This document shows positions 1 through 64,000 of a stretch of 64,000 bases of DNA, one piece after another. Where the stretch lies: positions 248,001 to 312,000 of the forward strand of contig CAWUHX010000039.1 in assembly GCA_963922205.1 (NCBI GenBank), read 5' to 3'. Both the position numbers and the translations under genes were made by a program. Each line of letters starts with the position of its first letter. The first letter of the stretch is position 1. Under the pieces are notes generated by a model. It saw nothing but the letters and a program-made list of their open reading frames with translations. It ran no database searches and had not been told where the DNA came from. Source of the DNA: Romanomermis culicivorax (taxonomy: Eukaryota > Nematoda > Enoplea > Mermithida > Mermithidae).

Positions 1-354
1 TATACCTAAAGCATGCAAATAACATTAATAATGATATTAACTTGTGAAATGCGTGACTTTAACGCATATGAAAAGTTATGAAAAAAAGTTGGCTTGTAAA
101 ATTATGAAATGGCTTGTAAAATTTTGAACCTACAAGCCAACTGGCTCGAGGTCGAAGAATGAAAAAAAGCCTGCCTTTGACGTAATATGTTTTTCTGCTA
201 GTAAAACTTTGAGGAACGTTTTTCTGAAATGCGGAAAATATTTTTGGCCCAGGTTCTCATGTTGAAAATGTCGACGAGGGAAAAAATGGCATCTAGAATT
301 GGAGCAAAAAAAATGCCCATTTGACATTTGACAACACTATACTGCACTGGTTGG
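1..354. other. Intergenic sequence, no gene seen
   Basis: AT-rich sequence with no coding signal I can support. A short phrase around ggcttgtaaaat is repeated near 90-125, with its complement at 130-140. It ends at the left terminus of a small TIR element. Confidence 0.5.
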
Positions 355-658
355 CAGTGTTGCCAGGTCGAAAAAACTAATTATACTAGATTTCAGAACT
401 GAGGCGAAACCTACACTAAAATCGAAGAAAAATCAACCAAAATGGGGACTGGAGAGACGGTGAAGAGTGAGATAGTTAGCACTTTGATTGAAAATTTACT
501 CTTTACTCCTTAGGTTCATCTTTATCATGACCAAGTTTTAAGTCGATAGCTTGAAAATTGAATGAAAAAAGTTTTACACTAAACATCAAAACTCGGTTAT
601 TTCTGCCTAAAATGCACCAAATCTGGTGTAGACAGATCACACTAAACTGGCAACACTG
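355..658. mobile_element. MITE with 12-bp perfect TIRs (hAT-like)
   Basis: The block starts with CAGTGTTGCCAG (355-366) and ends with its exact complement CTGGCAACACTG (647-658), giving a 304-bp element with no coding capacity. CA...TG ends with this word resemble hAT-type termini, but I see no clear 8-bp target duplication, so the superfamily is tentative. Related termini appear at 62881 and in degenerate form near 1064. Confidence 0.6.
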
Positions 659-879
659 AAACGTATCTTTCCGGTGTTTGGTGAATTCGACGGATGAGAC
701 GCCAAACTTTGCTCGACTAAAAAAATCACGTGGTCTCAGCATGTTATACGTATATAGCGTAGGCTTAGGCGCTGGATGGTTAATACTTTTCAGTTTTTAA
801 AGTTAAATTAAACTTTCTAATCATAATCAACGCTCATTACAGTAACATAAACTGAGTCAAATTAGTTATAGTAAAGTTT

Positions 880-1070
880 TCATTTCTACTGACTTATACT
901 GAGAAACAGATAATTCTACTGAATTCTACTGGAAAATTGACTTTCTACTGACTACTACTGCAGTACAACAAATTCTACTGCAAATTCTACTGTGAATGGC
1001 ATTCTACTGCCACTGCCACTGTTGAGTAAAAATTCTACTGAAAACAGTAGAATTCTACTGCACCTGGCAA
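880..1070. repeat. Degenerate minisatellite of TTCTACTG words
   Basis: More than a dozen copies of TTCTACTG or close variants occur in about 190 bp, separated by irregular spacers. One inverted copy (cagtagaa) lies near 1040. It ends next to a CTGGCAACAGTG motif that resembles the TIR of the element at 355-658, so it may be the subterminal part of a related element. Confidence 0.6.
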
Positions 1071-1080
1071 CAGTGTTCCT

Positions 1081-1600
1081 CATGGTCTAGAATTCTTCAA
1101 CCCAAAAAATCGCAGAAATACCTTTGTTTACACTCAATATGAATTAGTGTGTAAAGTGATCGCATTCATTAAATTCCCGATGGTCGAAAACCCCTTCCAT
1201 AGAAAATCACAAAAATACGCTTGTTTACACCCAGGATAGTTCTTTCATGTAAGATGATCACATTCACCAAATTCCCCGAGGTCAAAAACCCCTTCCACTG
1301 AAAAGTCACGAAAATAGGCTTGTTTACTCTCGGGATAATTTTTTGTGTAAAGTGATCACATTTATTGAATTCCTTGCGGTCCAAATTCTCTTCCAGCAAA
1401 AAATCACGAAAATACGCTTGTTTACACATCAGATAATTTTTTGTGCAAAGTGACCACATCTATTGAATCCCCACGGTCGAAAACTCCCTCCACTGAAAAA
1501 TCACGGAAATACGCTTGTTTACACCCGGGATAATTTCTTGTGTAAAGTGACCGCGTCCATCAAATTTCCAATGGTCGAAAACCCTAGCATCCCAAAAATC
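1081..1600. repeat. Tandem array of a ~98-bp unit, five copies
   Basis: The phrase cttgtttacac recurs at about 1124, 1221, 1320, 1418 and 1515, a spacing of 97-99 bp. Each unit carries the same order of landmarks: ttgtttacac, gtgtaaagtgatcaca, a ggtcgaaaacccc-like stretch and aaaatcacgaaaatacgc. Divergence between copies is moderate. A 96-residue open frame across it on the minus strand is produced by the array and is not a gene. Confidence 0.8.
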
Positions 1601-2160
1601 CCAATAAGGCTACAGATTAAATTGAAACTGCAAAAAAATTAGTAGTGCATTATGCTGCAAAAAATTATTTTTTTGAACCCATAAGTATTATATAACAAAA
1701 TTGGGGAATTTGGTGTTTTCCGGGACTTTGGACGACCATATAATTGAATTGAGGCCATATTTCAAAAAAAAAATTCGCATTTGAGATTACACCCCCAAGA
1801 TGCTTAGGCCGAAGTATGGAGGTTGGATATGGCACACCCATTGCTGGGCATGGTGGAACTGGGGGGCCTCAAAAAGTGTTTTTGGGGCCCCACCGAGCAC
1901 CACTTGCAGATAGAGTCGAAATGACAAAAGGCACTCCATAGTTTGCCCCCATGCCCGAAATTATGAAAAAAGCCCGAAGGTTCTAGCTCTTACCGTTTTG
2001 GCTCTAGGGGTGAAATGAAATTTGGGGGGCCAAGTATATTATAGGTTGACGCTGTCGTGCCACCTATGATTTTTCATACGCCATTTCTCTTGAAACAAAA
2101 TATTGAACAGATTTCAAAGTATTTAAACATAGTAAAAAGTTTTTACCCTAAAATATTAAG
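1601..2160. other. Upstream region of the RBM34-like gene
   Basis: No gene seen. The last ~100 bases are AT-rich and may hold the 5' UTR and promoter of the gene starting at 2161, but I cannot identify a core promoter element with confidence. Confidence 0.4.
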
Positions 2161-3785
2161 ATGAAAATGAAGAAGGTTAAAGCTCCGAATGTGAAGCCGA
2201 TCACGGGAAATGAAGAAAATTCATCTAAAGTTGACCAAAATTTTGTCGAAGAAAAATGCAAGGAGGCTGAAACATCTGTGTCTGCTGAAGAACAGGAAAC
2301 ACATAGAAAAGGAAAAAAACGTTCCCTCAAATACGCAAAGGCTAGTGTACAGAATTCAGACGAAGAAGTTGATTCAGAAGGAAACGTTGCTAAAAGGAAA
2401 AAGCTGGGAAGTTATAACGAAAAAATGTCTGACGATGAACTGAAGAGAACAATTTTCATCGGAAATTTGCCCATAGGAATAACGAGAAAAGATGTTCAAA
2501 AATTATTCAGTCCTTGTGGCGCCATCGAGTCGAGTAGAATCAGATCCATAGTCCTGAGCAAAGATAAAATGTGGAAAAGAGTGGCAGCTATCAAAAATGA
2601 AATGTCCTCCGAATTTAAGGACAGTATTCACGCATACGTTAAATTCAAGGACGTGGCATCTGTAAGGTTTGTCAATTTTTGGGTCTATGGAAAATACGGG
2701 TTACTGTAGCTGAATAACCTGCAGATCGGACTAAATGCTAAAACGTTCTTAATTTATTCTTTCTTCTTTAGAATCGTCAACAGAAAGCGAAAACGTCAAG
2801 GGGCAAACGACAGCGACAACGATCAAGAAAAACGCCAAGGTAAGTTGAAAAGGGAAATCGTAGTCTCGCAACGAAATTATGTTTCTTTCCAGGTTCCAAA
2901 GGTCGCGAAAGCCGGACGGAAAAGACGACGTTTTACCAACGACCCTACGACAAAATTGGGAGCAGAGAAGAAAAGCAGGTAAGCTAGATTTATTAGAAAA
3001 TTGGTGAAGTAATTTTAACATACAAAACAAGCATATTTATATAAATAATAAGACATAAAAAATAACATAAAAACTAGGCATTGACGTCATAAAATAACAT
3101 AATATTATATCATAATCTAGGTAGGCGTAATCATAGAAAGAGTTGCATGACGTAGGGCGAAAATCTTGACGCAGTGTCTACAGTAGGATCGGATGACGTA
3201 GGTTTGCCTGGTGTGTGTGCGAATGGGGGAGAGTCGTTGTTTACTGTAGGTTTCTTAATTGTCGATTGGTTTGTAGCGCCCTCACACATCTGTGGAAAAG
3301 GCTCTCGAAATGAACGGAAACTTATTCAGTAATCGCCGTCTGCAAATAGACTCTTGCTCAAAGACATTAAAATACGATTCAAAACGGTCCGTCTTCGTCG
3401 AAAATATGCCATTCAAATGTACAGAAGACAATTTAATTACTCACTTTTCTGACTGTGGTGAAATCGAACGGGTCCGAATAGTTCGAGATAGTAAAACAGG
3501 CGCCGGCAAAGGATTTGGATTTATTGTTTTCAAAGATACCAGTGCAGCCGGATTGGCATTGAAGCTGAATGGCGAAAAATTCGAGGACAGACTTTAAGAG
3601 TGACAAGGGTGGTAAAAAACTTCGGCAAAAAGAAAACCCTGAAAATCAATGAAAATAAGAAGCGAAGAGAATCAACGAAATTGAACGACGACAAGAACCC
3701 AACAAAGGAGAATAAATCGAAAAAGAATCAAACCAAAAAACAAAAATTGCAGAAAAATAAGAAACCGCAAAGTTTTATGGAATGA
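2161..3785 (+). pseudogene. RBM34: RBM34/Nop12-like RNA-binding protein, split by a solo LTR and frameshifted
   Basis: Homologues are nucleolar two-RRM proteins linked to large-subunit ribosome biogenesis. The N-terminal ~95 residues are acidic/basic and low complexity. RRM1 begins at TIFIGNLPIG (about residue 97) and reads to KDVAS at 2661. RRM2 follows at 3388-3570, with RSVFVENMPF as RNP2 and KGFGFIVF as RNP1, then a Lys-rich tail typical of the family. Two breaks are visible. A 626-bp solo LTR (2661-3286, CATC duplication) sits inside the second helix region of RRM1; splicing 2661 to 3277 would keep the frame and add RPHTS. A one-base loss near 3594 creates a TAA at 3595-3597, and the tail continues in the next frame to TGA at 3783. 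Apart from the LTR the gene is intronless, with AATAAA at 3812 and a short A run at about 3828, so it may be a processed copy. Family identity is firm; functionality is uncertain. Confidence 0.8.
2661..3286 (-). mobile_element. Solo LTR of the Gypsy-class element, inserted in RBM34
   Basis: On the minus strand this reads TGTGAGGGCGC...CCTTACA and aligns over its length with the LTRs at 52308-52926 and 61744-62364, with many substitutions and small indels. It is flanked by CATC on both sides (2657-2660 and 3287-3290), the 4-bp duplication size typical of Ty3/Gypsy integrases. Removing the LTR and one CATC restores an uninterrupted RRM reading (VASVEKALE). A TGACGTCA box is kept at 3082-3089. 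The divergence from the other copies shows that this insertion is much older than the full-length element. Confidence 0.88.
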
Positions 3786-3811
3786 AGTGTCAAGTGGTTA
3801 GTCGATAAACA

Positions 3812-3817
3812 AATAAA
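3812..3817 (+). terminator. Polyadenylation signal AATAAA of the RBM34-like gene
   Basis: AATAAATAAATG lies 27 bases after the last in-frame stop of the K-rich tail and about 12 bases before an A-rich run, the expected layout for a cleavage site or for the tail of a retrocopy. Confidence 0.5.
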
Positions 3818-3989
3818 TAAATGTTACAAAAAAAAGTAAAATCAAGAATAAATTGTCATCCGGCCTTTCGCCGGACGCCGGGTGAAGTATGAATCGGCCT
3901 CAACTTGGCATCTATCCTAACTTGGCGTCCGTCTTAACTTGGCGTGTTATATGCTAAAGATCAAAATTAATCCAAATTCACTTTTTATT

Positions 3990-4638
3990 GATTATTGAAA
4001 AATATGCATTTGTTAGTAATACACATATATTATCACAGTTGTAGGAGTTATTCAATATGCGTAAATTTTACTATTTTTCTATATATAGAAACAGTTTTCC
4101 AACGAAGAAACCATTAGTTTCACAGAGAAACATTGCAATTTTGCATACAAACTCGTAGGTTCTCAGAATTTCGAAAACTGAATAAACTATCTACGTTCTC
4201 AAAATTTAACAGAATTCCTCTGTAAAAGTGTCCATTTGAATTTGAGTTTTTGTTGGGGATGTAGTTACGGTAGCAGTCATCCCTCATTTATGCAAAATTG
4301 GTGAATTGAGCAACCAGAAAAAAGATGATTTATCATTCGTCGTAATTTTCTGTGTTGTGTGCGAGTTGCGTCCATTAAACACTGTATCGTTTATTCTTCC
4401 ACCCAGTAAACGGAACGCGGGCAGCCCCAACTATTTTACATATTTTAATATTATTAATATTATTATTTTTAATAATAATTATTCTCGCGCACTTAGCGGA
4501 GCAGGGCGGCAATTTACTGGGACCCAGTACCAAGGAAAGCCCCAGCCTTTCCAGGATATCATTGTAGTGAGTTCTTTATATTTGTGTGAGCCTTTAGGAA
4601 GTATCTGGGTCCATCCTGATTGCTTTTCCATTGCAAGG
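3990..4638. other. Interior of the element, no gene seen
   Basis: AT-rich sequence with a TTA/AAT-rich stretch at 4440-4485. The open frame across 4306-4692 shows no domain and runs into the MITE, so I do not treat it as a gene. Confidence 0.4.
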
Positions 4639-4979
4639 GTTAAGGCCGTCTCATACTTCACCACGTGGCGCCGGTTGTTCTATTCATACTAAAAAGCAGC
4701 GCCAGCCGGCGCCGCGCGGTACCGCCTTTGAAGTATGAATAGGTTTTTGTAATTTTTGCGGCGCCGCGCGGCGCCCCATCAGGTTTCAACTGAACCAATA
4801 CACATTTTTTGAGAAGAGCAAAATCCAAAAGTAAAAAAGCGGTGCCATGCGGCGCCGCGCTGTACCGTGCGGTGGCTTGTCATACTTCGCCGCGCGGTAG
4901 CGCGCGGCGCCGCCTGTTAGTATGAATAGGACAACCGGCACCGCGCGGCTCCGCGCGGCGAAGTATGACAGGGCCTTTA
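4639..4979. mobile_element. GC-palindromic MITE with ~55-bp imperfect TIRs
   Basis: The left end AAGGCCGTCTCATACTTC and the complement of the right end AAAGGCCCTGTCATACTTC match, and the match continues through ccggttgt-ctattcatac. The interior is built of GGCGCCGCGCGG-type palindromes, in sharp contrast with the surrounding AT-rich DNA. Its TCATACTTCGCCG words resemble the MITE at 7694-7912. No transposase; no convincing target duplication. Confidence 0.65.
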
Positions 4980-5381
4980 GATATTTCAGTTAGTTATTGG
5001 TAACTGAAGGTTGTGTTTAGTTCTGCTAGAGAACTGTTGCACTGTGTTTAGCCAATTACTTATAGGAAGCTCCTTTGAGTGACCTATGGTGTAGTTGGTT
5101 ATATACAAGCCAATAGCCTCTTTAGTCATATAGCTGACGTCTTCGGGCCTAAACAGATTAAACATAACATTTTTGAATATAGTTAATCCATTGCACTGTT
5201 CTCTAAAATACGGGTGATTTTGGAGAAGCTGAGAGAATAGAGACAAGCAAAGATATCGCCCGAAAAATCGTTGCAATCGGTTCACATTTTCTTCTTCTTT
5301 CTTTCTTTACCTCATTTTGCATAAGGTATTTTTCATTAATTTTTTATTATTTGTTTAACTCTTTTCTTTGAGAGAGGATGT

Positions 5382-5913
5382 GGTATTAGTGTAGTACGTG
5401 CACCGGACTTTTTCGACGTTGTTTTTCCGCAAATTTTTTCGTCTCCGGTGGGTTTCGGACTGCAGACTGTTGCGTACGAAGCAAGCGCCTAACCGATTGA
5501 GTATTTTGTTGCCGTGGAATTTGACTTTCGCCCAACAAAAGACTGTGATTTCGAGCGAAATCAATGGATAAATTTTCAGTATTTGTAGCAAGACAAAACT
5601 CGTGAATTGACAAATCCATGGCAAAAATTGTTTTTGAAAAAAAATGAAATTTGTTTTTGATAAAAAATGCAAAATTTGTAATGTGTAAAGTGTTATTTTT
5701 ACTTTTTAAAGCTGTTAATTGCGTAGTTTTCATATTACTTTTTGAGTTTTATGTGAAAAGTGTACTGTAGAACGACATCGGCTTACTGTAGGAAAAAATT
5801 GACATGATTTTTGAACTCCACGGTATCGATTTACCTAAGTTTCTATGTTACATATGCAAATTTCACAATGGTTCACAAAATATGAGGTCCGGTGCACGTA
5901 CTACACTAATACC
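5382..5913. mobile_element. MITE with perfect 27-bp TIRs and 9-bp TSD (Mutator-like)
   Basis: The element begins GGTATTAGTGTAGTACGTGC (5382 on) and the reverse complement of its right end (5887-5913) is identical for 27 bases. It is bounded by exact copies of AGAGGATGT at 5373-5381 and 5914-5922. A 9-bp duplication points to Mutator-like transposases, though none is encoded here. Inside, on the minus strand around 5440-5530, is a tRNA-like stretch (CAATCGGTTAG as a D-arm, a TTGC/GCAA anticodon-like stem), too degenerate to call a tRNA. Confidence 0.85.
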
Positions 5914-5922
5914 AGAGGATGT

Positions 5923-6655
5923 AAAGGGCGAGGGCGCTAACAAGACAGAATGAAGGAAGGCAGGAACATGACTAAACAACAAACTCAAAATAATTTCGTG
6001 ATAAACTAGGGATCAACTCTCAGCTCCACAATCCCAGAGTCCTGAGCTGCTTTGCTGCTCCATTGCTCTGGCAGAGCAGCTATGGATAAAGGCGATCTTG
6101 AGCTTTGTACATTTTTGTCAGTTTGTTTACTGTAGTTTACATAGCTGAAAGGAATGCTAACGTAAGTTCCTGGGTTAATTATGGTTGTTTTTGACTCCTG
6201 TCTTGCTATTCAATTCCCAAGTTAATCTCATGGTGCTTGGTTGGTGAGGGCCGCGGCTCCATTTGATTATCCAGTATGATAGCTTGGTTTTTTCGTATTC
6301 ATCTCATCTTCATTTTTTTGTTTAATTTTCTTTGTATTCTTTTTGTGTTTAATTTTTTTGCCTGTGTTTCCGTTTCTACTTCCTTCCTCCTTCTATTTTC
6401 CCTTCTATTTCCTCTATTACTCTTTTTTATTCATTTTGCATTTGATTAGTAGCGTAATATGATGTTGATGTATTAAATTGTATTAACGCAGTTAGTACAC
6501 AAATTATAGATAAGGATACCTTCACAAAGAGTCTCAGAGAAGAAAAAGAAAGATAAAACGTAATAAAGTTAAAGAAAAAGAAAAAATAAGATAAATTTGA
6601 TGACCAAAAAGATGAAAAAATGCAAAAATTAATTCAACTTTGATTTTATAATGCA
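5923..6655. other. Intergenic or element interior, no gene seen
   Basis: Pyrimidine-rich then A-rich tracts with no supported gene. The T-rich run at 6290-6430 and the aagaaaaagaaagataa run at 6540-6600 are simple-sequence-like. Confidence 0.4.
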
Positions 6656-6810
6656 TTGGATGCCAAGTTGGAAATGGACACCAAGTTGGGACAGACGCCA
6701 GGACGCTTAGTTGAGATTTCTATCTTTAGCCTCTAATATAGCATTGGACGCCAAGTTTCAGGACGGACGCGAAGTTGGGACGGACGCCAAGGATAGAACC
6801 TTCACTCCCA

Positions 6811-7693
6811 CTCACTGTCTCTGTCTCGAGGTCTCGCCTTCACATAAATTTTTAATTTTCACTAAACCTTGCACCACACAGAAAATTAATCGGGTCAGTG
6901 AGTTGGCTCAAAGTGCACTATCTTGTTCTCGTAATACTCATCATTCCTCTAACTGACGTGTCGATCTGAAAACGTTACATGTGGAATCAGCACACATTCA
7001 GTGCGAACAGAATTTAATTTTCTTTGTTTGGCCAACTAGTCTTTATTACTACTTATTTGATGTTATATCAATCCTGAAAATTCCTAGACACTGCTCACAA
7101 AATTTAAAGATACTCGTTTAACTTTGATCCACTTGTTGGAAACGACCGGAACTTTTTTAACTTTTACAGGACAACTATTTACATTTTTTGAAATTTTGCT
7201 GTACCCATACTTACAAACTTGAATAATTTGAAAAAATTTTAATTGACTATGCTTCTGGAGGTGAAACACTCGCTAATTGTTGTATATAAGGCGCAAAATC
7301 ACGTGCACAGAACATTTACTATGTGAAATCCAGAATTACATGATCCTAAGAAATCTTAGTCAGTACATGATTAGATAAAAGGTAATTACTGTGCAACATC
7401 GGCTCATGGCAACAGTATCGGTGTTGTGATATTGTGTGCATTTATATCGTGTATCAAAAGGAGGGCGTCGCAGATACTTAACGTATTTCAATTTTCTGTT
7501 TTTACAGAACCCGCCAAAGTCGCCTTTGAGGAAATCCGTTCCCAGAGTTACGATTGAAATTTGTCCACCTTCCCAACTGATTATAATTCCAAAGAAAAAT
7601 TGCTTCATTGTATATATCTTCTCAAATATGTTGAACCCGTTGTGTTACTGTAGCCTGCAGCCCCTACCTAAAACAAAATGCTTGACCCAAGTG
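6811..7693. other. Intergenic, no gene seen
   Basis: A 100-residue open frame at 7436-7738 includes a pyrimidine tract ending in ACAG at about 7507, but it carries no domain I recognise and ends inside a MITE. Left unassigned. Confidence 0.4.
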
Positions 7694-7912
7694 GGCCAAC
7701 TATACTTCGCTGTAGGGTGCCGTACAGCACCACATTGAGCTGCTATACTTCGCCGCATGCCCCGTGGAGTGCCGTACGGCGCCTGATGACTGGCTGTTGT
7801 ACTTCACGCCGTACGGCACTGTACGGTGGTAAATGATAATAAGTAAATGAAAATGATAAGTAGCATGCTATACTTACGTGCCGTACAGCACTGTACGGCG
7901 AAATAGTTGGCC
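7694..7912. mobile_element. MITE rich in GCCGTACGGC palindromes
   Basis: The ends are GGCCAACTATACTTCGC and the complement of GCGAAATAGTTGGCC, giving inverted termini of about 16 bp. The interior repeats GTGCCGTACAGCAC/GCCGTACGGC palindromes in both orientations. Flanks cccaAGTG and gctaAGTG share only their last five bases, so any 8-bp duplication has decayed. Confidence 0.6.
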
Positions 7913-7981
7913 GCTAAGTGTTTTCTGTTCAATTGCATAGCATTAGAACATAATTTTTGCACTACTCATTTGATGTCCATC

Positions 7982-8525
7982 CGAATGAATGAATAAATGA
8001 ATGAATGGATGAACGAGAAAATCAGGAAATCATTTTATTATTTTGGGAAAATAACCGAGACAAATCTTGTTTTTCGTAAAATTCGTCAAAAACAACAAAA
8101 GATGAAATGAAATATTTCATTACCTATGAAAGGGTAAATGACAAAACTGTTATCAAACAAGAAGAAAAGAAACACAGAAAAAAAAGAAACTCTTCAACGG
8201 TTAGTCTTGATGAAAGAAGAATGAGCAAACGTAAAAACTGGTATGCGAATTATGCAAACGTAAAGTGACAAGTTAAAGGAAGCGTAGGTTACAATTTTGT
8301 AACAGGTTAACGCGCTCCCCAAGATACTTTGAAAGATCAATTTCGGTAATTTTCGTTTTGAAAATGTGTAAATTAGAACAACCGCGAACTTCATTTGGGA
8401 GTTTATTCCAGATGTTAATATATCTGTTTGAGAAATCATACAGCCTCATTTCGTTTTTGCCTCATCAGTTTTTCGCTTATGATCATGCGAGATAGAACGC
8501 AGAAAAAGCAAGTATTTACCGTCAT
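7982..8525 (-). mobile_element. 5'-truncated CR1-like LINE fragment (3' end only)
   Basis: On the minus strand this is the 3' end of a LINE. Peptide fragments such as LYDFSNRYINIWN-like reading (frameshifted), then the conserved phrase giving NEV...FKTKITEID, match the tails of the copies at 10140 and 14050. The 3' end is a (TTCA)n microsatellite at 7982-8010, a CR1-clade hallmark. No intact ORF. Confidence 0.7.
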
Positions 8526-8578
8526 TTAGTGGAGAGCAGTCGAGTAAGATCTACTGTACTCTAGCCTGAGAAAAATTT

Positions 8579-9835
8579 CGATCCTGGACCACTGTTTTTT
8601 TTCCCCAAATCGTGCTTTTTTGGGAAAAAAAATTCGGAAAGGGGAAAAAAATTTTGGGCTCTTTCCCCATTTGGGGAAGAAAATTTTGGGGATCGGATAC
8701 AGAAAAAATGCATTTTGGTGCATTTTAGAATGTCATAATCTCAAAATTTTCCGGCGCTTCGCGCCGTTTATAACTTAAATAATCATTATTATGCATTACT
8801 TAGCTCAGGCGCGGCTTTTAGCACGTCTACCTTCATTTATCATATAATCTATAATAGTTTTCATCATCTTGAACGAATTATCTTATGTTTTCATTGGTAA
8901 TCTTCAATATTTTATCATGATATTTAATGAAGATTCGCATTTTTTCCTTTTGAGAAAGATCAGTACGTCAAGTCTCTAAGCTTTTTGATGCGATTATTTT
9001 GTTTTCTAACAAAAATCAATTCAAACGCTCCATGGAAATATCTTTCGGAAATTTATACCCTGCATACTCATATATTTTCGACCAAGTATGAGAGTTTACA
9101 AATAAATTAAGCTGGTTTTAAAATTTTTCAAGTAAAATTCTAGAAATTACGACTTTTGAACACAAAATTCAAATCTAATTCTTGGAATAAATGTTCGGAA
9201 AATTGATTTTCCAGCGTCGCAGAATATAAATACCCCAAAAAATTTTTCCGGCGCTTCGCGCCGGAAAGATTAACATCTATTTTGGGTTCTCACTTGTCAT
9301 CATAGAGAACCTAACCATCGATTTCTCATGTAATTCTCATAGTCATTATGCTTTTGGATAGTTTGCTTGAAAATTTGTTCCAATACTTGTAGATTAAACT
9401 TTGAACTCGAAAATTTCAATTTTTTCCTCAATTCAAATGAATTAACGGGTCTAAAAACACCAGCAGGCTTGAAAAGGCTCAAAAACACCTAAATAAAGCG
9501 TCTGTGAGCATTTTTAAGCGAAAAAAACGACTTCGGGAAAATGGGGAAAAAAATTTTGATCCCTTTCCCCATTTGGGGAAAAGGCCCGGGAAAAAAAAAA
9601 CAGTGTCCTGGACAGTGTTTTTTTGTGCCAAAACATGGTTTTTGGCACAAAAAAATTTGGAATGGTACAAAAATTTTCAGCGTTTGTGCCAATTGGCACA
9701 AAATTTGTGGCTGGTCAAACATTAAATTTCCTTTATTCTTAGACGTTTTAGAGGCTGGAAATACAAAAAATTTTCGGCGCTTCGCGCCGAGTCAATGAAC
9801 CTAGTATTTCCTATTCCTATATTCGACTCGACCTG
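8579..9835. repeat. Dispersed hairpin-rich repeat, copy 1
   Basis: This 1.25-kb block is repeated in the same orientation at 28700-29935, in reverse at 63240-64000 and as fragments elsewhere. It contains nested palindromes: CCCCATTTGGGG, TTTGTGCCAATTGGCACAAA, and GGCGCTTCGCGCC hairpins at 8751, 9248 and 9775, each preceded by an AAAATTTT-type run. Open frames across it are artefacts. Family unknown; a non-autonomous element is likely. Confidence 0.75.
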
Positions 9836-9924
9836 CCCGAACGCGAACGATTTGTTTGTTTGTTTGATTGTTTACTAGTCGAAGACAAAAAAAGCAAATA
9901 TAAAAAAATCCATAGAGTATTACG

Positions 9925-11434
9925 GAGGGCTGGCAAACATAGGTTTTTTTCAACCTAGGTTTTTAGGTTTTTTTAAAAAACCTAGGTTGGTCTGATTTTT
10001 TAGGCTTTTAGGTTTTTTAGGTTTTTTGGAAATTCTGTAAAAAAATGCATATTTCCTAATGTTTAGCATACTAGAGGTATAGGAAAGCACAGATAAAACC
10101 TTTTATGTTACCTGTGGAAAACATTTCAAGCCTTTAGCTTAAGTTCTTTGATAATTAGAACCTTTACTTCCCATGATACTTCTAACCTTGTACGCGCATT
10201 TACTACTTATGTTAGACCCCTGCTAGAATATTGTTCAACTGTTTGGAACCCTTACTATGCCTCTGACATAAATCTCATTGAAAAAGTTCAGAGAAGATTC
10301 ACAAAGAGAATATGTGGTTTTGGGTCTATCCTAGAAATACGCCGACTACGTGCCGCCTTATGCATGATGTTTCAAATTATTAAAGGCCAATCCTGTCTGC
10401 AAAAATCGGACTTCTTTATTAGCAGTAATTTCGAGTCCACCCGTCGTAAAAATGACTACAAACTCAAAACAGGTAAAGCTAAAACAAATATTAGATTATA
10501 TGATTTTTCCAACAGGTACATTAATATCTGGAATGAACTTTCAGCTGAAGTTCTTAGTTCTTCCAATTTACACACATTCAAAACGAAAATCTCTAAGATT
10601 GATTTTTCTGATTATCTCGGGGGAGCGCGTTAGCCTGTTACAAATATGTAACCTGCGCTTCCTATTACCGTCATTAACTTGTTTACTGTAGCACATATTT
10701 TCGCTGCGATATTGTATTTGTCTTTTTGAAGTAGCCGTTGATTGAGTTTTCCAAACTTTTCTTCGTTTTCTTATTTCATTTTAATCGTTTGTTCTCGCGT
10801 TTTAACCTTTTTTTCTTTTCTTGTGTTATATTTCGCCTGACAGGTAATAAATCTTCTTCATTCATTCATTCATTCATTCATTCATTTCTATTTACTTCAT
10901 GGTTTGAACTATCTACCTATACAGTATCGATGTACTATGCATAAACACTGGAAAATACGTAGGTGATAGTATGTACCTTGCCTTATTTTTTATTACAAGT
11001 ACCTATGCAACTGTCCCATTTTCTATTATAATAAGTCAACTACCTATATCAATTATTGCCCTTGCATATATCTGATTTCAGGCAGTTACTATTTTTGCTT
11101 TTTGCCCTTAAACATGCAAAATCTCGATGACGAAAATATTATCTGTATTGATTCGGAAAGTGATACACCGACGGCGGTGTGTCGTGTCAAGTTGTTACGT
11201 TATGTTGTTGTGTTGTGCACTTGATTTTGAGTTTATAAATTTTCTTCATTTGACTCATTATTTTGATATGAAAAGGTGTGCTAGCCTTTTATGATTAATT
11301 TTACAGAATTCATATGGCTTAAAGTAGTCTTGTAAGCGATTGTAGGGCAATACAAAATATAAAACCTAAAAACCCTTTAAAAAACCTAAAACCTAAATTT
11401 GAAAATTTTTTAGGTTAGGTTTTTTCCAGCCTCA
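9925..11434. mobile_element. hAT-like element with TTTTTTAGG-rich ends
   Basis: The left end GAGGGCTGGCAAAC (9925) and the complement of the right end ttttttccagcctc (11420-11433) form short TIRs resembling those of the 30377-32330 element. Just inside, both ends carry repeats of GGTTTTTTAGG in opposite orientation (9940-10030 and 11355-11425). A LINE fragment (10140-10886) is nested inside. I see no transposase and no target duplication. Confidence 0.5.
10140..10886 (+). mobile_element. 5'-truncated CR1-like LINE, RT C-terminus and tail
   Basis: The open frame 10148-10633 reads FTTYVRPLLEYCSTVWNPYY and continues through KVQRRFTKRI to RLYDFSNRYINIWNELS and DYLGGAR. This is the region C-terminal to the RT of CR1/Jockey-type ORF2 proteins and is uninterrupted for 161 residues. 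The 3' UTR ends in six ATTC units at 10857-10885. It lies inside the hAT-like element. Confidence 0.85.
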
Positions 11435-12059
11435 GTTTTTCCAGCTTCCAGCCTTTTTTAATAAAAACATTTTTGTTGAGACGGAACAAATGTAAAAAGA
11501 AATATACACAAAGCACGTCGATTCAGGTGATAGTTGGATAGTTCGTATTCCGGAACAGATAGCTCTAAAGATACTACATATAGCTAAAAAACAAAGTTAA
11601 ATTTAGAATCAGCATTCTTTTTTTGACCAGAAAATCTAAGTTTCGTGTGGTAGAGTTCAGTAGGACGTAAAATTATTCACGCCAAATGAGAAAACCCGCC
11701 CTAAAATGTTTCGTAACTATCATAGACGAATTTGAAATTTTCGACTACAGTAAACCGTGATACCGAAATGAAAAACGCAAGTGATATTCAAATATCGCAA
11801 CGCTATGTTGAAGACAACAGATAATTAAGCAAAATTCACTATCGTGCGCTGAAATTGGTTGCTTCTTCGTTGAGGTATGTAATCATCCGAAATATTTTTT
11901 ATTTCGTTATTACTGTAGCAACGCTGTAACGAATTTTAATTATTCCACTGATGAATTTACGTGAAAGATAGCGAGAAGAAAAAAAAATATCCAGAAATTA
12001 GGCAAGGTTAAAAAACGGAAATAAAACAGAACGAAAGTTTCAACGTAATGCAAGTTCGG
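10887..12059. other. Non-coding interior and flank of the hAT-like element
   Basis: No gene seen. The short open stretch near 11110-11190 (gcaaaatctcgatgacgaaaa) has no recognisable domain. Confidence 0.4.
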
Positions 12060-12905
12060 AATGAACAAACTACTATAAAGAAAGTTCGATTAGTCTAGGA
12101 AGCACAGGTTACAAAGTGTAACGAACTAACGCGCTCCCCCATGGAATTTGGAAAAATCGATTTTCATAATTTTGTTCTTAAAATATTGCAGACTGGAAGA
12201 ATTGATGGCATCTGAAGGAAGGTTATTCCATATATTGATATATCTGTTACAAAAATCATATAATCTCAAATTGGATTTAACTTTACCAGTAATGAGCTTG
12301 AAATCATATTGGCGACGAGTGTTGTCATTAGAGTTTAGCATAAAGAAATCATTTTCGTCAATGCAAGTGTGATCTCTGATAATTTTGTACATTAAGAAAG
12401 AGCAGCTATTAGTCTGCGGGTTTCAAGTCGTTCTTGAAGAAGAGATTTTAGACGTTCTTCATAAGAAAAGCTAGAGTTTTTACTAAATAATCTCTTGGTA
12501 AACTTCCGTTGTACATTTTCGATCAGCAGAATTTCATTCATGTGAAAAGGATTCCACACAGTGGAGCAGTACTAAGGTATAGGTCTGACATATGTATTGA
12601 AGGCTTTAATTAGAACTTATTTATTTCTTGAAGTAAAAGCTTTCAAGATTAAGGAACTCCGTTGGTGAGCTCTGTTCACAATTGAGTTAATATGATTTTT
12701 GAAAGATAAATTGTGAGAAATAAGCACACTGAGATCTTTGACAGTTTGCTCTTCATGGGGTAAATATCGGCTATCCAACTGATAACAATGTATAGGATTA
12801 GAATAACCAAGGTGGAGTACTTTACTTTTATCAGGAGGGATATCAAGCTGTCAGATAGCAGACCAGACAAAAATTCTATCAAGATCTGCTTGGAGAATAT
12901 GATTA
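12060..12905 (-). mobile_element. CR1-like LINE fragment, 3' part, frameshifted
   Basis: Minus-strand frames give the same protein regions as the other copies: an SNPIHCYQLDSRYL-like stretch, YVRP, YCSTVWNPFHMNE, ENVQRKFTKRLF, then RLYDFCNRYINIWNNLPSDA and FSKFHGGAR (12126-12392). At least two frameshifts and stops break it. It is 5'-truncated at about 12905. Confidence 0.8.
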
Positions 12906-12940
12906 TTAGTAGAGAATATGATTATTATTCTCTCCGAACA

Positions 12941-13030
12941 GTGTATTAGTATCGTTGCAGCACATTTTATAGGCTGTCAATGACTGATGGATGAATGAGA
13001 AGAAATTCTGAATATTCTCTGTTAATTCTC
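12941..13030 (+). repeat. Dispersed repeat 'cgttgcagca...gctgtcaatgac'
   Basis: A ~90-140 bp phrase beginning cgaacagtgtattagtatcg and ending near attctctgtt occurs here, at 19830-19970 and at 29942-30090. In the latter two it follows a hairpin-family block directly, so it is probably the right-hand end of that family. Confidence 0.6.
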
Positions 13031-13492
13031 TCTTGACTCCATGCCAGTTTGGCTTCCTCCCAACAAAATCTTGTGAAACACAATTACTTCAATGCAAAAA
13101 TGTAATGGACCAAACACGTCGATTCCGGCTTGCCAATCGACACAATTTACCTTGATTTCAAGAAAGCCTTTGATTCCGTTTCTCACAAAAAATTGATGCT
13201 TAAATTGAAAACCTATGTTATCTCAGGCTTTCTTGAAAAGTGGATCTTAGATTTCCTCTCAACTCGGACCCAGAGAGTCTGTATCAATAATGTCACTTCT
13301 CAGTTTGCTCCCGTCTCTAGTGGTGTTCCTCAGGGTAGTGTTCTAGGTCCTACACTTTTCTTGTTATTCATCAATGATCTCCCTGACAATCTAAAATCTG
13401 ATATCTATCTTTTTGCTGATGATGTTAAGATCTTTAATTGTTCCAGAAACAAACGTATCCTCCAAGATGATCTTGATCAAATTAGAGCGCAA
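13020..13492 (+). mobile_element. CR1-like LINE fragment, central RT
   Basis: The frame 13130-13501 reads IYLDFKKAFDSVSHKKL, then VSSGVPQGSVLGPTLFLLFI and the catalytic LFADDVKIFN. This is the core of a CR1/Jockey-type reverse transcriptase, nearly identical to the minus-strand copy at 14850-15240. It stops abruptly after DDLDQI, where a minisatellite begins. Confidence 0.85.
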
Positions 13493-13568
13493 GGACATTA
13501 GAGCCCAAGGACATTAGAGCGCAGGACAATAGGGGGCAGACAAGAGAGTGCAGGGACATTAGAGCCCA
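13481..13568. repeat. Minisatellite GGACATTAGAGCGCA, short array
   Basis: About five degenerate units of GGACATTAGAGCGCA(G). The complementary array lies at 18300-18362 and 18674-18957 on the other side of the full LINE copy, making an inverted pair. Confidence 0.7.
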
Positions 13569-13857
13569 TCTGTTGGTTCGAAAAAAATTAACCAACGTTT
13601 CGTGGTCTGAATGAATGCGAATTTTAAAATTATTTTTGAACATGAAAAAAGAGTACTATGAAAGCAGCTTTATTTCAGAAGTTGACAAAGTTTTCAAAAG
13701 CTGACAAAAAACTGCGTGTGATTCTGAATGCAAGTTAGAAATTCAAGATGAATTCGAAGATAACAAAATGACACAATTTTATTCAAAGGTTCAAAGGTTG
13801 GCAAGCAATAAATCAATAAAAATATATGTGCGATTATGGATTAGAGGTAAATTCTGA
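13569..13857. other. Spacer, no gene seen
   Basis: AT-rich spacer between the minisatellite and the 3' end of the long LINE copy. No coding signal. Confidence 0.4.
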
Positions 13858-14049
13858 ATGAATGAATGAATTTATTATTTGCATTAGATGCTGACAGTCA
13901 ATGGAAATAAATATAATTTGAGCGGTAATTACAAGAAAAAAATAGGTACAAAATTGTTACTAATAGTAAACAAAATGCGAAAAAAAGCATATTAAAGATG
14001 CGACGATGGGCGAAAAATGATTACAGTAAATCAAGCTGCAAGTAATAGG

Positions 14050-16800
14050 GAGCGCAGGTTACTATGTGTAACAGAACTGATGCGCCCCCCGAGATACCTT
14101 GGAAAATCTATTTTTGACATTATCGTTTTAAAGGCCTATAGATTGGAAGAACTAATAACATCATTTGAGATGTCGTTCCATATGTTGACATATCTGTTGG
14201 AGAAATCATAAAGCCTTGCATTTGTTTTGGCTTTACCAGAAATCAGTTTGTAGTCATTTTTACGGCGAGTAAAGTCAGAACTGCTGCTAATGAAAAAATC
14301 TGATGGTTTAAGGCAAGATTGGTTCTTAAAGATTTGGAACATGAGATTTTCGACGAACTTCTAGGCATTCTATACCCAGTTTTGATAAGCGCTGGTCGTA
14401 GGAAAGTTCACACAAAACCAAAAATTCATTTAGTAAACCTCCTCTGAACATTTTCAACTAAGTCAATACCAGAAGCATAATAGGGATTCCAAACAGTGGA
14501 ACAATACTCTAATATTGGTCTAACATAAACTGTAAAGGCACGGATGAGATTAGAGGCATTACGAGAAGTAAATGTTTTCATTATCAAATAGCTCTGTTGG
14601 TAAGCCTTTTTAATTATATGATTGAGGTGATCCCTGAAATTTAAATTTTGGGACATAAGTATACCAAGATCTCTAACGTATGGATTGTTGCCGGGAATAA
14701 CAGAATTACCCATTGTGTAATTGTATTTTGGATTTGAAGAACCCAAATATAGAACAGTACTTTTTTCAACAGAAATTTCTAATTGCCATTTTTTGGACCA
14801 ACCGAAAATTTGATCAAGATCATCTTGGAGGATACATTTGTTTCTGGAACAATTAAAGATCCTAACATCATCAGCAAAAAGATAGATATCAGATTTTAGA
14901 TTGTCAGGGAGATCATTGATGAATAACAAGAAAAGTGTAGGACCTAGAACACTACCCTGAGGAACACCACTAGAGACGGGAGCAAACTGAGAAGTGACAT
15001 TATTGATACAGACTCTCTGGGTCCGAGTTGAGAGGAAATCTAAGATCCACTTTTCAAGAAAGCCTGAGATATAATAGGTTTTCAATTTAAGCATCAACTT
15101 TTTCGTGAGAAACCGAATCAAAGGCTTTCTTGAAATCAATGTAAATTGTGTCAATTGGCAAGCCGGAATCAATGTGTTTGGTCCATACATTTTTACATTG
15201 AAGTAATTGTGTTTCACAAGATTTTGTTGGGAGGAAACCAAACTGGCATGGAGTTAAGAGAGAATTATTTCTCAGATAAAACATGATAGAGGAGTTATTG
15301 ATACTTTCCATAATCTTGCAAGGGACACTGCACAAAGAGATAGGCCGATAGTTGGAAGGAAGGGCAGGGTCGCCTTTTTTGAATACAGGAACAATGTTGG
15401 CCTTTTTCCACAATAAGGGGAGTGATCCAGTTCTGAAAGAAACTTAGAAAATATGTGAGAATGGTTCAGCCAAACAGGTAGAAAGTTTCTTCAGGAAATA
15501 GGCACACAAGCCATCGGGGCCTAGAGCTAGAGAGGGTTTTAATTTTCTGAGTGCTATACCAACCAAGTCTACTGTGAATGAAACCAACGAAATTTCGGAA
15601 GTTGTTCTGGGGAGGATATTAAGAATGTAGTCATCATCATGAGTAAAAACTGAACGAAAATATTCATTGAAAAGTGTACACTTCTGAAGATCATCAAGAA
15701 TGATAGTGTCCCTGTTACTTACTAAAGGGGGGATAGTTTTCTTTGATAGAATTTTAGAGTTGACAAATTTGAAAAATGATTTTGGGTCAGATTTTTTGAT
15801 TAAATTTTGCTCAATATCCACCTGATGAGAAAGCATCAGTGTTTTTACACACTTACAACGAATTTGGTACTTTGACTTGTCAGTAGGTAATTTAGTTTTT
15901 TTATACTTTTCCAAAGTCTTAGTTCTTTGGTGAGAGATTTCCGAATGTTGTTTGGATAACATGTTTTAAACTTTTTTGGTTTAAAAACAGGGACAAAGTT
16001 GTTTATAGCACGGTTTAAAATTTCCAAAAAAATCTTGTACATGTCTTCAGCATTGGCACATGTAGAAAATAAGTCCGGCCAAGATGTGTGGGATAATAAA
16101 TCTGAAATAGCCACATAATCAGCCTTAATAAAGTTTCGAGTTCTAGCATGGGGAAAGATAGGTAACTTTTGCAAGATTAAAGAGAAATTCACACTGGCGT
16201 GGTCACTGGTAGAAAAAGGGGGAGAAACAAAAACATTGGATATTGATTTATCACCAAAAACTAAATCAAGAACATGATTACTAAGAGTAGGTTGTGATGC
16301 AAGTTGCTGAAGGCCTGTACTGGAGAAAAACTCAAAAAAACATTGTGTAAATGGCTTCATTTGGGTATGTGGACAGGAGTTAAAATTGGGCAAATTGAAA
16401 TCACCGGTGATCGTAATGGGATAACTAGCTCTGGTTGTCCACTCTAAAAGAATGCATAATTTATTACATAGATCTAGGTTGTAATCGGGAGGTCTATAAA
16501 CTAAGACAAGGCGATGATAAAGGCCAGCAATAATGAGATCCAGAACTAAAGTCTCTGGGACATCGATATTTGGAGGTACCCTAGTGAGAGTTGCACATAG
16601 GCTTTTTTTTACAAAAATAGCAACACCACCACCTCTTTTATGGAGCCTGTCCTTTCGAAAGATGCTGTAGGAACCAGTGTTAGACAATAAACCATCAGAA
16701 ATATCACTGTGTAGCCAGTTTTCTGTGCAAAAAATGATGTCATGTTCATACGTGTTAAGGAATAAGTTAAATTCTTCCAATTTGCAGACCAGACTTCTGG
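14050..16800 (-). pseudogene. CR1-like LINE ORF2: endonuclease and reverse transcriptase, frameshifted
   Basis: Reading from 16780 downward, the N-terminus is an exonuclease-endonuclease-phosphatase domain: CTENWLHSDIS holds the catalytic Glu, then ITGDFNLPNFN and TSDHASVNF. A frameshift near 15900 leads to a linker and ALGPDGLCAYFLKK, another near 15430 to WKKANIVPVFKKGDPALPSN and IYIDFKKAFDSVSH, and another near 15100 to VSSGVPQGSVLGP and the catalytic LFADDVRIFN (about 14870). The C-terminal WNPYYASGIDLVENVQRRFTK follows, then after another break RLYDFSNRYVNIWNDIS (14136-14342). In the family the endonuclease nicks the target and the RT primes from the nick. At least four frame changes make it non-functional as assembled. 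Confidence 0.88.
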
Positions 16801-16849
16801 CATTAAATAAAATACACTTTAGACGACTACTATCTGGTGGGTTTTTTAC

Positions 16850-17862
16850 CTAAAATGTGTTAGGCCTGTTACGTGACCTGTGCATTTGCGTACTAATACA
16901 ATTTTTGTGAAAATCGATATATAAATTTGTCTCGCCAGAAGATCTGCGTTGGTTTAACTCCACAACTAATTCGCACTGGCATTGACGCTGCAAAAAAGAT
17001 AAATCAGGTCGTGAACGTAAATATTTATTGGCGGGAAAGTTTAGAGATTGTGGTTTTACAATTTTGTTAATCCTTTTTATAAATAAACGTTGAGTTTTAG
17101 AGGATAAACAACAAACTTTCAAGAAGCGTGGTTTATTAGGCAGTACAGGACCATCACGAAAAACCTTAACAATATCTTCAGGATTTAAACTTGAATCCTG
17201 ATTCTGACCATGATCATCGAGTAACTTTGCAATCAGTGACAATCTTCCGCACTTCATCTAAATCGTTTGCGTCAGTGACTGGGAGGCCAAATAAAACTGC
17301 ATTCGCCTTTTTTGATTCTCTTTCAATTGCATCGCGTACGACCATTTCAATATTTAAGCTGTTCAAATTTTGAGTAATAGATAGTTTGTTGCTAGCTTCG
17401 ATTTTTGAAACTCTGGATTCTAGAGCTTCAATTTTCGATACTCGGGATTCTAAATTAGAAATTTTTTGAGTTAAATTTCGAAAAGTTACGACACAATTAT
17501 GACAAATAAATGGCAAAAGAAAGTTCGATTTGGTGAATGAATCACTATTATATAATGCTGATAGTTCCTTCGGTAAATTTAGGCAATCGGAATAGGTCCA
17601 GTGGTAGCATAGATCACATTGAAGCGCATCAGAATGTTCGTCAGTGACCATATTACTACATTCGATACAGGGACAGTCTTCAGATAAAAGTGTCGGGGAA
17701 TTTAATAAAGGTGTCGGCGGATTATCGGTATTTCTAGGTGTAGTCGATATAGAAGGTAAATTTTTGCCATTTTTGGAATTGTTGCCATTGCCATTAGGTT
17801 TGTTACGTGTAAATGATGGCGCCTTAACATACATTCGAGCCCCGTTTGTTTTGTCTTGTTGA
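16850..17862 (-). pseudogene. CR1-like LINE ORF1 with PHD finger and coiled coil, frameshifted
   Basis: The frame at 17214-17834 carries a PHD-type zinc finger: CPCIECSNMVTDEHSDALQC, then CDLCYHWTYSDC and CHNC about 35 residues later. It is followed by a coiled coil (NLESRVSKIEALESRVSKIE, with a short internal duplication) and ESKKANAVLFGLP. After a frameshift near 17220-17255 the second half (16850-17257) reads RFLKVCCLSSKTQRLFIKRI and ends with NLYIDFHKNC. PHD-bearing ORF1 proteins are known from CR1-clade LINEs, where they act as RNA or nucleoprotein partners. The true start is probably ATG 17834. Confidence 0.82.
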
Positions 17863-17900
17863 AGATTGAGACATAATTGTTGGGGAAGTTAATCGATTGG

Positions 17901-18299
17901 CCCCTCCTTTCTTAGTAAATTGGGTATTAATGCTTTAAAAATCTAAATATTTTAGGGTAAAAACCTTGTGAGCGACAGGATAAAAAAATGCAAAAAAGTA
18001 TGAGTAATGAGAAAGTAGACGAACAATGAGATATAAAGAAGGAAAGAGAAAATCACGGGAAAATGAATACAAAGACAAAAAAGATAAATAAAAAAAGAAA
18101 AAAATTAATAAAAAGTAGGGGACAGGAAAAATTAAGAAAAGTGAAAGAAGAAAAAGGAAAAAATACTGCATGGTAGAAAAGCGCTTTGACCTGAACTTCT
18201 TTAGGGAGACGAAAAAAAGCATTTTTGAGCTGAAATGTAGTTATTTTTCAAAATATTTCATTTTCAGTTTTTTTATTTTGCTCTGATCTGATTTTTCTG
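17901..18299. other. LINE 5' flank, no gene seen
   Basis: Purine-rich sequence (agaaaaaggaaaaaat and similar). The open frame on the minus strand at 17935-18222 is a low-complexity artefact. Confidence 0.4.
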
Positions 18300-18362
18300 T
18301 GCTCTATCGTCCTGCGCTCCAACGTCCTTGTGCTCTATTGCGCCTATGCCTTATTGTCCTGA
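18300..18362. repeat. Minisatellite TGCGCTCTATTGTCC, outlying units
   Basis: About four degenerate units (tgctctatcgtcc, tgcgctccaacgtcc and variants) separated from the main array by a 310-bp AT-rich spacer. Confidence 0.6.
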
Positions 18363-18673
18363 CGCGTAAATTTTTTTACAATTTTCATATTTTTGTTATA
18401 TTAAACTGCCTTGATATATTTTTTCTTTTTTTTTCTTATTTTTTTCTTTAAATCATTTCAAAAATGGAAACAAAAAACGAAACAATTGGGCAACTGGCAA
18501 GAAAATAAATAGATTGAAGAAGAAAAAAGAAAAAATTGGAAAAATGTAAATTTTGGCTGCAGTATTTGATTGAGTTTCGCAGATTTCTAATAATTTGTGT
18601 TCAAAAATTATTTTGATAAGTTTTATTTTTGGAAAATGAGTATGCCAGGCGCATTGGCCCCTACTTCCTGCAT

Positions 18674-18957
18674 CCGCGACTGCATTGTCCTGCGCTCTAT
18701 TGTCCCTGCGCTCTATTGTCCCGCGCTCTAATGTCCCTGCGCTCTAATGTCCGCGCTCTAATGTCCCTGCGCTCTAATGTTCACACGCGCTCTATTGTCC
18801 TTGCGGTCTATTGTCCCGCACTCTATTGTCCTGCGATCTAATGTCCCTGCACTCTATTGTCCCGCACTCTAATGTCCCTGCGCTCTATTGTCCTGCGCTC
18901 TAATGTCTCTGCGCTCTAATGTCCGCGCTCTATTGTCCCGCGCTCTAATGTCTCGGT
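18674..18957. repeat. Minisatellite TGCGCTCTATTGTCCC, main array
   Basis: About seventeen units of 14-17 bp of the form TGCGCTCTATTGTCCC or TGCGCTCTAATGTCC, with two alternating variants (ATTG and AATG). It is the reverse complement of the short array at 13481-13568. A 70-residue frame inside it is an artefact. Confidence 0.88.
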
Positions 18958-18974
18958 ACCTGAAGTGTTATGTA

Positions 18975-19270
18975 CTAATTGAAAGCCGTTACCAAACTGT
19001 ATCTAGTGAAAAGATAATTGCCGAAATCTGATAAATATTAGCTACAAAACTGCAGTCTCAACTTTTTGATCATTTTTATTCAATTCAAGTTTGGAATCTA
19101 ATTTGCACATTGGTGACCAATTATGTAGCAATGGCATGTTATATGTTTTTCGAAAGCTCTTGTTGAGCTGTATCTGATGAAAAATAATTATGAAAATTCG
19201 ATAAATATTAGCCATAAAACCGCAGCCTGAAGTTTTGGATAATTTTTATTGAATTCTATTTTTAGAACAT
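18975..19270. repeat. Diverged direct duplication, ~170-bp spacing
   Basis: The phrase gaaagc..ctgtatct..tgaaaa..gataaatattagc..aaaac.gcag occurs at about 18981 and again at about 19150, followed by ttttgatcatttttatt/ttggataatttttatt. No coding capacity. Confidence 0.55.
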
Positions 19271-19420
19271 GTAGAAAGTACGGTTGGTCTCATCGACCCT
19301 GGTCCTCGCCGTACTTTGTGCACAAACGTGTAGAAAGTACGTCGCGCTGTACTTTGCATTACCTGTAGAAAATTGGTCGGCGGACCCTCCTATCGTGTGT
19401 GTAGAAAGTACGGGTCGGCC
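19268..19420. repeat. Short repeat cluster GTAGAAAGTACG
   Basis: Five copies of TGTAGAAAGTACG or gtagaaaatt occur in 150 bp, with inverted versions (cgtactttg) between them, so the stretch can fold on itself. Confidence 0.55.
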
Positions 19421-19569
19421 AAACTGCAATTATGCCCATTTTCCAGCATTGTAGAATATTGAAATCCTGAGAAATTTCAACGAACACGTTACTATAGTCT
19501 AGTCATACTAATCTTTTCATTTTCTCTCCAAAATTCAAAAAATTGGTTTTTAAATGCCTAAAACCGACG

Positions 19570-19970
19570 CGGATCGAATGAAATCAGTGTTTTTTTGTGC
19601 CAAATAGTTTTTGGCTCAAAAAAATTTGGAATGGCACAAAAATTTTTGAGCGTTTGTGCCAATTGGCACAAAATTTTTGGCTGGTCAAACACTAAATTTC
19701 CTTGATTTTTAGACGTTTTAGGACCTGAAAATGCAAACATTTTTCGGCGCTTCGCGCCGAGCCTATGTACTATTAATTACTCGTATATTTGACCCGAGCG
19801 CGACGCCAACGAGTTCTCTTCGATTCGAATAGTGTATTAGTATCGTTGCAGCAAACTTCATAGGCTGTCAATGACTTAATCGGAAGAAATTCGGAATATT
19901 CTCTGTTCATTCAGTCAGATTCGGATATAAAACTGAAATGCTTACTTTTTGTGTTTGATTGATACAAATA
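19570..19970. repeat. Hairpin-family fragment plus right end
   Basis: This matches 9620-9790 and 29730-29880: TTTGTGCCAATTGGCACAAA at about 19650, then TTCGGCGCTTCGCGCCGA at 19744-19761, followed by the cgttgcagcaaa...gctgtcaatgac phrase at 19830-19970. Confidence 0.7.
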
Positions 19971-21195
19971 GAAAGATCGGTATCGTTGGTATACGATGTT
20001 TCGGCAGAAAATTTACGCAATTTTCGATTTTATTTTCTCTAATCTTTACATTGTTGTTAGGATAGACATTCTTAGTCGAAAATTGAATCAGTTGAACAAT
20101 TCTAGAGTTAAGGTAAAGTGGGGTGACTTTGATCAGGGGCATTTGATAACTGTTTGAGATCAGCAGGCCATTTTTGCTGTGTAGACAACCGAGGTTTTTT
20201 TTCAGTTTTTGCATTTTTTTTTATCTCACTGACATGGTTAGCTGAAAAACACGCTGAGCACGATTTTTACAAAAAATTAGTGCGTTAAACTTTAACTTTT
20301 TATCAAAATTTTGACCTAAAACCTTTTCGCAGTTTTCAGTATGTTTCTACTGAAAAAAAATTTTCGGAAGATGCGTTTTTTAGTGGACATATAAAGGTCA
20401 AAAACTCAAAATTTTCCGGTATAATAATCACTGTTTTCTGTCAGACGCGGCCGTTAGCATATCTACTTCGATTTACTAATTAATGCTCAACAGTTTCTAT
20501 CAATCAAGTTAGCTTGTCTGATTTTCTGATCGTTAACAGTCAATATATGTCGCCGAAAAGGGAGATTTGGAATCAATTCTCTGAATTTTTTCTCTCGATG
20601 CTTGGAATTTTTCAAACGTTTGCAACATCAACTCTTGTGTTTATTGAAGATGGAAATTAAAGACATCTTTCTAGACTGTGATTTTAGAACCTCTGTTCAC
20701 GAATATCTGATGGAGAGATTTATTTTCTAGCGTTTTAGAATATAAAAATTCAAAAAATTTTCTGGCGCTTCGCGCCGGAATGGGGAATAAATTACACTTC
20801 ATCAGTTTGATTTTAATTTATCTCTCAACGTTGTGAAGGTTCATTTTCCAGTGTATTAGAAGGTGAAATCAAAAAAATTTTTTGGCGCTCCGCGCCGGAC
20901 TAGAACTAAATAAAATTGGATAATTCTAATCAGAAATGCTAATAGCGGATAAATTCATGAGAACTCTATCGTTAACATGCTTTGTCTGCTCCTGTAGAAG
21001 AACACCAATATATTCTTCATCAGCTCAGTTTGACTAACATAACCATTATTTTCTCAATTTTTGGAACGAGTATATTTTAGCTGAAACTCTCAAATTTGCT
21101 CGAATTGGGCTTTTTCAAGTAGTTTGATACTTGAGAAAGCCAACCAGCACATTTTTAAAGCTCAGAATGGCCCCTACAGAAAAATCCCACCTACA
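19971..21195. repeat. Degenerate hairpin-family sequence, no gene
   Basis: No gene seen. GGCGCTTCGCGCCGG at about 20763 and GGCGCTCCGCGCCGG at about 20884 mark two more ends of the hairpin family, each after an AAAAATTTT run and about 120 bp apart. Confidence 0.5.
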
Positions 21196-21252
21196 TCAAG
21201 AATCGAACCTGGTCCACCAGCCTATGGACTTAATGCGTGTACCACTACATAA
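21196..21252 (-). repeat. tRNA-like segment (degenerate, SINE-like)
   Basis: The minus strand carries a D-arm-like gtagtggtacacgc and a B-box-like AGGTTCGATTC (21200-21210 region). A GTCCA/TGGAC stem sits where the anticodon arm would be, but with an 8-base loop. Acceptor arms do not pair, so it is not a tRNA gene; it more likely belongs to the repeat that follows. Confidence 0.35.
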
Positions 21253-21626
21253 TTTCCCCAGAAAGTATCAACACTATATTCCTTTAAGGCCCTTGATACT
21301 ATTTAAACTAACAACTTCATTTGGAAGAGCCTCGACAGCGCTGCGCCCTTCGGGTGCAGCTGCTGTAGCTCAAGCCTAAGAAAAATTTTAAAGGAAAAAT
21401 AAATGTCTACTCACTAATAACAGAAATCGATGAAAATCGAAATTATTAAAATACTAAACTCAAATTAGATTTCCAAATTCGTTGACTTTTGACGATAAAG
21501 GGTAATATTTCCAACATGGTTTGAAAATTAGCATAATATATATAAAAGTCTGAAAATAGTTATACGTGAATCTTATGGCAAAATATCCTGCAGAATTTGA
21601 ACCGGTCGTTCAAATTTCGTCATTTT
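21226..21626 (-). repeat. Dispersed repeat, inverted partner of 33013-33399
   Basis: About 400 bp whose reverse complement is highly similar to 33013-33399, including gggtattttgccataagatt, ctacagcagctgc and the word gtgtagtggtacacgcatt at the edge. The two copies diverge right after that tRNA-like word. Confidence 0.75.
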
Positions 21627-21779
21627 TTCTTTCTGCGCTTCCATTTTACCTGTCCTAATTAAAAAATAACTGTTTATGGTATAAACAGTAGGTAGATTCA
21701 TTTCGGGCGCGAAGCGTGTGGATGTGGAAAATGATTCATGTGGAAAAAACGGTGATTTGCAACAGGTTTTTTTTGGTGG

Positions 21780-22330
21780 AGTTGGACGCGCGATAATTGA
21801 TTGAACTCAAGTTGAAAAGTAAACCGGGTGGAATAACTTAAAATTTCAAAATTGAGAGGAAAGAAGAAAGAAATTTATTTAATGCGAAGAAATACAAGAG
21901 TAAATACGAATAATACAGAAAAGCTCATGGACGTGATAAAAGCACGTGCGAATTGAGCTTTGAAAAATGACTCAATTTAGATCGAAAACAGGGCAAATTG
22001 TTCGAACGAATCGGGTAAGGAATTCCAAACATCAATATTTCGCAAGCAAAAGTCATGTTTTAAAGCATTAGAGTTATATTTCGATTTATACAATTTAAAT
22101 AAGTTGGACGTGCGATAACTAAACAGACTCAAGGTGAAAAATAAATCGGGTGGAATAACTTTAAATTTCAAAATTAAGAACATATACGATAAGTCGATAC
22201 ACGTACGTCTAAATGCAAGGTCATCAAGGCCAGATTTGTCGAGGCGCTCCTTATAGCTTAAATCTTAATAACCAAAAAGTCTTTTGGTAAACCTTCGTTG
22301 AACTTTTTCTACCAGTTTAGACCGGGTTGA
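21780..22330 (-). mobile_element. Divergent CR1-like LINE 3' fragment
   Basis: The minus-strand frame 21977-22183 reads FSYRTSNLFKLYKSKYNSNA and DFCLRNIDVWNSLPDSF, the C-terminal tail of a CR1/Jockey-type ORF2. Upstream minus-strand sequence encodes a KFNEGLPKDF-like stretch in another frame. A ~75-bp piece (21780-21855) is a second copy of 22108-22178. It is a different family from the copies at 8-17 kb. Confidence 0.65.
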
Positions 22331-23599
22331 CAGAAGGCTAAATAGTGCTATTCAATGAATAGTGGCCAGAAAATAGAGATATTCACTGAATGAAATGGTC
22401 GCATAAATTTATGTGGTATGACAGACAGCTGCATAACTTATTCTGTGTATAAAAGTCAATCTTTTTATTGATCGATTTTATATCTGGTCTTAGAACAAAT
22501 AAAAGCAAAAATAGCAAAATAAAACTCATTTTCTTGTTTTTCTTTCACGAAAAATTGATGAAGCAGACTTTCTTGATTTTTTATTGATAGGGGAGATGAT
22601 GTCGAATTTGATTTTATAAATCGCCCTTCATTTTGCCGTTCAAATCCTTTTGAAACCTATAATAATCAGGGGTATTTCTTTTACGGTACTGGTTCAAAAA
22701 ATATTTTACGAGAGTTGACTGATTTTTTGAATGATAGCTTACAGCGTCAAACGAAACGTCACGATAGTTTGTCAGTGGATTACTCAAGTATGTGATTAGA
22801 TTTTGCTTTCCATCACACGAAACCTAACTCAGCTCATAACATAAATTTATGATTCACAAAGGACAAAAAAGTTTAGGGCTTTATATAAGAGGCGCAATCA
22901 TAGAAATCGCACATTGCCATACCAATCGTGCATTCATTAGTGGAAGGTGGAGCAGAAAGTCGATCATATATTTCGACCTCCCGATGAACTTTGACAAATT
23001 TGAGGCATTCCATAATGGCCAGCTTTTTCTCTGTGAGCTTTGATTTCTTTATTAAGGGCAAGCACTTTCAAGTCATTTATTTGTTTTCGTTGTTGCCTCA
23101 GTGCCTTCCATGCAACCCAATTTTTAAATCGTGTTCTTCTTGAATTAATTTCATTTTTAATTTACGTTCGACTTTCATCTGACACTTCCTTAAGTCCATA
23201 AGGTGTTTTTGATCAATAACAACATTTGATGAAGATTCACTTTGTTCAGTTCGCATTTTTTCAGCTTAGGCCCCATTACAGGAGTAGATTCATTGTCAAT
23301 GCTGTCTATTGATGTATTTCAACTCCAAAAGCGGAGATACGGTTTTTTAGGAAAAACAAAGCTTTCATGGTATCATTGATTGTACTCATATTCCAATAAT
23401 GAATCCGAACTTTTCCGAAATTGAAAGGGTCGGTTTTCGATCTATGTGGAGTTTATGTGTGATGCTGAAATTGATCAGAAATGTAGTCGCAAGCTGGAAA
23501 GGCAATGCACATGATATCCACATTATTATTTAATACCTACTTAAAGATTTGTTTTAGGGACTTCCATCGAATTTCCATCAATCCTCAATCTGCAGCATG
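22331..23599. other. Probable remains of a Harbinger-type element
   Basis: Largely decayed sequence between the LINE fragment and the transposase C-terminus at 23600. Opposing short frames at 22849-23061 show no clear domain, and I cannot place the DDE residues. Confidence 0.35.
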
Positions 23600-23760
23600 C
23601 AGACACACATGCCACAGTTAAACGCATGAATGGAGTTTTAAAATGTTGATTCTCTTGCTTGGCAGAACATTTGGATATTCAGCCATAAAATGTGGCGCCC
23701 TAATTGCAGCTTGTGCAGTTCTGCATAACTTTCATGTTTTGAAAAACGAGGAAATGTAAG
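23600..23760 (+). pseudogene. PIF/Harbinger transposase C-terminus, decayed
   Basis: One frame reads HATVKRMNGVLKC, then a stop; a shifted frame continues LGRTFGYSAIKCGALIAACA and ends VLHNFHVLKNE. The pattern of a His-Ala pair, a basic Arg-x-x-Gly-x-Leu-Lys stretch, and a closing Ala-Cys-Ala-Val-Leu-His-Asn is the conserved end of DDE_Tnp_4/Harbinger transposases. It contains stops and a frameshift, so it is dead. MITEs with Harbinger-like ends are present in CtBP intron 7. Confidence 0.65.
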
Positions 23761-24304
23761 GTAAAAATGAAAATGGTGATGAGGAAGGAGGGAAACTAAG
23801 GAAAATGATAATCCTCAAGGATTAGCGAAAAGAAGATCAATTCTCATTGGAAATTGCAACTATGTTTTGACTCACCACTTATCTTCCACTATTTGAGTCT
23901 TCAAGCATGTTAAAGAAATAAAAATCATAGTCGCTTTAGTCCTCTCCATTCGGCTTCCAATTGAGTGGTGTCCATTTTCGGCAATCTGGATTAGACTCAA
24001 ATATAACCGCAATCTTCTTCCATGGTGCTATTTTCTGGCTTGCGGTTTGGTTGCCAGTCTTTTTTCTCTATTGTATAAATCAAACGAAGAGTAGCAATTG
24101 AAACATACATTCAAGTAGAAAATTTATTTCATTTGAAGAGAAATTTGAATCTCGATCACGGGTTTTTTCGTTTGATCACTCATGATAAGCTTTTTGTGAA
24201 GTCAGTTGGTCCAATGAGAATAAAATTGGAGCGAACTGATCCAGACTCTTGCCAGTAATAAACGTTAATGTTCAGACTACAACTGGAAAGAAAATTTTAT
24301 AACA
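23761..24304. other. Intergenic, no gene seen
   Basis: No coding or repeat signal that I can support. Confidence 0.4.
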
Positions 24305-24840
24305 GTTTTTATCACCTTAACCGTATTATCTCATGTTTTAATTGGTAATCTTCAATATTTTACTATGATATTTAATGAATATTCGCATTTTTTCCTTTTG
24401 AGAAGAATCAATATGTACGTCAAGTCCCTAAGATTTTTGATGCGATTATTTCATTCCTAACGTAAAATCGATTCAAAAGCTTCATGGAAGTATCTTTTGG
24501 AAATTAATACTCTTCTTACCAGAGTGCCCCATGGGGAGGGGTATGAGGGGGGTATTACCCCTACCTAAAGTCCTTAAAATCAATCACTGGCTGCCTAATT
24601 TTGAGACAAAATGGCGCGTTTAGTGGACATTTAGCTACACTAACCCCGCAAACTTTCAATTTTACCCCTACCCTACCTGAAAAATCTGACCTTGGGCGCC
24701 TCTGCTTCTTACTCATATATTTTCGACCAAGTTCATGAGAGTTTACAAATTAATTACTTGTTTTAAAATTTTTCAAGTAAGATTCTAAAAATTACGACTT
24801 TTAAACACAAAATCCGAATCTAATTCTTGAAATAAATGTA
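24305..24840 (+). repeat. Hairpin-family fragment, interrupted by a MITE
   Basis: Matches 8870-9180 and 28985-29300 (phrases attggtaatcttcaatattt, cgcattttttccttttgag, ctcatatattttcgaccaag). The match is broken by a hAT MITE at 24520-24704 and resumes right after it. Confidence 0.75.
24520..24704. mobile_element. hAT MITE, 185 bp, with exact 8-bp TSD
   Basis: The ends are CAGAGTGCCCC and GGGCGCCTCTG, an ~11-bp imperfect inverted pair. The target duplication CTTCTTAC is exact at 24512-24519 and 24705-24712. Removing the element and one duplication restores the surrounding repeat. An 8-bp duplication and CAGxG ends are typical of hAT elements. Confidence 0.88.
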
Positions 24841-25134
24841 AACGAAAAACGCTGCTTGGAAATAAAATTTTGAACAGTATTTTTTTGAACGCGTATCAAC
24901 TGATTAAATATTCATATAATTTGATTATATACGTTCCACAATGTGCTACAAGCCCATTTTTCGATGTTCTATTTTCGGCTCTCAAAATTCCAATTTAGCC
25001 CCTAAAAGTTTAGGTCTAGGAGCTATTTGGCTCCTGGTTTTCAAACCAAAAAGGCCTGCTCTTCCAGGTCCGTTCGCGGGTCGGGTATTATTGTATCAGG
25101 CTCTTGTCTGATATTTTGGTAATGTCAAATGTCT
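24841..25134. other. Intergenic, no gene seen
   Basis: AT-rich, no coding signal. Confidence 0.4.
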
Positions 25135-25400
25135 ATGCTAATCATACATGCACATGAGGGGAATAGGGGGGTAAACCCTCCTACCTGAGACCCTGGGCAC
25201 ACCCCTAGCACGAAAAAGTCGTCAAACACCCCCTGAACTTTTTCCAAGACAGCTTTTCTGATGATTTTGATGCATATTTTGTACGAAAAACAGGCTTGCG
25301 GAACTTTTTTTCTGTTTTTTTGCTCGCCAACCCCCTACTCTCCTCGATAAAAAGTCTAAGGACTCTCCACCCTGGAAAACTCTTGCTGTATACATGTCTA
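25135..25400 (+). repeat. Dispersed repeat, left part (matches 45538-45690)
   Basis: Shared phrases with 45538-45690 include catacatgcacat, cctgag.ccctgg, gataaaaagtc.aaggactct and ggaaaa.tcttgc. It lies just upstream of COX11; the right-hand part of the same repeat lies downstream of COX11 at 27995-28340. Confidence 0.65.
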
Positions 25401-25446
25401 ATGCTAATGTATTTTTCAGGATGAATATAGCGTATATGTACAAACA

Positions 25447-27723
25447 ATGATCATAATGAGTACCTGTCGCATTGTTCCATGCCTTAATTTGACATTCATT
25501 CTAAAAACTGTTGAATCTCCGAGCATTCAATTTTGCCGTTCATTTGTACACAATAGCGGAATCCACCGTACAATTGCCAGAAGACTGTCACCCTTCATCG
25601 GCAAAAATGCTTGGCCGCGACCGGATATAAAATTTCGAGAAATCGTATTCGTAAGAAATTTTTCCGCCTGCAATAGTGGTTCTGCGACCCGATCGAATCC
25701 TGATCAATCGAAAAATTTTTACGATCCAAACGATGACGACCATCGGCGTCGGTCCTTTAGTTTGGCCAGTTACGTGCTCGGAACTGTTATCCTGGTTATT
25801 GGACTGTGCTATGTTGCCGTTCCGGCTTATAGACTCTTTTGTCAGGTAAAGCTGTGGACATTAGCATTGTGACATTTTCTTTTTTCCTAAACATACGAGT
25901 TATTTGTTTTTCGTAAAATTTGGTATCAAAGAAGAAATAATTAGGAAGGTGTCCTCCATAAGTTTGTGCCTGAAATTAGCAAATTTACACTTTAATTCAA
26001 AAAAATTCGGTATGAAGTTAGCCACTGTGTTGCTTGATGATTCTATGTAAATTTTTTTATAGATCTATTGTTCATTTCGGATATGATTTTTTTAAGCAAT
26101 AACGCCTTTCCGTTTTTCTAGAAAACCTCATTAGGTGGCGCAGTTAAAGGCCCTCACGGAATACATAGAGATGAAGACAAAATAGAGTCGATGAAAGTCG
26201 TTAAAGATCGGCTAATAAAAATTAATTTCGAGTCTTTCGTCGGCGGCAATTTGGCCTGGGAATTTAAACCTCAGCAATCAGAGATATACGTAAATAAATG
26301 TTTAGAAAAATTTTCCTACAATTATAAAAAATTTGCGTTCAGGTCCACCCCGGTGAAACCGCTCTAGTGTTTTATTCTGCCAAAAATAATTCCGATAAAC
26401 AAGTTGTCGGTATTTCAACTTACAACGTCGTGCCATTTCAAGCTGGTCGGTATTTAAGTAAAATTCAGGTGAGCTTATATGCAGTTTTTTATGAGGTGCG
26501 CCCGAATCAGAAATTGACAAGTGTATACACTGGTCCGCAGTCAGAACTTTTTTTGGAGAGGGGCAAGACACTTTCGGAAGCTGTTTTTTTAGTCAGTTCC
26601 AGACTCTTAGTCTTCGCTCGATGAGTAGACAGGATTGCAAATGCGGATAAACGATTGGTAGGCATAGAGTTTCTCAGTTTTTCAGTTGAAAACGATCTTT
26701 CTTACGAAGCTGTTGTTACTAGTAACGGGAAAAAAATTCCATTTTAAAATGATTTAATTCGTTTCATTAAAATTTTATACAGCGGAAAGTAACGAGTATG
26801 AAAAAATTTGAAATGCTATAAGATGAGTCGCCTCAAGTAAACCAAAAACTGTTTCATTATTGATTATTATTACCGTTACATTAACGCAAGCAAAATGCAC
26901 AACGTGATAACGCATTATTTTAAAAAAGTTCGTAACATTTAGGGGTGTACCCCCGACCATTTGGATATACATCTATAAGTACTGTTTTCAAAATCGTTCA
27001 CATGACTCATTTGTAACACGGTTCTTCAAAACACATTGTCAAGGGTCAGTTGAATTTGCTGACATATTGGCAGCTTCGTAATACGTGTCGGGTTACATTT
27101 TCAGAACTATTTCGAGAAAAAACTGTCTGTACATATTTATTTAATTTAATTTAATTAATTTATGGGAAGAGTAAATTGAAATCATGGATTCGTTCTTGAA
27201 TTTGAGGAAGTGAAAAAATTTTTTATTGAATTTTTTCAAGCGAGCCTCGGAACGCAGAAAATTCCTCATGCGAATACACACATTCTAAATTGACTATATA
27301 GCTGAGGAATACAAACCTGAGGGAAGAATGCGTTGATGGATGCAGGGTTATCAACTGCCTGTGGTTTTTTTCTACTCCAAATCGATGCTCGTTCAAAAAA
27401 GTATTTATTTATTCACCTAATCAACCCGATTGATATACTTTTTATGAGAAAATCTTAATATATGATTTTTTAAGTGTTTCTGCTTCGAAGAACAAATGCT
27501 GAATCCGGGCGAAGAATTGGATATGCCCATCTTCTTCTATATCGACCCCGATTATGCCGAAGATCATAGATTGGAATATATCGACCAGATTGTACTAAGT
27601 TATACATTTTTTGAATCGAAAGACGGACTTAATTTGCCACAACCTGATTTTCTGAAGTCGTCGAATTTTAGTGTCTCGCTGGCCTCGCCTGGAACCGTTT
27701 CAGATCAAGTTGCACAAATATGA
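25447..27723 (+). CDS. COX11: Cytochrome c oxidase assembly protein COX11, four exons
   Basis: COX11 is the inner-membrane copper donor for the Cu(B) site of cytochrome oxidase subunit 1. Exons are 25447-25845, 26122-26289, 26343-26468 and 27475-27723; all introns are GT-AG and phase 0, giving 313 residues. Exon 1 encodes a basic N-terminal presequence suited to mitochondrial import and one membrane helix (SYVLGTVILVIGLCYVAVPA) ending in YRLFCQ. Exons 2 and 3 encode the Ig-like domain (KTSLGGAVKGP, NLAWEFKP, YNVVPFQAGRYLSKIQ). Exon 4 opens with CFCFEEQMLNPGEELDMPIF, the conserved copper-binding CFCF motif, and ends with the IVLSYTFFE strand. A second ATG lies at 25456. The presequence looks longer than usual. 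No frame damage, so the gene looks functional. Confidence 0.93.
26469..27474 (+). other. COX11 intron 3
   Basis: A 1,006-bp intron with donor GTGAGC and acceptor TTTTTTAAG just before the CFCF codons. It is AT-rich, with no supported gene or element. Introns 1 (25846-26121) and 2 (26290-26342, 53 bp) are short. Confidence 0.85.
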
Positions 27724-27994
27724 TGTGTTGCTTCAAGTTGTTATTGCGCTCTATTCTGTTTTATTTCGATATTGTTTATTCGGACATGACATTGGAACAT
27801 GCCTATATTATATAGAGAAGGAATACATCCCAAACTGGACACCAAATGTCAAGTTCTCTTCTTTTTTACACAGAATATGAAAATACCACACGTTCAATTT
27901 TATAGTGGGACTTCGCAAGTTTCCCCAGAAGGGCTAATTGGAAGATTTTAGGAACAAAGTATTACGAGGGATAACTGCCGGTAGACTATACTTC

Positions 27995-28340
27995 ATTCGT
28001 TTTTAAATGATCGGTGCAGCGAGGTCGCAGCCTACATGCACCTTGACCACTAGAAGCTTTGAGACCTCAGCAATGATTGAAAAGATGATGAAGGAACATG
28101 AGCAATGGAGAAAAGAAAGTCGTCATAAAAATGGAAATGATGCTAAAGTTTAACAATTTTTTTGAACAAAGCATACTTGATTCCAAGGAATTTACATTGA
28201 AATTTTATTGCTGTCTAAGCAAAATTTCACATATCTGACTCATTGTAGGTTGAAGAATATGCTGCTTGAGATGACCTTTCCAAGACCTTTGTTCTCGTTA
28301 TCAAGACCGAAAAAAATTTCTGTTTCATCCCCCGTCCTGG
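27995..28340 (+). repeat. Dispersed repeat, right part (matches 45840-46225)
   Basis: About 65-75% similar by eye to 45840-46225: gatgatgaaggaacatgag vs gacgatgaaggaaaatgag, cacatatctgactca vs cacatatttgactag, and cgtcctggctgacctcca vs tgtcctggctgaccccca. Confidence 0.55.
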
Positions 28341-28699
28341 CTGACCTCCAATAGAATTTATATTTTGTGCATTATGATCGCTGACTCAAAATTATGGAAG
28401 GCTCGCTGACTCTATTCAATCAATTTTTTCTTCATGACACATAGTCCTTGATCATATCTCTCTGATATTATTTCAGAAATATCGGAAATAATTTCCTGAT
28501 CTGTGGTAAGGCGGCATTTACCGAAAACTCTACTGCTGTATCGACTATTTCAACATGAACAGAATATAGAATGCTTGATCTTGTCAAATGATGATGAAGC
28601 ATTAACCGTCATCATTATACGCTTATACGAGAGCATAGTGAAACCGTGTACTGTAGTCTTTAATACGCTAATCAATTTTCACTCGGCGGCAGTGTTTTT
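28341..28699. other. Intergenic, no gene seen
   Basis: No coding signal. It ends at the poly(T) edge of the hairpin-family copy. Confidence 0.4.
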
Positions 28700-30090
28700 T
28701 TTTGTACCAAACACTTTTTTTTTCCCCAAATCGTGCTTTTTCGGGAAAAAAAATTCGGAAAGGGGAAAAAAATTTTGGGCTCTTTCCCCATTTGGGGAAG
28801 AAAATTTTGGGGATCGGATACAGAAAAGATGCATTTTGGTGCATTTTAGAAGGTCATAATCTCAAAATTTTCCGGCGCTTCGCGCCGATTATAACTTTAA
28901 TAATCATTATTACGCATTACTAACCCCTGGCGCGGCTTTTAGCATGTCTACTTTCATTTATCATATAATCTATAATAGTTTTCATCATCTTGAACGTATT
29001 ATCTCATGTTTTCATTGGTAATCTTCAATATTTTATCATGATATTTATATTTAATGAAGATTCGCATTTTTTCCTTTTGAGAAAGATCAATACGTCAAGT
29101 CTCTAAGCTTTTTGATGCAATTATTTCTTTTCTAACGTAAAATCAATTTAAATGCTTCATGGAAATATCTTTCGGAAATTTATACTCTGCTTACTCATAT
29201 ATTTTCGACCAAAGTATGAGATACAAATAAATTATACTGGTTTTAAAATTTTTCAAGTAAAATTCTAGAAATTACGACTTTTGAACACAAAATTCAAATC
29301 TACTTCTTGAAATAAACGTTCGGAAAATTGATTTTCTAGCGTCGCAGAATATCAATACCCAAAAAATTTTTCCGGCGCTACGCGCCGGAAAGATTAAGAT
29401 CCCTTTTAGGTTCTCACTTGTCAACATGGAGAACTTAACCATCGATTTCTCATGTAATTCAAAGTGATTATGCTTTTGGATAGTTTGCTTGAAAGTTTGT
29501 TCCAATGCTTGTAGATTAAACTTTGAACTCGAAAATTTCAATTTTTTCCTCAATTTTGATGAATTAAGGGGTCTAAAAACACCAGAAGACCTGAAAAAGC
29601 CCAAAAACACGTAAATAAAGCGTCTGTGAGCATTTTTAAGCGAAAAAAAACGACTTCGGGAAAATGGGGAAAAAAATTTTGATCCCTTTCCCCATTTGGG
29701 GAAAAGGCCCGGGGGAAAAAAAAACAGTGGTACCAAAACGTGGTTTTTGGCACAAAAAAATTTGAGCGTTTGAGCCAATTGGCACAAAATTTTTGGCTGT
29801 TCAAACAATAAATTTCCTTGATTTTCAGACGATTTAGGGGCGGAAAATGCAAAAAATTTTTGACGCTTCGCGCCGAGTCAATGAATACTTATAATATTAT
29901 CTACTCGTATTATTTGACCCGAGCGCGAACGAGTTCTTTTCGAACAGTGTATCAGCATCGTTGTAGCAAAGTTTATAGGCTGTCAATGAATGATAAATGG
30001 AAATAAATTCTGAATACTCTCTGTTCATTCAGTCACATTCGGATTTAAAACTGAAATTCTTCCTTTTTTGTGCTTGATTCATTCAAACAG
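28700..30090 (+). repeat. Dispersed hairpin-rich repeat, copy 2
   Basis: Closely similar to 8579-9835 in the same orientation for about 1.2 kb, with the same hairpins (28872, 29372 with a TAC loop, and a damaged one at about 29862) and CCCCATTTGGGG palindromes. It continues into the cgttgtagcaaa...gctgtcaatga phrase at 29942-30090. Confidence 0.8.
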
Positions 30091-30376
30091 AAAATTTGAT
30101 ATCCTTAGCAATGGTACATCGATATCCTTAGTAATTGTACATTTTGATATCCTTAGTAATGGTACACCGACCGAAAATTTAAACAATTTTCGACTTTATT
30201 CATACTAAGGTAGTGGGGTAACTTTGGTCAAAATCGAGTCAATTCGACTTCTCCAACATATAACTTGTTATACATGGGGAATTCGTAAAAATGTTTCATG
30301 GAACTCTTATGTCAAAAATTTCAGACAAATCGATTAAACACATCATCTCATAAGTAGCATGCAAATCTAACGTACC
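30091..30376. repeat. Short tandem phrase gatatccttagtaatggtaca
   Basis: Three copies of gatatccttag(t/c)aatggtaca-like sequence lie at about 30099-30170, followed by AT-rich sequence with no gene. Confidence 0.5.
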
Positions 30377-30786
30377 CAGGGTTGGCAAATGGCAAGGCTT
30401 TGGTTTTTTGGTTTTTGGTTTTGTAAAAAACCAAAAAATTGGAAAATCTCTGGTTTTTTTCCAAAATCATTGGGAAACTGTTTTTTCACATTAGGCGATC
30501 TTCTAGGCATGTATTGGTGTCTATCTAAATCAACAAAACAATAATTGAGTTGAATTGACTTCAATACAAAGTAGAAAAAAATCGTATTTTCATGATACAT
30601 TTCGTACGCAAAAGATGTATATCAATCAATCGATATCTTATCTTATGTATCCATCATGCGAGCACACATTTAGTACATGAGTCGAGTTTGCTATAGTTTG
30701 CTCACTAAAAAATTAGACGCTAAATCTTTCGTATGTAGTGTATCCCAACCATACGGGATGACATCCATTGATCCATATCGATGCAG

Positions 30787-30894
30787 TCCCAACATGGCTA
30801 CCATCCCAACATTGCCACCGTTCCAACATTGCCACCGAAAATTCCCAATATTGCTACCGTCTCAACATTGCCACTGTCCCAACGTTGCCACCAT
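30787..30894. repeat. Minisatellite CCAACATTGCCACCGTC
   Basis: Six degenerate units of about 17-18 bp (cccaacattgccaccgt and variants). The complement ggtggcaatgttgggacggt recurs at 31355-31388, 460 bp away, within the same element. Confidence 0.75.
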
Positions 30895-31388
30895 TTTTTA
30901 AAGTGGCATCATGGATAAAAATTTGATGCAACATATAACCGTGTGAAGCAAACAGGGTGCCTCCAAATTCATGAAACATGTTAATTAATCATGCCGTCTT
31001 TAATTTTCATTATTTTTTTGGAAATGATTGACTTGTGATGGCAGTTGGGGTTGCTTTTTTTGGTGCACGTTTGTACAACCAGGGCGTTCTGCATGCAATT
31101 TCTTCAGGTAGGTCGTAACGTCTTTCCTGATATTAGCCTTACAAGTAATCTGATGCGTGCAAAAAAACGCTTTTGTAGGTTTACAAGATGATGATTTTCG
31201 TGCTAGAGTTCGTCGATATTTGGAGCACTTATTGTACCTGCTTGGTTGAAGTTTTTGATTGATTTAGTAAAATTGAGGAAATAAGTTGGAAAATGGTGAC
31301 GACACCCAGTTTGCTTCACCCAATCATGTCAGCATGTTATGCCCTCATATGAAATGGTGGCAATGTTGGGACGGTGGCAATGTTGGAT

Positions 31389-32234
31389 CACAATCTCCAT
31401 ATCATCATCAAAATTTCGTAAAATATGATCGAGTTTAATATTCTGAATTTATTGTAACAGTAAGGTTTTTAATTTTCTTAGCTCAAAATTTCAAAATATA
31501 AATGAGACAACAATAATAAAATTTTATACAGATCAGCTAAGCTTGATTGAAAACCATATGTTCAATTTTTTCAATGGTCGCTACTAAGTGGAAAAAAATC
31601 GTACGTACACAAAATATGTAATCAATCAATAGGCTATGTATGTATCTATCATGCAGGCGAGACCAGTATATATAAGACCCATTTGTTGTAGTTAGCTAGC
31701 GGACAGCTTTGAAAAGCAAAAATTTGGAAACATCTGAAATGTCCTTGTGTGACTTTTAACTGCAGTTTGTATGTAAATCTATCAATTTAAAACCCTCTTA
31801 TCGAAAACAGCATACTTAAAAGTTGTGTCATTTCAGCTTTCCTATGCATATGTATATATATATTTATGATGCATTGATACAATCTGTGGTTGATTTCTTA
31901 TGAGTTTTGATTACAATTTTTTTTTGATCTTATGAGTATTGTAAATTTCCCTTTATTTGTCATTTTTTCTTTTTTCTTTAATTTCCCCACGTATCGCATG
32001 TTCTGTTCTATTTTTATTTCTCTTGCGTTCTTCACTCATCGTTCCTTTCTTATGTGCCTGCTATTACTGTATTTCTATTGCTATACTATGGATTTCCTAT
32101 AGCATAAAGTAATGACACTTCCGATAAGATTAATACTTCTAGCTGCCATTTTAAGGCTCTCTAACTAGTATAAGATGATAGAGGGAGCTTCCAGCAATTT
32201 TTTACGTAGTTATTTTGATGTACTAAACATTCTA
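31389..32234. other. Interior of the hAT-like element, no gene seen
   Basis: AT-rich with pyrimidine tracts. No transposase motif found in either strand. Confidence 0.4.
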
Positions 32235-32330
32235 AAGAAGTAAACCAGAAAAAAACCACTAAAAAACCATAGAAAACCAAAAAAACAACCAAAAAGTCGA
32301 AATTTCAAAAGTTTGGTTTTTGCCAGCCCT

Positions 32331-33012
32331 GCTTCTGACTGGTTTTAAAATTTTTCGAATGATAAATTTCTAGAAATTTCGATTTATGAACACAATTTAA
32401 ATCTAATTTTTGAGATATATGTTCAGAATGATTATCAGAATGCTTTAAAGAGCTCAAAAACACTTGAATAAAGCGTTTATGGGCATTTTTAAGCGAAAAA
32501 ACGAGGATTTTAAGACGAAAACTTGTCGTCAAAAATTTTTCCACATATGGAGAAATATTTGACCTCTTTTCACATTTGTGGACAAAAGTTCGTGGAAAAA
32601 ACGGTGCCTTAGCCTTTTCCTCAAATAGGGAAAGAGGTCAAAATTTTTTCCCCCATTTTCCCGAAGTCGTTTTTTCGGTTAAAAATGCTCACGGATGCTT
32701 TATTTACACGTGTTTTTGAGCTTTTTCAAGCCTTCCGGTGTTTTTAGAGCCGTTAATCTATTAAAATTAAGCAAAAAATTGAAATTTTCGAGTTTAAAGC
32801 ACCGTTTTTTTTCTCCAAAATTTTTTCTTACATGAGAACCGGACTCAAAATTTGTTTCCTCATTTTCCAGAAATTTTCCACATTTTTGAAAACGTTTATA
32901 ATGTGACTACGAATGCTTTTTTATGCATTTTAGGAGCATACCCAAGCATTTTGTTGTTTTTGGAGTCAGAAACCTGAAAAAAAGAGGAAAAAATTGCGGT
33001 GAAATTTATTTC
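32331..33012. repeat. Hairpin-family relatives, degenerate
   Basis: Contains the same phrases as 9440-9560 (cacttgaataaagcgttta, catttttaagcgaaaaaacgaggatttt) in both orientations, around a ccacatatgg palindrome. Two partial copies appear to face each other. No gene. Confidence 0.5.
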
Positions 33013-33399
33013 GGGCGCTTCTTGAACGATCGGTTCAAATTCTGCAGGGTATTTTGCCATAAGATTCACGTATAACTATTTTCAGACTTTTATATATATT
33101 ATGCTAATTTTCAAACCATGTTGGAAATATTACCCTTTATCGTCAAAAGTCAACGAATTTGGAAATCTAATTTGAGTTTAGTATTTTAATAATTTCGATT
33201 TCCATCGATTTCTGTGATTAGTGAGTAGACATTTATTTTTCCTTTAAAATTTTTCTCAGGCTGAGGCTACAGCAGCTGCATCCGAAGGGCGCAGCGCTGT
33301 CGAGGCTCTTCCAAATGAAGTTGTTAGTTTAAATAGTATCAAGGGCCTTAAAGGAATATAGTGTTGATACTTTCTGGGGAAATTGTGTAGTGGTACACG
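33013..33399 (+). repeat. Dispersed repeat, partner of 21226-21626
   Basis: See the minus-strand copy; similarity ends at gtgtagtggtacacgcatt (33381-33399), where the tRNA-like sequence of the other copy is absent. Confidence 0.75.
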
Positions 33400-34813
33400 C
33401 ATTCTCAATTTTTTCTAATTTTTCCAAGTTTGGGGGGATTGGGTATAGGGTTGGCCAAGTTGGGTGTCCCCCCAACCCCCCCCCCCCAATTACAGGTATG
33501 CACCTAATTATAACATGAAAAAATAAATTTCGCCTGTTCGTCATTATTAGTTTTAAAAAACGTACTCTCAAGGCAATTTTTAGGAACAAAGGTCACGTTT
33601 TGCCTTCCGTCAACGAATATCGCATTGCAGATTTTTGGCCGCTCTCCAGCATTTTGTAATAAAACGTTTTTTTTCTTTATTTTCACTTGCCGAGATCATA
33701 ATATATTCAGTGAGTTGTTTGTAAATTGTGACTTTGCTGGCTGAAAAAGTTTGATGTTTCTTCAACACTGATACTGCTTACGGCCATTCAACCAGCATAC
33801 TTGGGGGGGGGGCATCTTCAGCCCATTTTTGAACCCAAAAAGCTGCCAGCTGCCTCTCTCCAGAGGGTCTGCCGTCTCTTTCAAAATTTTTCGAACTGCT
33901 CAAGTCAACTCACGAGCTGCTGATGACTGTACTGTGAGCAGTAGGTATAACAAAAACGTTAGCAGTTACAAGTAATGCTGCGTATTGCTCACTGGCACCG
34001 CTCATGAGTCATGAGCAGTAAAATCTGCTCAATATAAAGACCAACTACCCAAGTGAATAAACTTTAGCCAAATAAAGGAGTCAGCCAAAAAACAATTCAA
34101 ACATTAAGTTAAATTTATTGAATATGAATGTTTGGCCTTTAGATTAGAATAACTCAACTCAACAGAGCAGTCATGCGAACCAAATCGAATAGTGCTAAAG
34201 TTTCTTGAATTGAAAATTTACGAAGCATTCGATTTGTTTGTTGTGTTGTGTAATCTCGTCTCAAATCTGTTCTCATGTCAGTGTCAGAAGAGACTGCATT
34301 GCAGATACTAAAGTTGGCTCAATTCACAATTTATTCTTGAATCAGGAAGAAACTTTTATTCTTGAACAAAATGAAAAGAATGATTTTTTTCCTTTAAAAA
34401 ACCAAAAATGCCCAATTTTCCAATCCAAAAACCCAATGCCCGCCAACCCTAAAGATTATATCTAAATAATGAAATTTACGTGTAAGACCCAAATGGGTAA
34501 GGAGGCCAAAGTGCAGTTATGTTCTATAACTGTTGTATAAAACCAGCAATCGTAGGTATACCTTTACCTCGAATCGGTTGGGGAGTTAACCACCAACTTT
34601 TTGGTGGTCAGAAATGACCAAAGGGAATGAAACAAGTCAAAAGCGATTTTTGTCTATTTTTGAGTTGGAGAGAACATGTGACGTCCCCGACCTGTCAATT
34701 ACAAGCATGCCATCGATGGCAAAAACCTACCTTAAAATTTTGACTTCTGGGCTTATAATTGATTTTTTCTTGTCCTTTTCGGTTTTTTTATTTGAAGTTT
34801 TCTGTCAGGCATG
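33400..34813. other. Intergenic, no gene seen
   Basis: Contains a C-run at 33472-33487 and a G-run at 33802-33812. A solo hAT-like end is suggested at 34400-34450, where aaaaaccaaaa-type words precede gcccgccaaccct. No supported gene. Confidence 0.4.
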
Positions 34814-34821
34814 TATATGTA

Positions 34822-34973
34822 CAAGCCTGTAACCAGATTTTTTTCGGGGGGGGGGGGAACACATTTTTTTCACTCAATTTACCGTAAAATTGGCATTTCT
34901 GACTTTACTTGAAAAACACTTCAAACATTTCGGGGAGGCCATGGCCCCCCAACCTCCTCTGCCTACAGGCCTG
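34822..34973. mobile_element. hAT MITE, 152 bp, with exact 8-bp TSD
   Basis: The ends are CAAGCCTGTAACCAGA and the complement of TCTGCCTACAGGCCTG, differing at about three positions. The target duplication TATATGTA is exact at 34814-34821 and 34974-34981. Non-coding, with a G12 run near the left end. Confidence 0.88.
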
Positions 34974-34981
34974 TATATGTA

Positions 34982-42237
<7,256 letters not shown>

Positions 42238-43590
42238 CAAGAGAAACTTTAATTCGGTACAAACCGATGCGCACGCCGATCGAGTAAAATGCGTTTTTCT
42301 TTTTGTTCAATGTCTGAAATCGAGTTTTGTATATTTTTGTGCGTTGTGTTACAAAATTTTGGCAAATTTCATGAGAATTTCATTAGGAAATGAGCACTCG
42401 GCACTTTTTTAATTGGCATATAATGATAAATTTTTGAAATTACACTACAGTTTTAAAAAAATTTTGAGGTCGAATTTGAAAATGTTCCAAGTGTAAGCAG
42501 TTATCGTCATCTAATGCCCAAAAGTGATGTCGATTTTATTTAAAAGTCAAGGTTTTCGACTCAACAGAATCTGAGTATTTTTTGACCTGTCTCATTACAA
42601 AGCGTAAGACGGGAATAATTTTTCCAACATGAATTTTTCTAGTTTTCTATTTCCTTCAAGTTAGTTACATTATGACATGTTCAAAAATAAGCGTGAACCC
42701 AAAATAGTATTCCGTATAAAAAGAATAATTTCTAAATTTTGATTTCGTTTGCCAAGCTTCCCTCCATTGAAAATCAATTCTTGTCTCATGATGATTCATC
42801 ATAAATTTTGGCTGTAGTCATACAGATAAAACCTTTATTAGATTGAATCAAATGTTTATCCGCGATGAAGAAAAAATGTCCTATAGTGCAACGCAGGCTC
42901 ATCAGTGAATTGCCAATGTTTTCAGCGAAAAAGCCATTTCTCAACAAAGCTAGCATTTTATATACACTTAATTTGACGTTATTTTAACGAAGGATTGTTT
43001 TAGCTTCTCTCGATAGTACTCATCGGGATATTCGTAGAATAATTCATTGATTTTGAGAATTAAAGAAATTTTCCGCCTGTCGCTTTAATTAGCAAAATTA
43101 CGTACAATTATAATGCTGACTGAAAAGTGCAACCGCAGAGGTAGTTGCTCATTATCTTTTTGTTTTTTGCCCTCAGTTATGAGAAATCGGTGCAAAAGAA
43201 TTAACAATTCCAGAACTCAGCTTCAACGATGCAGCATCCTCTGCGAATTCACGTTTCGGTTTTTTCTTTTCGTTTAAATTCTTTTCTTTATAATTGTTCA
43301 CACTTTCTAAATATCGAGTGACAGAAACAAAAATGGTCGTCGTCAAATACATTGATCAAATGTAGCTAGAAAAATAGCTATTTTTCTAATACGCGAGTTA
43401 TCATTCTTTTCATGCCCTTTTAACTTACACGTCTTGTATAACTATACTATGTACATTTCTCAATACCCGCGCATTCTGCGGTTTTTCAGTTTTTGTTTCC
43501 TTTTAATTTTTTTGTCTATCGTCTCGCTATTTTTTACTTGTTATCACACTGTAAGTAAATTTGCATAATGTTTTAATGGAACGTAATAAA
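42238..43590 (+). other. Probable CtBP 3' UTR, ending near AATAAA at 43585
   Basis: No gene or repeat is visible downstream of the CtBP stop until an AATAAA at 43585-43590. A 1.35-kb 3' UTR would be plausible for this gene, but I cannot exclude an earlier cleavage site. Confidence 0.4.
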
Positions 43591-44100
43591 ATTCTGCCTT
43601 CACCCCAACAGAATTTACAATTATATCAAAAATGGGAGCCATGGGATTTATTTTTGATCTAGTCAATACAAATTGGTCTTTATCAAATCTTTTTTCACTA
43701 GGTCAGAATCTGACGTGCCCCAAATGAGAATGCTTCAAATTCGGAGCTGCATTTAATTTTTTTATTAATTAATTTTTTTGTTGATAAAATTCAGTGCGAC
43801 CTTTTCACATTTCTGGTCTACCCCATCCGTAGAAAAGACAGATGAGTCGGCTTTTTGTTACTTTGACCTTTCAATCAAATTTGATTTAGCCGCTTTCCCT
43901 TCCTATCTTTTGCTTTGTGCTAAGTTTAATGTAAAGATGACTTATGAATAAGAATAGTCAGTGTAATATTACCGTTGCTACTATAACGCGTATGAATCCA
44001 GAATTTATACTTCCCTTCGTCGATTGACTGTTTAGGAAAAGAAAATTTTGGCTACGATGATGTCACCTACGATAGATTTTTGAATCATTCTTTCTAAAAA
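43591..44100. other. Intergenic, no gene seen
   Basis: AT-rich, no coding signal. Confidence 0.4.
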
Positions 44101-44114
44101 ATTAGGCCAGGGTT

Positions 44115-44765
44115 TAATTCTACGCTGAGTAATCTAATTTTTCAAATCTTCCTCGCTCGACCATCTCATATTTTGACCAAATTTATTGTAAATGTTGTCC
44201 ATGGGTGCTAAACTGAATTCACCAAAATTCTTTCATCTAACCCCCAGAATTGCCTGGAGCTATCGCTTTTTTGGTGGACCCTACTTTTTTGAACTATTTC
44301 CAACCTAATAAACTAGTGTACTTTTGGGCCACACTGCAAATCTAGCTAGGAATTCGAAAGCCTTGGATACTTTTTTGCTGTGGTTTCAACTATGCTATCT
44401 AGAGAATCGACATCGCATAATTTCTTCGAAAAAATGATGTTAAGTGGTCATAAAATCGACTGTAGTTGATAATTCATGCCCTAAGGTGCCTATAACTTAT
44501 AACGTATAAAGTTGAAATTTACGATACTTCGCCATAGTAATAGCGCACTTCGTGTCTGACCATTTTGGGTTTCGCTGACAAGTTGTCAATGCGCCACACG
44601 GGTTTTGAAATTGTGACAAATTTCAAAATATGCAGATGAAACGAAAATAATAGGAAAAATGTCTTCAAATCATTTCCGATTTGGATCGAAAAAGTACTTT
44701 TTCCTTTATAAGAAGCGTGAAAAAATTCACTGGGACTTCTACGGCTATTCAAAAATGTGAATAGC
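44115..44765 (-). repeat. Inverted-repeat arm A of an old element
   Basis: Its reverse complement matches 46840-47452 and, after the nested insertions, 62469-62630: gtggcgcattgacaacttgt, gaagtgcgct, tatggcgaa.tatcgt, cagcaaaaaagtat, gctagatttgcag, gtagggtccac and gagatggtcgagcg occur in the same order. The pair encloses a ~2.1-kb interior. Confidence 0.75.
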
Positions 44766-44865
44766 ACAGCAAAAGTCATGGTATCCTTATTGGATATGAT
44801 GTTATTAATCCTTTATAGATTTTAATTTAACTGATTTTTTTGGGAGAAGCCATAGAAAATCAGAC

Positions 44866-44935
44866 TGTTATGGAACCTGCGGCACTATCAACAGACTAAC
44901 TGCACCGACGGCAGGCTTACCAGCGGGCTTTACAT
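44866..44935 (+). pseudogene. Possible piggyBac-like transposase fragment
   Basis: One frame reads CYGTCGTINRLTAPTAGLPA, then GF. A Cys-Gly-Thr-(Val/Ile)-Arg/Asn-x-Asn-Arg...Gly-Leu-Pro pattern is found in DDE_Tnp_1_7 (piggyBac-type) transposases. The match is only ~23 residues and downstream frames are broken, so this is a weak call. It lies inside the inverted-repeat element, where a transposase would be expected. Confidence 0.3.
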
Positions 44936-45537
44936 TACCTCGGATTTGTTTGCATTTTGTGACAAAGAAATTAAGTGAACGAAATTCTTCTTCATGAGAA
45001 TATTGGCATTCAAAGAACCGTACAAGAGCTTGGATATTTGAAAGAACAAGACTGCTGTTGGGAAGCCAGTAGAAGTTAGCAAAATCAGCCTCAGTGAAGA
45101 CTGGTGATTTTATTGTTGGTGACCCCTACCTATAGTTAAGTGCAAATTTCTTGTTAGCTCATGTGATGATAAACGGTGGATGGGCACATGTCTGTTGAAC
45201 TGTGGGACATTGGTTAATTTTATACATCCTTCTGGTTTACCCAGTTGTTTTTCGTGGCATGTTAGAAGGCTTTTGTTACATTCCGGAACGACTCGACTTC
45301 CAAATCCGATTGTGACCTTCAGGGGTATGGTGCCGCGTAGGACTTTATATCCAGTGGATGCTATGTTTTTTTGATATGCTAAGTTGAAATTTTTAAGTCA
45401 GGCTTGGAATTCTAAACAAAGAGCTCAACTATGGTTTGAGAACCTTGATCATGAATCAACTTGAAGGTTCGGGAAGCCTTCTGAGGAAACCTTCATCCAC
45501 CTACCATCATACCACCATACCTACCTGACGACGCACA

Positions 45538-46300
45538 AACATACATGCACATAGAGGAGGTAGGGGGGTTGAATCCCCTTACCTGAGGCCCTGGCCAACC
45601 CCTGGCACATAAAACCTGTCTACCCCCTGGATAAAAAGTCCAAGGACTCTCCCCCTTGGAAAATTCTTGCCGTGCATGTCTGAGCACAAAGGGTGCAATC
45701 GGGCATTTTCCTCTGAACCTGTACACCTGATGTAGCGCATCAAAGTCACAGGCCCAGATTTGGATTGTTATGACGGGTACTGCTGCACTAACATCAGGCG
45801 ATGCAGCGCTGTGCAGACGGTGGTAGAGCAGCTACCACCCAGTGTGCGAGAACCATTACAGTGCACATAAGAGGGTTCGGCGGGGTCTGGACCCCCAGTA
45901 GGTTTTGATCCCCAGCAGACTCTACTCCACAGCACTGATCAAGGAGACGATGAAGGAAAATGAGAAAGAAAAGAAGAGGAAGACGTCACAGGAATGAAAA
46001 TGGTGTTGTAGTTTGACGGCTTTTCTGAAGCAGTCACAGATGCTTCCAAAGGAGCAACATAAAAACCTTTAAAAAACTGGCCAAGCGAATACCTTCACAT
46101 ATTTGACTAGTTTACATGTAAGAATTTGCTGTTTGAATGCTAGAAAACGTATCTTTTGGTGAAGAGAAAAAAAATTCTATCCCACCTGTCCTGGCTGACC
46201 CCCAGGAGAATGTCCATGCTGTGCATGTATGCTTACCTTGCATGGTCGATGAGTGACCCGTGGCTGGATCTTTCCTGGCTATCGGGTGTGGCCCCCTAGG
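45538..46300 (+). repeat. Dispersed repeat, fuller copy
   Basis: The left part (45538-45690) matches 25135-25400 and the right part (45840-46225) matches 27995-28340. Several short frames cross it, but none shows a domain. Confidence 0.6.
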
Positions 46301-46510
46301 CAATGGGAACTATAGCTTCGGATAGCTGGTGGTGACTTACGACAACACAACAATTTTTTCTGTAACCTAAGAAACACTTACATCAGGTATCAGTAATAAG
46401 TCAGAATTGCAAATGGCATTCGAAACTCTGATTGTCGTACTGTCGTATGCCCAAACCCACGTGGTCGGCGCGTCAGAAAAATAACGGTTCAAAACCCCTA
46501 GAAAAACCTG

Positions 46511-46579
46511 TTTGGTGAGGGACTCGAACCCTCGACCTTCTGCATACAAGGCAGACGCGCAATCCAACTGCAGCCACGT
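46511..46579 (-). repeat. tRNA-like sequence with perfect B box (SINE head or tRNA relic)
   Basis: The minus strand has TGGCTGCAGTTGG (near A box, one extra base), a five-pair anticodon stem TCTGC/GCAGA around CTTGTAT with a TGT triplet at the anticodon position (Thr-like), and a perfect T arm GAGGG-TTCGAGT-CCCTC containing the pol III B box GGTTCGAGTCC (46520-46530). The acceptor strands do not pair and there is no CCA, so it is not a functional tRNA gene as it stands. A tRNA-derived SINE head or a pseudogene fits best. Confidence 0.5.
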
Positions 46580-46839
46580 GGATAGTTCGGAAATTGTGGT
46601 TGTAGTGGTGGATGCCGAACGCACCACTACAGCACCTTTCTTCCCTTCGAGGAGGAAGGGTCCTGGATGGTCACGAATATCGTATCTTCGTCTGGGCCAA
46701 GGTGTTTTGCGCGGGGTATAGGGAGATTTCTCGTGAGGTATCCGTTAGTCCAGAGAGAGAGAGTAATAAAACGTTTGTTTCTGTTTTTCAACACTTGAAG
46801 TAAAATAATTTTTATGAAAGACTTTAGGTCGATTCTTCC

Positions 46840-47452
46840 TTCAGGAAGTAAAAGTTCCAGTAAATTTTTTTCACGTTTCTTATGGCAAAAAAAGCGCTCT
46901 TTCATTGATTTTTGCCATATTTGCATTTCAAAAGTTCATACATTTGCATATTTTGAAGCTTGTTACCATTTCAAACCTATGTGGCGCATTGACAACTTGT
47001 CAGGCAAATCCCGAAATGTGCAGACGTGAAGTGCGCTAGAGTGGCTATTTCTATGGCGAAATATCGTCCGTCGTCATTTATTATCACCTGGTGGATTTTA
47101 TAACCACGTCACAAGAAGCAGCTTATAGTCTGTTTTTCTTGAAATGCTTGTAAATTTAAGAGTGGAAAGCAAGGACTATTTTACATTTTTACGATTTTCT
47201 GATTACGCCGTATGGGACTGAAAATTTGTGAGCCTACTCAACTAACTCTTAATATTTGTTTACCAAAGAATCCTACAGTAAAAGCTTTGTGTAAACGGCT
47301 TTAAGGGGGTAGTTATTTTTTGTCATTTTTCAATTTACAAGCATTTTAACAGACTATAGTTGACATTACAGCAAAAAAGTATTCGAGGCTGCTAACTTTT
47401 GAATTTCAAGCTAGATTTGCAGCGTGACAGTGTGGCCCGAGAGGCAGTTTAT
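46840..47452 (+). repeat. Inverted-repeat arm B, left piece
   Basis: Homologous to the reverse complement of 44115-44765, with extra sequence at about 47070-47340. It is cut at 47452 by the L1/Tx1 LINE and resumes after 62468. Confidence 0.7.
47436..47452 (+). repeat. Target duplication of the L1/Tx1 LINE, left copy
   Basis: cccgagaggcagtttat is repeated exactly at 62452-62468. The two copies bracket the LINE together with the LTR element nested in it. Confidence 0.9.
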
Positions 47453-47606
47453 TTTTATTTTATTATTTTTTTTTTTATATATTTTATTGAGAAAATACGA
47501 ACAGAAAAAACATACAAAAACAGAAGTATAATGTAATTTTCTTATTTTTTGAGGAATTTTATGTCAAGTTTTTTACCTGTATTTTTGAATTATTTTGAGA
47601 AGGTGC

Positions 47607-50600
47607 CTATTGATTTGAAGTTATTCCATTTCTTAAAAATGAAGGTTTTGTTAGTCTTTTTAACACATTTTCCATTTCTTTGTTACATTTCATTGTGTTA
47701 GCTTCACTCATTGCAAAATTCAAAAAAGCTGTTAGACTGAGGTCTTCCTCTGCTCTTCTTTTCCTATAAATGAAAGTTTTTGCTAAAATGATTATAATAT
47801 TAATTATCTTATTATGTTCTTTTTTTACCTCTGGTTTATATCCAGATATTATTTGTTTATGACTAAACTTCATATTTTTATCACCGTTTTTATTTATTAT
47901 ATGTTCCAACTCTTTCCACAGAGATTTAACTTGTTGACATTCCAGAAATGTATGTGAAATATCATCGTCTCCATTACACTGAAAGCAACCACTGGATTCT
48001 TTAATTCTATATTTCACTAATAAATGTGGGGTGATTATGATATTATGTAGAATTTTATATTGTATTTCTTTGCTTTTGTTATTGATACCTAATTTGTATA
48101 GCATTTTCCATGATTTAGTGAAGTCCTCGTCATTTAATCCCAGTTTCGCTTTCCATTTTTTTTGTCCTGTAGGTATACATTCCTTCTGTTTTATCAGATA
48201 TTTTTTTAGATTTTTTATGTTTTTTATCAAAAATGACTGGTTCGAAATTAATCTCCCTTTTTAGCAGGTTAGATTCTTTAATTATAGCTTTCCAGGATCT
48301 AGGAATGGAATGGATTATTCTTGCATAGTCAAACCATTTTATGTTACATAGTTCCCCTTTTAAATCTTTCCAGCTTTTAAAAGTCCAGTCCTCCTTGAAC
48401 CAGTTGAGGAGATAATTGAATTTTGTTTCTTTGAGGTCGTCTAAATATATGGATGTTTTGTTACTTAAGATAAATCTATTATTGTTTATTCTTTGTGCAA
48501 TTACATCCATCGGAGTTGTAATATTATTAATATTAGTTGTAGGCATTAATGCTATTAACTGCAAAATCTCTCCATAGAAGGACTTTATGTGTAAACCTAG
48601 TGTTTTTAGGGAGAAATTATCGTTTAATAAATTTCCTAGTCCACCTATTTTATCTAGGGGTTGAAGGGCCAAGTGGTTCCATTTTCCAGGTTCCAACAAT
48701 CTTAATAGCCATTTCGCTTTCATCTGTTGTATCACAATTTCAATATCTGGGGCCTTTATTCCACCTTTATCATAATCTTGTATTAGGACACCATGTTTTA
48801 TTTTTGGTTTATGTCCATTCCACAGAAAATTCTTTAATAGGGTTTTTAGTTTAGTGATAGTTTTTTTGTCAACAGGCAAGTTTGTCAGACTGTACAAAAT
48901 TTTTGGAATAATTATGTAGTTCCATACTGCAATATTCCCATAGATGGTCAAGTGTCTTGATTGCCACAATTTACACTGTTCCTTGCATTTCTCAAACTTA
49001 TCTTGAAAGTTTTCCTTGTACATTTCTTCTTTATTATATGAGAATGTGATGCCTAGTATTTTCACACTCTTTACTATTTCACTGTCATTTAATTTACCTT
49101 TTTTTGTTTTATTTTTCCCTATTCCTAATACTTGTGTTTTATTTACATTGATTTTCAAACCAGAGTGGGATGTGAATTTTTGAATTAATTTTAGTGCTTC
49201 ACTATAATCTTCTTTGTTTCTTGCTAATATTGTAGTATCATCAGCATACATGCAAACTTTATGTACTTGATCATTTACTGAAAAAAAAGAGTCCTGAAAA
49301 TCTCAGGGAGTTTCTTAGCATATGCGCCATAATTTCCATGGCACAGATAAAAAGATAAGGCGATATTGGGCACCCTTGCCTGACACCACAACGTAGTTCA
49401 AAGCGTTTAGTTGTCAAACCAGCATTTATAACTACAGCTTGTGAATTTTCATACAAAGCTTTCATCCATGTTATATATTTTTTTCCAAAGTTAAAAGCTT
49501 CTAGTGTGTTGAACATAAACTGTCTATTTAAGGAGTCAAAAGCTTTTTCTATATCTAGTGATATTAGATATCCACTATCATCTCTGTCCTCATAGTATTC
49601 GATCAAGTCTAGCAAATACCTTATATTCTCACCAATATATCTACCTGGTACAAAGCCTTTCTGATCTTCATGTATAATGTGTTTTAAGTTCTTTTTTAAT
49701 CGTTCTGCTAAGGTTTTAGCCAATATTTTATAGTCCACATTCAGTAGTGATATAGGTCGCCAATTTGCCAAGTTCTCCAAATCTTTTTTTGGTTTAGGAA
49801 TTAAAGTTATCACACTTCTTCTTTGAGATCCAGTGAGTTGACCATTATGGAACAAAAATTCATGGCACTCTTTCAATTGGTTTGCTAAAATATCCCAATT
49901 TTTTTTATAAAACTCGACCGTGAGGCCATCATCTCCAGGTGACTTATTGCTTTTCATGCTGTTCAAAGCTTTCTTATATTCTTCCAAAGTTAGCTCTTTT
50001 TCCAGTTCACTTTTTTGTTCTTCTGATAGTTTTGGTAATGCCTTTATATCTTCATCATCTAGAAGGTTGGATAGATTTGATGGCAGATCTTTTCCCTTAT
50101 ATAGCTTGCTGAAATAGTTAAAAGTTTCTTTGAGTATATCCTCCGATCTATCCAGTTCAACGCCTTCATCAGATTTAAGTTTAACAATTGTTTTCTTGCT
50201 ATAATTTCTTTTCTCCATGTTCAGAAAATATTTGTTAGGTTTCTCTCCATACAAATGCCATCTTGTTTTTGCTCTTTCAATCATAAATTTTGCTTTTTCC
50301 TCCATCACTTTTTGGAGTTTCTCCTTGATCTGTAGATACTCATCATACTTATCAACTGAGTTTTCCGATGTGGTTTCAAATGTTTCGAGTTTCAATCTAA
50401 GTTCTGCCTCATGGTTTCTCCTCGATTTTGCTCTCTCTTTTGAGTACTTCATTGTGTTCCATCGTATTTTATACTTTAAGTATTCCCATGCTGCTGAAGG
50501 ATCTAAGTTTTGCTCTTTACACTCTATATTTGTTTCTTCTATAATTCTCATAATGATTGTGTTAAAGTTTTCGTCTTCAAGTAAGGAATTATTGAAATGC

Positions 50601-51382
50601 CAATATCCTGGTCCAGCTTTTTTGTATAGCTTACCAACGATATTTATAAAAATAGCACTATGATCTGACTGAAGTCCTGGAATTATATTACATGTAACAG
50701 TTTCATTGATTAATGCATCTGAAATTAGGAAATAATCTAGTCTACATTTAACCAGGTGCGGTTTAATTTGACTCCAGGTATATCTTTTTTGATTTGGGTT
50801 TTTCCATCTATAGGCATCTGATATTTGCAGGGAATTCATATGCTCTTTGAGTTTATGGACAGACGTCTTTTTGTTATATGAAATGTTACCTCCAAGTTTG
50901 TCTTTTTTGGTGTCCATCACTACATTCAGGTCTCCTCCAATTATTACGGGGGAATCTTCAATATTTATGTTTTTAAGACTCCTGTATATCTCATCCCAAA
51001 ATTTGATCTGTTCTTTTTCTCGTATGGGGGCGTAGACATTCACTAAAACAAAGAGAGTACCTTCAATTTTTAGTTTGAGCATCAGAAACCTTCCTTCATC
51101 ATCTTTGTTGATTTCAACTATTTGAAAATTGAATGTGTTATTGAGTAAAATTGCTACTCCCCTTGAATTTGTTTCACCATGTGAGAAAAAAAGATGTTTC
51201 TTCTGTAGGCCCGCCCCCCACTGGAGGCCTAGCCGTTTTTCTATATCCACTGAAAAATGTGTCTCTTGTAAAAAAATTATGTCTGTCTTATTTTCCTTAC
51301 AATAATTCAATATTGACCTTCTCTTCACCTCATTTTTTCCTCCTTTAATATTCAAAGATAGTATCCTCACATTATAAGCCAT
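47607..51382 (-). pseudogene. L1/Tx1-like LINE ORF2: AP endonuclease, RT, CCHC; two frameshifts
   Basis: Read from ATG 51382. The AP-endonuclease domain (about residues 1-240) shows LSLNIKGG, FLQETHFS (catalytic Glu), IIGGDLNVVMD, CRLDYFLIS and LQSDHSAIF. The phrase GPGYWHFNNSLL and a spacer follow, then the RT: LIPKPKKDLENLANWRPISL, FVPGRYIGENIRYLLDLI, ISLDIEKAFDSLN and GVRQGCPISPYLF. A frameshift in an A8 run (about 49277-49284) falls just before the catalytic MYADDTTILA (49251 on). A second, in an A8/T8 run at about 48157-48164, precedes the C-terminal part with the zinc knuckle CFQCNGDDDISHTFLEC. The reconstructed length, ~1,260 residues, is normal for L1/Tx1. Everything else is open, so a sequencing origin of the breaks is possible. 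Confidence 0.9.
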
Positions 51383-51711
51383 TCACAACAAATCCACTGT
51401 TGTAGTATCATTATCATATTACTGGTGTTCTGTTTATTTTCTTTCCTTGTTACAGGCTACAAGGTCTTTTTGTCTTTTTGCTTTTATATCGTAGTTTAAA
51501 GGTCCGCACTACTGTGGTCAAAATGTGCACTACTGCACTCAAAACTGCACTACTGCAGGCAATTAAGATGATGGTGCATCTATTTCAGCACCTTTTCATT
51601 TTGAAACTAGATGATTATAATTCATGCAGCTCTTTTAAATTAACAACAAAACGAACAAGAGTTAAAAAATCGAAAAAAATCAGTATGGTAGGGCAACAAC
51701 AAACGAAAAAA

Positions 51712-52227
51712 TCATGCAATACTTTCCTTTCCTTTTTCCTTCGATTTTCGTTTTTCTTTCTGGCTCGCCCTCTGCTGTTTGGTCAAATCTGGCGCAACAA
51801 TAATCGGCGGTTTCCGAGATTTGTTCCGTTCGACCAAGTTTTTTCCATTGGCTAAAATCGTTTCTTTGTCTTCTAATTGCATCAAATCGACTTTAATATT
51901 GATCCGATTTCCAGGGCTCTTTGACTCGTAATATCCGATCCATTGGATTTCGAGATTTTTCGCCCAATCTTCAGGTAAATTCAAAACTTCGTGGCAAAAT
52001 TGGTGAATTTTCTCATGCTTCTTTGCGTTGTTCATCTTCTGATCCATGGGGATCAGATCAAGCGGATAGTTAAAGATCCAGAATGCCTTGGATTTTGCTT
52101 GTCTTTTGAGTTGTTCAACCGTCCTCCCAAGTTCGTGGGTTTGTTCTTCTAATTTACTAATTTTCTTTCGATAATCCGTTTCTTCATCGCCATTTGAGTT
52201 CGCCCGTTTTCGTTTTGAATTGTTCAT
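51712..52227 (-). CDS. L1/Tx1-like LINE ORF1 protein
   Basis: A 171-residue basic protein. It begins MNNSKRKRANSNGDEETDYR, continues with a coiled coil (KKISKLEEQTHELGRTVEQL) and an L1 ORF1p-type RRM (AFWIFNYP..., ILPEDW-like LPEDWAKNLEIQWIGYY), and ends with a C-terminal segment RKPPIIVAPDLTKQQRASQK typical of L1 ORF1 C-terminal domains. In L1 elements this trimeric protein coats the element RNA and acts as a nucleic-acid chaperone. It lies upstream of ORF2 on the same strand, 329 bp apart, and has no internal break. Confidence 0.8.
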   Translation of the reverse strand: MNNSKRKRANSNGDEETDYRKKISKLEEQTHELGRTVEQLKRQAKSKAFWIFNYPLDLIPMDQKMNNAKKHEKIHQFCHEVLNLPEDWAKNLEIQWIGYYESKSPGNRINIKVDLMQLEDKETILANGKNLVERNKSRKPPIIVAPDLTKQQRASQKEKRKSKEKGKESIA

Positions 52228-52307
52228 TTCTTCGGAATTTTGCAGCTATAAATTATTCACAAATTGCTCGCCACACTGTTTCACTGGTAAATGGCCATAT
52301 ATAGTTG

Positions 52308-52926
52308 TGTGGGAGCGCGCTAAAAATCAATAATTAAGAAACCTACAGTAAACGGCGACGCTCTCACAATCACACACACGCCAGGCAAACCTACGTTATC
52401 CAATCTTGCTGCAGGCATCGTGTCAAGACTCTTTGATTACGCAATCTAACTTTTTTATTTTCGTACGACTACGCTTATTAAGATTATGATCTAAGATTCT
52501 ATGAAACTATGACGTCAATGCTTAGTTTTTATGTCTTTTTTTATGTCTTTTTATTTATATAAATATGTTGGTTTTGTATGTTAAAATCACTTCAACATTT
52601 TATCAATAAATTCGGCTTGACTGCTTTCTCTGCTCTTTACCATCGTCGTAGGGTCGCTGGATAAATCGTCGATTGTTCCGTCCGGCTTTTGCGATTGTTG
52701 GAACCTGGAAGAAATACATTTTCGTTTCGAGACTAAGATTTTCCTTTTAATTACCTTGGCGTTTTCCCAAATCGTCGCCGTTGCCGCCCATCCTTTGACG
52801 TTTTCGCTGACGATTCTGAAGAAGAAAGAATAAATCAAGAACGTTTTAGTATTCAGTCCGATCTGCAGGTTATTCAGCTACAGTAACCTGTATTTTCCAT
52901 TGACCCAAAAATTGACAAACCTTACA
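52308..52926 (+). repeat. 5' LTR, 619 bp
   Basis: Begins TGTGGGAGCGCGC and ends CCTTACA (TG...CA). It carries a perfect CRE-like TGACGTCA at 52510-52517, a TATA-like TTATATAAATA at 52555-52565 and an AATAAA at 52605-52610, a plausible U3/R arrangement. The minus strand holds an 83-residue frame (52587-52838) with intron-like borders discussed in the findings. Confidence 0.93.
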
Positions 52927-52928
52927 AG

Positions 52929-52946
52929 TGGCGATTCGTGGCAGGA
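52929..52946 (+). other. Primer-binding site candidate
   Basis: TGGCGATTCGTGGCAGGA starts two bases after the 5' LTR. TGG is the complement of a tRNA CCA end, and the position is right. The pattern recalls the tRNA-Arg type PBS of some Gypsy elements, but I cannot verify the tRNA. Confidence 0.55.
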
Positions 52947-53141
52947 CATCGGCTTCAATCTTTGGATTCGAATTGATCTTGGAGAAGCCTGAAGATAAAG
53001 AAGAAATAAAGAAGTACGAAGGTTGATGATTTTGGCAACTTACTCAACGTTTTTGAACTCGACGTTGACGTTTATTTTTCGGACTTGGCAATTTTTTCTT
53101 GAACGTCTGAAGAAGAAGATTTAGAAGAAGATTTACGAATT

Positions 53142-54635
53142 TTGTCAAATCAAGAAGATCACGTTTTGGTTGAAAATAGAGAAGCAATGGCACGACAAGA
53201 AAATCGTTTTCGGTTTAAGAATAATGCGAGAGATTCTCAGATTCAATCGAACGGTCCCCAAGAGCCCAACAGGATGGGAGGTCGCCCATATTGCGCAATA
53301 AATACCAACTTTAACTGTGGCCGCTCATCAGGAAGGTCCTCAGATGGTGTCGTTTCTTGTTTTAAATGTGGTAGAAGTGGGCATTATTCTTCTACTTGCC
53401 CTATGCTCGAACGAAATCAACATTCCAGATTTTCGAGTTCCCTGCGTAGCACGTGGCGTGAGGGACCGCCCCGAGTGTCAATGCCAGCCCGAGGCGTTTC
53501 AAACCCTAGGAGTCCAGGAGATGCCCTTTCTGGAACCCGAGGAGTCAATAGTCAGCTTTTTATTGCCGAGGCTAATGGGCCCAACGTGTCAGAATTTAAT
53601 CCTGACACCATCGCAGAACAGTCCGATCCCTGGAACTGCGATGATTTCGATCTGTATGGAAATTCCAATGTGAGGCCTCAGGCACATGTTTTTATGGCCC
53701 GATATGATGAATTTTATTTTGGAACCGGACACTCCACATTGGTGAGTAGTGGGACAGGATCTGAAGAAATTAGCGATAACCCCACTATTGCCTCCCATGG
53801 GTATACTGGCAATTATTATGAAGTCCCAGAACATTTAGAAAATGGTTATTTAGAAATTGATTTTGATGAAACTTCTGATTCCGACTATGATGAAGACAGA
53901 CGGCGCCATCAGCAATTTGGAAATTCTGGGCAAGTCGAATCAGTTAATGTTTTCATGAATACGGCTCAGACTGGAGGTCATAATTCCCACCGTCCCTCTG
54001 GAAGCGGCCCCATGGGTGAAGTTTATTTTATTTTTGATGGGCCTGCTGCAGCCAGTATTTGTAATTTATTTGATATTTTGAATTTTATGCATATGCACGA
54101 ATTTGTAAGCCAGTCACGACGAGGAGTGATCGCTAGACAAGGACCCCTGGAATTTACGACAGAAGGATGGATCAATAAGTCGATACCATGGATCGTTCGG
54201 AGGCCCGAAGTCACCTCCCCAGAAGATCCCATGCGACATCAGTCAGCTCAAACTGACTCAAGAACGGATCCAGGAAGGCCAGAAGATTTACAATTTCAAT
54301 TTAGAGCAGAAGCAGTTCAAAGAAGCAGAAAATGTGCCAGAAGAAGAGTTCCTCAACACCATTTCCAACGAATTCTTAGAAATTTCGTCTCACTTACCTC
54401 TTCTTATTTTTTGTTCGCCGCCGTGTTGTTACTTTTCTTTGTTGTCGGCTATTCCTTCGGCGAACCTTTCTACCAATGTGGCGCTTCACGAGGCGGTCGT
54501 GCCTTGATGGTCCCGAAAACGATGCAATGCCGCCCTCCGCCACTGATCAAAGCTGAAAAACACGAAATAAAGTTGCATATTTGGTCCACGAATGGACATT
54601 TGAATCAAATTATAGCCGTTCGCTGCGTTTTATGA
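53142..54635 (+). pseudogene. gag: gag remnant (zinc knuckle) running into the glycoprotein leader
   Basis: A 497-residue open frame. The first ~70 residues are polar, followed by one CCHC zinc knuckle, CFKCGRSGHYSSTC (about residues 72-85), the nucleocapsid hallmark that binds genomic RNA. No capsid-like helical domain precedes it: only ~215 bp separate the LTR and the ATG, so MA/CA is missing or has moved. A ~300-residue acidic, low-complexity middle follows. Near residues 416-439 comes a strongly hydrophobic stretch (SSYFLFAAVLLLFFVVGYSF) after an arginine-rich segment, which looks like the signal peptide of the glycoprotein; a Cys-containing mature N-terminus follows. ATG 54231 could start that protein separately. 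The frame closes at TGA 54633, in what is probably still the glycoprotein. Confidence 0.75.
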
Positions 54636-54722
54636 AACCGAACCGTTTGTACGAACACAGGAGTTTTTGGATCACGAGGAGTTGTATCCGATACCACTTT
54701 GTAGAACATTGTCACTCCAGGT

Positions 54723-57700
54723 TTGTGCAGACAAGTCTGGTCTGATAAAAGCTATATGGGACGCAATTTAGCAGAAATTCAACCTGGAATTTGGACCACA
54801 AATCAGACGTTGCAAGTAGAATTCAAGTGGTGCTGCAAAGATACTTGTCGATCAGTCCAGAATTTACTCATGGAAGTTGGGACAATAGCAGCTGTTGATC
54901 ACAAAGTAACTATTAGTGATCTTGGAGACACTGGTGGTTGCCCTCCCGTTGCTGGACAATGTTTGAACGCTGGAGGAACGATCATTTGGAATGCCACCAC
55001 CTTCGAAAATTATTGTCCATTGGCTCTAGTAGGAAATTTCACAGGACACATCCTACAAGATCATGTGATAGTGGAAGAAGTTCAAGGAGCTTTTCAGCTC
55101 TCTGCGACAATTTCTACGTGTCATTTACAAAACGCTTATTCCACTGAGCAAGGACCTATTCTGCAGTTCGAAGAAGATGTTCATCAACTTTTGGCCGAAC
55201 GAGAAACATCAAATATCAATCCTGGATCACTCGAAAAAGATCCTATGAATTCGAAATTTCAGTTTTTATACGACAAAATGATCGAGCAAGAAAGTCGAAT
55301 TTTCCAAACTATTTGGACCGAATTATGCCATTCTTCAAAACAACATTTAGTGATGATTTGGCAACTTTTGAAACTCGATCCGACTCTAGGAGCCAGAGCT
55401 TTACTTATGCGAAATGATATTATCGCCTCCTTTGCCGGTCAAGCTCTCATGGTTTGGGAATGCGAAAGAATCGTACCAGATCATATATTTTGGGACTACC
55501 AAGTTAATCAAACCTGCTACGCCTATTTGCCAATTTCATTCCAAAATCACACACTTTTTGTGGTTCCCGGAATGAAGGATGTGATTGGAACATCGCCTGT
55601 CGTAGATTGCAATCACCATGTGGTTGGTATCTATCACGAAACAGGAACTGGATGGAGAACATCTACTGGCCCAGTACACGTTGCAACGATCCCTTACGGT
55701 ATCCAGTGGCAAGGCAGAACTAAATTGCAAACTTTCAACACGCCTTCCTATTTTCGTGATCAACAAGCTGGCGTTTTACACACTTTTGGCCTTATGAGAA
55801 GCTATTTTTCCAAAATTTCGATCATTGAGAGCGCTTTGAACCGACTCACACGATATACAGCAGAACTATCATTGGATCCGACTGTGGTGTATCAGACTTT
55901 GGCTGGTACAGGGAAGATGGTAGCAGAAATTACGGAAGGAGCTGCCAACTCGTTGGAACATATCAGCACTACAGGCATGAAGAATTTGGTCACTACTACG
56001 GATTATTTGATTTCTGGCCCCCTACAACTCATCTTTAATATGCTCATTGTCCTAGTAGTCCTAATCGTTTTACTCTTGATAGGATATTTCGTTTTTCGTT
56101 ATTATCTCAAAGCAAGAATTGGGAAATGTTTTGGTCGCCGCCGAAAAGATGATCATGAACCAATTGTTCGATTTTCCGATTTGCAAGAAACGGAAAGAGG
56201 AAATGAAGAACAAATGCGAAACGAACATGCAGACCCCACAGCATCTGAAGTAGCTTATTCTACCATGTTGAAGAAAGCTTTTTCACCTTGGCTAAGTCGC
56301 AAAACTTCATTAAAAGACGAATCTTCGACCTCGAACTGCAGTATAAGACTCAGCACCCAACCAACTCAAGATCGATGCCCCACCATTGATGTATGGTTGA
56401 ACGAAGACGTAGAAGAACCCATAACTACATTAGTCGACAGTGGTTCAGATATCTCCCTTATTGGTTACAACTTAGCGATAAAAAGAGGATTTCAAATACT
56501 CCCTCCGATGATCAAAAATTACAAGGTTTTTAATAGTCAAACTGCAGAAGTTACGGCTTCTTGTTGGGTTAGAATCTCGCTTACAGTGGAGCAAAATTTG
56601 TCGTCACCGCCCGAGTTTCTTGGAGTACATGTAGTCAAGAATTCCACCTATGATTTACTATTGGGAACTGATTTCTTACGACGATTCGCAAAAACTGAGC
56701 TACATTGGAAAGCCGCCCGTATCGATTTTGGTTCAATCACCGTACCCATGAAGAATCCGAAAATTTTCCTACCCGACACCACCCGAGGAATAGTGGTCCT
56801 GGCCGAGACAGTAGTCATTCCACCCCGAACTATTAATTTTGTGGATGCCCAGCTAGAAATGCCTTATACCCGATTGAATTCGTTGATTTTTGAACCGTTG
56901 TCGAAATTTGTACTCCGTTTTCACCTACAAGTCGCCTCTAGTTTAGTCAAACCCGACAATGGACTTATTCCAGTCAGCATTCTCAATACTACGGAAAGCC
57001 CTATCACCCTTTATCAAGGAATCAAAATTGGAAAAGTTCGAGCCTATCAGAATTTGTATTCTGATCAACCAACATCCTGCCATCAAAAAGTTTGTTCATC
57101 TCAAGATTTTTGCGAAAAGAATGAAGAAGAAAAAGCCGAGATTTTGCTAGCAAATCCTGAACTTCAGAGTGATATAAAAGAAGCTCACCTGACCGATCTC
57201 CAACGTCGCCAATTTTTCGGTCTCCTGGCCCGCTTTTCGACCTTGTTCGCCACCGACACCGATCTTGGACGAACCACTTTGGTCGAACATCGAATCAAAA
57301 CCGGCGACAACATCCCCGTCCGACAAATTCCATATCGAGCACCTTATAAACAAAAAGAACAAATAAACGAGGAAGTTCAGAAAATGTTGGACAAAGGAGT
57401 TATCACTCCATCTCAAAGTCCATGGGCCAGCCCAGTTGTCTTAGTGCCTAAGAAGACAGGAGGATTTCGTTTTTGTATCGATTATAGGAAACTGAATGCC
57501 GTTACCAAAAAGGATAGTTATCCATTACCTAGAATTGGTGATATTTTTGATGCTGTTCAAGGAGCTACTCTATTCTCCACTTTAGATCAAGCTTGGGGCT
57601 ATTGGCAGATACCAGTTGCTCAAAAGGATAAAGAGAAAACAGCCTTTATTACCTATAATGGCCTTTACCAATTTGACGTTGTCCCTTTTGGTCTTTGCAA

Positions 57701-58004
57701 CGCTCCTGCGACTTTTCAACGATTAATGGACCTCGTTTTGAGCGGGCTCCAGTGGTCGACTTGTCTTGTTTATCTCGACGACGTTTTGATCTTCGGCCGA
57801 ACGTTCGACGAACACCAATCGCGGCTGGACGAAGTCTTTCAACGTTTGCAGGCCGCCGGTTTAAAACTTCGCCTGGAAAAATGTCACTTTCTAAAATCGA
57901 AAATTGCTTACTTAGGACATGAAATCTCAGCGCAAGGAATAAAACCAGATGAAAACAAAGTTAGCAGCGTGAAGAACTTTACACCACCAACGAATATTGA
58001 TTAA
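54723..58004 (+). pseudogene. Membrane glycoprotein fused in frame to protease and reverse transcriptase
   Basis: A 1,093-residue frame. Residues 1-435 look like a viral class surface glycoprotein ectodomain: many Cys, at least five N-glycosylation sequons (NQT, NAT, NFT, NQT, NHT), then a transmembrane segment (LIFNMLIVLVVLIVLLLIGY, 436-459) and a basic cytoplasmic tail. It does not look like the baculovirus-F-type envelope of errantiviruses; the Cys/Trp pattern suggests glycoproteins of chuvirus-like negative-strand RNA viruses, which I cannot confirm. The same frame continues into a retropepsin (LVDSGSDISLIG, catalytic Asp at residue 572; DLLLGTDFLRRF) and RT (VITPSQSPWASPVVLVPKK; catalytic YLDDVLIFG at about 1017). 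Between 54635 and about 54770 the glycoprotein frame is disturbed (stops at 54633 and 54705; the open frame shifts for ~130 bp). TAA at 58002 interrupts pol. Confidence 0.82.
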
Positions 58005-58016
58005 CTACGCAGCTTT

Positions 58017-59498
58017 TTGGGCTTAGCAAGCTACTATAGACGTTTTATACAAGATTTCGCGAAAATTGCCTATCCCTTACATTTTCTACTGAAGAAAGCT
58101 CAGAAATATGAATGGACGAACGCCTGCCAACAAGCTTTTGACACATTGAAAGAAAAATTAACGACTGCGCCACTTTTGATTCATCCGAATTTTCATGCAC
58201 CTTTTATCCTATATACAGACGCTTCTAATGAAGGATTAGGCGCCGTTCTATCTCAAAAAACAGAAGAAGGAGAGAAACCTATCGCTTATGCCAGCAGAAG
58301 GTTAACGAAAGCAGAGAAAAACTACGCAATTACGGAACAGGAAGCTTTAGCCGTAGTTTGGGCAGTAAAATATTTTCGCCACTATTTGTATCAGCAGCGC
58401 GTCACTGTTTTTACGGATCATTCAGCCTTGCAAAGCGTTTTTTCAAAACCAAACCCTTCCGGTCGTATAGCTAGATGGGGACTAGCATTACAAGAATTTC
58501 AAGAACTTAACATCAAACATCGCGCCGGAAAAGTCAACAAAAATGCAGACGCTCTTTCAAGAAACCCAGTACGTGAAGAAAACGACAAGAAAGGCGTAAA
58601 ATTTCACATAAACGCGATTACACGCTCACAAACTTGTAAAAACAAGCCAAAAGACTCAACCTCCATTATAGCAGAAGCAGGTTCCGAAAAAACATCGACT
58701 ATAGCAAGAACTAGTCTGGATGAAACTCAAACTACACGCTCAAAAACGCCTGATAACTTCTTTCCAATTCAGGAAGACGCGAATTTTGAAGAACTTCCAA
58801 CTATAGGAAGAACTACTTTCGAGAAAACGCGAACTATAGTCACGGGAAAGGAAGAGAACGAGTTCAACGTGAGTAATATGAACGACTTTCATAAAGCACA
58901 AAGAAGTGATCAATTTTGTAGTCAACTAATAGCTTATTTACAGTCTGACTACCTGCCTGAAGATCTTAAGCAAGCCAAGAAAATTGTTTCACTAGCATCC
59001 CAATTTACGATAAAAGACGAAATTCTATATTATTTGGGTGATGCAGACGAAAACGAACTAAAATTAGAAGTTCCAGTTTCGAAGAAAGAAGAAATTTTAG
59101 AAGCTTGCCATGATGACGTTTTTTCTGGACATTTTGGTTTTACAAAAACATTGGCAAAAATTCGCCTACGTTACCATTGGCCTACAGTATACCGCGACGT
59201 ACGAGAACATTGCTTAAATTGTATCAGTTGCAGTATGAGAAAAACATCTACAAAAAGAAATCGCGCCGCTCTTATGCCTATACCAGTCACAGGTCCATTT
59301 GACAGAGTGGCTATGGACATTTTAGGTCCTTTGCCTATAAGCGAAAATGGAAATAAATACGTCATTGTATTCAGCGAATATTTAACGAAATATGTGACGG
59401 CAGTAGCTCTACCAGAAACTACGACAAAAAGTTGCTCAAGCTTTTATGACAGAAATAGTGCTACGTTTTGGCGCACCACTAACGTTACTTTCAGATAG
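58017..59498 (+). pseudogene. pol: pol: RNase H and N-terminal half of integrase
   Basis: In the same frame as the preceding ORF; only TAA 58002-58004 separates them, in the otherwise conserved junction before RSFLGLASYYRRFI. RNase H follows: FILYTDASNEGLGAVLSQK, EQEALAVVWAVKYFRHYLY, VFTDHSALQ, and NKNADALSR at the end. After a Ser/Thr-rich linker with a repeated TIARTSxxxTQT-like phrase comes the integrase zinc domain (HDDVFSGHFGFTKTLAKIRL..., CLNCISC, an H-x-H plus CxxC pattern), then the first catalytic Asp in AMDILGPLP. The frame is lost at the A5 run near 59430, so the last ~20 residues are out of frame. Confidence 0.9.
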
Positions 59499-60252
59499 AG
59501 GAGCAAATTTCTTATCTGATCTAATGTTACGCATTTGTGAAATATGTGCAACGAGAAAAATAAACATGAGTCCCTACCACCCACAAACAGACGGACTAGT
59601 GGAGAGATTCAATAAAACGTTGGCTACAATTATCTCGATGTACATCAATAAAAAACACAACGATTGGGATTCTTATCTGCCCTACGCATGTTTTGCATAT
59701 AACACGGCCACACAAAAGTCAACAAAGTACTCACCGTTTTTTCTTCTTTTTGGCCACCATCCAAATTTGCCGATTGACGCCGCTCTTCATTTTTCGCTGG
59801 CTTTTTATCGAATCGATGTTGATGATTACGGCGACAACATCCAACGTCTTTTGTCTGATGCCTGGCAATCCGCCAAAAAAAACATAAAAATTGCACAGAA
59901 TGCTCAGAAAAGTGCATACGATAAAAAAGAACATGGAGAAGAATTCGCAATAGGAGAAGAAGTTTTTAAATATAGTCCAGTGGTGAAGCCCAAACACTCA
60001 CCTAAATTTACTTTTCCATGGACAGGACCCTACGTCATCATTGAAAAGAAACATCCGACATATTTACTGCAATTGAAAGAAAATCCGAGCCGCCCGTATG
60101 AAAAAATACATTTCAATATGTTGAAGAAGAAAAAAAACAGACGACCATTTGTCCATGATTCAGACTTCAATTGTATCATCAGACCAGTCTCCAGAATTCT
60201 TATCTACGTGTTTGTCCATGTGAAGAAAGAAAAAAGAGGAAAAAATAGATAA
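59446..60252 (+). pseudogene. pol: pol: integrase core continuation and C-terminal domain
   Basis: This is +1 relative to the previous frame, picking up integrase in register. LLSDRGANFLSDL gives the second catalytic Asp and GLVERFNKT the catalytic Glu, completing D,D-35-E. YLPYACFAYNTATQKSTKYS and PFFLLFG follow, as in Gypsy integrases. The C-terminal domain reads FTFPWTGPYVIIEK and YLLQLKENPSRPYEKIHF, a GPY/F-like module. The ORF ends in a Lys-rich tail. No envelope ORF follows integrase, unlike the usual errantivirus layout. Confidence 0.9.
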
Positions 60253-61743
60253 ATACTTGTATATAACATATATTATTTATTGAGAAGGCTCATTTTTATT
60301 CTTTTATTCACTTGTGTACTCCACCGCCTAAATGTTTTTATATTCTTTCATCAAAGCATTTTCCTATATATTCTTTTTTGGTAAATTGTTATTTGTGTAC
60401 TCATTTATACTCTGCTATTAACTAATTTTTACACCTGAAGAATCCAAGGTTATACTTAGAATTTAAGCGAAATTGCGCCTCCCGTATCTCACGAATCTCT
60501 GCGACATATAGAAGAATTGATCACCGGTCAAAAACATTCAAAAACTTCTCGATTAGGCGATGCTTTGCAACAACCACCCCATTTGTTGCCGAAGAGAATC
60601 GAAAATTCGTCCAAATAACAACCGGAACGCCGAATATTTTCAAACCAAAACCGCCACCATCAAGGAGCAATGCCTCAGGAGGTAATGTCCCAATGATTCC
60701 TCCTCACACCCGTGTAACGACGAATGAACATTATTTGATCAATCCAATGCCTGAATCTTTCTTGCAATCAGTTATACCCTCGTCGACGCAAAATACACGA
60801 TTGAACGTTTCCAGTTTAATGATGGCTATTGTCAAATGTTCCCGATCCGATTAATAATAGCTTAATCAAAGTCGCACCGACTCCCGCAGTTGCCCTACGA
60901 TTGCCTCCCAAGTTCCCTCAACATCATCTGTGGATAAAATCAACCTCGAGGGGCCCAAAATCACTTCATCAAATTTCAACCTACAATTTATCCCCGGGAG
61001 CCATTTACGGAATCGATAGCCGCTTTCATTGTCTGCCATATGCCGCCTTATCATACCGAAATGATGCCCGCCGTTAAAAAAAAAAAAAAAAAAAAAAGTT
61101 GCCGAACATCGACGCATTTACTTATGAATCCCATTGTGACGCGATCCCCGGTTGTTACCCGAACAAATTGATGCCCTAATGGCCAAATTCTATAATATAC
61201 TTACGAGAGCCGCATCGTTCGTCATTCTCGTCTCCAAATTGTCGTCTCAAAATCATTGTCGCCGTCAATTAATTCGCCGTCGTCACTTTGTTCTAAATTT
61301 TTGTCGCCCCGTCATCAAATCGTCGCCAATTTTGTCGTATCCGTCGTCCTTTTCGTTGAATTTTCGTCGATTTTTGTCCATTTTACATCGTATATATATG
61401 AAAAAGAAAGCAACTGAAAACACCGTCTTAAATTTTGGTTGTTCATAAATTCGTAAAATTTAAATCTATGTAAAATGGGAAAGTTATAAAACAGAACAGG
61501 AAAAATCATAAAGAAAAACCCGAACGTAAAATTGGAGAAAATGGAAGACAAAAAAAGAAGCGAAGAAAATTATAACGAGAAAATCTGAGGATTGGAAGAA
61601 AAGAACGAAGAACAAATTTTATCATCATAAAACACTTACCCGAACAATCTGCCCTCGATTTAGCCGCCGATTCCCCCGCCGATTCGCCGTCCAAATCTTG
61701 CCCAACGAGGCTGGGGGCAGCCTTTTCATCAGCGCCGGAAGAA
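60253..61743 (+). other. 3' region of the LTR element, coding-like remnant and low complexity
   Basis: Between about 60480 and 61075 two overlapping frames are Pro-rich and look once-coding (VPDPINNSLIKVAPTPAVAL, then LRLPPKFPQHHLW), with stops between them; I do not recognise the product. An A22 run lies at 61076-61097. From 61200 to 61400 the sequence is TCGTC/GTCGC-rich. A purine-rich tract at 61490-61615 precedes the 3' LTR; the purines directly abutting the LTR (ggaagaa) are few for a polypurine tract. Confidence 0.5.
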
Positions 61744-62364
61744 TGTGGGAGCGCGCTAAAAATCAATAATTAAGAAACCTACAGTAAACGGCGACGCTCT
61801 CACAATCACACACACGCCAGGCAAACCTACGTTATCCAATCTTGCTGCAGGCATCGTGTCAAGACTCTTTGATTACGCAATCTAACTTTTTTATTTTCAT
61901 ACGACTACGCTTATTAAGATTATGATCTAAGATTCTATGAAACTATGACGTCAATGCTTAGTTTTTATGTCTTTTTTTTTATGTCTTTTTATTTATATAA
62001 ATATGTTGGTTTTGTATGTTAAAATCACTTCAACATTTTATCAATAAATTCGGCTTGACTGCTTTCTCTGCTCTTTACCATCGTTGTAGGGTCGCTGGAT
62101 AAATCGTCGATTGTTCCGTCCGGCTTTTGCGATTGTTGGAACCTGGAAGAAATATATTTTCGTTTCGAGACTAAGATTTTCCTTTTAATTACCTTGGCGT
62201 TTTCCCAAATCGTCGCCGTTGCCGCCCATCCTTTGACGTTTTCGCTGACGATTCTGAAGAAGAAAGAATAAATCAAGAACGTTTTAGTATTCAGTCCGAT
62301 CTGCAGGTTATTCAGCTACAGTAACCTGTATTTTCCATTGACCCAAAAATTGACAAACCTTACA
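61744..62364 (+). repeat. 3' LTR, 621 bp
   Basis: Nearly identical to 52308-52926; visible changes are gta/ata in the TTTTCxTACG phrase, a longer T run, cgtcg/cgttg, and ataca/atata. TGACGTCA is at 61946-61953. Confidence 0.93.
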
Positions 62365-62368
62365 GTTG

Positions 62369-62451
62369 TACTACAAGGAAGTGGATGCAAATTTACGCAG
62401 AGAGGCGCGTATAAACAACCATGCTGAAAATCGAAAAAAAACGTACTATGC
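62369..62451 (-). mobile_element. 5' end of the L1/Tx1 LINE, beyond the nested insertion
   Basis: 83 bp of LINE 5' UTR lie between the right GTTG of the LTR element and the 17-bp LINE duplication starting at 62452. It shows that the LINE is full-length and that the LTR element is the younger insertion. Confidence 0.8.
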
Positions 62452-62630
62452 CCCGAGAGGCAGTTTATATTAAGTTGGAAATTCTTCAGAAAAAGTAGGG
62501 TCCACAAAAAACTGATTGCTTCTGCAATTTTGGGAATTGGATGAAACAATTTTCCGGAAGATAGTTTAGATCTTTGGATGACATTTACATAAAAAATGGT
62601 CAAAATCTGAGATGGTCGAGCGGATATGAT
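62452..62630 (+). repeat. Inverted-repeat arm B, right piece, with LINE TSD
   Basis: cccgagaggcagtttat (62452-62468), then ttggaaattcttcagaaaaagtagggtccac and gagatggtcgagcg, matching the reverse complement of 44115-44330. Confidence 0.75.
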
Positions 62631-62880
62631 TATCAAAATTGGACCACTTGCGTGGAATAACCCGATGAGTTGATATAAGATAATGCGAAATTTTTATAGC
62701 GTTAAATCTGACTATTATATTTGTAGAATTTTTAAAGTTGATCATTAATTTGAACTGTGTTAGTTTTGCTCTATTTTCTTAGTGTCTTTTCAAATACTAG
62801 TATCTAAGAACATAATTTTTTAAAGTAAACTTTGAAAAACAATAATTACTGTAGTTTTCACAGTTTTTTTGTCTCACCGC
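62631..62880. other. Intergenic, no gene seen
   Basis: AT-rich, no coding signal. Confidence 0.4.
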
Positions 62881-63015
62881 CAGTGTTGCCGGGGTTTTTC
62901 CCCAAGTCTAGGGGTTTTTCGAGGACGTTGAGGTTTTTCTAAGGGGGTTTTTTGTTTCAGGGTTTTTAGGTGTTTTTTATTTTTATTTTTGAGGTTTTGG
63001 GGGTTTTTCAACGAA
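62881..63015 (+). repeat. hAT-like end with GGGGTTTTT repeats
   Basis: CAGTGTTGCCGG at 62881 is followed by about eight GGGGTTTTTC/GGTTTTT-type words. The layout matches the ends of the elements at 9925 and 30377. The other end was not found. Confidence 0.5.
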
Positions 63016-63239
63016 TTGGCTTGTTTGAATTTTGTGTGGTAAAAGAAAAAAAGCGTGATGAAATTGAAAAAATGAAAACTGAAATGAATATTGATTGAAT
63101 AGTGTGGCCAGTTTGTATAATTTACAATTGAGTTAGCATGTTCTTGGCTTAATTACCGAATTTTGGCTTTTGGTGCAGCGTGTTTTTTCCAAAAAATTTC
63201 CCTAAAGTAAATAAAATTGAATGAATTATTGAATTTAGG

Positions 63240-64000
63240 GCACTGTTTTTTTTTTCCACGAACTTTTTTCCACAAATGTGGAAAGGGGTCAAATTTTTTT
63301 TCCACATGTGGAAAAAATTTTTTTCGTCTTAAAATCCGTTTTTTGGCTTAAAAATGCTCACAGACGCTTTATCGCACTGTTTTTGAGCTTTTTCAAGCTT
63401 TCCGGTGTTTTCAGAGAAGTTAATTCATTAAAATTGGAGAAAAAATTGAAATGTTCGACTTAAAAGCCTAATCTACAAGCGTTGTTGAACAAATTTTGTA
63501 GCAAACTATCCAAGAGCATAATTGACTTGAATTACACAAGAAATCAATGGTCAAGTCCTCTATGATGACAAGTGAAAGCCCAAAAAAGATGGTACTTTCC
63601 GGCGCGAAGCGCCGGAAAATTTTTTGGGTATATTGACATTCTAGGATGCTGGAAAATCATTTTTCCGAACATTTATTTCAAGAATTAGATTCCAATTTAG
63701 TGTTCAAGAGTCGTAATTTCTAGAATTTTACTTGAAAAATTTTAAAATCTGTAATTTATTTGTAAACTCTCATGAACTTGGTCGAAAATATATGAGTAAG
63801 AAGAATATAAATTTCCGAAAGATATTTCCAAGAAGCTTTTGAATTGATTTTACGTTAGCAAAGAAATAATCGCATCATAAATCATAGAGACTTGACGTGT
63901 ATTCATCTTTCTCAAAAGGAAAAAATGCGAATCTTCATTAAATATTATGATAAAATGTTGAAGATAACCAATAAAAACATGAGATACTACGTTAAGATGA
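63240..64000 (-). repeat. Hairpin-rich dispersed repeat, copy 3 (inverted, runs off the window)
   Basis: 63590-64000 is the reverse complement of 8880-9300 and 28980-29400, with CCGGCGCGAAGCGCCGG at 63599-63615. 63240-63440 carries the ccacatgtgg palindrome variant of the family in + orientation. Confidence 0.75.

What the first reader, a model, noticed from the sequence alone, without database searches (positions are those of the whole stretch)
53142..60252. Retroelement with the glycoprotein gene between gag and pol, in one frame with the protease
The sequence shows a CCHC zinc knuckle, then a hydrophobic leader, a Cys-rich sequon-bearing ectodomain, one transmembrane segment (about 56029-56097) and a cytoplasmic tail, directly followed in the same open frame by a retropepsin (Asp at 56436), RT, RNase H and integrase. 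Known Ty3/Gypsy errantiviruses and vertebrate retroviruses place env after integrase. Here nothing env-like follows integrase. If original, this would be a gag-env-pol element whose polymerase precursor is membrane-anchored or released by its own protease on the cytosolic side. The glycoprotein does not look like the errantiviral envelope type, suggesting capture from another virus group.
Basis: partly seen in the sequence, partly recalled or inferred. Interest (0 to 1): 0.92.

Follow-up and report, generated by a model that had tools for sequence, protein, structure and literature searches.

The report
Gag-env-pol retroelement family in a worm
A young, many-copied virus-like jumping gene in what is probably a mermithid worm carries its likely cell-entry protein in the middle of one long protein, between the capsid and the copying enzymes, an order for which no earlier description was found.

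Summary
The window copy belongs to a high-copy Ty3-like LTR element whose glycoprotein lies between gag and pol in the same frame. The copy itself is broken and lacks capsid, but the order is no local accident: 66 of 83 glycoprotein matches in this genome have a capsid match upstream on the same strand, 61 of them at 1.47-1.92 kb. Six copies of four families read capsid to integrase as one open frame of 2,571-2,703 aa. Three distant capsid loci predicted the glycoprotein's place and all three carry it. Two unnamed outside proteins of about 2,300 aa have the same order. The glycoprotein matches the Monjiviricetes fusion family (PF24664, 1.4e-17), has a leader and one transmembrane segment, and shows dN/dS as low as gag (0.06 v 0.08; linker 0.60). 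Since pol follows it in frame, Env should be cut from a longer precursor. My model (inferred) is a membrane-threaded polyprotein, flavivirus-like, trimmed by signal peptidase and the element's protease. ICTV's profile puts metavirus env after integrase; ten literature searches gave no such order.

The parts
52304..52307 (.). target site duplication, GTTG (5' copy)
52308..52926 (+). 5' LTR, TG...CA
52929..52947 (+). primer-binding-site-like stretch beginning TGG; the tRNA was not identified
   Evidence: sequence
53103..54632 (+). gag remnant (no capsid), linker, and the start of the glycoprotein; one open frame
53358..53399 (+). CCHC zinc knuckle
   Evidence: PF00098
53400..54392 (+). poorly conserved linker (dN/dS 0.60 between families A and B)
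54393..54449 (+). hydrophobic leader / internal signal sequence of the glycoprotein
54450..54632 (+). N-terminal part of the glycoprotein ectodomain
54633..54704 (+). stretch bounded by in-frame stops in this copy; several other copies are open here
54705..56039 (+). ectodomain of the Monjiviricetes-type glycoprotein (PF24664)
   Evidence: E=1.4e-17
56040..56096 (+). single transmembrane segment
56097..56414 (+). cytoplasmic tail and linker to the protease
56415..56684 (+). retropepsin, catalytic Asp codon at 56436
   Evidence: (below Pfam's cut-off)
57444..57926 (+). reverse transcriptase (YLDD at 57771)
   Evidence: RVT_1 1.9e-35; Ty3 RT 9.7e-61
58113..58499 (+). RNase H
   Evidence: PF17919/PF17917
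59070..60249 (+). integrase: H2C2 zinc domain 59070-59246, core, GPY motif at 60025; frame changes within it in this copy
61734..61743 (+). purine-rich stretch before the 3' LTR (polypurine-tract-like)
   Evidence: sequence
61744..62364 (+). 3' LTR
62365..62368 (.). target site duplication, GTTG (3' copy)

Best explanation
This is a broken copy of a young, high-copy Ty3/Gypsy-type retroelement, probably a retrovirus-like element of mermithid nematodes, whose ancestor took up a Monjiviricetes/gB-type (class III) fusion glycoprotein between nucleocapsid and protease, in one frame. Shown: the order, the single frame in six copies of four families, its recurrence in distant families and two outside proteins, and selection on Env. 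Inferred: genomic RNA is translated into one Gag-Env-Pol chain. Gag stays in the cytosol; the leader inserts the chain into the ER and is cut by signal peptidase; the ectodomain is lumenal; the TM anchors it; protease-RT-RNase H-integrase lie on the cytosolic face, like the capsid-signal-glycoprotein-TM-enzymes layout of a flavivirus polyprotein (recalled). The element's protease then frees Gag and Pol from Env during assembly, so that the Env anchor may also bring Pol to the particle. The window copy belongs to a capsid-less subfamily that was presumably moved in trans.
For: Capsid upstream on the same strand in 66 of 83 env rows, 1.47-2.37 kb, 61 of the 66 at 1.47-1.92 kb. Six stop-free capsid-to-integrase frames, 2,571-2,703 aa. 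Env found at 3 of 3 blind-predicted places, and at a fourth read before, in the capsid match's frame each time. Two outside proteins with the order CA-CCHC-env-PR-RT-RNH-IN. Romanomermis gene models with CA then env, and env then RT start. Leader and TM are the only segments reaching hydropathy 1.6 in the gag-env part of the seven sequences checked. 16 cysteines invariant in five families. dN/dS between families A and B: env 0.062, gag 0.076, linker 0.595; among 13 of 30 copies env 0.118. RT and env trees share their supported splits. LTR pairs 98.2-100% identical in ten copies. No in-frame Met at a shared place before the leader.
Against: No transcript, proteome or particle evidence; no protease cleavage site is shown. 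The AlphaFold model was useless (mean pLDDT 41), so the class III fold rests on profiles. 17 of 83 env rows have no listed capsid within 6 kb upstream: seven share one deletion, ten were not examined. One of three further capsid loci sampled showed no env in the 1 kb read. Synonymous sites between A and B are near saturation in env (pS 0.72), so dN/dS is rough. Env-less or gag-pol-env sisters could not be searched for. A spliced env-pol RNA is not excluded.
Confidence: 0.66

Rival explanations
1. Same gag-env-pol element, but Env is made from a spliced RNA whose start codon comes from an upstream exon (as in insect errantiviruses), yielding Env-Pol or, with a second splice, Env alone; the Gag-Env-Pol chain is minor.
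For: Insect errantiviral env can start in an upstream exon or within gag (PMC12992720, passage). Acceptor-like stretches lie upstream of the leader in all eight loci looked at.
Against: Those stretches lie at different places in each family; no GT[AG]AG donor in the first 400 nt after the LTR in 3 of 4 families; nearest in-frame Met is 11 to 109 aa upstream, not conserved. Pol still follows Env in frame.
Confidence: 0.22
2. The glycoprotein is a decayed passenger or a Gag extension without fusion function.
For: The window copy is broken; 7 of the 30 best-matching copies have a stop inside the env piece.
Against: dN/dS 0.06-0.12, 16 invariant cysteines, leader and TM kept in seven sequences.
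Confidence: 0.06
3. Window-only accident: insertion of a viral glycoprotein, recombinant copy, or assembly error.
For: The window copy has stops and a deletion.
Against: 83 listed env rows (a few are two pieces of one copy) on many contigs, near-constant spacing to capsid, eight representatives, two outside proteins.
Confidence: 0.01

Closest known systems
Errantivirus / insect endogenous retroviruses (gypsy)
   Same: Ty3-type pol, LTRs, an acquired viral Env
   Different: Env there is baculovirus F type and a third ORF after pol (passages); here PF24664 type, between gag and pol, in frame
Anakin (BEL/Pao with chuvirus glycoprotein, mosquitoes; PMC7642597)
   Same: LTR element with a glycoprotein of the Jingchuvirales/Monjiviricetes kind
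   Different: BEL/Pao pol there, Ty3-type RT here. The position of the glycoprotein in Anakin was not stated in the abstract and section I read
Jingchuvirales glycoprotein EVEs near Gypsy fragments (PMC10084718)
   Same: Glycoprotein kind; Gypsy neighbourhood
   Different: Its authors found no clear evidence of capture by Gypsy elements (passage)
Atlas virus of hookworm (passage of PMC10309623; abstract start in the listing)
   Same: Nematode retrovirus-like element with a captured Env
   Different: Phlebovirus-like class II Env
Bdelloid Juno/Vesta elements (PMC5408684)
   Same: LTR elements with a DEDDy exonuclease ORF after pol, like families B-D here
   Different: No env between gag and pol in the passages read
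Flavivirus polyprotein (recalled, no call)
   Same: Capsid, internal signal, lumenal glycoprotein, TM, cytosolic enzymes in one chain
   Different: A likeness of layout only; no relation in sequence was tested

Membership tests
Metaviridae (Ty3/Gypsy) | RT closest to Ty3 among solved structures | tested here: met
   Ty3 9.7e-61; next an 'Enzymatic polyprotein' 3.2e-35 (caulimovirus, recalled) and foamy-type (recalled) 2.7e-27
Metaviridae (Ty3/Gypsy) | PR-RT-RNase H-IN order with a GPY/F motif | tested here: met
Metaviridae (Ty3/Gypsy) | LTR TG..CA, 4-6 bp target duplication (values from the abstract of PMC12440569) | tested here: met
   TG..CA and 4 bp in the window copy
Metaviridae (Ty3/Gypsy) | Env, where present, downstream of integrase (ICTV profile) | tested here: not met
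Metaviridae (Ty3/Gypsy) | place in an RT tree with reference clades | not tested
   no reference RT set was at hand; the RT tree holds only this lineage
Errantivirus | baculovirus F-type Env | tested here: not met
   no F-type family listed at E up to 1 for the 54705 piece; PF24664 instead
Anakin / BEL-Pao | BEL/Pao pol | tested here: not met
   (RT closest to Ty3; no BEL/Pao RT is known to me to be in the PDB)
Troyka | CG..CG termini, 3-bp duplication, no envelope | tested here: not met
Retroviridae | gag-pol-env order (recalled) | tested here: not met
Class III fusion glycoproteins | profile similarity to Monjiviricetes fusion / gB | tested here: met
   PF24664 above cut-off in A, B, E; gB below Pfam's cut-off; PDB gB chains 0.0019-0.014
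Class III fusion glycoproteins | fold | tested here: inconclusive
   mean pLDDT 41
Class III fusion glycoproteins | membrane fusion | not testable with these tools
   needs bench work

The most novel reading that the evidence does not exclude
A distinct, old lineage of nematode retroviruses that does not use gag-pol-env: Gag, Env and Pol are one ER-threaded chain, so that the Env anchor replaces the Gag-Pol fusion as the means of packaging Pol.
Probability: 0.45. Interest if true: 0.92.

Novelty: new variant of a known kind. Interest (0 to 1): 0.85.

Why it matters
LTR retroviruses and errantiviruses are described with env last, after pol. A lineage with env in the middle of one chain would show that the order is not a necessity, poses the question of how the amounts of Gag, Env and Pol are set, and offers many young copies in which to study it.

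Tried and rejected
Window-only insertion or assembly error: rejected by copy number and spacing. Errantiviral Env: no such family hit. Troyka and BEL/Pao membership: termini and RT do not fit. Internal start codon for Env: no shared Met. Structure: AlphaFold on the window env piece with five found proteins gave mean pLDDT 41 and was not used. IMG/VR: two scans, no relatives. The first dN/dS script had the minus-strand loci unturned and was replaced, whose tail failed and was completed; the A-B pol comparison was saturated at synonymous sites. Searches failed on a wrong frame. Literature: ten searches, of which one search was on the exonuclease; the library lacks most subscription journals and bioRxiv at large, so a report may exist elsewhere.

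Full report
What is there. The window holds an LTR element at 52308-62364. The LTRs (52308-52926, 61744-62364) are 99.2% identical, begin TG and end CA, and are flanked by GTTG on both sides. Between them, on the plus strand, lie a CCHC knuckle, a variable linker, a leader (54393-54449), a Cys-rich ectodomain, a transmembrane segment (56040-56096), a tail, then retropepsin, RT, RNase H and integrase. This copy is broken: in-frame stops at 54633, 54702 and 58002 and a frame change within integrase.

The glycoprotein. The 54705 ORF matches Pfam PF24664 (Monjiviricetes fusion glycoprotein) at 1.4e-17; matches to herpesvirus gB (8e-6) and bornavirus G (0.02) are below Pfam's cut-offs, though bornavirus G passes in family E. 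A profile of five families finds three gB chains in the PDB, weakly (0.0019-0.014), and one unrelated chain at 0.79. A profile built without families A and B matches only the two env pieces among 279 window ORFs and 200 shuffles. Sixteen cysteines are invariant in five families. The structure model failed, so 'class III' rests on sequence profiles.

Is the order original? Searching the genome (359 Mb, 595 contigs) with the env piece gave 83 rows, a lower bound, some of them two pieces of one copy. Searching with the capsid of another copy gave 153 matches and more unlisted. Of the 83 env rows, 66 have a capsid match upstream on the same strand within 6 kb, at 1.47-2.37 kb, 61 of them at 1.47-1.92 kb (86 of the listed capsid rows were used). 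Of the 17 without, seven share one capsid deletion: the window, the copy and the five (6 of 6 compared align with the window through the junction). The other ten were not examined; in at least two a capsid match lies 16-18 kb upstream on the same strand. Six copies have no stop in either search and frames of 2,571 to 2,703 aa, in four families; one of these has a shorter pol. I single out none.

Depth. Five capsid rows at 28-29% identity lay in frames of 1,270-2,548 aa. I read the place where env should lie in four of them. All four carry env, in the capsid match's reading frame by coordinates; three of these were blind predictions after the first. I did not read pol in these four. Env core identity to family A is 75, 58, 59, 42, 41, 43 and 43% for representatives B to H; calling them families is my grouping. 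Outside this genome, a search confined to the env part found two proteins of 2,327 and 2,293 aa from unnamed sources; pieces align in the order CA, CCHC, env, PR, RT, RNase H, IN, env 39% and 35% identical, RT 50% and 52%. The only named relatives are Romanomermis culicivorax gene models: one has CA at residues 118-179 and env at 184-350, another env to 244 and an RT-start match at 210-292. Hence my inference that the host is a mermithid nematode (lineage), not tested otherwise. Two IMG/VR scans found nothing. In trees of six rows, RT and env share the supported splits A+B and A-D against the two outside proteins; C and D are unresolved in both.

Selection and age. Between families A and B, dN/dS is 0.076 for gag, 0.595 for the linker and 0.062 for env (pol was saturated). 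Synonymous differences are near saturation in env (pS 0.72), so these are rough. Among 13 of 30 copies without stops in either piece, env gives 0.118 and the PR/RT start 0.082. LTR pairs are 98.2-100% identical in ten copies, four of them 100%. So the elements moved recently, and env was kept by selection while they did.

How it may work. In the gag-env part of seven sequences only two segments reach a hydropathy of 1.6 over 19 residues, the leader and the TM; two marginal ones (1.65, 1.62) lie in the enzyme part of two sequences (for E the part before the knuckle, and pol, were not at hand). The 30 residues before the leader hold 5-9 basic and 0-4 acidic residues, which fits a cytosolic N-terminus by the positive-inside rule (recalled). 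No in-frame Met is conserved before the leader, and no donor-like site is found early in three of four families. Because pol follows env in frame without a stop in the open copies, any RNA that makes Env also makes Pol unless pol is spliced out or the RNA ends early. The simplest reading is a single chain threaded through the ER membrane and cut by signal peptidase and by its own protease. That part is inference.

The window copy as a passenger. It lacks capsid, as do six others with the same junction, one of them with identical LTRs. This subfamily was presumably packaged by capsid of complete relatives (inference).

An extra gene after pol. [quoted passage not shown] That of D matches a 3'-5' exonuclease family just under its cut-off, and a profile of three finds mut-7 and WRN-type exonucleases (5.8e-6, 1.4e-5). 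Five family A copies and the window show no significant match there (best 0.11). Bdelloid Juno and Vesta elements have such an ORF (PMC5408684, passages).

Compared with print. ICTV's Metaviridae profile says Env is encoded downstream of integrase (PMC7879559, passages). Anakin is a BEL/Pao element with a chuvirus glycoprotein (PMC7642597, abstract and one section). A survey found no clear evidence of such capture by Gypsy (PMC10084718, abstract, Results, passages). Troyka has no envelope (PMC12440569, abstract, one section, passages). Cer1 has its extra ORF after pol (PMC10309623, passages). Insect errantiviral Env is F type (PMC12992720, passages); MDG1-group elements use a small fusogen instead of Env (PMC11952523, abstract). 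A search for 'gag-env-pol' with 'retrotransposon' gave no paper.

Open. Env-less or gag-pol-env sisters were not tested: the genome search with RT did not complete. Of three further capsid loci without a listed env, two carry a decayed env at the expected place and one shows none in the 1 kb read, so absence from the env list is not absence of env.

Noticed in passing
window 52927-53420; L034, L052-L056: Capsid-less subfamily: the window and six other copies share one deletion junction; one has identical LTRs, so it moved recently, presumably in trans.
   Followed up: partly
L046:4023-5837, L047:1781-3781 (-), L049:3975-5333: DEDD 3'-5' exonuclease-like ORF between pol and 3' LTR in families B, C, D; by eye family C seems to have lost catalytic acidic residues (motifs recalled).
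   Followed up: partly
G000 C32:1182062, C99:869182, C52:515882: Diverged exonuclease-like ORFs (34-44% identity) at places with no listed env match; perhaps further families.
   Followed up: no
G000 C143:233525-251601: Capsid and env matches 16 kb apart on one strand, possibly a nested insertion.
   Followed up: no
window 47610-52242 (-): Non-LTR element with endonuclease, RT, zf-RVT and an ORF1-like frame without Pfam match, ending just before the 5' LTR.
   Followed up: no
window 14429-17834 (-): Fragments of a second endonuclease/RT element, with a PHD-finger-like frame below Pfam's cut-off.
   Followed up: no
window 2161-2709 (+): ORF with an RRM match.
   Followed up: no
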